Shown: positions 1 to 64,000 of the stretch, piece by piece | Position numbering within the stretch: position 1 is the stretch's first letter | Layout: every line of letters starts with the position of its first letter | Assembly: GCF_021391675.1 (NCBI RefSeq) | Contig: NZ_CP090095.1 | Coordinates: forward strand, 873,501-937,500 | DNA from: Neorhizobium galegae | Lineage (GTDB): Bacteria; Pseudomonadota; Alphaproteobacteria; Rhizobiales; Rhizobiaceae | Reading direction: 5' to 3' | Length of the DNA: 64,000 bases | Made by a program: the position numbers and the translations under genes | The notes under the pieces: generated by a model | Database searches by the model: none | The model's input: the letters and a program-made list of their open reading frames with translations, nothing else | Told to the model about the DNA's origin: nothing

Positions 1-2157
1 CACCGAGAGTTTTTCGAATTGGTCGATTTTCTGGCGGGCGACGAAGTCAAGGTCGAGGCGCAAGCGCGCTTCAAAGCCTTCGGCGATAATCTCCGGCTTC
101 TTGTGCAGGCCCCCTCAGCAGAGCGCACGCCGCTTATCGTAGAGGCGGCCGCTTTACGAGACCAACTTCAGGCGCTTCTTTCGCCAGTGATCGGGCGGAC
201 GGAACGCGACGGCTTCACGCGTGGTCACGGCAACCTTGAACCGAACCTCCGTCGCCTGCCGGCCGCTTCAGAGGTCGCTGACGTCGCAGTTTATCGCCAC
301 CTCGTTCGCTCGAGCGAGCCGAAGCGCAAAGCGGACGCCTTAGCATACTGGTCCTCCGTGCCGCTACCGGCTCAGGCCCTCGGTCGGCGGTATGCAATTT
401 CTCGGGATCGCATCTTCAAACCCATGCGCGGCTTGACAGCGTTGACGCGACGGCGGCGTGACCAGCTGGCCCCTGTAAAGTGGCCGGATGCGAAATTGAG
501 GGCCTTGGCGGCTACAGCGCCGGCCGAGAAGCTCGCCCTGCCGTGGATCGCGCCGTCACTCCCATGGTGGGATTTGAGCGGTGCATGGGCTGAGCAAAAC
601 CAAGAGACCAAGCTTCTGTTGTTCAGCCGATTTAAGGCGACCCCACCAGCCGTCGCCAGCTTGTTGAGCTTCGGTGTCGAAGCGCGGTGGATCGACCGGC
701 GCGGAGGTTATGAGAAGGCGTACGCTCGACGGAAGATTAAATTGTCAGGCCCGCCTGGTCCAGTTATGGCCGCCTTCCATCCCTCGATCTGGCTTATTCG
801 AAACACCGACCCAGCGACCGCTCCCGATCTGTCTGGCGCGGGCGTGCGTCGCTGGGTGCGGAAGACGTTAAAAGAGGCGCTGCGTGCGCTCAGGATAGAC
901 GTCGTCCGCTCGAGCGTGAAAAAACGCAAGCGGCGTCGATCCATCGGCCGTGTTCTCTCCGGGATCGAGCAACGCGCCGGTTTGACCGAGCGCTCCGCAA
1001 ATGCATGGGCGGTCGTTGTCGAGCATGACCGGATGGCCAAGACCTCTGTCCAGGCTTGGCGCGAGGCGGAGCCCGTGAACTGGATATCGCCCCGTGAACT
1101 CGAGGATCTCGTCACCTACGCCATCGCCGCGCCTGGCGTCATTGTCGGGCGGGCGCTGTGGCGTCACGCGGCAGACACGCTCAACATTGACACGTACCCT
1201 TGCGTGGTTCGACTGAGTTGGCAGGGCTTGCGCCCTTACCTCGACAATCCGATATTATTGTCTGCGATTGGTGGCGCCAGCGCCGTCGATGGTATCTTGG
1301 CGGCGACCTTCGCTGGGAATTTGGAGAGCGTGCTCGACGAGCACCTCTGGATCCGGAGTTCCTCCCAAGAAGGCGTCGAGGCGCTGGCCAAAGACCTGCA
1401 ATCGTCGCTCCGTCTCGTCACCGGCGGTTTCAGCTTCCATGCGCTCGGCGAATCCGAGCGATTGCGCCTTCGCTGCCATGCCGCGATGCCATTTGGCGAC
1501 GCTGAGGCGGCCCCGCCCCTTAAGGCTGGCGCCCCAGCCCCAGAGATTGAGGAGGATCTCGGTCCAGTCCGACCTGACGAGATCCGTCAGAGCTTCAACT
1601 CACCATTCTGGCCCTATATTCTAGCGACTACGTCTGTCGGCCAGGAGGGGCTAGATTTTCACACTTGGTGTTCGCGAGTGGTTCATTGGGATCTACCCTC
1701 CAATCCGCTCGACCTGGAGCAGCGGGAAGGACGGATCCAGCGCTATGGCGGCCTCTCCATTCGGCGTCGACTAGGTTCGGTGATGAGAGACGACGTGTTC
1801 GCCGATTGTAAGGCCGCAGCATCGCCCTGGCGTCGCCTCGCCAGCATCGCCGAGGCGCGATTGGCTGAGAAGGGGGGACTGAGCCCGTGGTGGATTCTAC
1901 CCGAGGCACGAGTGACGCGCGAGGTATTTGACCGCCCCTTTGGCCGTGACGTTCATCGCTACCAGGTGCTTCGAGAGCAGCGCTTCCTATATCGGCTGGC
2001 GCTTGGTCAGCCGAACCAAGAAGACCTTCTTGAGATACTGGCCAAAAGTGATCCTGAGGTCCTCCCCGTACTCCAAGAGCTAACCCTCGACCTCTGCCCA
2101 TTCCGCCTCGCGCAAAAAAAGGCTGCCAAGGCCGCTCCGAGCGGTAGAGGTGCGTAA
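1..2157 (+). CDS. SF2/SNF2-like helicase, C-terminal part (gene cut by window edge)
   Basis: The reading frame is open from base 1, so the true start lies upstream; the TTG at 19 is only the first possible start inside the window. About 718 residues are visible. Helicase family motifs V and VI are clear near residues 535-580: a TSVGQEGLDFH block, then a VVHWDLP block and QREGRIQRYGG, the arginine-finger motif of SF2/SNF2 enzymes. Motifs I-III must lie upstream. The roughly 500 residues before motif V are unlike a compact helicase core and rich in Arg and Trp, as in large helicases of defence-type systems, but I cannot assign a named system. The C-terminus ends in a basic Lys/Ala/Arg tail. The gene ends about 155 bp from the 3' end of a tRNA-Gln gene. 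GC and codon use are slightly less biased than in the downstream core genes. An ATP-dependent DNA or RNA translocase role is family knowledge; the biological role is unknown. Confidence 0.7.
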   Translation, partial: HREFFELVDFLAGDEVKVEAQARFKAFGDNLRLLVQAPSAERTPLIVEAAALRDQLQALLSPVIGRTERDGFTRGHGNLEPNLRRLPAASEVADVAVYRHLVRSSEPKRKADALAYWSSVPLPAQALGRRYAISRDRIFKPMRGLTALTRRRRDQLAPVKWPDAKLRALAATAPAEKLALPWIAPSLPWWDLSGAWAEQNQETKLLLFSRFKATPPAVASLLSFGVEARWIDRRGGYEKAYARRKIKLSGPPGPVMAAFHPSIWLIRNTDPATAPDLSGAGVRRWVRKTLKEALRALRIDVVRSSVKKRKRRRSIGRVLSGIEQRAGLTERSANAWAVVVEHDRMAKTSVQAWREAEPVNWISPRELEDLVTYAIAAPGVIVGRALWRHAADTLNIDTYPCVVRLSWQGLRPYLDNPILLSAIGGASAVDGILAATFAGNLESVLDEHLWIRSSSQEGVEALAKDLQSSLRLVTGGFSFHALGESERLRLRCHAAMPFGDAEAAPPLKAGAPAPEIEEDLGPVRPDEIRQSFNSPFWPYILATTSVGQEGLDFHTWCSRVVHWDLPSNPLDLEQREGRIQRYGGLSIRRRLGSVMRDDVFADCKAAASPWRRLASIAEARLAEKGGLSPWWILPEARVTREVFDRPFGRDVHRYQVLREQRFLYRLALGQPNQEDLLEILAKSDPEVLPVLQELTLDLCPFRLAQKKAAKAAPSGRGA

Positions 2158-2311
2158 GGGGCGGGCGACGTGGCCCACGTCCTACATGCTAAAAGTGATC
2201 TCAAGGCGGGCGCTAGAGGCGGAATGGACCGGAACGGTGGAGCGGAAAACTGTTCCGGTAGACCCAAGAGGCCGGAGTCTAAACCATTGATTTGTAATGG
2301 AAAAAGTAGAC

Positions 2312-2385
2312 TGGCTGGGGAACCTGGATTCGAACCAAGATTAACGGAGTCAGAGTCCGTCGTTCTACCGTTGAACTATTCCCCA
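2312..2385 (-). tRNA. tRNA-Gln (anticodon CUG)
   Basis: Read on the minus strand, a full cloverleaf folds: acceptor TGGGGAA paired with TTCCCCA, D stem GTTC/GAAC, anticodon stem ACGGA/TCCGT with loop CTCTGAC (anticodon CTG), T arm CTTGG-TTCGAAT-CCAGG, discriminator G and an encoded CCA. It decodes the glutamine codon CAG. Its 3' end faces the helicase gene on the left, the side on which integrases usually insert elements. Confidence 0.95.
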
Positions 2386-2665
2386 GCAGGGCGCGCCGGT
2401 GAATGCCCGGGCCGGTGTGCGGCGCTTATAAACAAAAGCGGACGGATTGCAAATACCGATTTCGAAAAAAAATCGACACTGCGTAGGCTTTCTCGTCTCA
2501 GGCGCGGAAAAGCTCAAAAGTCGGCTGATGACAGGGCGATGACGGGGGTCGGCAAAAAGCCGTTGGCGAAATCGCCACCGCCTGTTATCTTTGCACCAAC
2601 GAAACAATCAGACGCCAGCGGCATACCTTCAAGAGGCCTTGCGCGGCGAGATGGACATATAAGTG

Positions 2666-4246
2666 ATGGACCCCGATAGCGGCGCAAAGCCGCCGGAAGG
2701 CGGGGCGTCGGCGGTACCGCGCGGAGAGGGTAAATCCTCGAGGCGTCGGAAGGCGAAGCGGAACGGCAAACGTCGTGACGCGGCGCCTGTAACCAATTCG
2801 GAAGCGGTCGATTCGCCCGCCTCTGCCGGACGTCCCAACAGCCAGGAACCCAACCCGTCGGCGCGCAAGCGCAAGCGGCGCCGCGCGAAATCCGCGGGCG
2901 CCCAGCAGCCGGTACAGGGGGCGAACGCCGCACCCGCAGCACAGCAGATTCCGGTTCGTGCCGAGGGCGGGCAACAGCCGCACTCGGCCAAGTCGTCGTC
3001 GCGCAATCGGCGCAAGAAGAACAGAGGCGGTCGCGGCCTGCAGGGCCGGCCGCTGACACCTGCCAAGGTGGCGCCCGGTGTGGCCAAGGCTCCAGCGCCT
3101 GCTGGTTCGGGCCAGGTTTCCTCCAAGGATGTCCGCGGCAGGGCCGGAGCCGAAAGCCTGGGCGCAGAGCAGCGCGGCGAAAAATTCTCCTACGTCAACG
3201 ATCTCTATGCGGCGCTCGACCTCGGCACCAACAATTGCCGCCTGCTGATCGCCCAGCCGACAAGGCCGGGCCAGTTTCGCGTCGTCGATGCGTTTTCGCG
3301 GATCGTCCGTCTCGGCGAAGGGCTCGGCACCAGCCGCCGGCTGTCGCAGGATGCCATGGACCGCGCCGTCGAGGCGTTGCGCATCTGCGCCACAAAGCTC
3401 GCCAACCGGCCGATCCGCCGCATGCGGCTGATCGCAACCGAAGCCTGCCGGGCTGCCGAGAACGGCGAGGAGTTTTTGGCCCGCGTCATCGCGGAAACCG
3501 GGCTGGAGCTGGAAATCATCGATCGCGAGACCGAGGCGCGGCTTGCGGTGTCGGGATGCTCGTCGCTGGTCGGCCGTGAGGCGCGCTCGGTCGTTCTCTT
3601 CGATATCGGCGGCGGGTCGTCGGAAATCGCCGTCATCCGCATCGATGACAGCCGGTCGAGCCGGCTTGCCAATCACATCACCCATTGGACCTCGCTTCCG
3701 GTCGGCGTCGTGACGCTGTCGGAACGGCATGGCGGGCGCGACGTGACGCCGGAAGTGTTCAGCGCCATGGTGACGGAAGTCGAAGGCATGCTGGCCGGTT
3801 TCGATTGCCCGCCGCTTGCCGCCTTCCGCCGTCAGGGCGCCGAGGATTTCCACCTGATCGGCACGTCGGGCACGGTCACCACGCTTGCCGGCGTGCATCT
3901 CGACCTGCCGCGCTACGACCGCCGCAAGGTCGATGGCCTGTGGCTGTCGGATGCGGAAGTCTCCGCCATGCAGGCAAAGCTGCTCTCCTGGGATTTTGCC
4001 GGCCGCGCCGCCAATCCCTGCATCGGTCCGGACCGGGCCGATCTGGTGCTGGCCGGCTGCGCCATTCTGGAGGCGATCCGTCGTCGCTGGCCGAGCCAGC
4101 GCATGCGGGTGGCCGACCGGGGCCTGCGCGAGGGCCTGCTGACGGATATGATGGCCGATGACGGCGTGTGGCGCCGGGTGCGGCCGCGCCGCCAGACGGG
4201 CAGTCAAGGTGCCGGTGGACAGGATGAGGCTGGAGCAAGGCGATGA
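2666..4246 (+). CDS. Ppx/GppA family phosphatase with long basic N-terminal extension
   Basis: An exopolyphosphatase/guanosine pentaphosphate phosphatase family protein of the actin-like ATPase fold, which removes terminal phosphate from polyphosphate or pppGpp. The catalytic part begins near residue 180 with [13 protein letters not shown] (phosphate 1 loop) and contains the phosphate 2 loop [13 protein letters not shown] near residue 312 and a [11 protein letters not shown] block. The first ~170 residues are low complexity, rich in Lys, Arg, Pro and Ala, and absent from the enterobacterial enzymes. Start choice is ambiguous: GTG at 2663 or ATG at 2666; the ATG is used here and no strong Shine-Dalgarno separates them. 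The gene overlaps rlmE by four bases (ATGA), so the two are translationally coupled, which links a phosphatase of the stringent or phosphate response to ribosome maturation. Whether the substrate is polyphosphate or pppGpp cannot be read from the sequence. Confidence 0.88.
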
Positions 4247-5052
4247 CGAAACCACCCTCAAAATCCCCGGGCAGCGGCAATCGCACCGGCCGCAAGCTCG
4301 GCCAGAAGGTCAAGAAGGGCAAGCTCAAGGCGTCGTCGCGGCGCTGGCTCGAGCGCCATATCAACGACCCCTACGTCCAGCGGGCCAAGCTCGAAGGATA
4401 TCGCGCCCGCGCGGCCTTCAAGCTTCTGGAGATCGACGAGAAACATCAGATCCTCAAAGGCGCCCGCCGCATCATCGATCTGGGTGCCGCACCGGGAAGC
4501 TGGTCGCAGATCGCCGCCAATGTCACCGGTTCGACCGACGATGATATCCGCGTCGCGGCGATCGATTTCCTGGAAATGGCGCCGCTCGCCGGCGTCAAGA
4601 TCCTGCAGCTCGACTTCCTCGATCCGGAAGCGCCGCGCCTGTTGATGGAAGCGATCGGCGGCACGCCGGACGTGGTCATCTCGGACATGGCGGCGCCGAC
4701 CACCGGCCACCAGAAGACCGATCACCTGCGCACCATGCATCTGTGCGAGGTGGCGGCGTATTTCGCGGTCGAGGTGCTCGGCGAGGGCGGCCATTTCCTG
4801 GCCAAGACCTTCCAGGGCGGCACCGAACGCGACCTGCTCAACATGCTGAAGCAGAATTTCAAGCAGGTCGTCCACGTGAAGCCGGGCGCATCGCGCCAGG
4901 AATCGGTCGAGATGTTCCTGCTCGCCAAGCATTTCAAGGGCCGCAGGGCCGGCGAGACTGCCCCGGGTTCCGAGATGGAGGAGCCCGAGATGGAGGATGC
5001 GGACGTGGAATACGCCGAAGCCGAAGACTCCGACCTGGATGATCGGGCCTGA
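4243..5052 (+). CDS. rlmE: 23S rRNA 2'-O-ribose U2552 methyltransferase RlmE
   Basis: RlmE (FtsJ/RrmJ) methylates the ribose of U2552 in 23S rRNA of the 50S subunit using S-adenosylmethionine. The Rossmann core shows motif [12 protein letters not shown] near residue 80 and the [10 protein letters not shown] block near residue 145. Conserved Lys in FKLLEIDEK, Asp in SDMAAP, and Lys in FLAKTFQGG are consistent with the K-D-K-E tetrad. The first 40 residues are basic and the last 35 strongly acidic (many Glu and Asp), both extensions relative to the 209-residue E. coli enzyme. It starts inside the last codons of the Ppx/GppA gene (ATGA overlap). The stop codon directly abuts the stop of the convergent MFS gene, leaving no intergenic space. 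Confidence 0.95.
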
Positions 5053-6456
5053 TTACTCGCCGGCTTCCGGTTGAATCTTGGAGGCTCCGTGGCCAGAAAC
5101 GGCGGCGCCCGTCATCGGGTCCAGTTTCAGCAGGGGCATGACCGCCAGAAGCGAAAGGGCGGCCACCAGGAAGAAAGCCAGGTGGAAGTCGAAGAGCTGC
5201 AGATGCGTGCCGGTGACCGCCGCCGACGCCTCGAGGATGAAGGCCGCAAAGGCGACGCCGAGCGCCATGCTGATCTGCTGCAGGACGGAGGCGATCGAGG
5301 TCGCCTGGCTCGCCTGTTCGTCGCTGATCTCGGAATAGCTGAGCGCGTTCGATCCGGTGAAGAAGAAGGAACGGCAGACGCCCGACATCAGCAGGAAGGC
5401 GATAATCAGCGCGTGGGAGGTTTCCGGCGTGAAAAAGCCGTTTGCCGCAGTGGTCGCCGCGCCGAGCACGCCCGCGACGATCAGCGTCATCTTGAACCCG
5501 GTCATCGCAAAGACGCGGCGGGCGGCGAATTTCACGATCAGCGCGCCGAGCGCGCCCGCAAACGTGATGAGGCCGGACTGGAAAGGGTTGAGGCCGAAAC
5601 CGAGCTGCAGCATCAGCGGCATCAGGAATGGAATGGCGCCTGTCGAGATGCGGAACAGCGTTCCGCTGCTGCTGGCGGCCCGGAACGCATCGTCCTTGAA
5701 GAGCCGCAGGTTGAGGATCGGGGCGGGGTGGCTGCGCGCATGGACGACATAGGCGACGCCGGCCGCGAGCCCCAATGCCGTCGCCGTGATGCCGGCGGCC
5801 GGCGGTAGCGCCGGAAGGCCGACGACCGAAAGTCCGAACACCGTACCGGCGGCGGTAACAGAGGTCAGGAAGAACCCCCACCAGTCGATCGAAGGAGGAT
5901 TGGTGGTCTCGATTTCCGGCAGGAAGATGGTCGCAAGATAGATGCCGAGCACGCCGACCGGCACGTTGATCAGGAAGATCCAGTGCCAGGTGAAATAGGT
6001 GGTGATGAAACCGCCGATCGGCGGGCCGGTGAGGGGCCCGACCAGCGCCGGAATGGTGAGCAGCGCCATGGCCGAGACGAGCTCGCTGCGTTTCGTGGTG
6101 CGCAAGAGAACCAGGCGGGCAACCGGCGTCATCATGGCTCCGCCCATGCCCTGCAGGAAGCGCGACAGCACGAACTGGAGGAGATCGGAGGAGAACGCGC
6201 AGCAGATCGAGCCGATGACAAAGACGAAGATCGCGACGCGAAAGATCTTCTTGGCACCGAAGCGGTCCGCCATCCAGCCGCTGATCGGGATGAACATGGC
6301 GAGCGCCACCATGTAGGAGGTCAGCGCCAGTTTGAGCGTGATCGGGCCGACATTGAGGTCGGCGGCGATCGCCGGAAGTGCGGTCGCAATGACGGTGGAG
6401 TCCATCTGCTCCATGAAAAGGGCGACGGCGAGTATGAGCGGAACGATGCGGTTCAT
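5053..6456 (-). CDS. MFS multidrug exporter, DHA2 (EmrB/QacA) type
   Basis: A 467-residue integral inner-membrane protein with many hydrophobic segments. The first helix carries the MEQMDSTVIATALPAIA signature typical of EmrB/QacA-like proton antiporters. Motif A-like WMADRFGAKKIF lies after helix 2, and the antiporter motif C is seen as GPLTGPPIGGFIT in helix 5, followed by WHWIFLINVPVG, typical of the DHA2 group. It is expected to export hydrophobic or amphiphilic toxic compounds driven by the proton gradient; the substrate cannot be deduced. No HlyD/EmrA-type partner or regulator lies beside it. It is transcribed towards rlmE and shares a stop-to-stop junction. The ATG at 6456 is preceded by a modest AGGCTCCCC ribosome site. 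Confidence 0.88.
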   Translation of the reverse strand: MNRIVPLILAVALFMEQMDSTVIATALPAIAADLNVGPITLKLALTSYMVALAMFIPISGWMADRFGAKKIFRVAIFVFVIGSICCAFSSDLLQFVLSRFLQGMGGAMMTPVARLVLLRTTKRSELVSAMALLTIPALVGPLTGPPIGGFITTYFTWHWIFLINVPVGVLGIYLATIFLPEIETTNPPSIDWWGFFLTSVTAAGTVFGLSVVGLPALPPAAGITATALGLAAGVAYVVHARSHPAPILNLRLFKDDAFRAASSSGTLFRISTGAIPFLMPLMLQLGFGLNPFQSGLITFAGALGALIVKFAARRVFAMTGFKMTLIVAGVLGAATTAANGFFTPETSHALIIAFLLMSGVCRSFFFTGSNALSYSEISDEQASQATSIASVLQQISMALGVAFAAFILEASAAVTGTHLQLFDFHLAFFLVAALSLLAVMPLLKLDPMTGAAVSGHGASKIQPEAGE

Positions 6457-6651
6457 GGGGAGCCTGCAATGGCGGGAATTGGCCCGTCCATAGACCTCTT
6501 GGTCCCGTCTGCCAATTGCGGAATCTCACCATTTCCGATTTTGGGTCACGTCTGCGTGAGATCGGATTTCCTCGGCAGGGAGCGCGGTTATGTTCCACCG
6601 GATAGGACCCGATTTTGACGGTCCGGCCCAATTCCAGGAGGCAGCGACATC

Positions 6652-7641
6652 ATGACGAATTCAGGTATCGGACGGCGCACCCTTATCGGCACAGCCGGTT
6701 TGGGCATTCTCGCTGCTCCGGCGATCATCAATGCCGGGGCTTTCGCCCAGGAGACGCAGAAGCTGGCTATCGATCATGTGATCCCGCCGGATATCCACAA
6801 ATTCAAGCTCGGCGGTTTCCAGGTTCTGGCGGTGAAGGACGGTGCACGCCCCTCCGGTGCTCCCGGCGAAACCTTCGGCCTCAACCAGCCGCCCGAAACG
6901 CTTGCAGCGCTGCTGACCCAGAACTTTCTGCCGACGGAGCAGTTCGTCAACAGCTTCTCACCGACGCTGATCGATACCGGCAGCAACGTGATCCTGTTCG
7001 ATACCGGCCTCGGCAAACCGGGCCGCGCCCAGGGCGTCGGACGCCTGATCGAAGGTTTGGCAGCCGCTGGCTACATGCCGGAGGATATCTCGATCGTCGT
7101 CATCACCCACATGCATGGCGACCATATCGGCGGCCTCATGGAAGACGGCAAGCCGGCCTTCCCGAAAGCCCGTTACATCACGGGCCAGGTGGAATACGAC
7201 TTCTGGACCGATGCCGCCCGCGCCGGCACGCCCGCAGAGGGCAACCAGAAGAGCGTGCTCGCCAATGTGAAGCCGCTTGCCGAAAAGATGACCTTCCTGA
7301 AGGATGGCGGCGAAGTCGTCTCCGGCATCACCGCCATGTTGGCGCCGGGCCATACGCCCGGCATGCTGAATTTCAATGTCGAATCGCAAGGCAAGCGCCT
7401 GATCCTCGCCGCCGATACGGTCAACCACTACGTCCTGTCGCTTCAGCGTCCCGAATGGGAGGTACGTTTCGACATGGACAAGGCGCAGGGGGCGGCCACC
7501 CGCAAGAAGGTCCTCGACATGGTCGCCACGGACAAGGTCGCTTTCCTCGGCTATCACATGCCCTTCCCGGCGGTCGGTTTCGTCGAAAAGCAGGGCACCA
7601 GCTACCGGTTCGTGCCGAAGACCTATCAGTTCGACATCTGA
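6652..7641 (+). CDS. Exported MBL-fold metallo-hydrolase
   Basis: A 329-residue metallo-beta-lactamase-fold hydrolase. The N-terminus is an export signal of twin-arginine appearance (GRRTLIGTAG followed by a hydrophobic stretch ending near AFA at residue 32), so a folded, metal-loaded enzyme is probably sent to the periplasm. The zinc ligands are visible: HMHGDH near residue 153, a His in APGHTPG near residue 233, an Asp in LAADT near residue 254, and a C-terminal GYHMPFP His. The family covers lactonases, phosphodiesterases, glyoxalase II and others, so the substrate is unknown. A strong AGGAGG ribosome site precedes the ATG. It is divergent from the MFS exporter and is followed by a good intrinsic terminator, so it is probably monocistronic. 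Confidence 0.88.
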   Translation: MTNSGIGRRTLIGTAGLGILAAPAIINAGAFAQETQKLAIDHVIPPDIHKFKLGGFQVLAVKDGARPSGAPGETFGLNQPPETLAALLTQNFLPTEQFVNSFSPTLIDTGSNVILFDTGLGKPGRAQGVGRLIEGLAAAGYMPEDISIVVITHMHGDHIGGLMEDGKPAFPKARYITGQVEYDFWTDAARAGTPAEGNQKSVLANVKPLAEKMTFLKDGGEVVSGITAMLAPGHTPGMLNFNVESQGKRLILAADTVNHYVLSLQRPEWEVRFDMDKAQGAATRKKVLDMVATDKVAFLGYHMPFPAVGFVEKQGTSYRFVPKTYQFDI

Positions 7642-7664
7642 TTGTTGTTGAAAAGCGATCAAAA

Positions 7665-7691
7665 CCCGGGAGAAGCCTCTCTCGGGTTTTT
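7665..7691 (+). terminator. Intrinsic terminator after the MBL hydrolase gene
   Basis: CCCGGGAGA pairs with TCTCTCGGG (one G-T wobble) across an AGCC loop and is followed by five T. It separates the MBL gene from guaB. Confidence 0.85.
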
Positions 7692-7821
7692 GCTATTCCC
7701 TTCTTGTCATGAACGTGTTACCAGCCCTCGCCAACTTCCAAGCAATTGTTGCAGGAGCGTCGGGACGTATAGAGTCGTTCCTGAGCGCATCCCGCATTTT
7801 CTAGATCGAAGGAATTTGGCA

Positions 7822-9324
7822 ATGGCACGCATCATTGAAACCGCAACCGGCGCGGACGCGCTTACCTTCGACGACGTGCTCCTGCAGCCCGGCCATTCCG
7901 AAGTCATGCCGGGCCAGACGAATATCGCCACGACCATCGCCCAGGATATCGACCTCAACCTGCCGATCATCTCCTCGGCCATGGATACGGTGACCGAAAG
8001 CCGGCTCGCCATCGCCATGTCGCAGGCAGGCGGCATCGGCGTCATCCACCGCAACCTGACCCCGATCGAACAGGCCGAACAGGTCCGCCAGGTCAAGAAG
8101 TTCGAAAGCGGCATGGTCGTCAACCCGGTGACGATAGGCCCTGATGCGACGCTTGCCGACGCGCTGTCGTTGATGAAGTCCTACAGCATTTCCGGCATTC
8201 CGGTCGTCGAAAACGGCGGCGGTCACGTTCCGGGCCGGCTGGTCGGTATTCTCACCAACCGTGACGTCCGGTTCGCCTCGGATCCGGCTCAGAAGATCTA
8301 TGAGCTGATGACCCGCGAGAACCTGATCACCGTCAAGGAAAGCAGCGTCGATCAGACCGAGGCCAAGCGCCTTCTTCACAAGCATCGCATCGAGAAGCTG
8401 CTGGTCGTCGATGGCGAAGGCCGCTGCGTCGGTCTCATCACCGTCAAGGATATCGAAAAGACCCAGCTCAACCCGAACGCCTCGAAGGATGCGCAAGGGC
8501 GCCTGCGGGCGGCCGCTGCGATCAGCGTCGGCGACGATGGTTTCGAGCGTGCCGAACGTCTCATCGAGGCCGGCGTCGATCTGCTGGTCGTCGATACGGC
8601 CCACGGCCATTCGCAGCGCGTGCTCGACGCCGTCGCCCGCGTCAAGCGCATCTCCAACCACGTACGTGTCATGGCCGGCAATGTCGCGACCTCCGACGGT
8701 ACCAAGGCGCTGATCGATGCCGGTGCGGATGCGGTCAAGGTCGGTATCGGCCCGGGCTCGATCTGCACTACCCGCATCGTCGCCGGCGTCGGCGTGCCGC
8801 AGCTTGCAGCGATCATGTCGGCCGTCGAAGCCGCGCGCGCCCAGAACATTCCCGTCATCGCCGATGGCGGCATCAAGTTCTCGGGCGACCTCGCCAAGGC
8901 GATTGCCGCTGGCGCTTCCGCGGTGATGATCGGCTCGCTGCTCGCCGGCACGGACGAAAGCCCGGGCGAAGTCTATCTTTACCAGGGCCGCTCGTTCAAA
9001 GCCTATCGCGGCATGGGCTCGGTTGGCGCCATGGCGCGGGGTTCCGCCGACCGTTACTTCCAGGCGGAAGTGCGCGATACGCTGAAGCTGGTTCCCGAAG
9101 GCATCGAAGGCCAGGTCCCCTACAAGGGTCCGGTTTCGGGTGTGCTGCATCAGCTTGGCGGCGGCCTGAAGGCGGCCATGGGTTATGTCGGCGGCGCCAA
9201 TCTCAAGGAATTCCAGGAGCGCGCCACCTTCGTGCGCATCTCCGGCGCGGGCCTGCGCGAAAGCCATGCGCATGACGTAACGATCACCCGCGAGAGCCCC
9301 AACTATCCGGGTGCCGGCGCCTGA
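7822..9324 (+). CDS. guaB: Inosine-5'-monophosphate dehydrogenase
   Basis: GuaB oxidises IMP to XMP with NAD+, the committed step of GMP synthesis in the cytoplasm. The 500-residue protein begins with the usual [11 protein letters not shown] motif near residue 13. Two CBS domains interrupt the TIM barrel between about residues 90 and 215 (one reads [12 protein letters not shown]). The active-site loop [11 protein letters not shown] places the catalytic Cys at residue 315, followed by [10 protein letters not shown] and [11 protein letters not shown]; the C-terminal flap region GMGSVGAM is present. The reading frame could extend 60 codons upstream, but that extension runs through the terminator of the preceding gene, while the ATG at 7822 has an AAGGAA ribosome site and fits the family length. 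I saw no purine riboswitch in the 130-bp leader. Confidence 0.97.
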
Positions 9325-9335
9325 CGTTTCTGATC

Positions 9336-9358
9336 GGAGGAGGTCGCGTGCCTCCTCC
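9336..9358 (+). terminator. Hairpin downstream of guaB, possible terminator
   Basis: GGAGGAGG and CCTCCTCC form a perfect 8-bp stem with a TCGCGTG loop 12 bases after the guaB stop. The following sequence is not T-rich, so this may stabilise the 3' end rather than terminate efficiently. Confidence 0.45.
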
Positions 9359-9503
9359 TCAATCTCGGAAATAGTTGGTTGGATGCCTGCGACCTTGGTG
9401 GCCTGCAGGCAGCGGTGAGACTGTGGCGCCGCTCGGACGGCGCGTGCCATTGTGCATCGGAGAACCCGTGTTACTGGGTCCCCCTGACGAGTGAGGAGAA
9501 CCG

Positions 9504-9923
9504 ATGCTTTCCACCGACGCGACGCTCTGGCCGATGATAGCGCATGCCGCGCTGGTCTTCTTTCTCTACTGGCTCCTGTCGAAGAAACGGTACATGGCTG
9601 TGAAGTCCGGCAGCGCCGAGGCCGGTCAGTTCCGTGAAAACCGGGAGGAGCCGCGCGAAAGCCTGGTTGTCCACAACAACCTCAAGAACCAGTTCGAGCT
9701 ACCGATCCTGTTCTACGCCGTTTGCCTCGTCCTTTATGTATCGACTGCAGACAATTGGGGCTCGGTTGCTCTTGCCTGGATATTCGTGCTTTCCCGCTAT
9801 GCGCATTCCTACGTGCATCTCACCAGCAACCGGCTCCGCTATCGCCGCCCGATCTTCATGGTCGGCTTTTTTGCGGTGATGGCAATGTGGGCCTGGCTCG
9901 CGGCCTGGCTGGTTTTGAACTAG
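9504..9923 (+). CDS. MAPEG family membrane protein
   Basis: A 139-residue protein with about four hydrophobic helices, matching the small MAPEG family (membrane-associated proteins in eicosanoid and glutathione metabolism). The diagnostic region is REEPRESLVVHNNLKNQFE near residues 45-63, followed by ILFYAVCLVLYV and RYAHSYVHLTSNRLRYR, which matches the NxxExP/RxxHxxxN style of the family. Bacterial members are usually assigned glutathione-dependent transferase or peroxidase-like activity, but the substrate is unknown. The 180-bp space from guaB contains only the guaB hairpin. A GAGGAGA site precedes the ATG. No partner gene is evident. Confidence 0.82.
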   Translation: MLSTDATLWPMIAHAALVFFLYWLLSKKRYMAVKSGSAEAGQFRENREEPRESLVVHNNLKNQFELPILFYAVCLVLYVSTADNWGSVALAWIFVLSRYAHSYVHLTSNRLRYRRPIFMVGFFAVMAMWAWLAAWLVLN

Positions 9924-10171
9924 CCTGGCCAGCGCCAGATGGGTTCCAAAGCCGGCGCCCGCCTCGACCTTCGCACCCGTGCCGATGCCGGCGGAGTCAC
10001 GAAACAGAGCGGCGCTTGCGGCTTCCGCCACAACTCTGGCGGAGAGGCCGATCAACCGGCCTCACGAACAAGTGTAATATCGGGCACTTGGATCACTCAG
10101 TGTTTCATCTGCAAGCTGCAGGTCCTCGGTATAGATTTCTCCGTCACACGGTCTGCTACGGAGGAATAGCC

Positions 10172-11056
10172 ATGGACAACGAGACACCGAAGATCACCCA
10201 GGCGATGATCGACGCCTACGATGAGTACACCCATCTGACTTTGGACCGCCGCCGCTTCATGGAGAAGCTGACCCAGCTTGCGGGCTCCGGTGCGGCTGCC
10301 GCGGCAATCGCGCCCCTGATCGGCGCCAGTTCCGCCATGGCGGAGATCATTCCGGCCAATGACGAACGTCTGACCACGGAGGAGGTTACCTATCCGGGCG
10401 CCAACGGCGTGACGATGAAGGGCTATCTCGTAAAACCCAAGAATGCCTCCGGCACGCGCGGCGGCGTCCTCGTCATCCATGAAAACCGCGGCCTCAATGC
10501 CCATATCAAGGACGTCGCCCGCCGTATGGCGCTCGAGGGCTTCAATGCGCTCGCCGTCGATTTCCTGGCGCCCCAGGGTGGTACGCCGGCGGATGAAGAG
10601 CAGGCCCGGCAGATGTTCTCTTCGCTGAAGCCCGAAGAGGTTTCGGCCAATGGCGAAGCAAGCCGCGCCTATCTCGCCGGCATCAGCGGCGCGAACCGCA
10701 AGGTCGGTGCGATCGGCTTCTGCTGGGGTGGCGGCGCGGTCAACAATCTTGCTGTGAAGTCACCCAGCCTCAATGCGGGCGTCGCCTATTACGGCGCCCA
10801 GCCGAAGGCCGAGGACGTGCCCGCCATCAAGGCGCCGCTGATGCTGCATTACGGCGGTCTCGACGAGCGCATCAATGCCGGCATTCCGGCTTTCAAGGCG
10901 GCGCTTGAAAAAGGCGGCAAGACCTTCGAGATCTTCGTCTACGACGGCGCCAACCACGCCTTCAACAACGATACCTCGTCGGCCCGCTACGACAAGGCCG
11001 CCGCCGATCTCGCCTGGAGCCGCTCGGTGGCGTTCTTCAAGAAGAACCTGGCCTGA
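10172..11056 (+). CDS. Dienelactone hydrolase family protein with Tat-like signal
   Basis: A 294-residue alpha/beta hydrolase of the dienelactone hydrolase family. The nucleophile is Cys184 in GFCWGGGA, with Asp231 in GLDERIN and His262 in GANHAFNN completing the Cys-Asp-His triad. The N-terminus is unusual for the family: a hydrophilic stretch, then DRRRFMEKL and a hydrophobic Ala-rich segment ending SSAMA near residue 56, which looks like a twin-arginine signal, so a periplasmic location is likely. The frame extends far upstream, but the ATG at 10172 has a GGAGGAAT ribosome site and is chosen. No catechol-degradation genes are nearby, so a general ester or lactone hydrolase role is as likely as true dienelactone hydrolysis. 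An intrinsic terminator follows. Confidence 0.86.
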   Translation: MDNETPKITQAMIDAYDEYTHLTLDRRRFMEKLTQLAGSGAAAAAIAPLIGASSAMAEIIPANDERLTTEEVTYPGANGVTMKGYLVKPKNASGTRGGVLVIHENRGLNAHIKDVARRMALEGFNALAVDFLAPQGGTPADEEQARQMFSSLKPEEVSANGEASRAYLAGISGANRKVGAIGFCWGGGAVNNLAVKSPSLNAGVAYYGAQPKAEDVPAIKAPLMLHYGGLDERINAGIPAFKAALEKGGKTFEIFVYDGANHAFNNDTSSARYDKAAADLAWSRSVAFFKKNLA

Positions 11057-11093
11057 CGGATATTTGGCGAATATCTGTTCGGCTGCGACAGGA

Positions 11094-11118
11094 AGTCGGG
11101 GACCTGCCCCGGCTTTTT
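11094..11118 (+). terminator. Intrinsic terminator after the dienelactone hydrolase gene
   Basis: AGTCGGGG pairs with CCCCGGCT over an ACCTG loop, followed by a run of T. It lies between two convergent units, the hydrolase and the toxin-antitoxin pair. Confidence 0.8.
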
Positions 11119-11127
11119 GTTGGATAG

Positions 11128-11442
11128 CTAGGTTTCGCCGCCGCTCTTGAAGTCTGAAGGTGCTTGCGCGTCTTTCTGCCGTTCATGCCGGATGGATGCA
11201 ATCTCCACGACGCCCTTGCGTACACGTGCCGTCAATATCAGTGGCCGCATGACGATCCGGCGAGAGCCAGGGATCAAGCCACGTTCCGTCATTTCCGGAA
11301 ATCGAGCAAGTCCCTCTTTCAGTTTCGCCAGCCGAGCAAGGATCTTGCGCGCGGCGGCCGGGTTCTGCGCCGCAAGCTCGGCGATGTAAATGAGAAACCA
11401 GTGCTCGGCACTTGGCGAAAGCCGAACTGTGGCGCGTGGCAT
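11128..11442 (-). CDS. RelE/ParE-type toxin
   Basis: A 104-residue protein of the RelE/ParE toxin fold. It begins PRATVRLSPSAEHWF, then a helical pair (PAAARKILARLAKLKEGL), and ends with the beta-sheet PLILTARVRKGVVEIASIRHERQ, which carries the terminal IRHERQ motif seen in ParE-like toxins. ParE members poison DNA gyrase and RelE members cut mRNA on the ribosome; which applies here is not certain, though the IRHER-type ending leans to ParE. The ATG at 11442 shares its A with the TGA stop of the upstream antitoxin, giving tight translational coupling; a TTG one codon earlier is also possible. It runs convergent to the dienelactone hydrolase gene. Confidence 0.82.
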   Translation of the reverse strand: MPRATVRLSPSAEHWFLIYIAELAAQNPAAARKILARLAKLKEGLARFPEMTERGLIPGSRRIVMRPLILTARVRKGVVEIASIRHERQKDAQAPSDFKSGGET

Positions 11443-11720
11443 CAACCGGCTCGTTTAGAGCGCTTTGCCTCGGCTGCCTCGATGATCGACGAGGCTTTGC
11501 TCAGCACGTCATCCAGATCGACGCCTTTGCCTTCATCCAGTTCGGCAAATCCTTCTGCATCCTGAAGCAGTTCGGCGCCTTCCTGTTCAAGATACTGGGT
11601 AAGCGCGCGAAGCATCACCCAAGTCCGATCGCGATCGAGCGTGGTCGCAATACGATCGTACTCGCTCACGAGTTCTGTCGGAAGTCGAAGGGATATTTGC
11701 GATTTGTCCTGCGTCAGCAT
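11442..11720 (-). CDS. Ribbon-helix-helix antitoxin
   Basis: A 92-residue partner of the downstream ParE-like toxin. The N-terminal SQISLRLPTELVSEYDRIA is a ribbon-helix-helix (CopG/ParD-like) DNA-binding segment, and the acidic C-terminal half (LLQDAEGFAELDEGKGVDLDD) is the part expected to wrap the toxin. The frame reaches back to 11756, but the ATG at 11720 has an AGGGAG ribosome site and starts the RHH strand correctly. The pair should repress its own promoter just upstream. GC in this pair is visibly lower than in neighbouring genes, in keeping with a mobile toxin-antitoxin module. Confidence 0.8.
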   Translation of the reverse strand: MLTQDKSQISLRLPTELVSEYDRIATTLDRDRTWVMLRALTQYLEQEGAELLQDAEGFAELDEGKGVDLDDVLSKASSIIEAAEAKRSKRAG

Positions 11721-11776
11721 GGGAAGCTCCCTGTAAGACAGCGCATCACAGTGCAACCCATGCTAACCAAAGTCAA

Positions 11777-12727
11777 TCACCACCCCGGCATCACCTGCGC
11801 CGCCCGGGCCCGCGGCATGCGCTGGAACCCTTTGACCTCGCCGTCGAGATCGTCGGGCATCACGGCCGGCGAGATGTTGTCGAGGCAGGCGGTGATGTGG
11901 TCGGTGATGGCGTTCATCAGCGACGGCGAAAGCCCCGGCCGCTTCATCAGGCCGATCTGCACCGGCGGCAGCGGCGGGAAGCCGTCGGCGGACGACAGCA
12001 CCTTCATGCCGGTGCGCAGCGCCGATTCCGGCAGCACCGACACGGCCATGCCGGCAAGCACCGCGGCTGCGACGACGGTCGAGGACCAGCTCGTGAACAG
12101 GACCTGGTATTCGCGTCCGTCCGCGTCGAGCGCCGAGCAGGCAAGCTGCCGCCACAGGCAGTCGCGACGCCCGACGGCGAGCGGCACCGGCGCGTCGTCC
12201 TTCAGCGGATGATTGGCCGAGCCGACCCAGCAGAGCGGCTCCGTGCGAACCACGTCGGAAATCCGCTGGCGCGGGTTATGGGTGACGAGCGCGATATCCA
12301 GCTCGCCGCGCGCCATCTTCTCGGCAAGGCTGACCGAGGGCTCGCAGACGATATAGAGTTCGACATTCGGATGGGTCTTGGCGAAACGGCCGATGATCTC
12401 GGGCATGTACCGGTCGGCGTAATCGTCCGGCGTGCCGATCCTGAGCGTGCCCTCGAGACGGTTGTCGTCGAAGGCGGCGATCGCCTCGTTGTTGAGGCGG
12501 ATGATGCGCCGCGCATAGTTCAGGAGCTTCTCGCCCTCCGCCGTCAGCCGGTTGCCGCGGCCGTCCTTGGCGAAGAGCTGCTTGCCGATCCGTTCCTCGA
12601 GACGGCGCATCTGCATCGACACGGCGGACTGGGTCTTGAACACGCGGTCCGCCGCCTTGGTGAAGCTGCCGGTGTCCACGATTGAAATGAAAGTATGCAA
12701 CTGATCGATATCGAGGGGTGCGGACAT
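11777..12727 (-). CDS. LysR family transcriptional regulator
   Basis: A 316-residue LysR-type regulator. The winged helix-turn-helix is in residues 8-66 (LHTFISIVDTGSFTKAADRV and QSAVSMQMRRLEERIG), followed by the linker helix and a periplasmic-binding-like effector domain from about residue 92 (GTLRIGTPDDYADRYMPEII). Such proteins are usually tetrameric activators that also repress themselves. It is divergent from a small DUF1127 gene, with 195 bp between start codons, the classical position of a LysR target. The shared region contains a CTAATCATTAG palindrome close to the LysR start. The effector is unknown. The region between this gene and the upstream antitoxin is under 60 bp. Confidence 0.92.
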   Translation of the reverse strand: MSAPLDIDQLHTFISIVDTGSFTKAADRVFKTQSAVSMQMRRLEERIGKQLFAKDGRGNRLTAEGEKLLNYARRIIRLNNEAIAAFDDNRLEGTLRIGTPDDYADRYMPEIIGRFAKTHPNVELYIVCEPSVSLAEKMARGELDIALVTHNPRQRISDVVRTEPLCWVGSANHPLKDDAPVPLAVGRRDCLWRQLACSALDADGREYQVLFTSWSSTVVAAAVLAGMAVSVLPESALRTGMKVLSSADGFPPLPPVQIGLMKRPGLSPSLMNAITDHITACLDNISPAVMPDDLDGEVKGFQRMPRARAAQVMPGW

Positions 12728-12754
12728 GGGAATGATCCATCAGAGAGGTTGATG

Positions 12755-12765
12755 CTAATCATTAG
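12755..12765. promoter_or_regulatory. Palindrome in the LysR/DUF1127 intergenic region
   Basis: CTAAT-C-ATTAG is a perfect 5-bp inverted repeat 28 bp upstream of the LysR start. LysR sites usually follow T-N11-A with dyad symmetry, and this fits as a candidate operator. Confidence 0.45.
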
Positions 12766-12861
12766 AAACATTCGTTGGACTGATCAATAGGTTTTACGCG
12801 ATAAGGAGATCGCAAATCAAAATCGAAGGGTGCTTCTTCCCTGAGCGCCCAATCCGGGCAG

Positions 12862-12914
12862 CCTTTCCGTCGGACCTCCACGGAAGGGACGGCCTTTCTC
12901 GTGCCTGCGAAAGG
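12862..12914 (+). promoter_or_regulatory. Two 5'-UTR hairpins, the second masking the DUF1127 ribosome site
   Basis: CCTTTCCGT (12862-12870) pairs with ACGGAAGGG (12880-12888) as a 9-bp stem. CCTTTC (12893-12898) pairs with GAAAGG (12909-12914), which is the Shine-Dalgarno sequence of the gene starting at 12923. The anti-Shine-Dalgarno string GCCTTTC occurs in both hairpins, so alternative pairings are possible. Confidence 0.5.
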
Positions 12915-12922
12915 ATAGACCA

Positions 12923-13222
12923 ATGAGCACGACCGACTGCGGAACTGAACTCGATCTGGTTCATGAGGAGCGCGGCACGCAAGGCCGTCTGGCTGTCGTG
13001 ATGCTGCGAACGAAATCCGTGTGGCGTGCCTTTCGCAATCGTATGGCGAGCAATCGCCTCCATGATCTCGACGACCGCCAGCTCAACGATATCGGCATCA
13101 CACGGCATGATGTGGTGATGGCGCTCGATCGGTCCGGCGTACTGGATGATCCGTCGCTGCTTCTGTCTCGCTCCGCTCGCGAGCGTGCGCGGCACCGCTT
13201 TGCAAGACCGGCCAATCGCTGA
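12923..13222 (+). CDS. DUF1127 domain small protein
   Basis: A 99-residue protein whose centre carries the DUF1127 motif: FRNRMASNRLHDLDDRQLNDIGITRHDV near residues 34-61. DUF1127 proteins are small, Arg-rich and common in Rhizobiales; some act in RNA turnover or phosphate and stress adaptation, and in Brucella several are targets of a LysR regulator. The C-terminal part here is Arg-rich (SRSARERARHRF). It is divergent from a LysR gene, which is likely its regulator. The ribosome site GAAAGG lies inside a hairpin, so translation may be conditional. A strong intrinsic terminator follows, making it monocistronic. Confidence 0.8.
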   Translation: MSTTDCGTELDLVHEERGTQGRLAVVMLRTKSVWRAFRNRMASNRLHDLDDRQLNDIGITRHDVVMALDRSGVLDDPSLLLSRSARERARHRFARPANR

Positions 13223-13272
13223 TCTTGCCTGACCTTTTCCCCGCAGGGTGATAGCCAATAGCCCTGCTGCTT

Positions 13273-13306
13273 GCCCGGCCGGTCGATCCGCGCCGGGCTT
13301 TTTTTA
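13273..13306 (+). terminator. Intrinsic terminator after the DUF1127 gene
   Basis: GCCCGGC and GCCGGGC form a stem followed by seven T. The T-run overlaps the last codons of the convergent DUF937 gene. Confidence 0.88.
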
Positions 13307-14203
13307 TTTGGAAGGCTTTGGCGCGGCAGGCGCCGCCTCGGCATTGGCGCCTGTGCCATTGCGCAGATAGGTGTCGAAGATCGCTTCCATGTTCTTCTGG
13401 TAGCTCTTCTGCACTTCCAGCCCGCTGTCGAACATGTTGTTCAGCACGTCGCGATAGGGATTGGGTTCGTCCGCCGGCGCTTCCTTAGGTTTCTCAGGCG
13501 TCGGGGCTGTCGCCGGGCTGGGACTTGCGAAGGCGCCGCCCATCATGTCCTGGAAAGCCTTGGCAAAGGGATTGTCCGCGAACGGGTTGCCGCTCGAAGG
13601 CTGCGGCTGTTCCGGCTTGTCGAGCCCCCACATGGAACGCATCGCCTGGGCGAAGGGATTGTCGAAGGGATTGGCAGCGGTCTGCGGCTTCGCCTTGGGC
13701 TGCAGGCCCATGCTTTCCAGCCATTGCTGCTGCATCTGGCCGACGGGGGAGGCGGCGAACGTCTCGTTGGCGCCGGTCATCTGACCGCTCATCTGCTTGA
13801 ACAGCCCGCCCATCAATGTGTCGGCCATGGCCGGCATCATCTTCTTGAAGACTTCCTGGCCGATCCCTGTGAGTTGTTCGGCCTGCGCGGCGATCGCGCG
13901 GGAGACTTCCTTCGAGCCGAACAGCTTTTCGAGCACGGCATTGCCGTCCATCGTGCCCTGCGGTGTAAAAGCCTTGGTCAGATCCTCGAAATATTTGGCA
14001 TAGGCGCCGGACACCATGCTGTTCATCAGCGAGGTGAGGTCGTAAGGATTGGCGCTGGTGCGCTTGAACCCGGAGGAAAAGGCGGGCATCAGCGCCGCCA
14101 TGGCCTGGGTGGCCTGTTCCTGAGCCAGGTTGAACTGCTTGGCGATCGCCTCCATGCCTGCGCCGTCCTGAGCTCTGAGCATCATGTCGAACAGTGGCAG
14201 CAT
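13304..14203 (-). CDS. DUF937 domain protein with Pro/Asn-rich C-terminal half
   Basis: A 299-residue protein of unknown function. Residues 1-130 resemble the helical DUF937 domain (MEAIAKQFNLAQEQATQAMAALMPAFSSG and a second alanine/methionine-rich repeat). Residues 150-245 are low complexity with repeated NPFDNPFAQAM/NPFADNPFAKAF units, and the last 70 residues contain a helix (FDSGLEVQKSYQKNMEAIF) reminiscent of phasin-type amphipathic helices, then a Pro/Ala tail. There is no signal peptide. The frame begins at 14236, but the ATG at 14203 has an AAAGGA ribosome site and is preferred. It lies 90 bp downstream of gshA in the same direction and could be co-transcribed with it. Carbon-storage granule association is only a guess. 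Confidence 0.65.
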   Translation of the reverse strand: MLPLFDMMLRAQDGAGMEAIAKQFNLAQEQATQAMAALMPAFSSGFKRTSANPYDLTSLMNSMVSGAYAKYFEDLTKAFTPQGTMDGNAVLEKLFGSKEVSRAIAAQAEQLTGIGQEVFKKMMPAMADTLMGGLFKQMSGQMTGANETFAASPVGQMQQQWLESMGLQPKAKPQTAANPFDNPFAQAMRSMWGLDKPEQPQPSSGNPFADNPFAKAFQDMMGGAFASPSPATAPTPEKPKEAPADEPNPYRDVLNNMFDSGLEVQKSYQKNMEAIFDTYLRNGTGANAEAAPAAPKPSK

Positions 14204-14292
14204 GGAGATTCCTTTCCGGTTCGGGTGATGCACCACTATATCCGGAAAGTGCTGAACGGAAACCGGTTTTTAGAGCCGATCTCAATCTCCCA

Positions 14293-15666
14293 TCAGTATT
14301 GGTATTCCTCGAACACCGGCTCGACCGAACCGTTCCAGCGGCCATGATAGAGAGACAGCATCTCGTCCGCCATGGTCGTCTTCCTGGCGAGCACTTCGTC
14401 GAGCGGTTGCAGGAAGATGCTTTCGTCCTGTCCTTCGCCGTTCAGCCGCGCCCGCGCCTTCAAGCCTGCCTTGGAGATCGCCACCGCCTCGCGGGCGACG
14501 TCGAGCACCGACCTGCCCTTGATTTCGGCCTTCAGGCCCTTCGCCGGCACGGCATCGCGCATGGCGATGACGTCCTCGACCGTCCAGTCGGCGGTCAGCG
14601 TTTCGGCGTCGGCAAGCGCCGTATCGTCATAAAGCAGGCCGACCCAGAAGGCCGGCAGCGCGCAGATCCGCCGCCAGGGACCGCCGTCGGCGCCGCGCAT
14701 TTCGAGGAAGCGCTTCAGGCGAACGTCGGGGAAGAGGGTGGAAAGGTGGTTGGTCCAGTCGCCCATGGTGGGCTCCCAGTCCTTGATCTCGCCTTTCAGC
14801 GCACCGTTCATGAACTGGCGGAAGGTGACATGCGTGCAGTCGTGATACTTGCCGTCGCGGACGACGAAATACATCGGCACGTCGAGCGCCCATTCCACAT
14901 AGTCGGCAAAGCCGAAATCTGGCCTGAACACAAAGGGCAGCACGCCGGAGCGCTGGTTGTCGGTGTCGCGCCAGATGTCGCCGCGCCAGGAGACCAGCCC
15001 GTTCGGCTTGCCTTCGGTGAATGGAGAGGACGCAAACAGCGCGGTCGCGATCGACTGCAGCTTCATCGACACGCGCATCTTGGCGGCCATATCCGCTTCC
15101 GAGGAGAAGTCGAGGTTCACCTGGATCGTGCAGGTGCGGTACATCATGTCGAGGCCCTTGGAACCGACCTTGGGCATGTAGCCCGTCATGATGTCGTAGC
15201 GGGATTTCGGCATACGCGGGGTTTCCGCGAGCGTCCATTTCGGGCTGCCGCCGATGCCGAGGAAGCGTATGCCCATCGGTTCGGCGATTTCGCGCAAGAC
15301 CGCGAGATGGTGGTTCGATTCCCGACAGGTTTGGTGGATGCTCTCGACCGGCGCGCCGGAAAGCTCGAACTGGCCGCCTGGCTCGATGGAGATCGCGCCC
15401 ATGCCGGACTGTTCGCCGAGCCCGATGATGTTCTCGCCGTCGAGGATCGGCTCCCAGCCGAGCTTCTTTTCCATGCCTTTCAGCAGCGCGGAAATGCTGG
15501 CATCGCCGAAATAGGGGACCGGGCTGTTGTCCGCCCGGAAAAAGGCGAATTTCTCATGCTCCGTGCCGATGCGGAAATCTTCCTTCGGCCGAGGTCCCTT
15601 CGCCAGGTAGGCGGAAAGCTCGGACACCGAGGTAAGCGGTGTCTGGTCGGTCGTATCGCGGGCCAT
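14293..15666 (-). CDS. gshA: Glutamate-cysteine ligase (plant-type)
   Basis: GshA joins L-glutamate and L-cysteine using ATP, the first step of glutathione synthesis in the cytoplasm. The 457-residue protein is of the plant/alphaproteobacterial class, not the gamma-proteobacterial one. Diagnostic segments are FRIGTEHEKFAF near residue 32, SGMGAISIEPGGQFELSGAP near residues 88-107, MPKSRYDIMTGYMP, the MMYRTCTIQVNLDFSSE strand and SSPFTEGKPNG. These contribute to the ATP-grasp-like glutamine-synthetase fold. Rhizobia need glutathione for stress tolerance and nodulation. It lies about 130 bp downstream of rsmE on the same strand, an order often seen in Rhizobiaceae. Confidence 0.96.
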   Translation of the reverse strand: MARDTTDQTPLTSVSELSAYLAKGPRPKEDFRIGTEHEKFAFFRADNSPVPYFGDASISALLKGMEKKLGWEPILDGENIIGLGEQSGMGAISIEPGGQFELSGAPVESIHQTCRESNHHLAVLREIAEPMGIRFLGIGGSPKWTLAETPRMPKSRYDIMTGYMPKVGSKGLDMMYRTCTIQVNLDFSSEADMAAKMRVSMKLQSIATALFASSPFTEGKPNGLVSWRGDIWRDTDNQRSGVLPFVFRPDFGFADYVEWALDVPMYFVVRDGKYHDCTHVTFRQFMNGALKGEIKDWEPTMGDWTNHLSTLFPDVRLKRFLEMRGADGGPWRRICALPAFWVGLLYDDTALADAETLTADWTVEDVIAMRDAVPAKGLKAEIKGRSVLDVAREAVAISKAGLKARARLNGEGQDESIFLQPLDEVLARKTTMADEMLSLYHGRWNGSVEPVFEEYQY

Positions 15667-15793
15667 GAAAATTACCTTGCTCGGAATGCCTGATATGGAC
15701 GGATAGCCGGCTGATTGGACCGGATTGATGTGCGCTGCAAGTGAATTTCTTTCAAGATAGATTCAGAATTTCAAGACCGTCATGTCAAGCGGG

Positions 15794-16531
15794 TCACCGC
15801 CAGTCGCCGACCGCGGCCTGGATGACCGCAAGCGCTGCAACCGCGGCCGTATCCGCCCTTAATATCCGGGGCCCGAGCGGTATCGCGGTGACGAAGGAAA
15901 GCGAACGCAGCCTTTCCCTTTCCTCGTCCGAAAATCCGCCCTCCGGGCCTACCAGCAGCGCCAGCCTGCTCTCTTTGATCGCCGAGAGGATCGGCAGCGG
16001 GTTCTGACCCTCGTCGCCTTCGTCGCAGAAGATGATGCGCCGATCTCGGGGCCAGGTGTCGAGCAGGTCGCCGAGTTTCTTCGGCGACGCCACCTCAGGC
16101 ACCGACAAAATGCCGCACTGCTCGGCGGCCTCCACCACGTTCGCCTGAAGCCGATCCATGCTGGTGATCTTGCCTTGCACATGCTGGGTCATGACCGGCT
16201 GGATGAACCCTGCGCCCATCTCGACCGCCTTCTGCACCAGATAGTCGAGACGGCCGACCTTCAGCGGCGCGAAGAGATAATGCAGGTCGGAGGCAGGCGG
16301 CTGCTGCCGGGTTTCCTCGATCGCCTCCAGCACGATCTTCTTGCGGGTCGGATAGGTGATTTTCGCCTTCCATTCGCCGTCGCGGCCGTTGAAGAGCAGG
16401 ATTGCCGAACCTTCCTCCATCCTCAGCACGTTGGCGAGATAGTTGAACTGCTCCGACGAAACCTCATGGCGGGCACCGGCGCCGAGCGGCGCCTCGATGA
16501 ACAGCCTCTGCATCCGGAAATTGGCGCGCAT
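15794..16531 (-). CDS. rsmE: 16S rRNA (uracil-1498-N3)-methyltransferase RsmE
   Basis: RsmE methylates N3 of U1498 in 16S rRNA, in the assembled small subunit. The 245-residue protein has an N-terminal PUA-like domain ([26 protein letters not shown]) and a C-terminal SPOUT domain with the trefoil-knot motifs [13 protein letters not shown] near residue 190 and [13 protein letters not shown] near residue 217. The frame extends 25 codons upstream, but those codons lie inside a rhizobial repeat element, so the ATG at 16531 ([13 protein letters not shown]) is chosen. It is followed by gshA. Confidence 0.95.
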
Positions 16532-16548
16532 GGAAACCTCGAAGCCCA

Positions 16549-16653
16549 GAGCATGTCGCGCAAAAGTGTGCAGCGGTTTTGTGACGACGACATGCGAAAA
16601 AAACACGAATCTAAAGCGTCACCGGCGAGATCTCAAAGATCCCGACGCTTTAG
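16549..16653. repeat. RIME1-like Rhizobium intergenic mosaic element
   Basis: The element begins with the well-known rhizobial string around GAGCATGTCGCG, CAGCGGTTTTG and GACATGCG, whose GCATGTCG and CGACATGC arms form a palindrome. It continues with AAAGCGTC repeats: TCTAAAGCGTC (16610-16620) and GACGCTTTAGA (16643-16653) are a perfect 11-bp inverted pair. This matches the RIME1 family known from Rhizobium and Sinorhizobium intergenic regions. The right arm includes the stop codon of the PiT gene. Confidence 0.85.
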
Positions 16654-18155
16654 ACGAACAGCGCGAACATAACCGTGGCGATCAGCGCCGCAAGGGTTGC
16701 GGCCGCCGGAAGGGTGATCATCCAGGCCGCGATGATGCTGAGAAAATGCGAGCGCCGCACCAGGTAACGCCGTTTCAGTTCGTCGTCATTGCGCTCGAAG
16801 GGCTCGGTGGTATCGAGATTCTTGCCGGCCCGCACCCGCATGTATTCGAAGCGCCGCCGGGAATGGCGGGTGTACCATTCGCGGAAGAAGCCGACGCCGA
16901 ACACCGCACCGACGGCGATATGGGTCGAGGAGACCGGCAGCCCGATCCAGGAGGCAACGATCACCGTCAGCGCCGTCGACAGCGAGACGCAATAGGCGCG
17001 CATCGGATTGAGCTTGGTGATCTCGGCGCCGACCAGCCGGACCAGCTTCGGGCCATAGAGCAGCAGGCCCAGCGAGATTCCGAGGCCGCCGATGATCAGT
17101 TCCCAGAGCGGGATGCGCACGCCGGTCGAAATGCCCCGTTGGGCCGCAGAAACGATCGCCGCAAGCGGACCGATGGCGTTGGAAACGTCGTTGGCGCCAT
17201 GCGCGAACGAGAGCAGGGCCGCAGAAAGGATGAGCGGAATACGGAAGAGCGTGCGAAGCGACTGATTGCGGTTTTCGAGCCCTTCGGCTTGCCGGGCGAT
17301 CACCGGGATCAGCAGGCGCCAGGCGGCGACGCCCGCGAAGAGGGCGACCAGCGTCGCAACCGGCGCCGAAACGTCCACCAGTTCCCCCAGCCCGAGCAGC
17401 GCCAGATAGCCTGCAAAGGCGCCGGTCATCACGCCGATCAACACCGGCACCCATTTTTTCGCCGCGGCGATCTTGTCCTCGCGGTAGATGATGGTTTCCT
17501 TGACGAAGAACAGGAAGGCGGCAGCGATGACGGCGCCAAGGATCGGCGAAAGGACCCAGCTTGCGGTGATGCCCGCAATCGTTCCCCAGTTGACCGCGGA
17601 AAGTCCGGCTGCCGCGATCCCGGCGCCCATGACCCCGCCGACGATCGAATGGGTGGTGGAAATCGGTGCGCCGAGCCAGGTCGCGACATTGATCAGCACC
17701 GCGGCCGAGAGGAGCGCTGCCATCATCGCCCATATCAACACGTCGGGGCTGGTGATCATGCCGCCCTGCATGATGCCGTTGGCGATCGTGTTGGCGACAC
17801 CTCGGCCGGCGATCACGGCACCTGCCACTTCGAAGATGGCCGCGAGCCCGAGACCGAAGGTCATGGTCATGGCGCGGGCGCCGACGGCCGCGCCGATATT
17901 GTTGGTGACGTCATTGGCGCCGATGTTCATCGCCATGTAGGCAGCAAGGCCGGAGGCGGCGATGACGACGACGGCGCCGGGTTTGCCCGTCACATAGGCG
18001 GCCGCAAAGATGGCGACGAGGATGATGAACAGCAGTGCCGTTCCCGGTGCGGCAAGCCCGCGCGACATCTGTCGGGCGGCTTCCTCCACGGAGGAGAATT
18101 TCTCCAGATCCTTGTCGAGCGTCGGCTTCGCCAGGCGCGGCCTTCTCTGGCCCAT
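16650..18155 (-). CDS. pit: PiT family inorganic phosphate permease
   Basis: A 501-residue inner-membrane protein of the PiT family, low-affinity symporters of phosphate (often as a metal-phosphate complex) with protons. The family has two inverted copies of a signature, both present: NIGANDVTNNIGAAVG near residue 78 and HGANDVSNAIGPLAAI near residue 320. Around ten hydrophobic segments are visible, with a hydrophilic central loop and a basic segment near residue 440 (HSRRRFEYMRVRAG). The first 35 residues are cytoplasmic. The final codons and TAA lie inside the right arm of a RIME element. No phoU-like pit accessory gene (DUF47) is next to it, unlike the rhizobial orfA-pit operon. The gene symbol is by family. 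Confidence 0.9.
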   Translation of the reverse strand: MGQRRPRLAKPTLDKDLEKFSSVEEAARQMSRGLAAPGTALLFIILVAIFAAAYVTGKPGAVVVIAASGLAAYMAMNIGANDVTNNIGAAVGARAMTMTFGLGLAAIFEVAGAVIAGRGVANTIANGIMQGGMITSPDVLIWAMMAALLSAAVLINVATWLGAPISTTHSIVGGVMGAGIAAAGLSAVNWGTIAGITASWVLSPILGAVIAAAFLFFVKETIIYREDKIAAAKKWVPVLIGVMTGAFAGYLALLGLGELVDVSAPVATLVALFAGVAAWRLLIPVIARQAEGLENRNQSLRTLFRIPLILSAALLSFAHGANDVSNAIGPLAAIVSAAQRGISTGVRIPLWELIIGGLGISLGLLLYGPKLVRLVGAEITKLNPMRAYCVSLSTALTVIVASWIGLPVSSTHIAVGAVFGVGFFREWYTRHSRRRFEYMRVRAGKNLDTTEPFERNDDELKRRYLVRRSHFLSIIAAWMITLPAAATLAALIATVMFALFV

Positions 18156-18298
18156 ATCTCCATCCTTGGGTGAAAAGTGAGGCGCGAGAACGGAACTGCC
18201 TGCCGTCTCCGCCTCCTGGAAGAAATCAAGGCCTATCGCTTAATAGCGTGCGTAGGCGAAGGCAATATTGCGGAATTGCGAAGGTGCTTCGAAGCGCT

Positions 18299-18805
18299 CT
18301 AACTTGCAGCCTTGATTGCAAGCTGCGGAACGCGCGGCTGCATTCGTTCGGCGAACTGCAGGAAGAGAATCTTCAGTTCCGGTTCATTGACGCGCATCGC
18401 CGCCTCTTCACAGGAAACCCATTCCAGTGTTCGAGAGCCCTTTTCCGGATAGCTTTTGAGGCATTCTTCCACTTCGAGCGCGTGGACCTGCACCCGCACA
18501 GGAATCTTCAGGCCGTTATCGAGGGTCTTGCGGTAGTGATAGAAACCCAGCGGTTCCTTCTCTACCTTGCCCTTGACGCCAACCTCTTCGAACGCTTCGC
18601 GTTCGGCGACCTGGTGAGCTTTCTTGTCGGTCATCGGCCAGCCCTTTGGCACGACCCAGCGGCCGGTATCGCGGCTGGTCGCAACGAGAACCTCGAGTTG
18701 TCCCGGCTTCTTTTTTATCCGGTAGCAAAGCGCAGCATATTGCTGCCGCGGAGGCCGCTGCAGCATCAACCTGAGATTGCTCGTAACCCGATCCATCAAG
18801 CCCAA
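18299..18805 (-). CDS. NUDIX hydrolase
   Basis: A 168-residue NUDIX protein that should hydrolyse a nucleoside diphosphate-linked substrate or a diphosphoinositol-like compound. The Nudix box spans GWPMTDKKAHQVAEREAFEEVGV near residues 55-77. The catalytic REAFEEVG core is intact, but the first conserved Glu of the GX5E pattern is Lys, as in the PKGW subgroup of alphaproteobacterial relatives. WVVPKGWP ahead of it and LEWVSCEEA after it are typical. The start is uncertain: TTG at 18805 has a GAGGA site 11 bases upstream, while ATG at 18796 has none. The substrate cannot be inferred, and the gene stands alone. Confidence 0.85.
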   Translation of the reverse strand: MGLMDRVTSNLRLMLQRPPRQQYAALCYRIKKKPGQLEVLVATSRDTGRWVVPKGWPMTDKKAHQVAEREAFEEVGVKGKVEKEPLGFYHYRKTLDNGLKIPVRVQVHALEVEECLKSYPEKGSRTLEWVSCEEAAMRVNEPELKILFLQFAERMQPRVPQLAIKAAS

Positions 18806-19019
18806 TTTCTGTTTCGTCCTCCAGCAAATGGTAATTTACTAATATAATGCTTGCGCGAGGATTAACGACCCTCAGCGGCTTCTTTTGACAAGAATCACAG
18901 TGGATAACGACCATCGAAGCGATAACCATTGTGAGGCCACTTGGTTTCAGGTCAATAGAAATTTGCACAGGTGTTCAATTGTAATTGTGCATGACGTCCG
19001 GCCATCCGCAGAAGGGGCC

Positions 19020-19793
19020 TCAGATCTTGGTCTGAATCATCCTGAGTTGTGCGATTCGGCTCCATTCTCCCGTGCGTTCGGCCTCGTTGGTGACCTTGGA
19101 GATGAAGTCGATATGATCTTCCGCCGCCTTTCGGGCTTTGGCAGGATCACCGTCCAGTATGGCCTGGCCGATCGCCTCGTGTTGCGTCATCACGGCATCA
19201 TGGGCGCCACCGACATTGAAGATGATGCGGCGGTTGTAAAAGATCCCGTCGCTGAGCAGCCGGTAGCAGGCGCGCAGGGTGTGCATGAGAATGATGTTAT
19301 GCGCCGCATCGCCGACGGCATTGTGGAATTCGACGTCAGATGTCAGCTCGTCTTCGAAACGCCCGTCCCGATGCGCGCGGCGCATCGTCTCCAGGATGCG
19401 CTCGATGAGTTGCTTGTCGGTGTCCGTCGCTCGTTCGGCCGCAAGCTCCGCCGTCATGCCTTCGAGCTGGCGACGATATTCCAGATAGTCGTGAACCGCC
19501 CGCTGGTGCCGCCGGATCAGGGCGACCAGCGGCGGCGAGAAGATCTGGCCGACGATATCGGCCACGTAAGTGCCGCCGCCATGTTGGCTCACCAGCAGCC
19601 CACGTGCCTCCAGCTCTTTCAGCGCCTCCCGCAGGATCGGCCGGGAAACGTCGAACCTCTGCGCCAGCTCGCGCTCGCCGGGCAGGCGGTCGCCGTCGCG
19701 CAGCACGCCGTTCAGGATCAGGCTTTCGATCTGAAGAATGACTTCGTCCGCAGTTCGACCATGCGGCACCGGCGCGAAAAGCTCATGCGTCAA
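19020..19793 (-). CDS. glcC: GntR (FadR subfamily) regulator, probably of the glycolate operon
   Basis: A FadR-subfamily GntR protein: winged helix in about residues 18-75 (ILNGVLRDGDRLPGERELAQRF and SRPILREALKELEARGLL) and an all-helical FCD effector domain from about residue 90 (RRQLEGMTAELAAERAT, with metal/effector-binding His in DVEFHNAV and DHIDF). It is divergent from glcDEF, with a strong inverted repeat in the shared promoter, so a glycolate- or lactate-responsive repressor/activator like GlcC or LldR is likely. The frame is open to a GTG at 19850, but a TTG at 19793 with a GGAGAG site eight bases upstream gives a protein of usual length and keeps the operator outside the gene. The gene symbol is inferred from context. 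Confidence 0.82.
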   Translation of the reverse strand: MTHELFAPVPHGRTADEVILQIESLILNGVLRDGDRLPGERELAQRFDVSRPILREALKELEARGLLVSQHGGGTYVADIVGQIFSPPLVALIRRHQRAVHDYLEYRRQLEGMTAELAAERATDTDKQLIERILETMRRAHRDGRFEDELTSDVEFHNAVGDAAHNIILMHTLRACYRLLSDGIFYNRRIIFNVGGAHDAVMTQHEAIGQAILDGDPAKARKAAEDHIDFISKVTNEAERTGEWSRIAQLRMIQTKI

Positions 19794-19848
19794 CTTTGCT
19801 CTCTCCAAGTCGGGCCATGCCAGCCGGGCGTTTCGGGCTTCTTGTATC

Positions 19849-19871
19849 ACTGGTAAAAAAAGTATACCAGT
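19849..19871. promoter_or_regulatory. Candidate GntR operator in the glcDEF promoter
   Basis: ACTGGTA (19849-19855) and TACCAGT (19865-19871) are a perfect 7-bp inverted repeat separated by nine A/T-rich bases. TGGT...ACCA half-sites are typical for FadR-subfamily regulators. It lies 23 bp before the glcD start and 56 bp before the regulator start. Confidence 0.65.
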
Positions 19872-19893
19872 TGAATGTCTTTAGGAGGATCCG

Positions 19894-21333
19894 GTGGCCG
19901 ATACGATCAGTTTTCTGAAGCCTCGCGAGGCGGTGCTGTCGCGCCGGGCGGCGATCATTGCCGATCTGATCGAGCTTCTGCCGCCCGAATGCCTGGTCCA
20001 TGAGGCGCGCGAGCTGGTGCCTTTCGAGACCGATGCCTTCGTCTCCTACCGCCGCCTGCCGCTTGCTGTCGCGCTGCCGAAGACCACGGCGCAGGTGTCG
20101 GCCGTGATGAAATACTGCAATCGCTACGGCATTCCGGTCGTGCCGCGCGGGGCCGGAACCTCGCTTTCCGGCGGCGCCATCCCTCAGGAGGATGCGGTCG
20201 TGCTCGGCTTGTCCAAGATGTCGCGCATCCTGGAAGTCGACTACGCCAACCGCACCGCCACCGTCCAGGCCGGGGTCACCAACCTCAACATTTCCGAAGC
20301 GGTCGGCATCGACGGCTTTTTCTATGCGCCGGATCCAAGCTCGCAGCTCGCCTGCACGATCGGCGGCAATATCGGCATGAATTCCGGCGGCGCCCACTGC
20401 CTGAAATACGGCGTTACCACCAACAATCTGCTCGGCGTGAAGATGGTGCTGGTCGACGGCACGGTGATCGATCTCGGCGGCAAGCATCTCGACGCGGCCG
20501 GTTACGACCTGCTCGGCCTCGTCTGCGGTTCGGAAGGCCAGCTCGGCATCGTCACCGAGGCGGTGGTGCGGCTGATCGCCAAGCCTGAAGGCGCCCGCCC
20601 GGTCCTGTTCGGCTTCGATACGTCCGAGCATGCGGGCGCCTGCGTCGCCGATATCATCGGTTCCGGCATCATCCCGGTCGCCATCGAATTCATGGACAAG
20701 CCGGCGATCGAGATCTGCGAAGCGTTCGCCCATGCGGGTTACCCGCTCGATGTGGAAGCGCTGCTGATCGTCGAAGTCGAAGGTTCCGAGGCCGAAATGG
20801 ACGCGATGCTGAAGGCGATCGTCGAGATCGCCGGTCGCCATGGCGTCAAGACGGTGCGCGAAAGCCAGTCGGCGACCGAGGCGGCGCTGATCTGGAAAGG
20901 CCGCAAATCCGCCTTCGGCGCAACCGGCCGCATCGCCGACTACATCTGCATGGACGGCACGGTGCCGCTCGGCAAGCTCTCCTATGTGCTGAACAAGACC
21001 TCCGAGATCGTCGAGCGTTTCGGGCTCAGGGTCGCCAACGTCTTTCATGCCGGCGACGGCAACATGCATCCGCTGATCCTGTTCAACGCCAACGATCCCG
21101 AGGATGCGGCCAGGGCCGAGGAGGCGGGCAACGAGATCCTGAAACTCTGCGTCGATGCCGGCGGCTGCCTGACCGGCGAGCATGGCGTCGGCATCGAGAA
21201 ACGCGACCTGATGCGGCATCAGTATTCGGAGGCCGATCTCAACCAGCAAATGGCGGTGCGTTACGCGTTCGACGAAGGTTGGATCCTCAATCCGTCGAAA
21301 GTTTTCCCGCTGGATGGACGGCCCGCCGCATGA
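19894..21333 (+). CDS. glcD: Glycolate oxidase, FAD-linked subunit GlcD
   Basis: GlcD is the catalytic flavoprotein of the membrane-associated glycolate oxidase GlcDEF, which oxidises glycolate (and often D-lactate) to glyoxylate and passes electrons to the respiratory chain. The 479-residue protein has a PCMH-type FAD domain with VPRGAGTSLSGGAIP near residue 88 and the ACTIGGNIGMNSGGAH loop near residue 150. The C-terminal oxidase domain carries NVFHAGDGNMHPL near residue 385 and the GEHGVGIEKRD signature near residue 428. GTG at 19894 follows an AGGAGG site. Its stop overlaps the glcE start (ATGA). Confidence 0.94.
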   Translation: MADTISFLKPREAVLSRRAAIIADLIELLPPECLVHEARELVPFETDAFVSYRRLPLAVALPKTTAQVSAVMKYCNRYGIPVVPRGAGTSLSGGAIPQEDAVVLGLSKMSRILEVDYANRTATVQAGVTNLNISEAVGIDGFFYAPDPSSQLACTIGGNIGMNSGGAHCLKYGVTTNNLLGVKMVLVDGTVIDLGGKHLDAAGYDLLGLVCGSEGQLGIVTEAVVRLIAKPEGARPVLFGFDTSEHAGACVADIIGSGIIPVAIEFMDKPAIEICEAFAHAGYPLDVEALLIVEVEGSEAEMDAMLKAIVEIAGRHGVKTVRESQSATEAALIWKGRKSAFGATGRIADYICMDGTVPLGKLSYVLNKTSEIVERFGLRVANVFHAGDGNMHPLILFNANDPEDAARAEEAGNEILKLCVDAGGCLTGEHGVGIEKRDLMRHQYSEADLNQQMAVRYAFDEGWILNPSKVFPLDGRPAA

Positions 21334-22526
21334 CGCTGATACCGAATTCCGAAGCGGACGCCGCCTATATCATCCGCAATGCCGCCGGCGACGGCAAGAA
21401 GCTTGCGCTGTGCGGCGGCAATACCCGCGCCGGTTTCGGCAACTCCGCCGGGCCTGCCGAAATGATGAACTCCACCGGCCTTTCTGGCATCGTCGACTAC
21501 GAGCCGGCCGAAATGGTGATGACCGTCAAAGCCGGTACGCCGGTCGCCGAGATCGAGACGACGCTTGCCGCCAACCGGCAGATGATGGCCTTCGAGCCGA
21601 TGGACCACCGCGGCGTCATGGGCACGCTCGGCGAACCGACGATCGGCGGCGTGTTTGCCGCCAATGTGTCCGGCCCGCGCCGTTTCGTCTCTGGCGCCGC
21701 CCGCGACAGCTTGCTCGGCATCCGTTTCATCAATGGCCGGGGCGAAGCGATCCGCGCCGGCGGACGGGTGATGAAGAACGTCACCGGCCTCGATCTCGTC
21801 AAACTGCTCGCGGGCTCGCAAGGCACGCTCGGGTTCCTGACTGAAGTGACCTTCCGGGTGTTGCCGGTGCCGCAGACGGTGGAGACCATCGTCATCTCCG
21901 GGCTCGACGACGCGGCTGCCGCAAAGGCGATGGCGGCGGCGATGGCGCTGCCGGTCGAAGTATCGGGCGCCGCCCACCTGCCGCAGACCGTCCGGTTCCG
22001 TTTCCTCGGCGGCGCATTGCCGAGCGGTGAGGCGACCGTCCTGCGCCTCGAAGGCCTTGCCGCGTCGGTTTCCGTGCGTGCCGAAAAACTCTCCGCCGTG
22101 ATGGAGGCATTCGGTCCGGTCTCCCGGCTCGGCCTGGAGGAGAGCCAAACGCTCTGGCGCCAGATCCGCGATGTCTATCCCTATTCGGATGGGACCCTGA
22201 AACCCGTCTGGCGCGTCTCGATCGCTCCATCTGCGGGCCACCAGCTCGTCGCCGCCCTCCGGCTCGAAACCGGCGTCGATGCCTTCTACGACTGGCAGGG
22301 CGGGTTGGTCTGGATGCGCATGGAAGCCGACCCGGAAGCGGATTTGCTGCGCCGCTATATCCGCGCTCTCGGTGGCGGCCACGCGACACTTCTGCGGGCA
22401 TCGGATACGGTGCGCGCGCAGACGCAGGCTTTCGAGCCGCAGCCGGATGCGGTCGCGGCGCTTTCGGCGCGCGTCAAACAGAAGCTTGACCCGGCCGGCA
22501 TTTTTTGCCCGGGCAAGATGGGGTGA
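21330..22526 (+). CDS. glcE: Glycolate oxidase FAD-binding subunit GlcE
   Basis: The second flavin-binding subunit of glycolate oxidase. The 398-residue protein is mostly a PCMH FAD-binding domain: LALCGGNTRAGFG near residue 28, the GTLGEPTIGGVFAANVSGP loop near residue 92 and GRVMKNVTGLDLVKLLAGSQGTLG near residue 145. Unlike GlcD it has no long substrate domain. The ATG at 21330 overlaps the glcD stop by four bases; a longer frame from 21279 lies inside glcD and is rejected. After the gene an imperfect 46-bp inverted-repeat element separates it from glcF, so co-expression of the three subunits must cross a stable RNA hairpin. Confidence 0.92.
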   Translation: MTLIPNSEADAAYIIRNAAGDGKKLALCGGNTRAGFGNSAGPAEMMNSTGLSGIVDYEPAEMVMTVKAGTPVAEIETTLAANRQMMAFEPMDHRGVMGTLGEPTIGGVFAANVSGPRRFVSGAARDSLLGIRFINGRGEAIRAGGRVMKNVTGLDLVKLLAGSQGTLGFLTEVTFRVLPVPQTVETIVISGLDDAAAAKAMAAAMALPVEVSGAAHLPQTVRFRFLGGALPSGEATVLRLEGLAASVSVRAEKLSAVMEAFGPVSRLGLEESQTLWRQIRDVYPYSDGTLKPVWRVSIAPSAGHQLVAALRLETGVDAFYDWQGGLVWMRMEADPEADLLRRYIRALGGGHATLLRASDTVRAQTQAFEPQPDAVAALSARVKQKLDPAGIFCPGKMG

Positions 22527-22554
22527 TTACGGCCATGGTAGTTTTCCGGTCTTA

Positions 22555-22708
22555 CCCCCCTCTGGCCTGCCGGACATCTCCCCCACAAGGGGGGAGATCG
22601 ACCCGGAGGAACGTTGCGCCCATCTCGACGGTAGCCGATAAAGTGATGTCCGCGCGTCTTGCCGATCTCCCCACCTGTGGGGGAGATGTCCGGCAGGACA
22701 GCGGGGGG
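22555..22708. repeat. Long inverted-repeat element between glcE and glcF
   Basis: The left arm (22555-22600) and right arm (22663-22708) are nearly perfect 46-bp inverted repeats containing GCCGGACATCTCCCCCACA and its complement; each arm also holds a smaller palindrome (GATCTCCCC/GGGGAGATC type). This is a dispersed rhizobial palindromic element, RIME2-like in character, though I cannot confirm the family name. No open reading frame or transposase is present. Confidence 0.8.
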
Positions 22709-22756
22709 CTGGCGGAACGCAAAGCCATCGGCCGAAATGCGAGGGATACCCAATAA

Positions 22757-24061
22757 ATGCAAACCAACTTCACCCTCGCTCAGCTTGCCGATCCGCATGT
22801 GGCCGAATCCGAAAAGATCCTCCGCCGTTGCGTCCATTGCGGCTTCTGCACCGCCACCTGTCCCACCTACGTGACCCTCGGCAACGAACTCGACAGCCCG
22901 CGCGGACGCATCTACCTGATCAAGGACATGCTGGAAAACGGCAGGCCGGCGGATGAGGAAGTGGTCACCCATATCGACCGCTGTCTCTCCTGCCTTGCCT
23001 GCGTCACCACCTGTCCCTCCGGCGTGGACTACATGCATCTGGTCGATCATGCCCGCATCCATATCGAGAACACCTACCGGCGCCCGCTGGTCGACCGCCT
23101 GATTCGCAGCCTGCTCGCCGCCGTGCTGCCCTATCCGGCCCGCTTCCGCACAGCGCTCGGTCTCGCAAAGCTCGGCCGTCCCTTCGCACCGCTTCTCAAG
23201 CGTGTCCCTGTATTGAAGCCGCTCGGTGCCATGCTGGATCTCGCGCCGAAATCCGCCGCCAGGGTTTCCGACGCCGCAAACCCCGGCACTCGTGCGCCCG
23301 AGACTGAGAAACGGGGCCGCGTCGCAATCCTGTCGGGCTGCGCCCAGCCTGTCCTCGATCCGGGCATCAACGAAGCTACGCTCCGGCTTCTGGCCCGGCT
23401 CGGCGTCGAAGTCGTGGTACCGGAAGGCGAGGGCTGCTGCGGCGCGCTCGTCCATCATATGGGCCGTGAAGAGCAGGCGCTCGATTTTGCCCGCCGCAAT
23501 GTCGATGTCTGGACGCGCGAGATCGACAAAGGCGGCCTCGATGCGATCATCATCACCGCGTCGGGCTGCGGCACGACGATCAAGGATTACGGCCACATGC
23601 TCCGCCTCGATCCGGCCTATGCGGACAAGGCGGCAAGGGTCTCGAGCCTTGCCAAGGACATTACCGAATATCTGTCGATGCTCGACCTGCCGACGCTGGA
23701 GCCGAAGCGGCTCAACGTCGCCTATCACTCCGCCTGTTCGATGCAGCACGGCCAGAAGATCACCATGGCACCCAAGAATCTCCTGAAGGCTGCGGGCTTT
23801 ACCGTCCGCGATCCGGGGGAGGGGCATCTCTGCTGCGGTTCGGCCGGCACCTACAATATCCTGCAGCCGGAAATCTCGGAGCAGTTGAAGGCTCGCAAGG
23901 TCAAGAATATCGAGGCCACCAAGGCGGACGTGATCGCCACCGGCAATATCGGCTGCATCACCCAGATCGCCTCCGGAACAGCGATCCCGATCCTGCACAC
24001 GGTGGAGCTTCTGGATTGGGCTTATGGCGGCCCGAAGCCGGAAAAGATCCCGGCCAGATAA
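22757..24061 (+). CDS. glcF: Glycolate oxidase iron-sulfur subunit GlcF
   Basis: GlcF carries electrons from the GlcD/GlcE flavins to the quinone pool. The 434-residue protein has two 4Fe-4S ferredoxin motifs: CVHCGFCTATCPTY near residue 23 and CLSCLACVTTCPSG near residue 77. Two cysteine-rich CCG domains follow, with EGEGCCGALVHHMG near residue 225 and the final HLCCGSAGTYN near residue 358, the heterodisulfide-reductase-like modules of this subunit. It lies 230 bp downstream of glcE behind a palindromic repeat and ends at a strong intrinsic terminator, closing the glcDEF unit. Confidence 0.94.
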   Translation: MQTNFTLAQLADPHVAESEKILRRCVHCGFCTATCPTYVTLGNELDSPRGRIYLIKDMLENGRPADEEVVTHIDRCLSCLACVTTCPSGVDYMHLVDHARIHIENTYRRPLVDRLIRSLLAAVLPYPARFRTALGLAKLGRPFAPLLKRVPVLKPLGAMLDLAPKSAARVSDAANPGTRAPETEKRGRVAILSGCAQPVLDPGINEATLRLLARLGVEVVVPEGEGCCGALVHHMGREEQALDFARRNVDVWTREIDKGGLDAIIITASGCGTTIKDYGHMLRLDPAYADKAARVSSLAKDITEYLSMLDLPTLEPKRLNVAYHSACSMQHGQKITMAPKNLLKAAGFTVRDPGEGHLCCGSAGTYNILQPEISEQLKARKVKNIEATKADVIATGNIGCITQIASGTAIPILHTVELLDWAYGGPKPEKIPAR

Positions 24062-24072
24062 ATATGCCCAAT

Positions 24073-24103
24073 AAAAAAGCCGGCGAAATCGCCGGCTTTT
24101 TTT
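24073..24103 (+). terminator. Intrinsic terminator after glcF
   Basis: GCCGGCG pairs with CGCCGGC over a short AAAT loop, flanked by an A-run and a seven-T run, so it may work in both directions for glcF and the convergent outer-membrane protein gene. Confidence 0.92.
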
Positions 24104-24120
24104 CGTCAAAGGCCTGAGCC

Positions 24121-24840
24121 TTAGAACTTGTAGGAGACGCCGAGGTTGATGGCGTGCGTCAGGATGTTGGTCTTCAGCGAAGCGCCGCTGTCGATATCCA
24201 CATCCACGAACGAGTAGTTGCCCTTGTATTCGGCGAACATCGACCACTTTTCGGTGAGCTGGTACTTTACGCCGGCCTGGGCCTGGATCGTCGCGCCACC
24301 GAACTGGTATTCGAAGGTGCGGCCGGAAGCGCGGGTCACTTCGACATGCGGCACGTTGATACCGACACCGGCGCCGACATAAGGCGTCCACTTGCTGCCT
24401 TCGATCGGGAACTTGTAGAGCGCGTTGAGCGTCAGCAGGTTCAGGCCGTCGGTGAATTCGAAGACGCTCCAGCCGCCGGCCTTGGCCATGCTTTCGTCGT
24501 CTGCATAAACCTTGGCGTGGGTGTAATCGAGCGAAACGCCCCAGTTCGTGAGGGCACCGCCATCGAACCAATAGGTGCCGCGGACGCCCCAGTAGGGCGG
24601 CATCGCGAAGGGCTTGGTATCCCAGCCGGCTGCGAAATCAGGTCCGTCCGAGACATCGACATCGGAGTGCGGCGCGAACTGGTAACCGCCGTAACCGGAG
24701 ATTTCAAATCCGCCGGTGTGAACCGGAGCCACATAGGCCTGGGTCGCGGGGGTCATGTCTGCCGCTTGAGCCGGAGCAATATAAGCAAGACCAGCGGTGA
24801 GAAGCGTGGAAGCGAAGGCGAAAGAAAGAATTTTGCGCAT
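24121..24840 (-). CDS. Outer-membrane beta-barrel protein, LpxQ (lipid A oxidase)-like
   Basis: A 239-residue outer-membrane protein with a signal peptide (MRKILSFAFASTLL...AQA; mature start about ADMTPAT). The rest is alternating beta-strand sequence ending in Phe (INLGVSYKF), as needed for Bam-mediated insertion. Segments such as GYGGYQFAPHSDV, PPYWGVRGTYW, FTDGLNLLTLNALYKF and TPYVGAGVGINVPHVEV match proteins annotated as rhizobial lipid A oxidase (LpxQ), which converts the proximal glucosamine of lipid A to 2-aminogluconate in the outer membrane. The match is from memory of the family, so a general small porin-like barrel remains possible. It is convergent with glcF and sits beside two L,D-transpeptidase genes on the same strand. 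Confidence 0.7.
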   Translation of the reverse strand: MRKILSFAFASTLLTAGLAYIAPAQAADMTPATQAYVAPVHTGGFEISGYGGYQFAPHSDVDVSDGPDFAAGWDTKPFAMPPYWGVRGTYWFDGGALTNWGVSLDYTHAKVYADDESMAKAGGWSVFEFTDGLNLLTLNALYKFPIEGSKWTPYVGAGVGINVPHVEVTRASGRTFEYQFGGATIQAQAGVKYQLTEKWSMFAEYKGNYSFVDVDIDSGASLKTNILTHAINLGVSYKF

Positions 24841-24980
24841 GAATCAGCCTGCAGGGAAGAACGTTGGCTTTTTTGATGACTCAATGTTTAGCGGCGGATG
24901 CATCGGCGGTCTGTGCCTTTTCTGCATCAGTCACCGACGAAGCTAGGCGATTTATGGTTAACGAAGTCTAAACCCCTGAA

Positions 24981-25005
24981 AAGGGCAGCTTTTGCTGCCC
25001 TTTTT
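24981..25005. terminator. Bidirectional hairpin terminator
   Basis: GGGCAGC and GCTGCCC form a stem with a TTTT loop, flanked by A-rich and TTTTT sequence. On the minus strand it lies after the L,D-transpeptidase gene starting at 25737. Confidence 0.8.
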
Positions 25006-25023
25006 GACCTTTGGCCGGGTGTC

Positions 25024-25737
25024 TCAGCCGCCGAAAATCGTGCCGAAAATATCGATGCCGCGATCCTTGAAGTCGACGTTCCCCTGCCGGTTGCCCGGGC
25101 CGATGACGATCACCTTCGTGCCGATGTCGGCGCGCGAATAAAGATGCTCGACATCCTTGTTCATCATGCGGATGCAGCCTGACGACATGTTGAGGCCGAT
25201 CGTCCAGGGTTGGTTGGTGCCGTGGATGCGGAAGATCGTGTCGCGGCCGCCCTTGTAGAGATACATGGCACGGGCGCCGAGCGGGTTGTCGATGCCGCCT
25301 TCCTGCACGGCCGGCAGAATGCGGCCGGCGCGGCGTTCGCGAACGCGCATCTCGGCCGGCGGCGTCCAGGAGGGCCACTCAGCCTTGCGGCCCACATTGA
25401 CCACGCCCGACCAGCCGAACCCTTCGCGCCCGACGCCGATGCCGTAGCGGGTCGCCCGGTTGGGGCCTTCGATATAGTAGAGGAACTTGTTGTTGGTATC
25501 GACGATGATCGTGCCGGGTTTCTCGGTCGTCGAGAAGCGCACCATGCGGCGCTTGAATTGTTCGGGAACTTCCCGTGGCATCGCGACAAGTGTCACGTCG
25601 CCCGCGGGGCGTTCGATAGACGTTGCCGCCGGGCTGATTGCGCTTGCATGTCCGGCGCTAAAGAAGATCGCGCCAGCCATTCCCACGGCCATCGCGAAGG
25701 TCTTGCCTGCCCCCATTCCCCCTGTCTTCATTCCCAA
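25024..25737 (-). CDS. L,D-transpeptidase (YkuD family), first of two
   Basis: A 237-residue periplasmic YkuD-domain protein. L,D-transpeptidases make 3-3 cross-links in peptidoglycan or attach proteins to it. The signal peptide ends near residue 32 (SAGHASA). The YkuD domain begins with GTIIVDTNNKFLYYIEG near residue 75 and ends with the active site: His172 in IHGTNQPW and the nucleophile Cys188 in SSGCIRM. The segment WPSWTPPAEM is common to this rhizobial subgroup. It is a clear paralogue of the gene immediately upstream on the same strand, sharing the GTII-DTNN-FLY, WP-WTPP-EM and NPLGARAMYL segments. Rhizobiales rely heavily on these enzymes because most of their peptidoglycan cross-links are of the 3-3 type. 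Confidence 0.92.
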   Translation of the reverse strand: MGMKTGGMGAGKTFAMAVGMAGAIFFSAGHASAISPAATSIERPAGDVTLVAMPREVPEQFKRRMVRFSTTEKPGTIIVDTNNKFLYYIEGPNRATRYGIGVGREGFGWSGVVNVGRKAEWPSWTPPAEMRVRERRAGRILPAVQEGGIDNPLGARAMYLYKGGRDTIFRIHGTNQPWTIGLNMSSGCIRMMNKDVEHLYSRADIGTKVIVIGPGNRQGNVDFKDRGIDIFGTIFGG

Positions 25738-25825
25738 ATCCTCTCCGCTCTGTTGAACGGCGGAGGCTAACCGACTCGGGCATCAAAGCAAGCCGGGATA
25801 GATGTAATAAAGAAGATGTGATGGC

Positions 25826-25856
25826 AAAAAGGCGGCGGTACTGTGTCTCCGCCGCC
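25826..25856 (-). terminator. Intrinsic terminator after the second L,D-transpeptidase gene
   Basis: On the minus strand GGCGGCGG pairs with CCGCCGCC over a 10-base loop and is followed by five T. It separates the two transpeptidase genes into independent units. Confidence 0.82.
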
Positions 25857-25878
25857 TCACCTTTGGCATTTGCCGGCG

Positions 25879-26634
25879 TTACATGACGACGACTTTGGTG
25901 CCGATGTTCACTCGCTCGTAGAGGTCGGTGACATCTTCGTTGCGCATGCGGATGCAGCCGGAAGAGACGGCGCTGCCGATCGACCAGGGGGCGTTGGTGC
26001 CGTGGATGCGGTAGAGCGTCGAGCCGAGATACATGGCGCGGGCGCCGAGTGGATTTTCCGGTCCGCCTTCCATGCGCGCCGGCAGGTAATGCCCCTTGGC
26101 GGCTTCGCGCTGGATCATTTCGGAAGGCGGCGTCCAGTCCGGCCACTCGGCCTTGCGGGTCACCCGGTGCTCGCCTGCCCATTCGAAGCCCGGCTTGCCG
26201 ACGCCGACGCCGTAACGCCGCGCCTGGCCATTGCCCGTGACCAGATAGAGGAAACGGTTATTGGTATCGATGATGATGGTGCCGGCCTTTTCCTTGCTGT
26301 CGTAGGCGACCGTCTGGGGCAGGAACTGCGGTTCGATCTGGCCGCGGATCGGCTGTGGCCGCATGGCGACCGGCTGCACGGTGGAGCGGTCGAAGATGCC
26401 GCGGCGAACCACGGGCTGCTGCTCGCGCTGCTGATAGATGGCGCGCTGCTGGGCGGCCTGGCGAGGATAGACGACCGGGCGACCGTTCGGCCCGGCAAGC
26501 TGCATCACCCATGGGGCTGCGAGATCGGGGCTGACGACCACGGGCGGGCGCTCGCGATAGCGGTCCTGGGCAAGAGCGGCGGAACTGGAAAAGGCGGCAG
26601 CAAGGCCGAAGGCCAGGAAAAGGGTTTTCTTCAT
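25879..26634 (-). CDS. L,D-transpeptidase (YkuD family), second of two
   Basis: A 251-residue periplasmic YkuD protein, paralogous to its downstream neighbour. The signal peptide is residues 1-22 (ending ALAQ). Residues 30-110 are a Gln/Arg/Pro-rich linker absent from the shorter paralogue. The YkuD domain starts at GTIIIDTNNRFLYLVTG near residue 118, with His211 in IHGTNAPW and Cys227 in SSGCIRM. The protein stops about 24 residues after the active site, without the extra tail of its paralogue. The frame begins four codons earlier, but MKKTLF at 26634 gives a normal signal peptide. The two copies may differ in acceptor, for example peptidoglycan cross-linking versus protein attachment. Confidence 0.92.
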   Translation of the reverse strand: MKKTLFLAFGLAAAFSSSAALAQDRYRERPPVVVSPDLAAPWVMQLAGPNGRPVVYPRQAAQQRAIYQQREQQPVVRRGIFDRSTVQPVAMRPQPIRGQIEPQFLPQTVAYDSKEKAGTIIIDTNNRFLYLVTGNGQARRYGVGVGKPGFEWAGEHRVTRKAEWPDWTPPSEMIQREAAKGHYLPARMEGGPENPLGARAMYLGSTLYRIHGTNAPWSIGSAVSSGCIRMRNEDVTDLYERVNIGTKVVVM

Positions 26635-26879
26635 GATCGGATCCACACGTTACAAATCACCGACCGGACGCCCCTCAAACACTTGGATAATTTGGCGTCG
26701 GTGTTGACGAACATGGTGACCGCGAGGTGAAAGCGAATGGTAAACGGGTGGAACATTCAAAGCCGGCCGGCCTATAAACCTTTTGGCAGGGTTACCGCCC
26801 GGTTTTGAAACATGGTTGACCAATGTTAAAGCCGGCCAAAACCCGTTAATCGCAGGGGTCGAGTCAAAGGGAATCGGGA

Positions 26880-27509
26880 ATGGAAAAGGCGGGCATCATC
26901 GTCGGCGAAGACGGCAAGGGGCGTTGCGCCTGGCATGGCGGCCTGGAAGACTACCGGCACTATCACGACGAGGAATGGGGCCGGCCGGTGACCGACGATA
27001 TCCGCCTGTTCGAGAAGATCTGCCTGGAAGGTTTCCAGTCCGGCCTGTCCTGGCTGACGATCTTGAGGAAGCGCGAGAATTTCCGCACCGCCTTTGCCGG
27101 TTTCGATTTCGTCGAGGTCGCGCGGTTCGGCGAGGCGGATATCGCCCGCTGCCTGGCCGATGCCGGCATCATCCGCCATCGCGGCAAGATCGTCTCGACC
27201 ATCAACAACGCCGCCCGTGCCATCGAACTGCGAGACGAGTTTGGCTCGCTCGCCAAGTTCTTCTGGAGCTTCGAGCCAGGCCCGCATCTGCGTCCGGCCG
27301 TGATGGATCTCGCGACGCTGAGGGCTAACCCCACCACGCCCGTGTCCGTACAATTGTCGAAAGTCCTGAAGAAGCGCGGCTGGTCCTTCGTCGGACCGAC
27401 TACCGTCTACGCCTTCATGCAGGCCATGGGCATGGTCAACGACCATCTCGACGGCTGCTTTTGCCGGCGCGAAGTCGATGAACTCAGGCTGAAGTTCAGG
27501 CGCCCGTGA
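26880..27509 (+). CDS. tag: DNA-3-methyladenine glycosylase I
   Basis: Tag removes 3-methyladenine from alkylated DNA, starting base-excision repair in the cytoplasm. The 209-residue protein has the family landmarks: RCAWHGG at the N-terminus with the first zinc Cys, YHDEEWGRP near residue 30 with the zinc His, EGFQSGLSWLTILRKRENFR near residue 56, and the C-terminal FVGPTTVYAFMQAMGMVNDH with HLDGCFC supplying the remaining zinc His and Cys. It is followed by a convergent HAD gene, the two coding ends overlapping by 14 bp. Confidence 0.95.
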   Translation: MEKAGIIVGEDGKGRCAWHGGLEDYRHYHDEEWGRPVTDDIRLFEKICLEGFQSGLSWLTILRKRENFRTAFAGFDFVEVARFGEADIARCLADAGIIRHRGKIVSTINNAARAIELRDEFGSLAKFFWSFEPGPHLRPAVMDLATLRANPTTPVSVQLSKVLKKRGWSFVGPTTVYAFMQAMGMVNDHLDGCFCRREVDELRLKFRRP

Positions 27510-28200
27510 TTTCCGACAGCACCGATCCCAGTTCGCCCAGATGTTCGATCTGGCGGAAGCGCGGCGCTGTGGTCGGCGCGTCCACATGTTCCAGAACCCA
27601 GGTCAGCGCATGCGGCACGAACACGCCGTAGCTCCCGGCCGCGATCGCCGGCACGATGTCGGATTTCAGCGAATTGCCGACCATCATCGCCCGTTCAGGC
27701 CCGTCCGCCACTTTCGAGAAGATGCGGCGATAGGTGGTGGCGTTCTTCTCGCTGACGATCTCGACCGCATCGAAGAAATCGCCGAGGCCCGACTGGGCAA
27801 GCTTGCGCTCCTGGTCGAACAGGTCGCCCTTGGTGATCAGCACCAGCAGATATTCGCCGTTCAGAGCTTGAAGCGTCTCTTCCACATGCGGCAGGGTCTC
27901 GACCGGATGGCGCAAAAGGTCGCGGCCGATATCGAGGATCTCGCTGATCGTCCTGGTCGGCACCTTGCCGTCGGTGATCTCGATCGCCGTCTCGATCATC
28001 GACAGGGTGAAACCTTTGATGCCGAAACCGTAATGGGAAAGATTGCGCTTTTCCGCTTCCAGCAGCCGCTCCGCAATATGCGTGCCTTCGGCGAACTCAC
28101 CGAGCAGCTTGGCGAAGTGCTCCTCCGTCAGCCGGTAATACTGTTCGTTCTGCCAGAGCGTATCGTCGGCATCGAAGCCGATGGCGGTAATAGGGCGCAT
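27496..28200 (-). CDS. HAD family hydrolase
   Basis: A 234-residue haloacid-dehalogenase-fold phosphatase. Motif I is FDADDTLW near residue 9 with the nucleophile and acid Asp; motif II is LITKGD near residue 121 with the conserved Thr; motif III Lys is in the RKLAQSGLGDFF region; motif IV is MVGNSLKSD near residue 173. A helical C1 cap follows motif I. Members are phosphatases of small metabolites, and no specific substrate is indicated by the sequence or neighbours. Its 3' end overlaps the end of tag by 14 bp in the opposite direction. Confidence 0.85.
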   Translation of the reverse strand: MRPITAIGFDADDTLWQNEQYYRLTEEHFAKLLGEFAEGTHIAERLLEAEKRNLSHYGFGIKGFTLSMIETAIEITDGKVPTRTISEILDIGRDLLRHPVETLPHVEETLQALNGEYLLVLITKGDLFDQERKLAQSGLGDFFDAVEIVSEKNATTYRRIFSKVADGPERAMMVGNSLKSDIVPAIAAGSYGVFVPHALTWVLEHVDAPTTAPRFRQIEHLGELGSVLSEITGA

Positions 28201-28296
28201 GGATCTGCCTCCATCCGCTCATATGGCGAAAAAGGGGGCGCCGGGCAAGATGAAAGCCTGCCCGGCGCGTCTGTAAAGAAATCAACCGCGCCGACA

Positions 28297-29103
28297 TCAC
28301 AAGGCGATGACATCGTGCACCGCCTGATACTCCTTGCTGAGCTCGCCATAAGGCGCGACCGGCCAGGTCCAAGCCCGTTTCGCCGCCGGCGCCGGCACGC
28401 CATAGAACAGGTCGGCCTCTTCCAGCACCTGGCCCGCCCGATCGGTGACGCGATAGGCGGTATCGGTGATCAGAGCCGTTTTGCAGGGCAGTGCGATGAG
28501 GCCATCGAGATGCGCCCGGACCAGTCGCTGCAAGATTTCCTCGCGCGCGGACAAGATTTCCTCGCGCGCGGAACTGTTTTCGGCCTCTAGCCGGCGTTTC
28601 GAACCCACCCCGATCTGCGACAGGATATTGGCCGAAACGACGAGATCGAGATACGGCACCTGCCGCAGGAACGACAGCGGCTCGGGATCTTTGGCAGCGA
28701 CCGCATCGTCGAAGCCGGAGAGGTCGCGTGAAATCAGCCGGACATTCGCGAACCGCTTCGCCTTCAGCCGCATCCGCACGCTCGCCAGATGCACGAGATC
28801 GACCAGCACCACCGTATCGAATTTTGCCGAAAGATCGTCGATCGGCACGTCGCGCAGCAGGCCCGAACCCAGCACGACGCAGGTCCGCCGCTGCTTCATC
28901 CCGGCGACCGTCTCGCGAATGAAGGTCTTGCAGTTCTCCTCATGCGCTGCCCAATCCTTCGCGCACCGCCCGGCCCGCGACCATAGGCTGACGGACGAAC
29001 GGATGAAGGGACGGAATTGCTTCGGCGTGACCAGCGAGGTCGCGACGTATTGGATGGCTTCGGTGAGCATGGGGCACGGATAGCAGCCGAAGCGATTCTT
29101 CAC
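28297..29103 (-). CDS. Conserved protein with Rossmann-like (methyltransferase-like) core, function unknown
   Basis: I do not recognise a named family. The 268-residue product (or 257 if it starts at the ATG at 29070; GTG at 29103 is used here) is cytoplasmic. Residues 68-105 read CVVLGSGLLRDVPIDDL, then VVLVDLVHL, like motif I and the acidic loop of a Rossmann methyltransferase-type fold, and DLVVSANILSQIG near residue 160 resembles motif IV of such enzymes. Cysteines occur near the N-terminus. An in-frame 21-bp tandem duplication encodes SAREEIL twice near residues 178-191. It sits between a HAD gene and hisS; divergent hisS starts about 90 bp away. Confidence 0.6.
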   Translation of the reverse strand: MKNRFGCYPCPMLTEAIQYVATSLVTPKQFRPFIRSSVSLWSRAGRCAKDWAAHEENCKTFIRETVAGMKQRRTCVVLGSGLLRDVPIDDLSAKFDTVVLVDLVHLASVRMRLKAKRFANVRLISRDLSGFDDAVAAKDPEPLSFLRQVPYLDLVVSANILSQIGVGSKRRLEAENSSAREEILSAREEILQRLVRAHLDGLIALPCKTALITDTAYRVTDRAGQVLEEADLFYGVPAPAAKRAWTWPVAPYGELSKEYQAVHDVIAL

Positions 29104-29195
29104 CAGCCGCCGCCCTTGCCGCTCCGGCCTCTATCCTCTAAGAAACCGCACACAAATCCGGCCTCTCCGGGGCCTTTGGCAATGGAATTCCGATC

Positions 29196-30812
29196 ATGAA
29201 CGACAAGAGCAAGAAGCCCCAGAAACTTAAGGCCCGTCTGCCGCGCGGCTTCGTCGATCGTTCCGCCGCCGATATCCATGCCACCAACGAGATGACCGCG
29301 AAGATCCGCGAGGTCTACGAGCGCTACGGTTTCGATCCGGTCGAGACGCCGCTGTTCGAATATACCGATGCGCTCGGAAAATTCCTGCCCGACAGCGACC
29401 GCCCGAACGAGGGCGTGTTCTCGCTGCAGGACGATGACGACCAGTGGATGAGCCTGCGCTACGACCTGACGGCGCCACTCGCCCGCCATGTCGCAGAGAA
29501 TTTCAACGAGATCCAGCTGCCGTTCCGCACCTACCGCGCCGGCTACGTCTTCCGTAACGAAAAGCCAGGCCCGGGCCGTTTCCGCCAGTTCATGCAGTTC
29601 GACGCCGATACGGTCGGCGCGCCGGGCGTCCAGGCGGATGCCGAAATGTGCATGATGATGGCGGACACGATGGAAGCCCTCGGCATCAAGCGCGGCGACT
29701 ACGTGATCCGCGTCAACAACCGCAAGGTTCTGGACGGCGTCATGGAGGCGATCGGGCTTGGCGGCGAGGATAAGGCAGGCCAGCGGCTCAACGTGCTGCG
29801 TGCCATCGATAAGCTCGATAAGTTTGGTCCGGAAGGGGTCAGGCTGTTGCTCGGCGCGGGCCGCAAGGATGAATCGGGAGACTTCACCAAGGGCGCGGGC
29901 CTCGGTGATGATCAGATTACACGTCTTCTCTCGTCGTATCTTGGTACAAGCTTTCGAAGCGGCTCAGCCGAGACAACGCAGAAAGCGGAAGCTGCAGGCG
30001 AAAAGTCCCCGATTGCCAACATTGAGGGAGAAAACACTTTTCCCGATGATGCAATGACGTTCGGATTTTGGCGTCAAGCCACGGAAGGTTCCTCCGTTGG
30101 AACCGAAGGTGTAGCCGAACTGGAATTGATGGCTGGGATATGCAGAGCCGCTGGCTACGGTCCAGGTCGGATCTTTTTCGATTCATCCGTCGTCCGTGGT
30201 CTCGAATACTACACCGGCCCGGTCTTCGAAGCCGAACTCCTCTTCGACGTCACCAATGAAAAAGGCGAAAAGGTCGTCTTCGGTTCCGTCGGCGGCGGCG
30301 GACGATACGACGGCCTCGTGTCGCGCTTCATGGGCCAGCCGGTCCCGGCGACGGGTTTCTCAATCGGCGTTTCCCGCCTGATGACGGCGCTGAAGAACCT
30401 CGGCAAGCTCGGCCAGGACCAAGTGATAGCCCCGGTTCTCGTGACCGTGATGGATGGCGATGTCGACAGCATGGGCCGTTACCAGCGTTTTACTCAGGCG
30501 CTGCGCAACGAAGGCATCCGTGCCGAAATGTACCAGGGCAACTGGAAGAAATTCGGCAACCAGCTGAAATATGCCGACCGCCGCGGCTGCCCGATCGCCA
30601 TCATCCAGGGCGGCGACGAGCGGGCGCAGGGCGTCGTGCAGCTGAAGGACCTGATCGAAGGCAAGCGCCTCTCCGGCGAGATCGAGGACAATGCGAGCTG
30701 GCGCGAGGCGCGTGTAGCGCAGGAAACCGTTCCGGAGGCGGATCTGGTGGCCAAGGTGAAGGAGATTCTGGCCGCGCAGGCGGAGGATCGGAAAAGGGCG
30801 GGCAATGCGTAG
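29196..30812 (+). CDS. hisS: Histidyl-tRNA synthetase
   Basis: HisS charges tRNA-His with histidine using ATP. The 538-residue class II synthetase shows motif 1 around [17 protein letters not shown], motif 2 [25 protein letters not shown] near residues 112-136, the HisA signature [14 protein letters not shown] near residue 334, and motif 3 [13 protein letters not shown] near residue 366. The anticodon-binding domain follows. The protein is longer than the E. coli form (424), with an extended insertion domain. Bases about 29915-30195, in that insertion domain, have lower GC and unusual codons compared with the rest of the gene. hisZ and hisG follow in the same direction, an order typical of rhizobia. 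Confidence 0.95.
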
Positions 30813-30819
30813 TCGTAGA

Positions 30820-30971
30820 CCCTTCCCCAACCCCTCCCCACAAGGGGGAGGGGCTTCGCGCCGCGCTGGCCTGCCCAAATCAGCCCGCCCACATTCGGTG
30901 ACGTCGGTGATCGCGCTCTTCGAGTGTCGCGGGTTAGTCCCTCCCCCTTGTGGGGAGGGGTTGGGGAGGGG
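30820..30971. repeat. Inverted-repeat element between hisS and hisZ
   Basis: The left arm (30820-30853) containing CCCCAACCCCTCCCCACAAG and the right arm (30939-30971) with its complement form a nearly perfect 30-bp inverted repeat around an 85-bp centre. It is a dispersed rhizobial palindrome, distinct in sequence from the element between glcE and glcF. It carries no gene. Confidence 0.8.
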
Positions 30972-30992
30972 ACTTGTCTCCGGAGCGATCCC

Positions 30993-32114
30993 ATGCCCCT
31001 GATCGACATGCCCGATTTCTCTACCGACCTCCTCGCCGAATTCGCCGCTCGCCGCACCGAGCGGGTCAACACGCCGGTCATCCAGCCGGCCGAACCCTTC
31101 CTCGACATGGCCGGCGAGGATCTGCGCCGCCGCATTTTCCTCACCGAAAGCGAGACCGGCGCCAATCTTTGCCTGCGCCCGGAATTCACCATTCCGGTCT
31201 GCCTGCGCCACATCGAAACCGCCACCGGCACCCCAAAACGGTATTCCTATCTCGGCGAAGTTTTCCGCCAGCGCCGCGAGGGTTCCCATGAATTCTACCA
31301 GGCCGGCATCGAGGATCTCGGGAATAAGGATATCGCCAGTTCCGACGCCCGCGCCATCGGCGATGCGACCGGCATCCTGAAAGCGCTGCTGCCCGGCCGC
31401 AAGCTCGCGCTCACGCTTGGCGACCAGGCGGTGTTCGAGGCGGTCGTCAAGGCGCTCGGCCTGCCGTTCGGCTGGCAGCGGCGGCTGATCCACGCGTTCG
31501 GCGACATGGCCCATCTCGAAGCGCTGCTGGAACGGCTCGCCCGGCCGCAGCCGGTCACCGGCCTCGATCCGCAGATCGCCGAACTGATTGCTTCGGACAA
31601 CGAGACGGATCTCGTCGCCCGCATCGACCGCACCATGCAGGAAACCGGCTATTCCACCAATGCCAGCCGTTCGCCGACCGAGATCGCGAGAAGGCTCAAG
31701 GAAAAGCTGGAACTGGCCGAAACCCGGCTGGACGGCACCGCGCTGCTGCTGCTGCGCGAGTTCCTGACACTGCAATTGCCGCTTGCCGAAGCGCCCGCCG
31801 CTCTGGCCGGCTTTGCCGATGCCGCCGGCCTGAAGCTCGGCGCGGCGGTTTCCCGCTTCGATGCCCGGCTGGCGGCGCTCGCCAATGCCGGCGCCGATCT
31901 CTCGGCCATGACCTACCGCGCCGCCTTCGGCCGTCCGCTCGACTATTATACCGGCCTCGTCTTCGAAGTGACCGAGGCGGGGTCGTCTGCGGTGCTCGCC
32001 GGCGGCGGCCGTTTCGACCGGCTGCTGACCCTGCTCGGCGCCAGGGAACATATCCCGGCGGTCGGTTTCTCGCTCTGGCTCGACCGCATCGAAGCTGCGA
32101 GGGCATCCAGATGA
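30993..32114 (+). CDS. hisZ: ATP phosphoribosyltransferase regulatory subunit HisZ
   Basis: HisZ is a HisS-like protein without synthetase activity that activates the short form of HisG and confers feedback control by histidine. The 373-residue protein has a degenerate class II core: [35 protein letters not shown] near residue 69, [22 protein letters not shown] near residue 88 and the late [13 protein letters not shown] and [10 protein letters not shown] motifs. The anticodon-binding domain of HisS is missing, as expected for HisZ. The frame extends upstream into the palindromic element, but the ATG at 30993 with GGAG upstream is chosen. It overlaps hisG by four bases (ATGA). Confidence 0.94.
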
Positions 32115-32809
32115 GCACGATCACCATTGCTCTGCCCTCCAAGGGCCGTATCAAGGAAGATACCGCCGAGGTTTTCGAGCGCGCCGGGCTTGCCATTTCC
32201 GCCGTCGGCAACGACCGCTCCTATCGAGGCCGCATCGAGGGAATGGAAGGCGTCGAGATCGCCTATCTCTCGGCCTCCGAGATTGCCCGCGAGCTTGCCA
32301 GCGGCGCCGTCGATTTTGGCGTCACCGGTGAAGATCTGGTGCGCGAAGGCATGGCTGGCGCTGACGGCCGCGTCGAATTCTGCGCCCGCCTCGGCTTCGG
32401 CCAGGCGGATGTGGTCGTCGCCGTGCCGGAAATCTGGCTCGACGTCGAGACCATGGCCGACCTTGGCGACGTGGCGGCGGATTTCCGTGCCCGTCATGGC
32501 CGCCGGCTGGCCATCGCCACCAAATACTGGCGGCTCACCCAGCAGTTCTTTTCGAGCCAGCACGGCATCCAGCTCTACCGCATCGTCGAAAGCCTCGGCG
32601 CCACCGAGGGAGCGCCGGCCGCCGGCCAGGCGGATATCATCGTCGATATCACCTCGACGGGATCGACGCTCAGGGCCAACCACCTGAAGATCCTGTCGGA
32701 TGGCGTGATCCTGAAGTCGGAAGCCTGCCTGGTCAGGGCCCGCAAGCCGGCTCACGAAGAGGATCCGCGGATCGCCAGGATCGTGGAGGCAGTCCGCGCC
32801 GCGCTCTGA
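32111..32809 (+). CDS. hisG: ATP phosphoribosyltransferase, short form
   Basis: HisG catalyses the first step of histidine synthesis, condensing ATP and PRPP. At 232 residues it is the short form lacking the C-terminal ACT-like regulatory domain, so it needs HisZ, which is encoded directly upstream with an ATGA overlap. Visible motifs are [12 protein letters not shown] at the N-terminus, [27 protein letters not shown] near residues 51-77, [17 protein letters not shown] near residue 133, and the PRPP loop region [18 protein letters not shown] near residue 176. Other his genes are not in this window, consistent with their scattered arrangement in rhizobia. Confidence 0.95.
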
Positions 32810-32831
32810 GTTTTGAAGAGGAGGAAGCACG

Positions 32832-33236
32832 ATGCACGTGACCGGTCGATGCCATTGCGGCTATGTGACCTATGAGGCGGAACTCGATCCGAAACGGATC
32901 AGTATCTGCCATTGCACCGATTGCCAGACGCTGAGCGGCTCGCCGTTTCGTGTCACCGCCGTCGTCCCGGAAAGCGATCTGAAGCTTACCGGGCACGAAC
33001 CAAAGCTCTATCGCAAGGTGGCCGAGAGCGGCCGCGTCCGCCAGCAGTATTTCTGCCCCGAATGCGGCTCGCCGCTTTTCGTCAATGGCGAAGGTGAGGC
33101 GGCCAGGATCTGGGGCATCCGCTGGGGCAGTATCGACCAGAGGGCGGAGTTGAAGCCGCAGCGCCAGATCTGGTGTCGCTCGGCCGTTTCCTGGCTGCCC
33201 GAAATGAGCGAACTGCCGACCGTTCAGACCGATTGA
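32832..33236 (+). CDS. GFA/CENP-V family zinc protein
   Basis: A 134-residue protein of the GFA (glutathione-dependent formaldehyde-activating enzyme-like) family with a Mss4-like beta fold. Zinc sites are formed by GRCHCGYVTYEAE near residue 6, ICHCTDCQTLSGSPF near residue 29 and the later FCPECGSPLF near residue 76. Gfa itself forms the S-hydroxymethylglutathione adduct, but many relatives have no proven activity, so a specific role is not claimed. It lies 22 bp after hisG with a GAGGAGGAAG ribosome site and may be co-transcribed with it. Confidence 0.88.
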   Translation: MHVTGRCHCGYVTYEAELDPKRISICHCTDCQTLSGSPFRVTAVVPESDLKLTGHEPKLYRKVAESGRVRQQYFCPECGSPLFVNGEGEAARIWGIRWGSIDQRAELKPQRQIWCRSAVSWLPEMSELPTVQTD

Positions 33237-33240
33237 GATC

Positions 33241-33274
33241 AAAAAAATACCCGCCGGACTTTTCATCCGGCGGG
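33241..33274 (-). terminator. Intrinsic terminator, minus strand (DoxX gene)
   Basis: CCCGCCGGA and TCCGGCGGG form a perfect 9-bp stem; on the minus strand it is followed by an uninterrupted T-run. It also separates the convergent GFA gene. Confidence 0.85.
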
Positions 33275-33301
33275 CAGTCTTGGGCAGGGAATTTCGAAAG
33301 C

Positions 33302-33751
33302 TTAGGCAGCGATTGCGACAGAACCGCGGCGGGCATCGACAGAAAATGCACCGGCGCCGACGGCGGCAAGAGCCAGGAAGCCACCGGCAATCGTCAGGTT
33401 CTTCATCATCATCAGGCTGTTAAAGAGCGTCAGCAGACCGTTGGCGGCCTCCGGGAAGTTCGGGACGTTGATGGCGCCGGAATGGAAGACGAACGCGGTG
33501 AAGGCCGAGAAGAGAGCCAGCAGCAGCGCTGCGATGCGCGTCTGGAAGCCGGTCAGCACGGCAAGGCCGGTGACCAGTTCGAACAGGCCTGCGACATAGG
33601 CGAGCAGCATGCCAGCCGGAAGGCCGGCACCGGTGATCATGCCGGCGGTGCCGGCGGGATCGATCAGCTTCTGGAAACCGGACATGACGAACATGCCGGA
33701 CAGGAGGACGCGGCCGACGAGAAGCAGGGTATTGGTAGCGGTGGTGGACAT
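33302..33751 (-). CDS. DoxX family membrane protein
   Basis: A 149-residue inner-membrane protein with four hydrophobic helices, matching the DoxX family: GRVLLSGMFVMSGFQKLIDPAG near residue 13, then AYVAGLFELVTGLAVLTGFQTR near residue 52 and FSAFTAFVFHSG, followed by a methionine-rich NSLMMMKNLTIAGGFLALA. Members are linked to oxidoreductase complexes and redox homeostasis, but their exact activity is unclear. The frame starts at 33958, but the ATG at 33751 has a GGAGATTTGAA ribosome site and gives a normal family length. A terminator follows. Confidence 0.88.
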   Translation of the reverse strand: MSTTATNTLLLVGRVLLSGMFVMSGFQKLIDPAGTAGMITGAGLPAGMLLAYVAGLFELVTGLAVLTGFQTRIAALLLALFSAFTAFVFHSGAINVPNFPEAANGLLTLFNSLMMMKNLTIAGGFLALAAVGAGAFSVDARRGSVAIAA

Positions 33752-34022
33752 TTCAAATCTCCGGATCAGTGTCTCTGGTTGGACACGCGGGTTAAATTCT
33801 CTGGGACCTATGTGCATCATTTTATCCGTATCCGGAAGATGAACGATGATTGACGGTTTGTTCGATAAAAGGAGACAATCCTTCGCGCGGCCGATGCTCG
33901 CCGCCTCCTGCTCCAGACGGCAGAGAACTCCACGGATGCTCCTCTTTGCTGAACGCAACCTTCAGCGAAGGTTCATCGTTTCCCCATCATGATGCGAGCA
34001 TTGCCGATGAAAGGAGCCCCTC

Positions 34023-34337
34023 ATGAAGAAGATCATCATCACCGCGCTCGCCCTCCTGGTCGCGTCCGCCGTGCCGAGCCTTGCCCAGACCTACCGCAGC
34101 GAGGCGCGGGAAAACCGCCAGGAATACCGCATCTATCGCGGCACGGCCCGGGGTGAACTGACACCGCGCGAATTGCGCAACCTCGCCCGCCAGCAACATC
34201 GCATCGACAGGGCGCAGTCCCGTGCCGGCCGTGATGGCTACATCTCCTATAGGGAGCGTCAGCGGATCGAGCGCATGCAGGACCGCGCTTCGCGCAACAT
34301 CTACCGCAAGAGCAATAATGGCCGCGATATCTACTGA
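34023..34337 (+). CDS. Small exported Arg-rich protein, unknown function
   Basis: A 104-residue protein with a clear Sec signal peptide (MKKIIITALALLVASAVPSLAQ, cleavage near residue 22). The mature ~80 residues are very rich in Arg, Gln and Tyr (RSEARENRQEYRIYRGTARGEL, IDRAQSRAGRDG, ERQRIERMQDRASR) and predicted mostly helical. Similar small basic periplasmic proteins of unknown role are common in Rhizobiaceae; I recognise no domain. A strong AAAGGAG site precedes the ATG. It lies alone between the divergent DoxX gene and a convergent antiporter gene. Confidence 0.7.
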   Translation: MKKIIITALALLVASAVPSLAQTYRSEARENRQEYRIYRGTARGELTPRELRNLARQQHRIDRAQSRAGRDGYISYRERQRIERMQDRASRNIYRKSNNGRDIY

Positions 34338-34465
34338 TTACGGCTATAGAGCCTGGGTCACGGGGCGGCTTTCGGGCCGCCCTTCGCATGTAAAGGAGAA
34401 AGACCTGAAACGCCGATTGCATCGGCATTTCCGCTGCTCGCCACAAATCTTGACGGGACGGCGGA

Positions 34466-36007
34466 TCAGCTCTCCTCGATCCGGCGCGCGTCTTCCGGTA
34501 GGACCGAAAGTTCGCGCCAGTCGATCTCCTCGAGCAGCAGATTGTATTCGTCGACATTGACCTTGTGCACCGAGCGAAGCTTTTCCAACTCTTCCCGCTG
34601 CGCGGCAATCGCCGTCAGGGCCAGCCGCCGGTAGGTCTCGAGCGCGTTGGCATCCTCGATACGGGAGGCGGCCAGCTGCTCGATGCGGAACTTGGAGCGC
34701 AGCAGTTCCGCCTCCGTCTCGGTCGCGCCGTCGAGCCTGGAAAGGCCGGCGAGGGCGATCTTGCCGCGCAGGACGGCGAGTTCGCCATGCCCCTCGGCAC
34801 GGCGGTCGAGGCCGAGCCAGCGGATGATCGGCGTGAGCGTCAGCCCCTGGACGACGAGGGTCGCAAGAACCACCGAAAAAGCGGTCAGCACCACCACGTC
34901 GCGCTGCGGAAAGTCCATCGGCAGGGCAAAGGCGGTCGCAAGCGTCACCAGCCCGCGCATGCCGCACCAGCCGGCCAGCAGCGCCTGCGTCGTCGTCGCG
35001 GGTTCCGGCCTGCCGCGGCTGCGCTCGTGCCAGGCGGTGAGGCGATTGTATCCGACGCAGACGATAAAGCGGACCACGACGACGATCACGATGGTGATCA
35101 GCGAAAACTGCGCGGCATCCCAAAGGTGATCCGCCGGCATCCCGCCGACGATATCGCGAACCTGCATGCCCATCAGCAGGAAGGCCATGACGTTGAGCAC
35201 GAACACGACCGCGGTCCAGACCGCATAGGATTGCACCCGCATGCGGGCCGAGGAGCGCGCTTCGCTGCTTCTCGCAAGCGTCATCGCGAAGGCGACGATG
35301 GCGAGCACCGCCGACAGGCCGAGGCGTTCTGCGACGATCCACAGAAGAAAGGTCTGGACGAACTGCAGGAGGATGCCGCCGAGCGTGCCGGCAACGAAGC
35401 GCGTGAGGTGCCGGACCACCCAGGCGGCAAGGACGCCGAGCAGGATGCCACCCGGGACCGCGACGGAAAGATGCAACGCGACGCCCGTATCGAGGCTGCC
35501 GGCCGATTGCACCGAAAGCGCCGCATCGAATATCAGCAGCGCCGCTGCGTCGTTGAACAGGCTCTCGCCCCGAAGGACCGTATCGGTGGTGCGCGGGATC
35601 GACATCGACGACAGCACCGCCGTCGCCGCTGCGGCATCCGGGGGAGCGACGATCGCACCGAGCACCAGCGCCGCTGCAATCGGCAATCCGGCAAAAGCCC
35701 ATCCCGCAAAGGCGACGACGGCCGCCGTCGCACATACGCCGCCGATCGCAAAGACAAGCAGCGGAACCCAGAACCTGCGGGCCGTCCCGAGCGGAAAATC
35801 GAACGCGGCATCGAGCAGCGCCGGCGCGATGAACAGCGCGAGCGCGGTGTGCGGATCGAGCGAGATATAGGGCATGCCCGGCACCAGCGCGACCGCAGCA
35901 CCCGCCAGCGCCAGCATCGACGGATAGGGCACGGAAAGCCGGCGCGAGATCTGCAGAAGCACGATCGCGACAAGCAGCAGGACGAGCAGGCTCTCGAAGA
36001 AACTCAT
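34466..36007 (-). CDS. Cation:proton antiporter, CPA1 family
   Basis: A 513-residue protein with about 12 hydrophobic helices in residues 1-390 and a hydrophilic, helical C-terminal tail of about 110 residues (EAELLRSKFRIEQLAAS). The transport core has APALLDAAFDFPLG, the VLGAIVAPPDAAAATAVL segment near residue 115 and the GESLFNDAAALLIFD motif near residue 148 with the Asn-Asp pair typical of Na+/H+ exchangers. Expected role is Na+ or K+ export and pH homeostasis at the inner membrane. The frame starts at 36100, but the ATG at 36007 begins the first helix. It reads in the same direction as groEL but is separated by a terminator. Confidence 0.88.
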   Translation of the reverse strand: MSFFESLLVLLLVAIVLLQISRRLSVPYPSMLALAGAAVALVPGMPYISLDPHTALALFIAPALLDAAFDFPLGTARRFWVPLLVFAIGGVCATAAVVAFAGWAFAGLPIAAALVLGAIVAPPDAAAATAVLSSMSIPRTTDTVLRGESLFNDAAALLIFDAALSVQSAGSLDTGVALHLSVAVPGGILLGVLAAWVVRHLTRFVAGTLGGILLQFVQTFLLWIVAERLGLSAVLAIVAFAMTLARSSEARSSARMRVQSYAVWTAVVFVLNVMAFLLMGMQVRDIVGGMPADHLWDAAQFSLITIVIVVVVRFIVCVGYNRLTAWHERSRGRPEPATTTQALLAGWCGMRGLVTLATAFALPMDFPQRDVVVLTAFSVVLATLVVQGLTLTPIIRWLGLDRRAEGHGELAVLRGKIALAGLSRLDGATETEAELLRSKFRIEQLAASRIEDANALETYRRLALTAIAAQREELEKLRSVHKVNVDEYNLLLEEIDWRELSVLPEDARRIEES

Positions 36008-36066
36008 GGCCCGACTGTAATTGCGGTCTGCGTCTTTGTCAGCCGGGCTCCATCCCGCAGACAAAC

Positions 36067-36095
36067 AAAAAGGGCGATCCGAAGACCGCCCTTTT
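36067..36095 (-). terminator. Intrinsic terminator after groEL
   Basis: On the minus strand AAAAGGGCG pairs with CGCCCTTTTT over a short loop, with T-rich sequence following. It closes the groESL operon before the antiporter gene. Confidence 0.85.
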
Positions 36096-36137
36096 CTCAA
36101 CTGAACCGGTTGGCTCAGATGTGAAGACCCGGAGGTC

Positions 36138-37805
<1,668 letters not shown>

Positions 37806-37840
37806 TCAGCGATTTTGGAGGAAGAGCAAACGGCCGGAAA

Positions 37841-38137
37841 TCAGCCGATGATGCCCATGATGTCGGATTCCTTCATGATCAGAAGGTCTTCGCCATCGAG
37901 CTTGACTTCGGTGCCCGACCACTTGCCGAACAGGACGCGATCGCCAGCCTTGACGTCGAGAGCGGTGATGTTGCCCTTGTCGTCGCGGGTGCCGGTGCCG
38001 ACGGCGACGATTTCGCCTTCCTGCGGCTTTTCCTTGGCGGTATCAGGAATGATGATGCCGCCCTTGGTCTTGGCTTCGGATTCGACGCGACGAACGACGA
38101 CGCGGTCATGAAGGGGGCGGAAATTGGTGCTTGCCAT
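37841..38137 (-). CDS. groES: 10 kDa co-chaperonin GroES
   Basis: GroES is the heptameric lid of the GroEL chamber. The 98-residue protein contains [30 protein letters not shown], where the mobile loop that contacts GroEL is [13 protein letters not shown], then the YxxVGxG-equivalent GEIVAVGTG and the C-terminal [23 protein letters not shown]. It heads the groESL operon, about 55 bp downstream of a CIRCE operator and a heat-shock-sigma type promoter. An AGGGATTAG ribosome site precedes the ATG. Confidence 0.98.
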
Positions 38138-38192
38138 TGTCTAATCCCTCGATCAAATGACATGGACGGGTGAAACCCGTATCTCGGTGCTG

Positions 38193-38219
38193 TTAGCACT
38201 CCCGGTTGGAGAGTGCCAG
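38193..38219. promoter_or_regulatory. CIRCE operator (HrcA binding site) of groESL
   Basis: TTAGCACTC, nine bases, then GAGTGCCAG: the canonical TTAGCACTC-N9-GAGTGCTAA inverted repeat with two mismatches in one arm. It lies between the predicted promoter and the groES start. Confidence 0.95.
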
Positions 38220-38227
38220 CCGCGTCG

Positions 38228-38256
38228 AGATAAGGGCGGCCGGCGAATGAGTCAAG
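38228..38256 (-). promoter_or_regulatory. Heat-shock-type (RpoH) promoter of groESL
   Basis: On the minus strand CTTGAC (38256-38251) is followed after 16 bases by CTTATCT (38234-38228), close to the alphaproteobacterial RpoH consensus CTTGAC and CyTATnT. It also passes as a sigma-70 promoter. The CIRCE operator begins nine bases further on, near the expected transcription start. Confidence 0.65.
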
Positions 38257-38588
38257 AACGGCCGTAAAATTTTCGAGACGGCCCGGAACCTCATACGAAA
38301 TACGCTTAACGATACGGATGCTGCGCAACGCCTGTTGCCCGGCGGAACTGACGACCGTCTTCGGCCACTTCGGGGTGTTCGCTTTCGGCCACCCCTTCGC
38401 GCCGGTCGGCATGTTGCACGGGACTTTGGTGGAAGAATGGCGCCGACGCGGCTGCGATCCAGGGACTGGCGCGAAGAGTTGCCCTTGCGGACGTCGCCGA
38501 TGCGGTCGCGGCTTTTCTCCCGAATATCTCTTGTAATCCTGAACCGGGTTTGTCATGTGACCCGGGACTTGCGAGACGGGAAGGTTAC
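38257..38588. other. 332-bp intergenic region between the groESL promoter and the HAD-IIA gene
   Basis: GC-rich sequence with open frames on both strands but no recognisable protein, ribosome site or RNA gene. The plus-strand frame 38318-38536 (Cys-, Gly- and Arg-rich product) has no supporting evidence. Its only likely function is to hold the promoter of the HAD gene; a CACATGACAAA-like segment just before 38575 is unremarkable. Confidence 0.5.
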
Positions 38589-39437
38589 ATGGCAAAGCGC
38601 ATCGGCAATCTTAGCGAAGTGATCGGCGACTACGACGTGGTCCTTTCCGACGTCTGGGGTGTGGTTCACAACGGTGTCGAGGCTTTCCAGCATTCCTGCA
38701 AGGCGCTCGCCGCGGCCCGCGAAGCCGGCGCCACGGTCGTGCTGATCACCAATTCGCCGCGCACGGCTCCAGGCGTCATCGAGCAGATGCGCGCGCTCGG
38801 CGTGCCCGACGGCACCTATGACCGGATCGTCACATCCGGCGACGTCACTCAGCACCTGATCGTCGACGGCCCGAAAAAGGTTTTTCTGATCGGCCCCGAC
38901 CGCGATCTCAACCTGTTCGACGGGCTCGGAGTCGAGGTGGTCTCAGCCGACGAAGCAGAATGCATCGTCTGCACCGGTTTCTTCGACGACGAGAAGGAAG
39001 TCCCGGAAGATTATACCGACATGCTGGCGGCGTTTGCCAAGCGCGACGTTCCCTTCATCTGCGCCAACCCGGATCTCGTCGTCGAGCGCGGCCACAAGAT
39101 CATCCCCTGCGCCGGCGCGGTCGCCGCCTATTACGAAGAGTTCGGCGGCAAGACCCGCGTTGCCGGCAAGCCGCACCGCCCGATCTACGAGGCGACGATC
39201 GAGGCTGCCCGCGAAGTGCGCGGCGATTTTCCGATGAGCCGGGTGCTGGCGATCGGCGACGGCATGCCGACCGACGTGCGCGGCGCGCTCGCATACGGCC
39301 TCGACCTGCTTTATATCAGCGCGGGCATCCATGTCGCGGAATACACCGTCAACGGCCAGACCGACGAGGCGATCCTCAACGCCTGGCTGAAGCGGGAAAA
39401 CGCCGCGCCGAAATACTGGATGCCGCGCCTCGCATAG
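38589..39437 (+). CDS. HAD superfamily class IIA phosphatase
   Basis: A 282-residue HAD phosphatase of the NagD/pyridoxal-phosphatase-like class IIA group (the TIGR01459-type alphaproteobacterial subgroup). Motif I is LSDVWGVVHNG near residue 19, where a Trp replaces the usual second residue as in this subgroup; motif II is VLITNSPRTAPG near residue 54; motif III Lys is in RVAGKPHRPIY near residue 192; motif IV is AIGDGMPTDVRGA near residue 217. The class IIA cap lies between motifs II and III. The substrate is not known. The ATG at 38589 has a GGGAAGG ribosome site. It is followed 39 bp later by ribF and is probably co-transcribed with it. Confidence 0.87.
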   Translation: MAKRIGNLSEVIGDYDVVLSDVWGVVHNGVEAFQHSCKALAAAREAGATVVLITNSPRTAPGVIEQMRALGVPDGTYDRIVTSGDVTQHLIVDGPKKVFLIGPDRDLNLFDGLGVEVVSADEAECIVCTGFFDDEKEVPEDYTDMLAAFAKRDVPFICANPDLVVERGHKIIPCAGAVAAYYEEFGGKTRVAGKPHRPIYEATIEAAREVRGDFPMSRVLAIGDGMPTDVRGALAYGLDLLYISAGIHVAEYTVNGQTDEAILNAWLKRENAAPKYWMPRLA

Positions 39438-39475
39438 CCCCTGGGCCTGAATTCGGCCTGAACCGGAACCGCCGC

Positions 39476-40456
39476 ATGACTGTCTTCCACCGCAACGAGA
39501 AGAAGGAACCGCTGCCCGAGGAACTGAAGGGCGGCGTCATCGCCATCGGCAATTTCGACGGCGTGCATCGCGGCCATCGCAGCGTGCTGGAGCGCGCGCT
39601 GGCACTTGCGGAACAGCAGGGCGTACCCGCCCTGGTGCTGACCTTCGAGCCGCATCCGCGCTCCGTTTTCCGCCCGGAGGAACCGGTCTTCCGCCTGACC
39701 CCGGCACCGCTCAAGGCTCGCCTGCTGGAAGCCATGGGTTTCCGCTCGGTGATCGAATATCCCTTCACCCGCGAGTTCGCGACCCGTTCGGCGGAAGAAT
39801 TCATCCAGACCATTCTCGTGGATTGGCTGGCAGCCAGCGCCGTCGTCACCGGCTTCGACTTTCATTTCGGCAAGGACAGGAAAGGCGGCCCGGCCTTCCT
39901 GATGGCATCGGGCGCCAAGCACGGTTTCAACGTGCAGCTGGTCGATGCCTTCCGTGACGAAAATGCCGAGGTGATCTCCTCCAGCCGTATCCGCGACCTG
40001 CTGGCGGAGGGCGATGTCTCCGCCGCAGCCGGCCTGCTCGGTTATCGCTATACGGTCGAGGCGGAGGTGATCGGCGGCGAAAAGCTCGGCCGCCAGCTCG
40101 GTTTCCCAACCGCCAACATGCAGCTGCCGCCGGAGGCCGAATTGAAGGCCGGCATCTACGCCGTGCGCTTCCGTCGTCCCGACGGCACGCTTTTCGACGG
40201 CGTCGCCAGCTACGGCCGCCGCCCGACTGTGACCGAAAACGGTGCGCCCCTGCTCGAAACCTACCTCTTCGATTTCTCCGGCAACCTCTACGGCGAAACC
40301 TGTTCCGTCTCCTTCTTCGGCCACCTGCGCGACGAACTGAAGTTCGACGGGCTGGATGCACTAGTGGCGCAGATCAAGCGCGACGAGGAAGAGGCGCGGG
40401 GGTTGCTTTCCGGCGTCAGGCCGCTTGGCGAGGTGGACGCCAAGATCGCGTTTTGA
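39476..40456 (+). CDS. ribF: Bifunctional riboflavin kinase/FAD synthetase
   Basis: RibF converts riboflavin to FMN and FMN to FAD in the cytoplasm. In this 326-residue protein the N-terminal adenylyltransferase domain has AIGNFDGVHRGHR near residue 23 (the nucleotide-binding GxFDGxHxGH motif) and SSSRIRDLLAEGD near residue 163; the C-terminal kinase domain has GEKLGRQLGFPTANM near residue 201 and ends with LRDELKFDGLDALVAQIKRDEEEA. A longer frame runs back into the upstream gene and is rejected. In many alphaproteobacteria ribF is followed directly by ileS; here a toxin-antitoxin pair on the other strand lies between them. Confidence 0.95.
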   Translation: MTVFHRNEKKEPLPEELKGGVIAIGNFDGVHRGHRSVLERALALAEQQGVPALVLTFEPHPRSVFRPEEPVFRLTPAPLKARLLEAMGFRSVIEYPFTREFATRSAEEFIQTILVDWLAASAVVTGFDFHFGKDRKGGPAFLMASGAKHGFNVQLVDAFRDENAEVISSSRIRDLLAEGDVSAAAGLLGYRYTVEAEVIGGEKLGRQLGFPTANMQLPPEAELKAGIYAVRFRRPDGTLFDGVASYGRRPTVTENGAPLLETYLFDFSGNLYGETCSVSFFGHLRDELKFDGLDALVAQIKRDEEEARGLLSGVRPLGEVDAKIAF

Positions 40457-40460
40457 GGCC

Positions 40461-40919
40461 TTAGCGGCGGCTCAGCGGAAACCGCTCGGGGTCGTCCTGC
40501 CAAGGATCGAAGATTGCCGCGCCCGACGCGCGAGTGTCTTTCACGTTGCGGGTGGCGAGATAGAGATTATGCTCGATTGCCGTCGCGGCAAACAGCGTAT
40601 CGATCACCGGTGGCGCATGGCTGGTCGCCTGCTTCACCCTCCCGGATATAGCGCCCCACCGCCTGACGATCGCGTCGCTGACGGAAAGGGTCCGCCCGGC
40701 AAATCTGTCCTCGAGCGCATCACGGGCTGCGGCATAACGATAGCGATTTTCGTCATCCGCTGGCAGGTTCTCGATGCCCTTGTCGTATTCCGCCAGGGTC
40801 AGGATGCTGATGAAGAAACGGTCTTCATCCTGTCCGGCAGCCCACCGTTTGACGGAGGGTGCTCCGTTCGGATTGATCAGCGCGGCGACGACATTGGTAT
40901 CCAGCAGCCAGCCGATCAC
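40461..40919 (-). CDS. PIN domain (VapC-like) toxin
   Basis: A 152-residue PIN-domain ribonuclease of VapC type. The acidic residues of the active site are seen in WLLDTNVV near residue 4, ILTLAEYDKGI near residue 41 (the conserved Glu), and the late PPVIDTLFAATAIEHNLYLATRNVKD near residues 103-128 (the two Asp). Such toxins cut tRNA or rRNA when not bound by antitoxin. The start overlaps the stop of the antitoxin gene by four bases. The stop lies only 4 bp from the convergent ribF stop, so there is no terminator space between them. Confidence 0.87.
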   Translation of the reverse strand: MIGWLLDTNVVAALINPNGAPSVKRWAAGQDEDRFFISILTLAEYDKGIENLPADDENRYRYAAARDALEDRFAGRTLSVSDAIVRRWGAISGRVKQATSHAPPVIDTLFAATAIEHNLYLATRNVKDTRASGAAIFDPWQDDPERFPLSRR

Positions 40920-41188
40920 AGGTCGATATCCCGGCCGCGATCCGCTTCCCGCTCCAGCTCCAGCGTGTCCAGCCCCAGGCCTTCCATGAATTCCACGAAG
41001 GATTTCTTAGGTGCGGCCCTCGTCAGCCTCTCCAGCTCCTCCGTGCTGATCACGACGACGCTGTCGCGACCCCGCACGGTCACGCGCTGGGGGCCTTCGC
41101 TATGCGCGCGCCTCACCACTTCGCTGAAGCGTGCCTTGGCATCCTCCAGCTTCCAGCTATTGTCGTGAGCGGTGGGCTTGCCCGGCAT
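40916..41188 (-). CDS. Phd/YefM family antitoxin
   Basis: A 90-residue antitoxin partner of the PIN toxin. The N-terminal SWKLEDAKARFSEVVRRAHSEGPQRVTVRGRDSVVVIS is the Phd/YefM DNA-binding fold, and the C-terminal half (FVEFMEGLGLDTLELEREADRGRDIDL) is the acidic toxin-neutralising helix. A strong GGAGGTTTC ribosome site precedes the ATG. The promoter faces the ileS leader region; two GTCAG direct repeats (41203-41207 and 41211-41215) lie just upstream and may be part of its operator. Confidence 0.85.
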   Translation of the reverse strand: MPGKPTAHDNSWKLEDAKARFSEVVRRAHSEGPQRVTVRGRDSVVVISTEELERLTRAAPKKSFVEFMEGLGLDTLELEREADRGRDIDL

Positions 41189-41303
41189 GAAACCTCCGAC
41201 TGGTCAGCTAGTCAGATATAGTCTCCGCGAGTTTGAAAGTCTAGGATGGCATCTTGGTTTTGCCCCTTCCTTTCCGCCGCAAAAACCCTTAAGAACCGCC
41301 ACC

Positions 41304-41366
41304 ATGAAAAAATTTCGGCTGGCCCAGATCATTCGAATTATAGGCCCGGCCTTCCGCGCGCTGTAA
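41304..41366 (+). CDS. Putative ileS leader peptide (Ile-rich)
   Basis: A 20-codon frame, ATG to TAA, encoding [20 protein letters not shown]. Four of the six codons 9-14 region are isoleucine-related: ATC ATT, CGA, ATT ATA, and ATA is rare in this genome. The last Ile codon ends three bases before the 5' arm of a GC-rich hairpin with a T-run. A ribosome waiting for charged tRNA-Ile would cover that arm and prevent termination. The start codon lacks a strong Shine-Dalgarno sequence, the main weakness of the call. No protein function is expected. The frame lies 101 bp upstream of ileS and downstream of the divergent antitoxin promoter. Confidence 0.6.
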
Positions 41367-41391
41367 AAGCGGCCGGAGGGTCCGGGTTTTT
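41345..41391 (+). promoter_or_regulatory. Candidate attenuator terminator in the ileS leader
   Basis: CCCGG-CCTTCCG (41345-41356) pairs with CGGAGGG-T-CCGGG (41374-41386), a 12-bp stem with one wobble and one bulge, followed by five T (41387-41391). The 5' arm overlaps leader codons 14-18. An upstream string CAAAAACCC (41280-41288) is a perfect complement of GGGTTTTTG (41384-41392), so an alternative pairing could open the terminator. A second hairpin, GGCGCT-TCATG-AGCGCC, follows directly at 41392-41408. Confidence 0.6.
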
Positions 41392-41467
41392 GGCGCTTCA
41401 TGAGCGCCTTCCGCCAGCGAATTTTCATCGAGATGCGCCCCGTCGCGGCGCCAGGACGATTGCTCCC

Positions 41468-44371
41468 ATGACCGATACCGCCGAAAAGCTCGACTATTCG
41501 AAAACCCTCTATCTGCCCGAAACCGATTTCCCGATGCGCGCCGGCCTGCCGCAGAAGGAGCCGGAACTGGTTGCCCGCTGGCAGCAGATGGACCTCTACA
41601 AGCAGCTCCGCGCCTCCGCCACGGGCCGCGAAAAATTCGTGCTGCATGACGGCCCGCCCTATGCCAACGGCAATATCCATATCGGCCATGCGCTGAACAA
41701 GATCCTGAAGGACGTCATCACCCGCTCGTTCCAGATGCGCGGTTATGACTCGAACTATGTTCCGGGCTGGGATTGCCACGGCCTGCCGATCGAATGGAAG
41801 ATCGAGGAAGCCTATCGCGCCAAGGGCAAGAACAAGGACGAGGTTCCGATCAACGAATTCCGCCAGGAATGCCGGGAATTCGCGGCCGGCTGGATCAAGA
41901 TCCAGGCTGAGGAATTCAAGCGCCTCGGCATCGTCGGCGATTTCGAAAACCCGTACCTGACGATGAATTTTCACGCCGAGAGCCGCATCGCCGGCGAACT
42001 GCTGAAGATCGCCCAGAGCGGCCAGCTCTATCGCGGCTCGAAGCCGATCATGTGGTCGGTCGTCGAGCGTACCGCGCTGGCCGAGGCCGAGGTGGAGTAC
42101 CACGACTATGAGAGCGACACGATCTGGGTGAAGTTCCCGGTCAACAACGCCGTTCGTGATGGTGCTGTGATGGGTGACCTCGTGGGCGCCTTCGTCGTCA
42201 TCTGGACCACTACCCCTTGGACGATCCCCGGCAACCGAGCGATCTCCTATTCTTCAAAGGTCAACTACAGCCTCTACGAGATCACCGAAGCAGAGAATGA
42301 TTTTGGCCCTCGTCCGGGTGAGAAGCTTATATTTGCGGATAGACTGGCTGCAGACGCTTTCGCAAAGGCCAAGCTTCAATATCGTGTTGTTCGTTCTGTC
42401 TCTGCCCTGGAACTGGCCGGTTTGGGTGTGCGGCATCCTTTGGAAGGATTGGGTGGTGGATATCACTTTGCCGTTCCCATGCTGGACGGGGACCACGTTA
42501 CAGATACGGACGGAACAGGTTTTGTTCATACGGCTCCCGGGCACGGACGCGAAGATTTTGACATTTGGATGGAGCAAGCCCGCCATAAAGGCGTAGATAC
42601 GAAGATCCCCTTCACGGTCGATGACGGCGGTTTCTACACGGCCGACGCTCCCGGTTTCGAGGGTGCCCGCGTCATGGACGACAACGGCAAGAAGGGCGAT
42701 GCCAACGATCGCGTCATCAAGGCGCTGATCGAGCGCAACGCGCTGTTTGCCCGCGGCCGGATGAAGCATCAGTATCCGCATTCGTGGCGGTCGAAGAAGC
42801 CGATCATCTTCCGCAACACGCCGCAGTGGTTCGTCTACATGGACAAGGACCTTGCCGACGGCACCACGCTTCGCTCGCGTGCCCTCAAGGCGATCGACGA
42901 CACCCGTTTCGTGCCATCAGCCGGCCAGAACCGCCTGCGTGCGATGATCGAACAGCGCCCGGACTGGGTGCTTTCCCGTCAGCGCGCCTGGGGCGTCCCG
43001 ATCTGCGTCTTCGTCGACGAGCAGGGCGAAATCCTTCAGGACGAAGCTGTCAACCAGCGCATCCTCGAAGCCTTCGATCTCGAAGGTGCCGACGCCTGGT
43101 TCGCCGAAGGAGCGCGTGAGCGTTTCCTGGGGTCACGCGCCAACGAAGGCTGGACGCAGGTGATGGATATCCTCGATGTCTGGTTCGATAGCGGTTCCAC
43201 CCACACTTTCACGCTCGAAGACCGCCCGGACCTGAAATGGCCGGCCGACGTCTATCTCGAAGGCTCCGACCAGCATCGCGGCTGGTTCCATTCCTCGCTG
43301 CTGGAATCCGCCGCCACCCGCGGCCGGGCGCCCTATGACACGGTCGTCACCCATGGCTTCACCATGGATGAGAAAGGCCAGAAGATGTCGAAGTCGCTCG
43401 GCAATGTCGTGGCCCCGCAGGACGTCATGAAGGATGCCGGAGCCGATATCCTGCGCCTCTGGGTGATGACGACCGACTATTGGGAAGACCAGCGCCTCGG
43501 CAAGACCATCATCCAGACCAATGTCGATGCGTATCGCAAGCTGCGCAACACGATCCGCTGGATGCTCGGCACGCTCGCCCATGACGAGGGCGAGGAGATC
43601 GCCTATGCCGACCTGCCGGAACTCGAAAAGCTGATGCTGCATCGCCTCGCCGAGCTCGATAAGCTCGTGCGCGAAGGTTATGACGCCTTCGAATTCAAGA
43701 AGATCGCCCGGGCGCTGATCGATTTTTCCAATATCGAGCTGTCGGCCTTCTACTTCGATATCCGCAAGGATGTGCTTTATTGCGACGCGCCGTCGTCGCT
43801 GCGCCGTCGCGCGGCTCTTGCCGTCATCCGCAAGATCTTCGACTGCACGGTGACCTGGCTTGCGCCCATGCTGCCGTTCACCACCGAGGAATCGTGGCTG
43901 TCGCGCAACCCGAACGCCGTCTCGATCCATCTCGAGCAGTTCCCGACGGTTCCGACCGAGTGGAAGAACGAAGCGGTCGCCGAAAAATGGGCGCGGATCC
44001 GCAAGGTGCGCTCGGTTGTCACAGGCGCACTCGAAATCGAACGCAAGGACAAGCGGATCGGCTCTTCGCTGGAGGCCGCACCGGTCGTCTATGTCAACGA
44101 TCCGGAGCTGATGAAGGCGCTGGAAGGCCAGGATTTCGAAGAGACCTGCATCACCTCGGGCATCGCGATCGTTGCGGGCGAGGGGCCGGAGAGCGCCTTC
44201 CGTCTGCCGGAAGTGCAGGCCGTCGCGGTCGACCCGAAGCTCGCCGAAGGCACCAAATGCGCCCGCTCATGGCGGGTGACGACCGATGTCGGCTCCGATC
44301 CTGCCTATCCGGATGTGTCGGCGCGCGACGCTGCCGCACTGCGCGAGTTGGCCACCCTCGGCCGGCTTTGA
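41468..44371 (+). CDS. ileS: Isoleucyl-tRNA synthetase
   Basis: IleS charges tRNA-Ile and edits misactivated valine. The 967-residue class I enzyme has the HIGH motif in [13 protein letters not shown] near residue 74, the CP1 editing domain ([13 protein letters not shown], then [17 protein letters not shown] near residue 352) and the KMSKS loop [15 protein letters not shown] near residue 637. The C-terminal zinc finger of E. coli is reduced to [13 protein letters not shown], normal for alphaproteobacteria. A block of about 300 bp (42290-42600) in the editing domain has lower GC and different codons from the rest of the gene. The frame opens at 41246, but the ATG at 41468 matches the family start. 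The gene is preceded by a candidate attenuator. Confidence 0.97.
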
Positions 44372-44383
44372 TGGTTGAAAGTC

Positions 44384-44457
44384 ACCGGATGATTGCGCTT
44401 TAAGCAATCATCCGGTAAAACCGCCTGAAATTGGCCGGATTTTCCGGCCATCAGGCG
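44384..44457 (+). terminator. Two consecutive hairpins after ileS
   Basis: The first is ACCGGATGATTGC/GCAATCATCCGGT (44384-44416), a perfect 13-bp stem followed by AAAA. The second is nested: CGCCTGA/TCAGGCG outside and TGGCCGGA/TCCGGCCA inside (44422-44457), followed by GTTT. Neither has a long T-run; together they may act as a terminator or a 3'-end stabiliser. Confidence 0.6.
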
Positions 44458-44505
44458 TTTGAGTGTGTCTGAGGCGTCAGGACGGGCGCCGCTGGAAGGG
44501 TTTTG

Positions 44506-45135
44506 ATGAAAGCGACATATGCGTTTCGTGTCGGCATGGGCGTGGCCGGTGTCCTCGCCTCGGCATTGACCCTTTCGGGCTGCATCGGCGGCCCGACATA
44601 CGGCACCGACAAGACAGCCATGGAGCAGCTGACCGACGACCTCGGTCAGTCCGTCTCGCTGGGCGGCAAGAGCGCCGAAGCGAAAGCCGGCCTGAAATAC
44701 AACCCGCGTCCTTCGCTGGTTGTCGCCAAGGGTCAGGACCAGACGCTGCCGGCACCCCAGCAATCGCTGGCGAGCCGCGAAAGCAACCCCAACTGGGTCG
44801 AATCTCCGGAAGAAACCCGCAAGCGCATGCGTGAGGAGGCCGATGCTCACGCGAACGATCCCAGCTATCGCTCGCCGCTTTCCGCGGGCAGTGGCCAGGG
44901 CGGCCAGATGACAGAGTCGGAAAAGTGGGAAGCCTTCCGCAAGGCCAAGGCAGATGCTGAAACCGTCAGCGTCACCGGACGCCGTCGTTCGCTCGCGGAG
45001 CCGCCTGCGGAGTTCCGTTCGGCGGATGCGGCTGCCCTGTCGGATGTCGGCGAGCCCGAAAGCCAGAAGGAAAAGCGCCGCAAGGCGCAAGCCGCGGAAG
45101 CCAAGAAGGGCAGCGACTGGTGGAAGCTCTTCTAA
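44506..45135 (+). CDS. Putative lipoprotein, unknown function
   Basis: A 209-residue predicted lipoprotein. The signal peptide ends in the lipobox LSGC with the lipidated Cys at residue 26, followed by Ile, so outer-membrane sorting is likely under Lol rules. The mature protein is hydrophilic and probably disordered, rich in Ala, Glu, Lys and Ser, with a conserved-looking middle (NPNWVESPEETRKRMREEADAH) and a Lys/Glu-rich C-terminus ending SDWWKLF. I recognise no domain. Homologues of this layout occur next to ileS in Rhizobiaceae as hypothetical proteins. ATG at 44506 follows a GGAAGGG site; TTG one codon earlier is also possible. It is convergent with tadA. Confidence 0.7.
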   Translation: MKATYAFRVGMGVAGVLASALTLSGCIGGPTYGTDKTAMEQLTDDLGQSVSLGGKSAEAKAGLKYNPRPSLVVAKGQDQTLPAPQQSLASRESNPNWVESPEETRKRMREEADAHANDPSYRSPLSAGSGQGGQMTESEKWEAFRKAKADAETVSVTGRRRSLAEPPAEFRSADAAALSDVGEPESQKEKRRKAQAAEAKKGSDWWKLF

Positions 45136-45142
45136 GCCCGAC

Positions 45143-45598
45143 TTAGCTCTCTCTTTTCGATCTGAAGAAGCCGGTGAGCAGGATCGCGGCCTCGCTTTCG
45201 CCGAGGCCGGAATAGACTTCCGGCGCATGATGGCAGGTCGGCTGGGCAAAGAAGCGCACACCGTTGTCCACCGCTCCGCCCTTCGGGTCCTCCGCGCCGT
45301 AATAGAGCCGCCGGATGCGCGCAAACGAGATCGCCGCCGCGCACATGGTGCAGGGTTCGAGCGTCACGTAAAGGTCGGCACCTGACAGCCGCTCCTGTCC
45401 AAGGGCGGCCGCGGCATCCCGGATGACGGCGATTTCGGCATGGGCGGTAACGTCGTTTTCGGCGCGGGTCCGGTTTCCGGAGCGGGCGACGATAATGCCG
45501 TCGACGACCAGAACGGCGCCGATCGGAACCTCGCCGCGGGCGGCCGCGTCTTTGGCTTCCGCAAGGGCAGCATTCATGAACCCATCGGTATTAGGCAT
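45143..45598 (-). CDS. tadA: tRNA-specific adenosine deaminase TadA-like
   Basis: TadA converts adenosine-34 to inosine in the anticodon of tRNA-Arg(ACG), and is essential in most bacteria. The 151-residue cytidine-deaminase fold has the zinc site HAE in DVTAHAEIAVIRDAA near residue 53, with the catalytic Glu, and the PCTMCAAAI motif near residue 83 supplying two Cys ligands. The GEVPIGAVLV start and RLYYGAEDPKGGA segment are typical. It is divergent from the rluB-type gene with about 150 bp between, and convergent with the lipoprotein gene. Confidence 0.93.
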   Translation of the reverse strand: MPNTDGFMNAALAEAKDAAARGEVPIGAVLVVDGIIVARSGNRTRAENDVTAHAEIAVIRDAAAALGQERLSGADLYVTLEPCTMCAAAISFARIRRLYYGAEDPKGGAVDNGVRFFAQPTCHHAPEVYSGLGESEAAILLTGFFRSKRES

Positions 45599-45745
45599 TT
45601 CGGCGATTTCCTCTTAACCCGGATCGCGCGAACTGGTAGGAAGCATCCAACTGGACGCCCGGCTGCGGGCACGAATCCATCTCAGTCAACACGAACAAGA
45701 ATGTCCGGATCGCTCCGTAGACATCACGCTTCAGGCAAACAACAA

Positions 45746-47974
45746 ATGAATTCCAAAGACAAGCCGAAGCGCGGCGAAGGCAAGACTTTCGTTCGCGAAA
45801 CCAAACCGAGAGCCGCTCCGAAGGCCGGCGCTGACGGCAAGGCGGGCTTTTCCGCCAAGGAAGGCCTTGCGCCCAGGAAGAGCTCCGCGGCCAAGAGCGG
45901 CGCTGAAAAGGCGGCAAAGCCCGTCCGCAAGCTGCCGCCGGCACCGGAAACCATGGAGGCCGAGGGCAAGCCCGAGCGCATCTCCAAGATCCTTGCACGC
46001 GTCGGCGTCGCGTCGCGCCGCGATATCGAGCGGATGATCATGGAAGGCCGGGTCAGCCTGAACGGCAAGGTCCTCGATACCCCGGTCGTCAACGTGACGC
46101 TGTCCGACAAGATCGAAGTCGATGGCATGCCGATCCGCGGCATCGAGCGCACCCGCCTCTGGCTCTACCACAAGCCGGCCGGTCTGGTGACCACCAATTC
46201 CGATCCGGAAGGCCGCGCGACCGTCTTCGACAACCTGCCCGAAGGCCTGCCGCGGGTGCTCTCCATCGGCCGCCTCGACATCAATACCGAAGGCCTGCTG
46301 CTGCTGACCAACGATGGCGGCTTGTCGCGCGTGCTGGAACTGCCGACCACCGGCTGGCTGCGCCGTTACCGCGTACGTGCCCATGGCGAGATCAAGCAGG
46401 AGGAACTGGACAAGCTGAAGGAGGGCATCGCCGTCGAAGGCGTGCTCTACGGCTCGATCGACGCGACGCTGGACCGCACCCAGGGCAGCAATGTCTGGAT
46501 CACCATGGGCCTACGCGAAGGCAAGAACCGCGAGATCAAGAACGTGCTCGGCGCGCTCGGCCTCGAGGTCAACCGCCTGATCCGCATTTCCTACGGACCG
46601 TTCCAGCTCGGGGACCTGCCGGAAGGCGAGGTAGTGGAAGTGCGGGGCCGCATGCTGCGCGACCAGCTCGGCCCGCGCCTGATCGAGGAATCGAAGGCCA
46701 ATTTCGACGCGCCGATCTATACCGAGACCGCCGCTGACGAGGAAGAGAAGCCCGCCCGTGCCGAGCGCTCAGAATGGGCGGCAAGGCCCGAGAGGAGCGA
46801 GCGTCCGCGCGCCGGCAAGCCGGAGGACCGGCGTGAAAAGGCGCTCGGCCGTTTGGAAACCAAGCGCGACGACCGCAAGTTCGCCGACAAGCCGCGCGGT
46901 GCAAAGCCGTTCGGCAGTCGCGCTGAGGACGAGGACGACCGGCCGAAGAAGCGTCCGCCGATGGGCACCAGCCGCACCGCCAATGTCTGGATGGCGCCGG
47001 GCGCCCGCCCGACCACCGAAAGCAAGACGCGCAAATCCTCCGCCCGTGCCGAGGCCGAGCAGCTTTTCAAGAAGCCCGCGCCGCAGAACGACCGGCCGGT
47101 TATCGTCAACCGCGCCGAAGAGGACCACGACTGGATCCGTGCCGACGGGCCTGACAAGCCGGAAAAGGCAGATTTCGGCCGCAAGAAGTCCTTTGGCGAT
47201 CGGCCGGACCGCGGCGATCGTCCCGTCGGCGACAAGCCGAGGGGCGAACGTTCTTTCGGCGATAAACCCCGTGGTGACCGCAAGCCGCGCGAAGGCGGCG
47301 ACCGTCCGCGGACCAAGTCCTTTTCGGGCGATGCCCGCTCGGAACGTCCACGCGGCGAGCGCGCTTTTGGTGACCGCCCGCCCCGCGGCGACCGCCCATT
47401 CGGCGACAAGCCCAGAGGCGACCGCCCGTTTGCTGACCGCAAGCCACGCGCCGATGGTGATCGCCCTGCACGCGCCTTCGGCGAAGGCCGCTCCGAGCGC
47501 CCGCGCGGCGAGCGTCCTTCCGGTGACCGTCCGCCTCGTGGTGACCGTCCGTTCGGCGATAAGCCGAGGGGCGAGCGCTCCTTCGGTGACAAGCCCAGGG
47601 GTGAACGGTCGTTCGGCGACCGCAAGCCGCGCGAGGATGGAGAGCGTCCCGCACGATCCTTCTCCGCAGGCGAGGGCCGCGCCGAGCGTCCGCGCAGCGA
47701 CCGGCCGTTCTCGGATCGGCCGCCGCGTGGTGATCGTCCCGCAGGTGACCGTCCCACAGGTGATCGGCCCGCCGGCGACCGGCCGCGTGGTGGAAAGCCA
47801 GGCGGCAAGCCCTTCGGCGCAAAGCCGGGCGGCGGCAAGAGCTTTGGCGGAAAGCCTTCCGGCGGCCGCGGAAAACCGGCGGGTGCCGGTGGCAAGCCCG
47901 GGGGCAAGCCTGGTGGCCGGCCCGCCTCGGGCGGACGCCCGGCCGGCGGCAAGCCGCGCACGCCGAGAGGGTAA
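45746..47974 (+). CDS. rluB: RluB/RsuA-type pseudouridine synthase with long repetitive tail
   Basis: A 742-residue protein. The enzyme part, a 16S/23S rRNA pseudouridine synthase, occupies about residues 78-320: an S4 RNA-binding domain (RISKILARVGVASRRDIERM), the synthase domain with LWLYHKPAGLVTT, the catalytic Asp in GRLDINTEGLLLLTNDG near residue 179, and EGKNREIKNVLGALGL. Residues 1-75 are basic and disordered. From about residue 330 to the end is a tail of over 400 residues made of repeats of GDRP, FGDKPRGE and RGERSFGD type, ending in a Gly/Lys/Pro-rich stretch. This tail is very basic and RGG-like and may bind RNA or ribosomes. The family assignment to RluB rather than RsuA is likely but not certain. 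rsmD follows 6 bp later. Confidence 0.88.
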   Translation: MNSKDKPKRGEGKTFVRETKPRAAPKAGADGKAGFSAKEGLAPRKSSAAKSGAEKAAKPVRKLPPAPETMEAEGKPERISKILARVGVASRRDIERMIMEGRVSLNGKVLDTPVVNVTLSDKIEVDGMPIRGIERTRLWLYHKPAGLVTTNSDPEGRATVFDNLPEGLPRVLSIGRLDINTEGLLLLTNDGGLSRVLELPTTGWLRRYRVRAHGEIKQEELDKLKEGIAVEGVLYGSIDATLDRTQGSNVWITMGLREGKNREIKNVLGALGLEVNRLIRISYGPFQLGDLPEGEVVEVRGRMLRDQLGPRLIEESKANFDAPIYTETAADEEEKPARAERSEWAARPERSERPRAGKPEDRREKALGRLETKRDDRKFADKPRGAKPFGSRAEDEDDRPKKRPPMGTSRTANVWMAPGARPTTESKTRKSSARAEAEQLFKKPAPQNDRPVIVNRAEEDHDWIRADGPDKPEKADFGRKKSFGDRPDRGDRPVGDKPRGERSFGDKPRGDRKPREGGDRPRTKSFSGDARSERPRGERAFGDRPPRGDRPFGDKPRGDRPFADRKPRADGDRPARAFGEGRSERPRGERPSGDRPPRGDRPFGDKPRGERSFGDKPRGERSFGDRKPREDGERPARSFSAGEGRAERPRSDRPFSDRPPRGDRPAGDRPTGDRPAGDRPRGGKPGGKPFGAKPGGGKSFGGKPSGGRGKPAGAGGKPGGKPGGRPASGGRPAGGKPRTPRG

Positions 47975-47980
47975 CGCGCA

Positions 47981-48541
47981 GTGCGGATCGTCGGTGGTGA
48001 ATTTCGCGGCCGGTCTCTGGCCACGCCCAAAACAAGCGACATCCGGCCGACCATCGACCGGACGCGCGAAAGCCTGTTCAACATCATCGGCCACGTCTAT
48101 CCGCAGGCACTGGATGGCGGCCGGGTGATCGACCTTTTCGCCGGCACCGGCGCGGTTGGGCTGGAGGCGTTGTCGCGCGGCTGCAAGAGTGCGCTCTTCG
48201 TCGAGAACGGCGTCGAGGGCAGGGGCCTGTTGTGGGAGAATATCGACAGCCTCGGCCTGCATGGCCGGGCGCGCATCCTGCGCCGTGATGCCACCAAGCT
48301 CGGGATTGCCAACAATATCGAGCCGTTTCATTTCCTGTTCGCCGACCCGCCCTATGGCCAGGGGCTCGGCGAGGGCGCCATGCTTTCGGCCCATGCCGGC
48401 GGCTGGCTCGCACCCGGAGCCCTTGCCATTCTGGAGGAGCGGGCCGACATCAATCCTGCCGTGGATGCGGTCTTCAAGTTTTTGGAGAGCCGGACGTTCG
48501 GCGATACCCGCATGGACTTTTTCCGCTACCAGCCGGCCTGA
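47981..48541 (+). CDS. rsmD: 16S rRNA (guanine-966-N2)-methyltransferase RsmD
   Basis: RsmD methylates G966 of 16S rRNA in the small subunit. The 186-residue Rossmann protein has MRIVGGEFRGRSL at the N-terminus, RPTIDRTRESLFNI near residue 22, motif I DLFAGTGAVGLEALSRG near residue 50 and the catalytic FADPPYGQG near residue 121. It starts with GTG only 6 bp after the pseudouridine synthase stop, so the two rRNA-modification genes form an operon, continuing 10 bp later into the patatin gene. Confidence 0.94.
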   Translation: MRIVGGEFRGRSLATPKTSDIRPTIDRTRESLFNIIGHVYPQALDGGRVIDLFAGTGAVGLEALSRGCKSALFVENGVEGRGLLWENIDSLGLHGRARILRRDATKLGIANNIEPFHFLFADPPYGQGLGEGAMLSAHAGGWLAPGALAILEERADINPAVDAVFKFLESRTFGDTRMDFFRYQPA

Positions 48542-48551
48542 GGTCAGAGGA

Positions 48552-49433
48552 ATGAATACGAGGCTTGCAGTTCCCGATCTCGAAGCCGTCAGAGCCAAGG
48601 GCGGCTTGACGTTTGCGGTCGCTCTCGGCGGCGGCGGCGCGCGCGGCCTCTCGCATATCCAGGTCATCGAGGCGCTCGACGAGCTCGGCATACGGCCCGT
48701 GGCGATTTCCGGCTCGTCGATCGGCGCGATCATCGGTGCCGGCATGGCGTCGGGCATGACCGGACGCGAGATCCGCGAATACGCGCTGGAGACGGTGGGC
48801 CACCGCGGCACCCTCTTGAACAAGCTCTGGGGTCTCGGCCCGGCGACCATGCGCGACAAGCTCGGCGGTTTCCGCTTCGGCCAGTTCAATCTCGAACTCA
48901 TCCTCGATGCCTTCCTGCCGCCGCAGGTGCCGGAGGATTTCGCCGATCTCGAAATTCCGATGAAGATTTCGGCTACCGATTATTACGGCCAGGCGGAGGT
49001 GATCCTCGAACAGGGTGAGTTGCGCACCGCGATCGCGGCGTCTGCCGCCATTCCCGGCCTGTTCATGCCGGTCCGGGTGAACGGGCGGGTGATGATCGAT
49101 GGCGGCGTCTTCAATCCCGTCCCTTATGAGCAGCTGATGGACGTTGCCGATGTGGTGATCGGCGTCGACGTGGTCGGTGCGCCGGAAGGCGACGGCACCC
49201 ATGCGCCCAATCGCATCGACAGCCTGTTCGGCGCGAGCCAGCTGACCATGCAGGCAAGCATCGCGCTCAAGCTGAAGCTCAATCCACCCCAGATCTTCCT
49301 TCGGCCGTCGGTCAACCGTTTCCGGGTGCTGGACTTCCTGAAGGCCCGCGACATCCTCGACGAATCCGAGCACGTCAAGGATGAACTCAAGCGCGCCATC
49401 GACGCGCTGCATGCGGCGGCAGCCGAAGCCTGA
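48552..49433 (+). CDS. Patatin-like phospholipase
   Basis: A 293-residue patatin-family serine acylhydrolase (RssA/YchK-like). The oxyanion hole is ALGGGGARGLSH near residue 25, the nucleophile Ser is in SGSSIGAIIG near residue 57, and the catalytic Asp is in MIDGGVFNPVP near residue 182, forming the Ser-Asp dyad. It is a cytoplasmic or membrane-peripheral lipid hydrolase with no signal peptide. A much longer frame runs through rsmD, but the ATG at 48552 with an AGAGGA site is clear. It is the third gene of the rluB-rsmD unit and is convergent with a quinone reductase gene 12 bp away. Confidence 0.9.
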   Translation: MNTRLAVPDLEAVRAKGGLTFAVALGGGGARGLSHIQVIEALDELGIRPVAISGSSIGAIIGAGMASGMTGREIREYALETVGHRGTLLNKLWGLGPATMRDKLGGFRFGQFNLELILDAFLPPQVPEDFADLEIPMKISATDYYGQAEVILEQGELRTAIAASAAIPGLFMPVRVNGRVMIDGGVFNPVPYEQLMDVADVVIGVDVVGAPEGDGTHAPNRIDSLFGASQLTMQASIALKLKLNPPQIFLRPSVNRFRVLDFLKARDILDESEHVKDELKRAIDALHAAAAEA

Positions 49434-49445
49434 AGTTTTGGCCAG

Positions 49446-50051
49446 CTATGCGGCCTCGGTTTTCCGGAGCGCGCTGAAAACATTGCGGCCGATCCTGCGT
49501 GCGATTTCCGATGGGAAATCGGGTCTATCCAGCTCCTCTTCCAGGAGAAGCTCGGATGCCATGACCGGCGCGCCGCAATAATCGAATATCCCATGATCGA
49601 TCTGCGTCCTCATCGCGCCGAAATAACCGTGCCGCGCATAAGTCCGCATGTCGGCGCCGCCGATCGCGACCAGGTGGATGGGAAGGTGGCGAAGTTTCTT
49701 CACCACCTTGGCGCCTTCCACGTCGTCATAGGCCCAGCCGTTTGCGAAGGCGCGATCGATCCATCCCTTCAAGAGCCCCGGCATCGACCACCAGTAGACG
49801 GGATAGACGAGCACCAGCGCATCGGCGCGGTCGATTCTCGCCTGTTCGGCCGTGACATCCGCCGAGGGTGGTGCCTCCCTGCGATGCGCCGCCAGATCCG
49901 CCTGCGTAAACCTGGGGTCGAAGCCCTCGGCCGCAAGGTCGGCAATTTCAAAAGAGCCGCCCGACATGGTGACGCCCTCGGCGAGGTGGGCGGCGACGTT
50001 ATGGGTGAGGGATCCGGGTTCGGGATGCGAAACGACGATCAGCGCGTGCAT
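49446..50051 (-). CDS. NAD(P)H-dependent quinone reductase (flavodoxin-like fold, MdaB/KefF-like)
   Basis: A 201-residue FMN/FAD-binding protein of the NQO1/MdaB/KefF group. The flavin phosphate loop is VVSHPEPGSLTHNVA near residue 6, and the signature YPVYWWSMPGLLKGWIDRAFANGWAY lies near residues 83-108. These enzymes reduce quinones by two electrons, avoiding semiquinones, and some are accessory subunits of Kef K+/H+ antiporters. It is divergent from a TetR gene, with a strong palindrome between, so it is probably the direct target of that repressor. A Kef-type antiporter gene lies just past the TetR gene. Confidence 0.88.
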   Translation of the reverse strand: MHALIVVSHPEPGSLTHNVAAHLAEGVTMSGGSFEIADLAAEGFDPRFTQADLAAHRREAPPSADVTAEQARIDRADALVLVYPVYWWSMPGLLKGWIDRAFANGWAYDDVEGAKVVKKLRHLPIHLVAIGGADMRTYARHGYFGAMRTQIDHGIFDYCGAPVMASELLLEEELDRPDFPSEIARRIGRNVFSALRKTEAA

Positions 50052-50093
50052 GGCGAAACTCCTGCTGGCAGATTGAAACTCACGGGCAGTGGT

Positions 50094-50126
50094 TATATAC
50101 TTTTAGTAAGTTACTTTTGGTATATA
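50094..50126. promoter_or_regulatory. Nested palindrome, candidate TetR operator
   Basis: TATATAC (50094-50100) and GTATATA (50120-50126) flank AGTAA-G-TTACT (50105-50115). Both inverted repeats share the same centre at 50110. The site ends 4 bp before the TetR start codon and covers the space between the divergent reductase and regulator genes. Confidence 0.65.
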
Positions 50127-50129
50127 GTC

Positions 50130-50750
50130 ATGTCAAGCAATGAAATGAATGAACCGGCGCGTCTCCGGCAGCGCCTCTCGCGAGAGGGAAGGCGCCTGCA
50201 GTTGATGGAGGTTGCGTGGCGCATCGTCCGGGAAGAAGGTACGGATGCCCTGACGCTTCCCCGGCTGGCGGAGCAGGCGGGCGTCGCAAAGCCCGTTGTC
50301 TACGATCATTTCAGCACCCGGCCGGTTCTCCTGGCAGCGCTTTATCAGGATTTCGACAGCCGCCAGACGTCCGTCATGGACGCTGCCCTGCAGTCGAGCG
50401 GGCCGACGCTCGCCGACCGGGCTGCGGTCGTCGCCTCCTCCTATGTGGATTGTGTTCTGTCGCAGGGCCGGGAGATACCGGGCGTAATTGCCGCCCTGGA
50501 GAGTTCTCCCGAGCTTGAACGGATCAAGCACGAATACGAGGCCATTTTCATGGAAAAATGCCGGCTTGCGCTTCTCCCGTTCGCAGAGGCCGGTCACATA
50601 GCGTCGCCCGGGCTCTGGGCCATGCTCGGTGCAGCCGAGGCGCTGTCGAACGCCGCCGCGAGCGGCGACATCACGGCGGCAGAGGCCAAGGCCGAGCTTT
50701 TCGAGACGATCGTCGCGATGGTCGCAAGAGGGAGCGCCGGCCGGCCCTAG
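50130..50750 (+). CDS. TetR family transcriptional regulator
   Basis: A 206-residue TetR-type repressor. The helix-turn-helix is in residues 20-65: QLMEVAWRIVREEGTDALTLPRLAEQAGVAKPVVYDHFSTR, with the recognition helix VAKPVVYDHF. The remainder is the ligand-binding helical domain. It is divergent from a quinone reductase gene with a nested palindrome between the starts, which fits the usual MdaB/QacR-style repressor sensing a quinone or toxic compound. The frame is open far upstream, but the ATG at 50130 matches the family start. It ends in a CTAG shared with the stop of the convergent Kef-type gene. Confidence 0.9.
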   Translation: MSSNEMNEPARLRQRLSREGRRLQLMEVAWRIVREEGTDALTLPRLAEQAGVAKPVVYDHFSTRPVLLAALYQDFDSRQTSVMDAALQSSGPTLADRAAVVASSYVDCVLSQGREIPGVIAALESSPELERIKHEYEAIFMEKCRLALLPFAEAGHIASPGLWAMLGAAEALSNAAASGDITAAEAKAELFETIVAMVARGSAGRP

Positions 50751-52561
50751 CCGTTCTCTGCCGTCGCTGGTTCCGCGCTCAGTTCGCCGGCGTCCACCAC
50801 CATCGACCGCTTCGGCTTGATCAACGGTTCCGGCCGGACCGGGCTGTTGAACAGCATCTCGCGGCCGGCGCCGAGCCCCTGTACGGCCTGGATCTGCAGC
50901 CGCTCCTCGTCGCGCTGGCGGATGTCGTCGCGGATATCGTCGGCCTCGTTCTCGCTCATGCCGAGCGCTTCCAGCGTCTTTTTTCCGAACAGCAGGCCGG
51001 ATTCCAGGGTCTCGCGCAGCTCGTATTCGACGTTCCGATCCCGCAGCGACAGCGCATGGATACGGTCGTAGGAGCGGACATAGAGGCGTACGTCCGGAAA
51101 CTGCGAGCGGATGAGATCGACGATCTGGTCGGTCGTCTCGCGTTTCTGGGTGGTGACGGCGACGATCTTCGCCTTTTCGATGCCCGACGCGATCAGCACG
51201 TCCCGACGCGTCCCGTCGCCGAAATAGATACGGAAACCGAAGGAGGCGGCCTGGCGGATGCGGTCGGCGGAATCGTCGATGACGGTCACCTCGCGGCCGC
51301 CGGCGAGCAGGATCTGAGCGGCGATCTGGCCGAAACGCGAAAACCCGATCATCAGCACGTCTGCCCCGGCACCGTCGAAATCCTCCTCCAGTTCCTCGCG
51401 GCTCTCGCCGTGGAGGAGCCGTTTGGAAAGTGCCGCACCGAACGGCGTGAGCGCCATCGACAGCGTCACGGCGGCGATCAGCAGCGAGGCGGTGGCCGAC
51501 GAGAACAGGCCGCTGGCCGTTGCCGTGGTGAACAGCACGAAGCCGAATTCGCCGCCCTGCGGCAGCAGGAACGCGATGCGCACCGCATCGTTGTGCGGCG
51601 AACCCCACAGCCGGGAGAGCCCGTAGACGATCAGCGCCTTGAGCGCCATGAAGATCGGCACCGCGGGCAGGATGAAGAAGATGTTGTCGAGGATGACATG
51701 GACTTCCAGCGACAGGCCGACAGCCATGAAGAACAGCGCCAGAAGCAGGCCGCGGAAGGGTTCGATATCCGCTTCCAGCTCGTGCCGGTAGGAAGACTCG
51801 GCCAGCATCACGCCGGACAGGAAGGCGCCCATAGCCATCGACAGGCCGACCGCCTGCATCGCCGCCGCCGATCCCAGCACCACCAGCAGGGCGGCGGCGA
51901 TCATCACCTCTCGCGCACCGGTGCGGGCAATGATCTGGAACATCGGCGTCAAAAGATAGCGGCCGGCAATCACCATGGCGCCGACCGCTCCGACCGCGAT
52001 TGCAAAATCCAGAAGCGGCGAGGCTTCCGTCTCCGTGGTTCCAGGCGCCAGGATGGTGATCAGTGCCAGCAGCGGCACGATGGCGAGATCCTGGAACAGC
52101 AGCACCGAAAACGATCGCTGGCCGTGTCGGCTGTTCATCTCGCCATCGTCGTTGAGGATCTGCAGGGCAAACGCCGTCGAGGACAATGCAAGGCCGAAAC
52201 CGACGATCAGGCTGCCGCGCCAGTCCGCCATGTTGGTCAGATACGCCAATCCGGTCAGCACCAATCCCGAGATCACTACCTGTGCCGGCCCGAGGCCGAA
52301 GACGTCGCCGCGCATCTGCCAGAGACGCGAAGGCTTCAGTTCGAGCCCGATGATGAACAGCAGGAAAACGATGCCGAATTCCGCGAAATGCAGCACTTCT
52401 TCTGTCTCGACGATCTGCTGCATGATCGGTCCGATGACCACTCCGGCGGCAAGATAACCGAGCACCGTGCCGAGTCCCAGCTTCCTGAACACCGGGGCGG
52501 CGATCACCGCGCCGGCAAGCAGGAGAAGCATTTGGGAAAATAGCGAGTCGGGAGCGGTCAT
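50747..52561 (-). CDS. Kef-type monovalent cation:proton antiporter (CPA2) with RCK domain
   Basis: A 604-residue CPA2 antiporter. About 12 hydrophobic helices fill residues 1-380 (LGYLAAGVVIGP near residue 34, GIVFLLFIIGLELKP near residue 62, FQDLAIVPLLALI near residue 145, LLPQGGEFGFVLF near residue 330). An RCK/TrkA-N domain follows from about residue 400, with the nucleotide loop VLMIGFSRFGQIAAQILL, then a Glu/Asp-rich tail. Kef systems export K+ in exchange for H+ and are gated by glutathione or its adducts through the RCK domain, protecting against electrophiles. The frame opens at 52663; the ATG at 52561 begins the first helix. A KefF-like reductase is encoded nearby, and gshA is in this window too. 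Confidence 0.9.
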   Translation of the reverse strand: MTAPDSLFSQMLLLLAGAVIAAPVFRKLGLGTVLGYLAAGVVIGPIMQQIVETEEVLHFAEFGIVFLLFIIGLELKPSRLWQMRGDVFGLGPAQVVISGLVLTGLAYLTNMADWRGSLIVGFGLALSSTAFALQILNDDGEMNSRHGQRSFSVLLFQDLAIVPLLALITILAPGTTETEASPLLDFAIAVGAVGAMVIAGRYLLTPMFQIIARTGAREVMIAAALLVVLGSAAAMQAVGLSMAMGAFLSGVMLAESSYRHELEADIEPFRGLLLALFFMAVGLSLEVHVILDNIFFILPAVPIFMALKALIVYGLSRLWGSPHNDAVRIAFLLPQGGEFGFVLFTTATASGLFSSATASLLIAAVTLSMALTPFGAALSKRLLHGESREELEEDFDGAGADVLMIGFSRFGQIAAQILLAGGREVTVIDDSADRIRQAASFGFRIYFGDGTRRDVLIASGIEKAKIVAVTTQKRETTDQIVDLIRSQFPDVRLYVRSYDRIHALSLRDRNVEYELRETLESGLLFGKKTLEALGMSENEADDIRDDIRQRDEERLQIQAVQGLGAGREMLFNSPVRPEPLIKPKRSMVVDAGELSAEPATAENG

Positions 52562-52665
52562 GAAGGATGCTTTCAGTCTAAGGTGGGAAATCAAGAATCG
52601 GCGAGCCGCCCTTGATGCTTCTGACAGTGCACAATAAATGGGACGAGAATGAAAGGCTTGCAATC

Positions 52666-54012
52666 ATGACCTCTGAAATCGATTCCGCCGAACTGCTTTC
52701 CCGCGCCAGCCAACTGATCGATCTAGCCAAGGCCGCGGGAGCGGATCAGGCGGATGCGGTCGTGGTTCGCTCCCGGTCCCGCTCCGTCAGCGTCCGTCTC
52801 GGCAAGGTCGAGGGCACGGAAGCGTCCGAAAGCGACGACTTCTCGCTTCGCGTCTTCGTCGGCCGGCAGGTCGCCAGCGTCTCGGCCAATCCCGGCTTCG
52901 ACATGAAGGTGCTTGCCGAGCGCGCCGTCGCCATGGCCAAGGTCTCTCCCGAAGATCCTTTCGCCTGCCTTGCGGACGAAGCCGATCTCGCCAGATCCTA
53001 TCCGGATCTCGAGCTTTACGACCCGACCGATGTGCCAACCGATGCATTGCGCGAAGCGGCGCTCGAAATGGAGCAGGCGGCGCTCGACGTCGAGGGCGTC
53101 ACCAATTCCTCCGGTTCCGGCGCATCGTCCGGCATGGGCGGCCTCGTGCTCGTCACCTCCCACGGCTTTTCCGGCAGCTATATGGCATCCCGTTTCGGCC
53201 GCTCCGTCAGCGTCATTGCCGGCGAGGGCACCAGGATGGAGCGCGACTACGATTTCGACAGCCGCCTTTATGCCGCCGATCTCGACGATCCGAAGCTGAT
53301 CGGCCACCGTGCCGGCGAGCGGACCGTGAAACGCGTCAATCCCCGCCAGGTCGATACCGGCAGCAACGTCACCGTCGTCTTCGATCCGCGCATCGCCCGT
53401 GGTTTCGTCGGCCACATTGCCGGCGCCATCAACGGCGCGTCCGTCGCCCGCAAGACCAGCTTCCTGCGGGACAAGATGGGCCAGCAGGTGCTGAAGGCCG
53501 GGCTCAGCATCACCGACGATCCGCTGATCGTGCGTGGCTCCTCCTCGCGTCCCTTCGATGGCGAGGGCGTGTCCGGGGAACGCATGGTGATGATCGAGGA
53601 CGGCGTCCTGAACCACTGGTTCCTGTCGACCTCGACCGCGCGCGAACTGGGGCTTGCCACCAACGGCCGTGGCGTGCGCGGCGGCACGGCCGTCTCGCCT
53701 GCCTCCACCAATCTGGCGCTGGAGCCCGGCGACATCTCGCCCGAAGACCTGATCAAGTCGATCGGCAACGGTTTCTACATCACCGAACTGATCGGCCAGG
53801 GTGTCAACATGATCACCGGCGAATACTCGCGCGGCGCGACCGGCTTCTGGATCGAGAATGGCGAACTCGCCTATCCTGTTTCGGAAGTGACGATCGCCTC
53901 CAACCTCAAGGACATGTTCATGCGCCTGACGCCGGCCAACGACATCGACCGAAAGTTCGGCGTCGCCTCCCCGACCATCGCCATCGAGGGCATGACGCTG
54001 GCGGGACGCTGA
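52666..54012 (+). CDS. pmbA: PmbA/TldE family metalloprotease subunit
   Basis: TldE (PmbA) forms a heterodimeric zinc protease with TldD that processes modified peptides and degrades CcdA-type antitoxins. The 448-residue protein has the family layout: an N-terminal half (AGADQADAVVVRSRSRSVSVRLG near residue 24) and a C-terminal half with RVNPRQVDTGSNVTVVFDPRIARGFVGHIAGAINGASVARKTSFL and the final GYSRGATGFWIENGELAYPVSEVTIA-like block near residue 405. The TldD-type HExxxH motif is absent, which identifies the TldE subunit. The ATG at 52666 has an AAAGG site; an upstream extension to 52612 is unlikely. It is followed 5 bp later by a CysQ-like gene. Confidence 0.92.
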   Translation: MTSEIDSAELLSRASQLIDLAKAAGADQADAVVVRSRSRSVSVRLGKVEGTEASESDDFSLRVFVGRQVASVSANPGFDMKVLAERAVAMAKVSPEDPFACLADEADLARSYPDLELYDPTDVPTDALREAALEMEQAALDVEGVTNSSGSGASSGMGGLVLVTSHGFSGSYMASRFGRSVSVIAGEGTRMERDYDFDSRLYAADLDDPKLIGHRAGERTVKRVNPRQVDTGSNVTVVFDPRIARGFVGHIAGAINGASVARKTSFLRDKMGQQVLKAGLSITDDPLIVRGSSSRPFDGEGVSGERMVMIEDGVLNHWFLSTSTARELGLATNGRGVRGGTAVSPASTNLALEPGDISPEDLIKSIGNGFYITELIGQGVNMITGEYSRGATGFWIENGELAYPVSEVTIASNLKDMFMRLTPANDIDRKFGVASPTIAIEGMTLAGR

Positions 54013-54017
54013 TCCCG

Positions 54018-54821
54018 ATGACGGTTGCTGAAGCCTGGGGCCAGGATCTCGAACTCATTCTCGACGCGGCGCGTCAGGCCGGCGACATCGCCCACGGATT
54101 TTTCGGCCGCTCGCCGGAAGTCTGGTGGAAGAACGAGGGCAGGTCGCCGGTCAGCGCCGCCGACTTCGCCGCCAACGACCGGCTGCAGAGCCTGCTCCTG
54201 ACGGCCCGGCCGGATTACGGCTGGCTCTCCGAGGAGACCGACGACGACGTTGCCCGGCTTGGCCGCGAAACGCTCTTCGTCGTCGATCCGATCGACGGCA
54301 CCCGCGCCTTCATCAACGGCGAGAAGACCTGGTGCGTCTCGGTCGCCGTCGTACATCGCGGCCAGCCGGTCGCCGGCGTCCTGGTCGCGCCGGCGCTCGA
54401 CGAGGAGTTTTCCGCGATGAAGGATGGGCCGGCGCTGAAGAACGGCCGGCCGATTTCGGTCACCGCCGGCCGCAGCAATGGCGAACTGGTTATCGCGGCC
54501 GACGAGAACCTCGTCAAGAAATTCGAGCCGGATTTTCGCGACGAAGTCCGCCGGGTGCTGCATGTACCATCGCTTGCCTACAGGCTCGCCATGATCGCCG
54601 ACGGCAGCATCGATGGCACGGTCGTCAAGCGCGCTTCCCACGACTGGGATCTGGCGGCCGCCGACCTTATCCTCGAACGGGCGGGCGGCCGCCTTATCGA
54701 TCTTGCCGGCAACCGGCTCGTCTATAACCGCGAGAGTGTCATCCACGAAATGTTGGCCGCCGGGGCCGAACATGCGCTCCGCAGCCTTTTGCCCCAGCTT
54801 GCCGGCCTGGCACCGGGTTGA
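54018..54821 (+). CDS. CysQ-like 3'(2'),5'-bisphosphate nucleotidase / inositol monophosphatase family
   Basis: A 267-residue Mg2+-dependent, Li+-sensitive phosphatase. Metal ligands are visible: Glu in WLSEETDDD near residue 73, the DPIDGTRAFINGEKTW motif near residue 92 and the C-terminal Asp in SHDWDLAAADLILERAGG near residue 211. The FINGEKTWCVSVAV segment is of CysQ type, which removes the 3' phosphate of PAP from sulfate assimilation; inositol monophosphatase activity is the alternative. It follows pmbA by 5 bp and is probably co-transcribed with it and with the DUF4170 gene. Confidence 0.88.
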   Translation: MTVAEAWGQDLELILDAARQAGDIAHGFFGRSPEVWWKNEGRSPVSAADFAANDRLQSLLLTARPDYGWLSEETDDDVARLGRETLFVVDPIDGTRAFINGEKTWCVSVAVVHRGQPVAGVLVAPALDEEFSAMKDGPALKNGRPISVTAGRSNGELVIAADENLVKKFEPDFRDEVRRVLHVPSLAYRLAMIADGSIDGTVVKRASHDWDLAAADLILERAGGRLIDLAGNRLVYNRESVIHEMLAAGAEHALRSLLPQLAGLAPG

Positions 54822-54883
54822 CCTTTCATGAGGAATGCAGCACAGGAAAGACCGGGGGAGCTGGAACGGACGGATATCGGACA

Positions 54884-55126
54884 ATGACGGAAACGGGCGA
54901 AAAGAAACAACTTCTGCACCTGGTCTTCGGTGGCGAACTGCAGAGCCTGGAAGGCCTCCAATTCAAGGACCTTTCGGCGCTTGATATCGTCGGCATCTAT
55001 CCGGACTATGCGACCGCGCTGATCGCCTGGCGGGGCAAGGCGCAGCAGACGGTCGACAACGCCCATATGCGGTATTTCATCGTCCATATGCACCGTCTGC
55101 TCGATCCTGATACTAAGTCGGCTTGA
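54884..55126 (+). CDS. DUF4170 domain protein
   Basis: An 80-residue soluble protein with the DUF4170 layout: LLHLVFGGELQSLEGLQFKDLSALDIVGIYPDYATALIAWRGKAQQTVDNAHMRYFIVHMHRLLDP. Function is unknown; the gene is conserved in alphaproteobacteria directly upstream of waaA, which suggests a link to lipid A-Kdo assembly or its control. The ATG at 54884 gives the family length, and a longer frame from 54818 is unlikely. A hairpin with a T-run lies between this gene and waaA, so waaA may have its own promoter. Confidence 0.82.
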   Translation: MTETGEKKQLLHLVFGGELQSLEGLQFKDLSALDIVGIYPDYATALIAWRGKAQQTVDNAHMRYFIVHMHRLLDPDTKSA

Positions 55127-55162
55127 GATAAGCCTCGCGTATTACAATGTGCTCGCAATGCT

Positions 55163-55200
55163 GGTCCCTCGCCTGGTATCGATCCCGGGGACCCTTTTTT
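55163..55200 (+). terminator. Possible intrinsic terminator between DUF4170 and waaA
   Basis: GGTCCC (55163-55168) pairs with GGGACC (55188-55193), followed by C and six T. The stem is short and the loop long (about 19 bases, partly self-complementary), so the call is moderate. Confidence 0.5.
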
Positions 55201-55235
55201 GACGCATTTGTAAAACACAAAAAACTGGGTTACGG

Positions 55236-56615
55236 ATGAGCAATCGGAGGGTCTATCATATTGATGGCGGCCATCACGCATCGGGGGCAAACGCGGTGAG
55301 CAAAATTTCTGCGCGCCTGGCTCTTGTTGGTTACCGGGTGGCCGGTATTTCCCTTTATCCGCTGGTCGGCCCTTACCTTGCCTATCGCGCCATGAAGGGT
55401 AAGGAAGACAGGACCCGCAAGCTTGAACGGCTCGGTTATGCAAGCCTTGCCCGCCCCCGTGGCCCGCTCATTTGGGTACATGCGGCAAGCGTCGGGGAAA
55501 CCATCGCCATCATGCCGATGATCCGCGAACTGCGGCGCCGTGAGATCCACATCCTTCTGACGACAGGCACCGTCACCTCCGCAAATCTCGTCCGATCGCG
55601 GCTGGCTGACGAGGTGATCCACCAATACGTGCCGCTCGACCTGAAATTTCCGATCAAGCGCTTCATCGCCTACTGGAAGCCGGATGCCTGCATCACGGCG
55701 GAATCCGAAATCTGGCCGACCACCATCGCCGAACTCGCCCGCCGTCGCATTCCGCAGATCCGCGTCAATGCCCGCATCTCCGACCGGTCCTTCGATCGCT
55801 GGCGCAACCGGAGCTCGATCGCCGAAGCCATCTTCGGCAAGATGGCTCTGGTGGTCGCTCAGTCGGATCTGGATGCCGAGCGCTTCCGCGATCTCGGCGC
55901 CTGGCCTGTCATCGCATCCGGCAACCTGAAGAGCGATACCGATCCGCCGCCCTGCGACGAGGCAGTGCTGGCGCGTTACCGCAAGGAAATCGGCAGCCGC
56001 CGGACCTGGGCTGCAATCTCGACTTTCGACGGCGAGGAAAAGGCGGCGGCGACCGTCCACAAGGCGCTGAAACCGAAGAACGGCCAGCTGACCATTCTCG
56101 TGCCGCGCCATCCCGATCGCGCCGACGCGGTCGAAGAGATGCTGAAGGAAATGGGCCTGACCGTGGCACGCCGCTCGCGCAACGACGTTGTGACACCGGA
56201 GACCGACGTCTTCCTCGGCGATTCCATCGGCGAAATGGGGCTTTACCTGCGTTTGACCGAAATCGCCTTCGTCGGCAGGTCGCTGACGAACGAGGGTGGG
56301 CAGAACCCGCTGGAGCCGGCCATGCTCGGCTGCGCCGTGCTTTCCGGCCCGCATGTCCAGAATTTCCGCGACGCCTACCAGCATCTGGTGCGCAAGGGCG
56401 GCGCTCGCATCGTCAAGGATGTGGAGATGCTGGCAAAGGCGGTCCATTACCTGATGATCAACGATCTCGCCCGCGTGAAAATGATCGATTCCGGCCATGA
56501 CGCGATGGACGAGATGCGCGGTGCGCTGTCGAAGACGATCAAGGCGCTGGAGCCCTATGTCAACCCGCTGACGGTGAGCGCCAGGCTGCAGCCGAAAGCC
56601 GCCGCCGTTCGATGA
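55236..56615 (+). CDS. waaA: 3-deoxy-D-manno-octulosonic acid (Kdo) transferase
   Basis: WaaA transfers Kdo from CMP-Kdo to lipid IVA at the cytoplasmic face of the inner membrane. The 459-residue GT30 enzyme has an N-terminal membrane segment (VAGISLYPLVGPYLAYRAMKG), the LIWVHAASVGETIAIMPMI motif near residue 78 with the catalytic-base Glu, ITAESEIWPTTIAELAR near residue 151, and the C-terminal RSLTNEGGQNPLEPAMLG near residue 347. The start is uncertain: ATG at 55236 is used, but a GTG at 55296 gives a length closer to relatives, which begin just before the membrane segment. The next gene overlaps by four bases (ATGA). Confidence 0.93.
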   Translation: MSNRRVYHIDGGHHASGANAVSKISARLALVGYRVAGISLYPLVGPYLAYRAMKGKEDRTRKLERLGYASLARPRGPLIWVHAASVGETIAIMPMIRELRRREIHILLTTGTVTSANLVRSRLADEVIHQYVPLDLKFPIKRFIAYWKPDACITAESEIWPTTIAELARRRIPQIRVNARISDRSFDRWRNRSSIAEAIFGKMALVVAQSDLDAERFRDLGAWPVIASGNLKSDTDPPPCDEAVLARYRKEIGSRRTWAAISTFDGEEKAAATVHKALKPKNGQLTILVPRHPDRADAVEEMLKEMGLTVARRSRNDVVTPETDVFLGDSIGEMGLYLRLTEIAFVGRSLTNEGGQNPLEPAMLGCAVLSGPHVQNFRDAYQHLVRKGGARIVKDVEMLAKAVHYLMINDLARVKMIDSGHDAMDEMRGALSKTIKALEPYVNPLTVSARLQPKAAAVR

Positions 56616-57340
56616 CCCCGGAAAAGCTCGCACACATCGCCGGTATCCTGTTCGACAAGGACGGCACGTTGCTGCTCTATGACGAAAGTTGGGGACCGGT
56701 GAACCGCGAGGCTGCTCGCATCGCTTCCGCCGGCAACGCCGAACTCGAACCGCAGCTTCTGTTTTCCGGCGGCATGGATCCGGTATCCGGCCACACCCGG
56801 CCGGACAGCCTGCTGGCCGCCGGCAACGCCGCCGAGATCGCCGCGGGCTTTGTCGCCGCCGGTTCGCCGCTCGAGGTGGGTGAGCTCACCCGGCTGCTCG
56901 ACGACCTCTTCATCCGCTCGGCGGAATTTTCCGTGGCCGTCACTGATCTGGCGGCCCTGTTTGCCAAGCTCAAGGCGCGCGGCTTCAAGCTCGGCATCGC
57001 CTCCAGCGACAACGAGCAGGCGATCCGCCAGACCGCCATCCGCTTCGGCATTATCGATCATGTCGATTTCATCGCCGGCTACGACAGCGGTCATGGCGTG
57101 AAGCCGGAGCCCGGCATGGTGCTCGGCTTCTGCCGCGCCACCGGGCTCGATCCCGCCGAAATCGCCATGGTCGGCGACAACAATCACGACATGCATATGG
57201 GTGCGAGCGCGGGCGTCGGCCTGAAGGTCGCGGTGCTGACCGGCACCGGCTCCCGCGAAACGCTGTCGGCATCGGCGGATATCTGCCTTGCCGATATCAC
57301 CGCGCTTATGGACCTTCTGCCGGAAAAGCTTCGCGCCTGA
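56612..57340 (+). CDS. HAD family phosphatase between waaA and lpxK
   Basis: A 242-residue HAD phosphatase of the phosphoglycolate-phosphatase-like group. Motif I is ILFDKDGTLLLYD near residue 11 with the Asp pair, motif II LGIASSDNEQAIR near residue 128, Lys in GVKPEPGMVLGF near residue 164 and motif IV MVGDNNHDMHMGASAG near residue 188. A helical C1 cap of about 70 residues follows motif I. The start codon overlaps the waaA stop and lpxK follows 90 bp later, so it is embedded in the lipid A unit. Its substrate is unknown; a sugar phosphate related to Kdo is one possibility, but true Kdo-8-phosphate phosphatase (KdsC) lacks a cap and looks different. Confidence 0.85.
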   Translation: MTPEKLAHIAGILFDKDGTLLLYDESWGPVNREAARIASAGNAELEPQLLFSGGMDPVSGHTRPDSLLAAGNAAEIAAGFVAAGSPLEVGELTRLLDDLFIRSAEFSVAVTDLAALFAKLKARGFKLGIASSDNEQAIRQTAIRFGIIDHVDFIAGYDSGHGVKPEPGMVLGFCRATGLDPAEIAMVGDNNHDMHMGASAGVGLKVAVLTGTGSRETLSASADICLADITALMDLLPEKLRA

Positions 57341-57430
57341 ACCAGGCTTTGGTTTCAAAGACTTGCCTTTTTTCCAAAACTGCCATTTTGTTCGCGGGCT
57401 GTTTCAGGACGGATCAGCCGGAGTTTGGGT

Positions 57431-58477
57431 ATGGTATCGGAAGCACCGCCATTCTGGTGGACGAAAGCGGATTGGCGTGCCTGGGGCCTTGCCCCCGTTT
57501 CGTTTCTTTATGGCCGTATCGCCGGCCGCCGTATGGCCAAAGCCAGGCGCGCCAGCATTCCCGTGCCGGTCATCTGCGTCGGCAATTTCACGGTCGGCGG
57601 CGCCGGCAAGACCCCGACCGCCATCACCCTTGCCCGAGCGGCGAAAGAAAAGGGCCTGAAGCCAGGTTTCCTCAGCCGCGGTTACGGCGGTTCGCTTGAC
57701 GTCACGACCGTGGTCGATCCCGAACACCACCGGGCCGAGGCAGTCGGCGACGAGGCGCTGCTGCTCTGCCGCGAGACGCTGACGGTGATTTCCCGCACCC
57801 GCGTCGAGGGGGCTCATCGACTGGTTGCCGAAGGCGCCGACCTGATCATCATGGACGACGGTTTCCAGAGTGCCCGCCTGGCGCTGGATTTCGCCCTCGT
57901 CGTTATCGACACGGTGCGCGGCATCGGCAACGGCCATCTCGTGCCGGGCGGGCCGGTGAGGGCGCCGATATCCGAGCAGATGCGTCAGCTCTCGGCGATC
58001 CTCAAGGTCGGCAACGGCGAGGCGGCCGACCAGCTGGTGCGCCAGGCTGCCCGCGCCGGCAAGCAGATCTATGTCGCGGCGCTGAAGCCGCGCGAAAATC
58101 GCGACATCGCCGGCAAGGCGTTGTTTGCCTTCGCCGGCATCGCCGATCCTGAAAAATTCTATCGGACCGTCAAGCAGATCGGCGGGCTGGTCATGGAAAA
58201 ACGTGACTTCCCCGACCATCACTATTTCACCGAGGACGAGATCTCGGACCTTCTGGATGATGCCTCCAAGGACAAACTGACGCTTGTCACCACCGCCAAG
58301 GATGCGGTGCGGCTGCAGGGCCATCACGGACGCATGGAGGAACTGGCGGAAAAGGTAAGCGTGGTCGAGGTCGACATGGCGTTCGACGATCCGCAGGCAC
58401 CGGCCAAGATCATCGATACGGCGATCGCCAATTTCCGAGAGCGGCGTATCAGGGAAGGAAACGCCGCGAAGGTTTAG
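57431..58477 (+). CDS. lpxK: Tetraacyldisaccharide 4'-kinase
   Basis: LpxK phosphorylates the 4' position of the lipid A disaccharide at the inner membrane with ATP. The 348-residue protein starts [26 protein letters not shown], a membrane-associated helix, then the Walker-A-like [19 protein letters not shown] near residue 50, FLSRGYGG near residue 77, and the [14 protein letters not shown] catalytic region near residue 140, and ends with a [14 protein letters not shown] block. It is the last gene of the waaA-HAD-lpxK unit. A two-codon longer start at 57425 is possible. The coding end overlaps the convergent DUF2093 gene by four bases. Confidence 0.94.
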
Positions 58478-58707
58478 CCACGGGTCTGATTGGGCAGCAT
58501 GCCGGCGCGCTTGTCGGCTTCCAGCGAGGAGGCGCAATCGACATAGGGCTCCTGCCGGGCGACGCTCCAGTACCGCAATTCGTCGATCGGAATCTGTGCC
58601 CCCGTCATGGCGCATATCACATAGGAGCCGGCGGTCAGAATCTGGTAATCGCCGTCGAGATACCGGATCTTCGCTTCGCGGAACCCGCTTCCCTCGAACC
58701 GGTTCAT
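58474..58707 (-). CDS. DUF2093 domain protein
   Basis: A 77-residue protein of the DUF2093 family, typical of Rhizobiales: [46 protein letters not shown]. Two Cys are present (VICAMTG and YVDCASS), which could bind a metal, though the CxxG spacing of a standard zinc ribbon is not seen. Function unknown. The ATG at 58707 follows a strong AGGAGACGACAG site; the longer frame to 58731 is rejected. It lies between lpxK (convergent, 4-bp overlap) and mutL (same strand, 65 bp downstream end). Confidence 0.8.
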
Positions 58708-58772
58708 CTGTCGTCTCCTGCGGAAAAACATGGGCCTGCTCTACCTCGATTGTCGCTGAATTGCCAGCTTTT

Positions 58773-60587
58773 TCAGCTTCGGCCGAAGAGCCGCTCGATG
58801 TCGGAAAGCTTGAGTTCGATATAGGTCGGCCGGCCATGGTTGCAGGTACCGGAGCCGGGCGTGGCTTCCATTTCCCGCAGAAGCGCGTTCATCTCCTCCG
58901 GCCTCAGCCGTCGGCCGGAACGCACCGATCCGTGGCAGGCCATGGTGGCGGCGACATATTCCAGCTTGCCGCGCAGGCCCCCGGCGGTGTTCCATTCGGC
59001 GATCTCGTCGGCCAGATCGCGGACCATCGAGGCCGCGTCGACTTCGCCGAGCATGGCGGGCGTCTCGCGCACCGCGACAGCGCCCGGACCGAAACGTTCG
59101 ATCGCCAGGCCCAGCCGGTCGAGTTCCGTCGCGTTCGCCATCAGCCGGTCGCAATCCTCTTCCGGAAGGTCGATGATCTCCGGGATCAGGAGGACCTGGC
59201 TCGCCAGCCGCTTGTTGTCGAGCGCCTTGCGCATGGCCTCGAACACCAGCCGTTCATGGGCGGCGTGCTGGTCGACGATGACCAGCCCGTCTTCGGTCTG
59301 GGCCACGATATAGTTTTCGTGAACCTGCGCGCGGGCGGCACCCAGGCGATAGCGCGGTGTCTCTTCGGCAGCCGTCCTCGGAGCGGGTTCCGCGATCGAC
59401 GTATCGGCACGTGCGGCCGGCATGGTCAGCACGTCGAAACCGGATTGCACCGGTTCGGCAAAGTCGTTGGCAGGTTGCGGATGGAGCGGCCTGAACGGCG
59501 AGGCCGCGGCCGCCCAAGGGGTGCGCGGGGCGGCATGAGCCGGTTGGAAGCCGGGCCGAAAGGCGCGCATCATGCCTGACGTTCCGGTCGTCGCCGCCCG
59601 GTCGCCCTCGCGGCGCAGCGCCTCGCGGATTGCCCCGACGATGAGGCCTCGCACCAGGCCGGGATCGCGGAACCGCACGTCGGACTTGGCCGGATGCACG
59701 TTGACGTCCACCAGCGCCGGATCGATCCTGATCGACAGGACCGCCACGGGGTAGCGGCCGGAGGGAACGCTTTCCGCATAGGCTCCGCGCAGGGCGGACA
59801 GGATCAGCTTGTCCTGCACCGGCCGTCCGTTCACGAAGGCATATTGATGCGCCGAGTTTCCACGGTGAAAGGTCGGTACGCCGACGAAGCCTGAAAGCCC
59901 GACATCTTCCCGCATCGCATCGATCTCGATCGCATTGTCGCGGAAATCGGCACCGAGAATCTGCGCCATGCGGGAAAGATGGTCGTCGCCGGTCGCCGGG
60001 AATTCGAGCGTCGTGCGGTCGGAACCCGACAGCACGAAGCGGATATGCGGGAAGGCAATCGCCATGCGCTTGACCACTTCGGTGATCGCGCCGGCCTCGG
60101 CCTTCTCGGTCTTCAGGAATTTCAGCCGCGCCGGCGTCGCGAAGAAGATGTCGCGCACCTCGACGACCGTGCCGGTATTGGCCGGCGCCGGCTTCACGCC
60201 GGACATCTTGCCGCCGATCACTGCCACCTGCGATCCTTCCGAATGACCGTTGCGGCGGCTGGTGATGGTGAGCTTCGCCACCGAACCGATCGAGGGCAGG
60301 GCCTCGCCGCGGAAGCCGAGCGTGCGGATGTCGTCGAGCGTCTCGGATATTTTCGATGTGCAGTGCCGCCGCACGGCAAGATCGAGATCGGCCGCATCCA
60401 TGCCGGAACCGTTGTCGGTAATGCGGATCAGGCTTTTGCCGCCGCCGGCGGTGGCGATCTCGATGCGGGTCGCGCCGGCATCGATGGCGTTTTCGATCAG
60501 TTCCTTCGCGGCGCTGGCGGGCCTTTCGATGACTTCGCCGGCAGCGATCTGGTTGATCAGGGTCTCGGGCAACTGTTTGACGGACAT
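58773..60587 (-). CDS. mutL: DNA mismatch repair protein MutL
   Basis: MutL couples mismatch recognition by MutS to strand incision and excision. The 604-residue protein has the GHKL ATPase: [33 protein letters not shown] with the general-base Glu near residue 37, DNGSGM near residue 57 and [14 protein letters not shown] near residue 93. The C-terminal domain carries the endonuclease motif [12 protein letters not shown] near residue 430 and the late [11 protein letters not shown] zinc/endonuclease motif, so this is the nicking type used by bacteria without MutH. The middle linker (residues about 340-410) is Pro/Ala-rich. A 32-codon longer frame is open upstream; the ATG at 60587 is the family start. 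Confidence 0.96.
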
Positions 60588-60688
60588 GCGCCATTTTCCC
60601 GGATTCGGCGCCGGAAGGAAAGCCCGGATCGCACCTTTCCAACCGATTGAAATGAACTTTAAGGTTGATGCACGGCCGTTCATTAATC

Positions 60689-60707
60689 CGGCTTTAAGAT
60701 AAAGCCG
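60689..60707. promoter_or_regulatory. Palindrome in the mutL / PAS-REC intergenic region
   Basis: CGGCTTTA-AGA-TAAAGCCG is a perfect 8-bp inverted repeat about 100 bp upstream of mutL and 240 bp upstream of the divergent PAS-REC gene. The rest of this 360-bp gap (60588-60946) holds no gene I can support, only promoter-like AT-rich sequence near 60660-60735. Confidence 0.4.
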
Positions 60708-60946
60708 ATAATTTGTTCCGTATTAAATTTGGATGAAACCGGGGAGGCGCAGCTTCCCGCGAGTGACCGGGATGGCGGCCAGCTGGGCACCGTCATGCGA
60801 GCCCTGATCACACGTTGAGGACTTGGAGCCAGCATGTTCCCACGCCGACAAGACGAAAACTAGAAGGAATAACGCCGAGAGGCGAATATCGGCATTACGG
60901 CCCGGCCTTTGTCCGGTCCGAAAAAGCATACGGGGAGTTCCATCCT

Positions 60947-62620
60947 ATGAATGATTTGGCGTCGGCGGACGCAAACATTCAAGCTGTCATGCTCGAAGTG
61001 ATTTCCGAGGGCATTTCGGGCGGCGTATTTGTCTATGACAAGAATGACCTGATCGTCTTTGCGAGCCAGCAATTGCTGACCCTCCTGCCGGTTCCGAAGA
61101 GCTTTCTGACGCCCGGCACACGCCTTCGGGATTTCCTCGGGGCCGTCTACGATGGCGGCGGACGCTTCCTGACCGATGCTTCCGGTCCGCGCCGGATGCT
61201 GAGCCGTGAGGACTGGGTTGCCGAACAGATCGCCACACTCTGGAAGGAGCGGGCCGAGTCGCAGGAACGCCGCGGCACCGACCGCTGGGTGAGCTTCACC
61301 AAGCGCCGCCTGTCGTCCGGTTACGGCGTCTGCATCGTCAGGGATATCTCGGATCACAAGAAGCGCGAGGAACAGTGGCGCGCCGACATGGAACGGGTGC
61401 AGATCACCGAAGAGGTGCTCGACAACCTGCCGTTCCCGATTACCGTCAAGGACAGCAGCCTGACCTTCGTCGCCGTCAACAAGATGGCTGCAAGTTTCCT
61501 CGATCTGCCGCCCGAAGCGATTCTCGGTCACAAGGGATCCGATATCCACCCGCCGCAGGTGGAACAACGCCTCGACCGCGTCAATCGCGGGGTTCTCGAT
61601 CTTGGCGAACCCCAGCAGATGTCCGAACTGGTAACGCGGCCGGACGGTTCGCAGGTGGTCATCATTGCCAACAAATACCGTATCGGAAAACCCGGCCGTT
61701 ATTACCTGGTCACCGCCATGGAAGACATTACCGGGCTGGTCTCGACCGATGAAGACGGCGAGCAGATCAAGCCGCGCATGAGCCGGGGCGGCTTGGTCAC
61801 CACTTCGCTGGCCCGGCAGGAGCTCGACGTATCGGCGAAGGCGGTTGCTGCGTCCGACACGACCCATCTCTCCAACCGCAAGGTTCTTGTCGCCTCTTCC
61901 GATCCGAGGACGAGCGCCGAGGCGCTGGAAATTCTCGACGACCTGGGATTCGACACCTCTTCGGTGTCAGACGGTGAGGAACTGGAACTCTTCCTGCAGC
62001 TGGCAAAGGAAGCCGGCATCGCAATCGATCTCGTCGTCGTCGACACGCTGGCGGACAAGGCTTGCCTCGAAATCGTCCAGCGACACCGCATTCCCGCCTT
62101 GGCAATCAACGGGGTCCGGGTGAAGCGGGACCTGGCTGCCGGCGTCGCTCGCCAGTTCAGCCAGCCTGCCGCAAACGAGACCGCGCGCGACGAAGACACC
62201 TGGATTGCCTCGCAGGCCGGAGAAAGGGCCGGCATCGACATCCTGGTTGCCGAAGACAACGAGGTGAACCAGATCGTCTTTTCGCAGATCCTCGAGGGTT
62301 TGGGTTATCGTTATGCGATCGCCGCCGATGGCGAAGAAGCGGTCCGGCTCTGGCAGGAGCGGTCGCCGCGGCTGATCCTGATGGATATCACCCTTCCAAA
62401 GCTCAGTGGGTTCGATGCGAGCGTGCGCATCCGGAACCTGGAGACGGTCGACAACTCCATTCCGATCATCGGCGTTCTTCCCCAGGCCTTCGAACGCGAC
62501 CGCGACCAATGTTTCGCCTCCGGCATGAACGAGGTGATACTCAAGCCGATCAGCCCCGAGGCGCTGGAGACCGTCTTCCAGACGTTTCTCGGCATATCCG
62601 CAAAGCAGTCGTATGCTTAA
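60947..62620 (+). CDS. PAS-PAS-REC-REC signalling protein without kinase domain
   Basis: A 557-residue soluble protein. Residues about 10-125 form a PAS-like sensor (GGVFVYDKNDLIVFASQQLLTLLP), ending SYGVCIVRDISDHKKREEQ. A second PAS follows near 150-265 (VLDNLPFPITVKDSSLTFVAVNKMAASFLDLPPEAILG). A degenerate receiver is near 310-425 (VLVASSDPRTSAEALEILDDLG, IDLVVVD), then a canonical-looking receiver from about 440 (IDILVAEDNEVNQIVFSQILEGLGY, LILMDITLPKLSGFD, ILKPIS). In the second receiver the usual Thr/Ser after strand 4 is replaced (PIIGVLPQA). There is no histidine kinase, HPt or output domain, so it needs partners. The ATG at 60947 has an upstream GGGGAG. A GGDEF-EAL gene follows 100 bp downstream. 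Confidence 0.82.
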   Translation: MNDLASADANIQAVMLEVISEGISGGVFVYDKNDLIVFASQQLLTLLPVPKSFLTPGTRLRDFLGAVYDGGGRFLTDASGPRRMLSREDWVAEQIATLWKERAESQERRGTDRWVSFTKRRLSSGYGVCIVRDISDHKKREEQWRADMERVQITEEVLDNLPFPITVKDSSLTFVAVNKMAASFLDLPPEAILGHKGSDIHPPQVEQRLDRVNRGVLDLGEPQQMSELVTRPDGSQVVIIANKYRIGKPGRYYLVTAMEDITGLVSTDEDGEQIKPRMSRGGLVTTSLARQELDVSAKAVAASDTTHLSNRKVLVASSDPRTSAEALEILDDLGFDTSSVSDGEELELFLQLAKEAGIAIDLVVVDTLADKACLEIVQRHRIPALAINGVRVKRDLAAGVARQFSQPAANETARDEDTWIASQAGERAGIDILVAEDNEVNQIVFSQILEGLGYRYAIAADGEEAVRLWQERSPRLILMDITLPKLSGFDASVRIRNLETVDNSIPIIGVLPQAFERDRDQCFASGMNEVILKPISPEALETVFQTFLGISAKQSYA

Positions 62621-62720
62621 CCGATTAATCAATCCGTTCATGTAAGTTAAGCTCGGGCCATCATTTTTTAATCTTTTTCCCGCATCCTGCGCCGGTCTGT
62701 GAAGCGCAACGGGATTATTC

Positions 62721-64000
62721 ATGAAGTCGGCGGGAAACCCATTGCCGCAGGTCAGCCAGAATGAACTGCAGGCAATGGCCTACAGTGACGCCCTGACGGG
62801 TCTTGGAAATCGATACCGCCTGCGCGACAAGGTGCGCCTGCTGGCTGCCGAGCGGGCCCAGGATCCTGCACCCTTTACCATCTGCATTGCCAATCTTGAC
62901 GGCTTCAAGCCGATCAACGATCTGTTCGGCGCCGAAGCGGGCGACGAGATCCTCTGCCAGGTCGCTCATCGCCTGAAAGCCTGCATTCCGGACGGCGCGA
63001 CCGTTACCCGTCATGACGGCGACGAGTTTGCCTTCATCCTGCCCCTGGTCTTCGAGCGCATCGGTGCCGAACGTATCGGGCAGATGATCAAGGACGTCCT
63101 GTCCGCCCCCTACGATCTTGGCGACCGCAATGTCCGCCTGTCGGCCTCCTTCGGCTTCGCGATCTATCCCTTCGCCGGCGCGGATTTCGAGGAGTTGCTG
63201 AAAAGCGCCGAAACCGCGCTCTACCGCTCGAAACGTCGCGGCCGCGGACAGATCACCGTCTATTCCCGCGAGATCGCCCAGGAGATGAAGCGGGCGACAC
63301 AGCTGGAACAGGCGCTTCGCAACGCCATCATCGCCGATGCCGTGGACGTCCACTTTCAGCCGATCGTGCGCATCAGCGATGGCGGCGTGGTCGGTTTCGA
63401 GGCCCTGGCGCGCTGGATCGATGCCGATCTCGGCTTCGTCTCACCCGCGGTTTTTGTGCCCCTTGCCGAAGAGCGCGGTTTTATTGACGCGCTTTCTGAA
63501 ACGTTACTGCACAAGGCTGCGGAGGCCGCACTCTCCTGGCCGCGCGAGCTTTTCCTCTCCTTCAACCTCTCTTCAGCGCAGCTGATGGACCCCGGCACGA
63601 CCGAGACCATCCTCGCGACTCTCGCACGCGTCGGCCTCGATCCTCATCGTCTGGAGCTGGAAATTACCGAAACGGCGGTGATGACTTCGGCCGATACGGC
63701 GCAGCGCATCATCACCGACCTGCGCCAGCAGGGCGTGCGCATCTCGCTCGACGATTTCGGCACCGGCCAGTCGAGCCTCGGGCGGTTGCGGGACTTCACC
63801 TTCGACAAGGTGAAAATCGACCGCGCGTTCGTCTCGCGCATCACCACGGACCGCGCGTCGGAACACATCGTCAAGGCGATCATCGCCATGTGCGACGGCC
63901 TCAACCTGGCCGTGGTCGCTGAAGGCATCGAGGAAAAGGCCGACGCAGACAAACTCAACGAGCTCGGCTGCGCGATGGGACAGGGCTATTATTACGGCAG
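62721..64000 (+). CDS. GGDEF-EAL c-di-GMP protein (3' end beyond window)
   Basis: The frame is open to the window end; 426 residues are visible. The diguanylate cyclase-like GGDEF domain begins at AYSDALTGLGNRYRLRDKV near residue 20, with ICIANLDGFKPINDLFGAEAGDEIL and RHDGDEFAFIL near residue 97. The signature reads DGDEF instead of GGDEF and no RxxD inhibitory site precedes it, so cyclase activity is uncertain. The EAL domain from about residue 208 looks intact: GFEALARW, NLSSAQL, LELEITETAVM, SLDDFGTGQSSLGRL, VKIDRAFV, VVAEGIEE and GQGYYYG, covering the metal and substrate residues, so phosphodiesterase activity is likely. No membrane segment is seen. It probably acts with the upstream PAS-REC protein. 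Confidence 0.9.
   Translation, partial: MKSAGNPLPQVSQNELQAMAYSDALTGLGNRYRLRDKVRLLAAERAQDPAPFTICIANLDGFKPINDLFGAEAGDEILCQVAHRLKACIPDGATVTRHDGDEFAFILPLVFERIGAERIGQMIKDVLSAPYDLGDRNVRLSASFGFAIYPFAGADFEELLKSAETALYRSKRRGRGQITVYSREIAQEMKRATQLEQALRNAIIADAVDVHFQPIVRISDGGVVGFEALARWIDADLGFVSPAVFVPLAEERGFIDALSETLLHKAAEAALSWPRELFLSFNLSSAQLMDPGTTETILATLARVGLDPHRLELEITETAVMTSADTAQRIITDLRQQGVRISLDDFGTGQSSLGRLRDFTFDKVKIDRAFVSRITTDRASEHIVKAIIAMCDGLNLAVVAEGIEEKADADKLNELGCAMGQGYYYG

Follow-up and report, generated by a model that had tools for sequence, protein, structure and literature searches.

In the window, by which we mean the whole stretch of 64,000 nucleotides of DNA that was analysed, ileS is probably controlled by a leader-peptide attenuator that senses charged tRNA-Ile. 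A translated leader followed by a hairpin before ileS is well supported by comparison with related sequences, which provides direct support for a conserved leader frame, an invariant codon, covarying pairs in the hairpin and promoter-like boxes (Table 1).

Table 1. Features of the proposed ileS attenuator, with positions in the window.
Feature	Position	Strand	Remarks
Candidate −35 element	41267..41272	+	TTCCTT; 17 nt 5′ of the −10 element
Candidate −10 element	41290..41295	+	TAAGAA; 8 bases before the ATG; inferred transcription start about 41302–41304
Leader frame	41304..41366	+	20 codons; ATG 41304, TAA 41364–41366; probably leaderless
Candidate stall site	41334..41340	+	CGAATTA (Arg CGA, Ile ATT, then A); conserved in the codon-free search
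Hairpin	41345..41386	+	CCCGG-CCTTCC / GGAGGG-T-CCGGG; leader stop codon on the loop side; predicted fold, inner pairs covary
T-tract	41387..41391	+	TTTTT; with the hairpin, a candidate intrinsic terminator; TTT in most genus copies
Second small hairpin	41392..41408	+	GGCGCTTCATGAGCGCC; predicted fold; GGCG...CGCC counterpart in the Rhodobacteraceae alignment
ileS, proposed controlled gene	41468..44371	+	ATG 41468; TIGR00392, 813 bits against a cut-off of 621

Leader frame, promoter and distribution

The 20-codon frame proposed in a sequence-only reading of this DNA was found as described, before ileS and on the same strand, with ATC ATT CGA ATT ATA as codons 9–13. Among the copies collected, 250 ATGs within 60 bases 5′ of the motif lie in the motif frame, compared with 16 and 18 in the other two frames. 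When only ATGs anchored by a −10-like box were considered in 168 distinct upstream sequences, all 98 shared the motif frame, at distances of 21 to 63 bases, which supports the earlier proposal of a translated leader before the hairpin. The leader stop codon lies 5′ of the 3′ arm of the hairpin in 161 of 167 copies, and leaders from the genus have R-I-I-G-P-A-F or close variants at their C terminus. An attenuator is expected to have a short upstream frame in the same transcript; such a frame is present here, and its translation and co-transcription with ileS are predicted.

A TANNAN box ends 4–10 nt 5′ of the leader ATG at 95 of 168 loci, compared with 11 of 168 shuffled sequences, and the spacing is 6–8 in 89 of the 95. 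Upstream of it, TTCC, TTGC, TTGA or TTTC is found 16–18 nt from the −10 box at 42 of 93 loci (6 of 93 shuffled), a count to which relatedness contributes, as 23 of the 42 are TTCCTT. A scan with a strict E. coli-type consensus returned no promoter at this site. The mapped ileS promoter of Methylorubrum extorquens DM4 (TTCCCC-17-TAGAAG, 7 nt to the start) lies 150 nt before ileS (PMC9320726), and in Methylobacterium haplocladii (L142) TAGAAG stands six bases before the leader ATG. A search for the M. extorquens promoter sequence found it in 0 of 146 genomes of one genus (4–11 Mb) and 0 of 397 others. Judging by these boxes, transcription most probably begins at the leader AUG or no more than a few bases away from it. 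The lack of a strong ribosome site before the leader ATG, which had been named as a weakness of the attenuator proposal, is accounted for because the transcript is probably leaderless. Between ribF and ileS lies a toxin–antitoxin pair of the PIN-domain (VapC-like) and Phd/YefM types (40464–41188, minus strand); since this pair is on the opposite strand, a separate promoter for ileS is very likely required here.

We searched 60 relatives for IleS and read the sequences upstream. Within the genus, all 36 genomes, the own genome among them, had the motif and an in-frame leader before ileS, so that neither Ile codon nor hairpin was lost in close relatives, a check that the sequence-only reading had proposed. 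In other families of the order, the motif preceded ileS in 7 of the 22 genomes read (24 were searched; G037 and G050 were left out). A covariance model built from 30 copies had the ileS leader as its sole good match in the own genome (E 3e-16; next match, 0.79), and across the class, with strict filters and E up to 0.01, it matched 45 of 385 genomes. In a class sample of 80 ileS upstream sequences the motif was present in 33, or 25 of 72 when counted once per family, and absent at the score used in 47; the reverse strand gave 0 of 80. This sample was drawn from the best-scoring matches listed for the 334 of 385 genomes with an IleS match, and in it 72 families are each represented by the genome listed first, with 8 second picks added, some of them already known to carry the motif (one region was extended so as to take it in). 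As all 8 second picks have the motif, 25 of 72 is the fairer count, with the proviso that one of the 25 (L281) is ribF coding sequence. The element, as recognized by its sequence, is thus common in the class and not universal.

A pattern scan of named genomes returned at least 119 stretches, and among the 119 listed, 93 are followed by ileS, on the same strand and no more than 800 bases away, 5 are cut by a record edge, 5 lie beside an ACT-like gene, 1 precedes another gene (L180) and 15 are non-alphaproteobacterial, 12 of which were read and taken for chance. The ileS-linked matches listed come from Rhizobiales, Rhodobacterales, Caulobacterales, Hyphomonas, Rhodospirillales and others. Because the pattern fixes CGAATTA and the stem, these loci are uninformative on the constancy of CGA. 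Four duplicates (L001, L028, L029 and L030) were left out and are kept as L002, L060, L061 and L062; L151 is absent from the tables, and its leader is visible in the sequence. In planctomycete MAGs, six loci (L133, L136, L149, L190, L200 and L216) contain a repeated palindrome with CGAATTAAAAGCCCGGCATT and its complement that has a terminator-like look; L199, L201 and L205, from one of those MAGs, are outside the loci read for the palindrome.

Certain lineages have the motif before a gene encoding a small protein of the ACT fold, similar to acetolactate synthase regulatory subunits. The structure predicted for this protein (pLDDT 85) has IlvN as the best structural match, with nearly equal scores for other ACT enzymes and NikR. 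Searched as single proteins, these sequences matched nothing in Pfam at E 0.001 or in NCBIfam at 0.1; among homologues at E up to 1, 4 of 15 touch ACT_AHAS_ss (best 0.012), and the one PDB sequence-profile match was an acetolactate synthase small subunit at E 1. The predicted structure settles the fold of this protein, not its function. Three genomes of one genus carry two tandem motif copies approximately 180–200 bases apart (L086, L087 and L088, about 1309–1560), with a small ACT-like frame 3′ of the tandem motifs in L086. At the Pseudovibrio exalbescens locus L180, from position 297 onwards, an intact-looking leader and motif (MRTNFQISGARRLLRIISPA) stand before a kinase-like gene, not ileS.

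A single ATT codon as the candidate sensor

The constancy of the codons was assessed in the 80 class upstream sequences with a codon-free search that accepts any CCCGG hairpin enclosing a stop codon and preceded by an ATG in frame, neither codon being required. Twenty-one upstream sequences qualified, and none did on the reverse strand. In all 21, ATT followed by A lies eight bases 5′ of the stem, a distance that the search itself imposes; CGA precedes ATT in 19, with GGG and TCG in the other two. An attenuator is also expected to have a codon for the sensed amino acid at the control position, and here ATT occupies that position in 21 of 21 sequences without having been asked for. Both codons are uncommon in the window, where CGA makes up 3.3% of Arg codons and ATT 11.9% of Ile codons and none of 74 CGN-Ile pairs is CGA-ATT, as judged from 42 long frames chosen by length and GC3 rather than annotated genes.

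The sequence-only reading had taken a run of Ile codons as the sensor. What stands is that an Ile codon occupies a constant position 5′ of the hairpin; the invariant part is a single ATT, and 25 of 168 leaders have only one Ile codon (range, 1 to 7). The table of 168 leaders includes three variants chosen by inspection (L237, L243 and L291), all with ATTA, a bias that the codon-free search lacks. In one genus of large genomes, the stem with ATTA occurs in 56 of 60 genomes, ATTA being part of the query, and the codon before ATT in 30 copies is GGG (17), AGC (6), CGG (3), GGC (2), ACC (1) or CGC (1). A generalized motif, CGA-NNN-A plus hairpin, occurs at four places in the own genome, one of which is the ileS leader. 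Across these comparisons, the conserved candidate sensor is one ATT, usually after a rare CGA, eight bases 5′ of the stem, and not an Ile run.

We take this to reflect selection for a decoding site that is slow, depends on Ile and keeps a constant distance to the hairpin. Such a reading fits codon measurements in Salmonella his-leader assays, in which CGA stalls strongly and AUA moderately and NNC codons are mostly faster than NNU codons (PMC4046918); AUU itself is absent from those statements. The preceding CGA may sensitize the ATT that follows. The inosine that reads CGA codons is made by TadA, the tRNA adenosine-34 deaminase. Shortly 3′ of ileS and convergent with it lies a tadA-like gene (45146–45598, minus strand), which scores 128.5 with the NCBIfam TadA model against a cut-off of 150.

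Hairpin, alternative folds and T-tract

In the predicted stem, 41345–41355 pairs with 41375–41386, with a bulged T at 41381. Taken on its own, the window sequence is only mildly unusual: folding of 41270–41420 gave a z score of −1.91 (7 of 200 shuffles were as good), and a terminator scan found one site here compared with a mean of 0.6 in shuffles. It is conservation, rather than the single-sequence fold, that makes the element more than chance. CCCGG finds a downstream partner in 167 of 168 copies, the exception being L245, which has no 5-bp partner; with shuffled downstream sequence, 96 of 168 are without any partner. At the second inner position, 149 of 167 copies have a standard pair, with CG, GC, TG, TA and GT all in use; the fraction under random re-pairing is 0.52 (maximum 0.61 in 500). 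Covarying pairs in relatives, one of the checks suggested earlier, were thus found at this position, with the caution that pattern-selected copies contain CCGGG by design and that the partner was picked for the longest helix. The first inner pair (163 of 167, against 0.94 on re-pairing) carries little information.

A consensus fold of 41 sequences returned the hairpin only, with no conserved antiterminator, and folding 11 loci with the bases of the stalled ribosome masked revealed no shared alternative structure. If the 5′ arm is covered by the ribosome itself, a competing antiterminator would be dispensable. The sequence-only reading had proposed alternative pairings through CAAAAACCC (41280–41288) and GGCTGG (41317–41322). 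The letters are present as described, and this part of the proposal is not supported: the pairings are absent from the 41-sequence consensus fold, and CAAAAACCC would not be transcribed because it lies inside the inferred promoter spacer. At Rhodobacteraceae loci such as L147, L184 and L207, a conserved block, GACAAGGCG...CGCGCCGCCC, lies directly 3′ of the first hairpin and can form a second small hairpin.

The hairpin with five T put forward earlier as a terminator is present in the window, and a T-tract follows the hairpin in most of the genus: 29 of 36 copies have TTT no more than 8 nt after the stem, and 27 of 36 have TTTT directly after it. The arrangement is not general. TTT is found within the same distance in 2 of 33 copies of the Rhodobacteraceae group (our own grouping by name and sequence), in 4 of 33 class-sample copies (31 with CCCGG paired in the fold) and in 17 of 66 other copies (62 with CCCGG paired). 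An intrinsic-terminator output is therefore credible in this genus and not general to the class; a T-tract is the norm in this genus alone, so other lineages may use a different output step.

Proposed mechanism and comparison with known systems

From this arrangement we infer ribosome stalling, termination and a response to isoleucine. Transcription would start at about the leader AUG, with a ribosome trailing the polymerase. A shortage of Ile-tRNA would make this ribosome stall with ATT (41337) in its A site, aided by the slow preceding CGA, and the ribosome's leading edge would cover CCCGG (41345–41349), blocking the closing pairs of the hairpin. As the hairpin and T-tract of this genus would act as an intrinsic terminator, the stall would let transcription proceed into ileS. 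If Ile-tRNA is ample, the ribosome would reach the stop codon in the loop and leave, the hairpin would form and transcription would end near 41391. With the stop codon inside the hairpin, a terminating ribosome would also cover the hairpin, which counts against the mechanism, as do the modest single-sequence fold, the absence of a shared antiterminator from the 41-sequence consensus and the 11 masked loci, and the 47 of 80 class upstream sequences lacking the motif at the score used. Termination cannot be the general output, given that most copies from other genera and families have no T-tract.

The same stall at the Ile codon could instead act on something other than intrinsic termination, for example by keeping Rho out or by changing RNA decay or downstream folding, with the T-tract of this genus as a local addition. 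The scarcity of U-tracts in the Rhodobacteraceae group and the class sample (2 of 33 and 4 of 33), where codon, hairpin and stop position are nevertheless kept, argues for such an output, as does the second downstream hairpin kept in Rhodobacteraceae; against it, the genus has the arrangement of an intrinsic terminator, with TTT after the stem in 29 of 36 copies and TTTT in 27. For the class at large, we consider this quite possible but short of probable, and it is compatible with the attenuator explanation for this genus. It is unlikely that codons matter little and that an R-I-x-x-P-A peptide arrests the ribosome as it is made. Arg, Ile and Pro are near-constant at their places, as peptide arrest would predict; however, selection on the peptide leaves the use of one codon per residue (CGA, ATT) unexplained, the Pro codon CCG belongs to the stem, and Arg is replaced in 26 of 30 copies in the genus of large genomes (GGG 17, AGC 6, GGC 2, ACC 1; CGA 0 of 30).

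Constant wobble positions would also be expected if CGAAUUA and the stem were a direct RNA signal, recognized by a protein or cleaved by RNase E, whose consensus RN/WUU is fitted by GAAUU. Such a signal does not account for the leader frame being kept, and the variants GGG, GCC and TCG, in a listing built around ATTA, all keep ATTA while two of them break the RNase E consensus; we regard this explanation, too, as improbable. The modest folding of the single sequence is what an ordinary 5′ untranslated region would give, with a chance leader and the terminator of an upstream transcript. This is contradicted by the class distribution, frame conservation, covariation and the codon-free search, and the nearest upstream genes in the window are on the opposite strand, making it scarcely credible. 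A leader-peptide attenuator remains the preferred reading for this genus. More tentatively, and with more doubt than conviction, we propose a class-wide sensor of Ile-tRNA in which a single wobble-read ATT, hypersensitized by a slow CGA and at a fixed distance from a hairpin, would gate ileS and, in some lineages, an acetolactate-synthase-type regulator, mostly without an intrinsic terminator and by an undescribed readout.

If true, the element would represent conserved feedback on an essential synthetase in Alphaproteobacteria and would suggest that codon choice, rather than codon number, tunes the attenuator. It also raises the question of the hairpin's role in copies that lack a U-tract. 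Annotation of the element is straightforward with the covariance model and the pattern. In Rfam 15, no family matched the element or 8 related loci, the only match in the window being a tRNA at 2315–2385, and a T-box riboswitch was rejected as its identity, with no family at E up to 5 in 41200–41500. Judged by its sequence, the element appears to work like a leader-peptide attenuator, a kind published for cysS; we found no description of it as a regulator in the CC-licensed full texts consulted.

Among known systems, the pheST attenuator uses Phe codons and classical alternative hairpins, and T-boxes bind tRNA directly and have no leader peptide. Attenuation of pheST in enterobacteria, which is mentioned in PMC1262725, is ribosome-mediated, as proposed here, and acts on a synthetase gene, and the ileS T-boxes of Actinobacteria (PMC1262725) place ileS under RNA control by tRNA-Ile status, the kind of control proposed here. 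In Caulobacter crescentus, an ileS leader CDS (CCNA_03934) is named as an assay negative control in a paper on CDS mapping by ribosome profiling (PMC4117421); the Caulobacter MAG loci L215 and L222 carry the ileS motif, and the comparison with CCNA_03934 is by name, not sequence. The trpL attenuator of Sinorhizobium meliloti has a leaderless frame at the transcript AUG, as proposed here for the ileS leader, and differs in sensing Trp, in controlling a biosynthetic gene and in having products that act in trans (PMC10117765). The uORFC-8-2 cysS leader of Rhodobacterales is likewise a candidate attenuator of an aminoacyl-tRNA synthetase in Alphaproteobacteria, described with two tandem Cys codons, two stems and a U run in all cases, within one order (PMC8632094). 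By contrast, the ileS element has one ATT, usually after CGA, and one core hairpin, spans several orders and mostly lacks the U run outside the genus.
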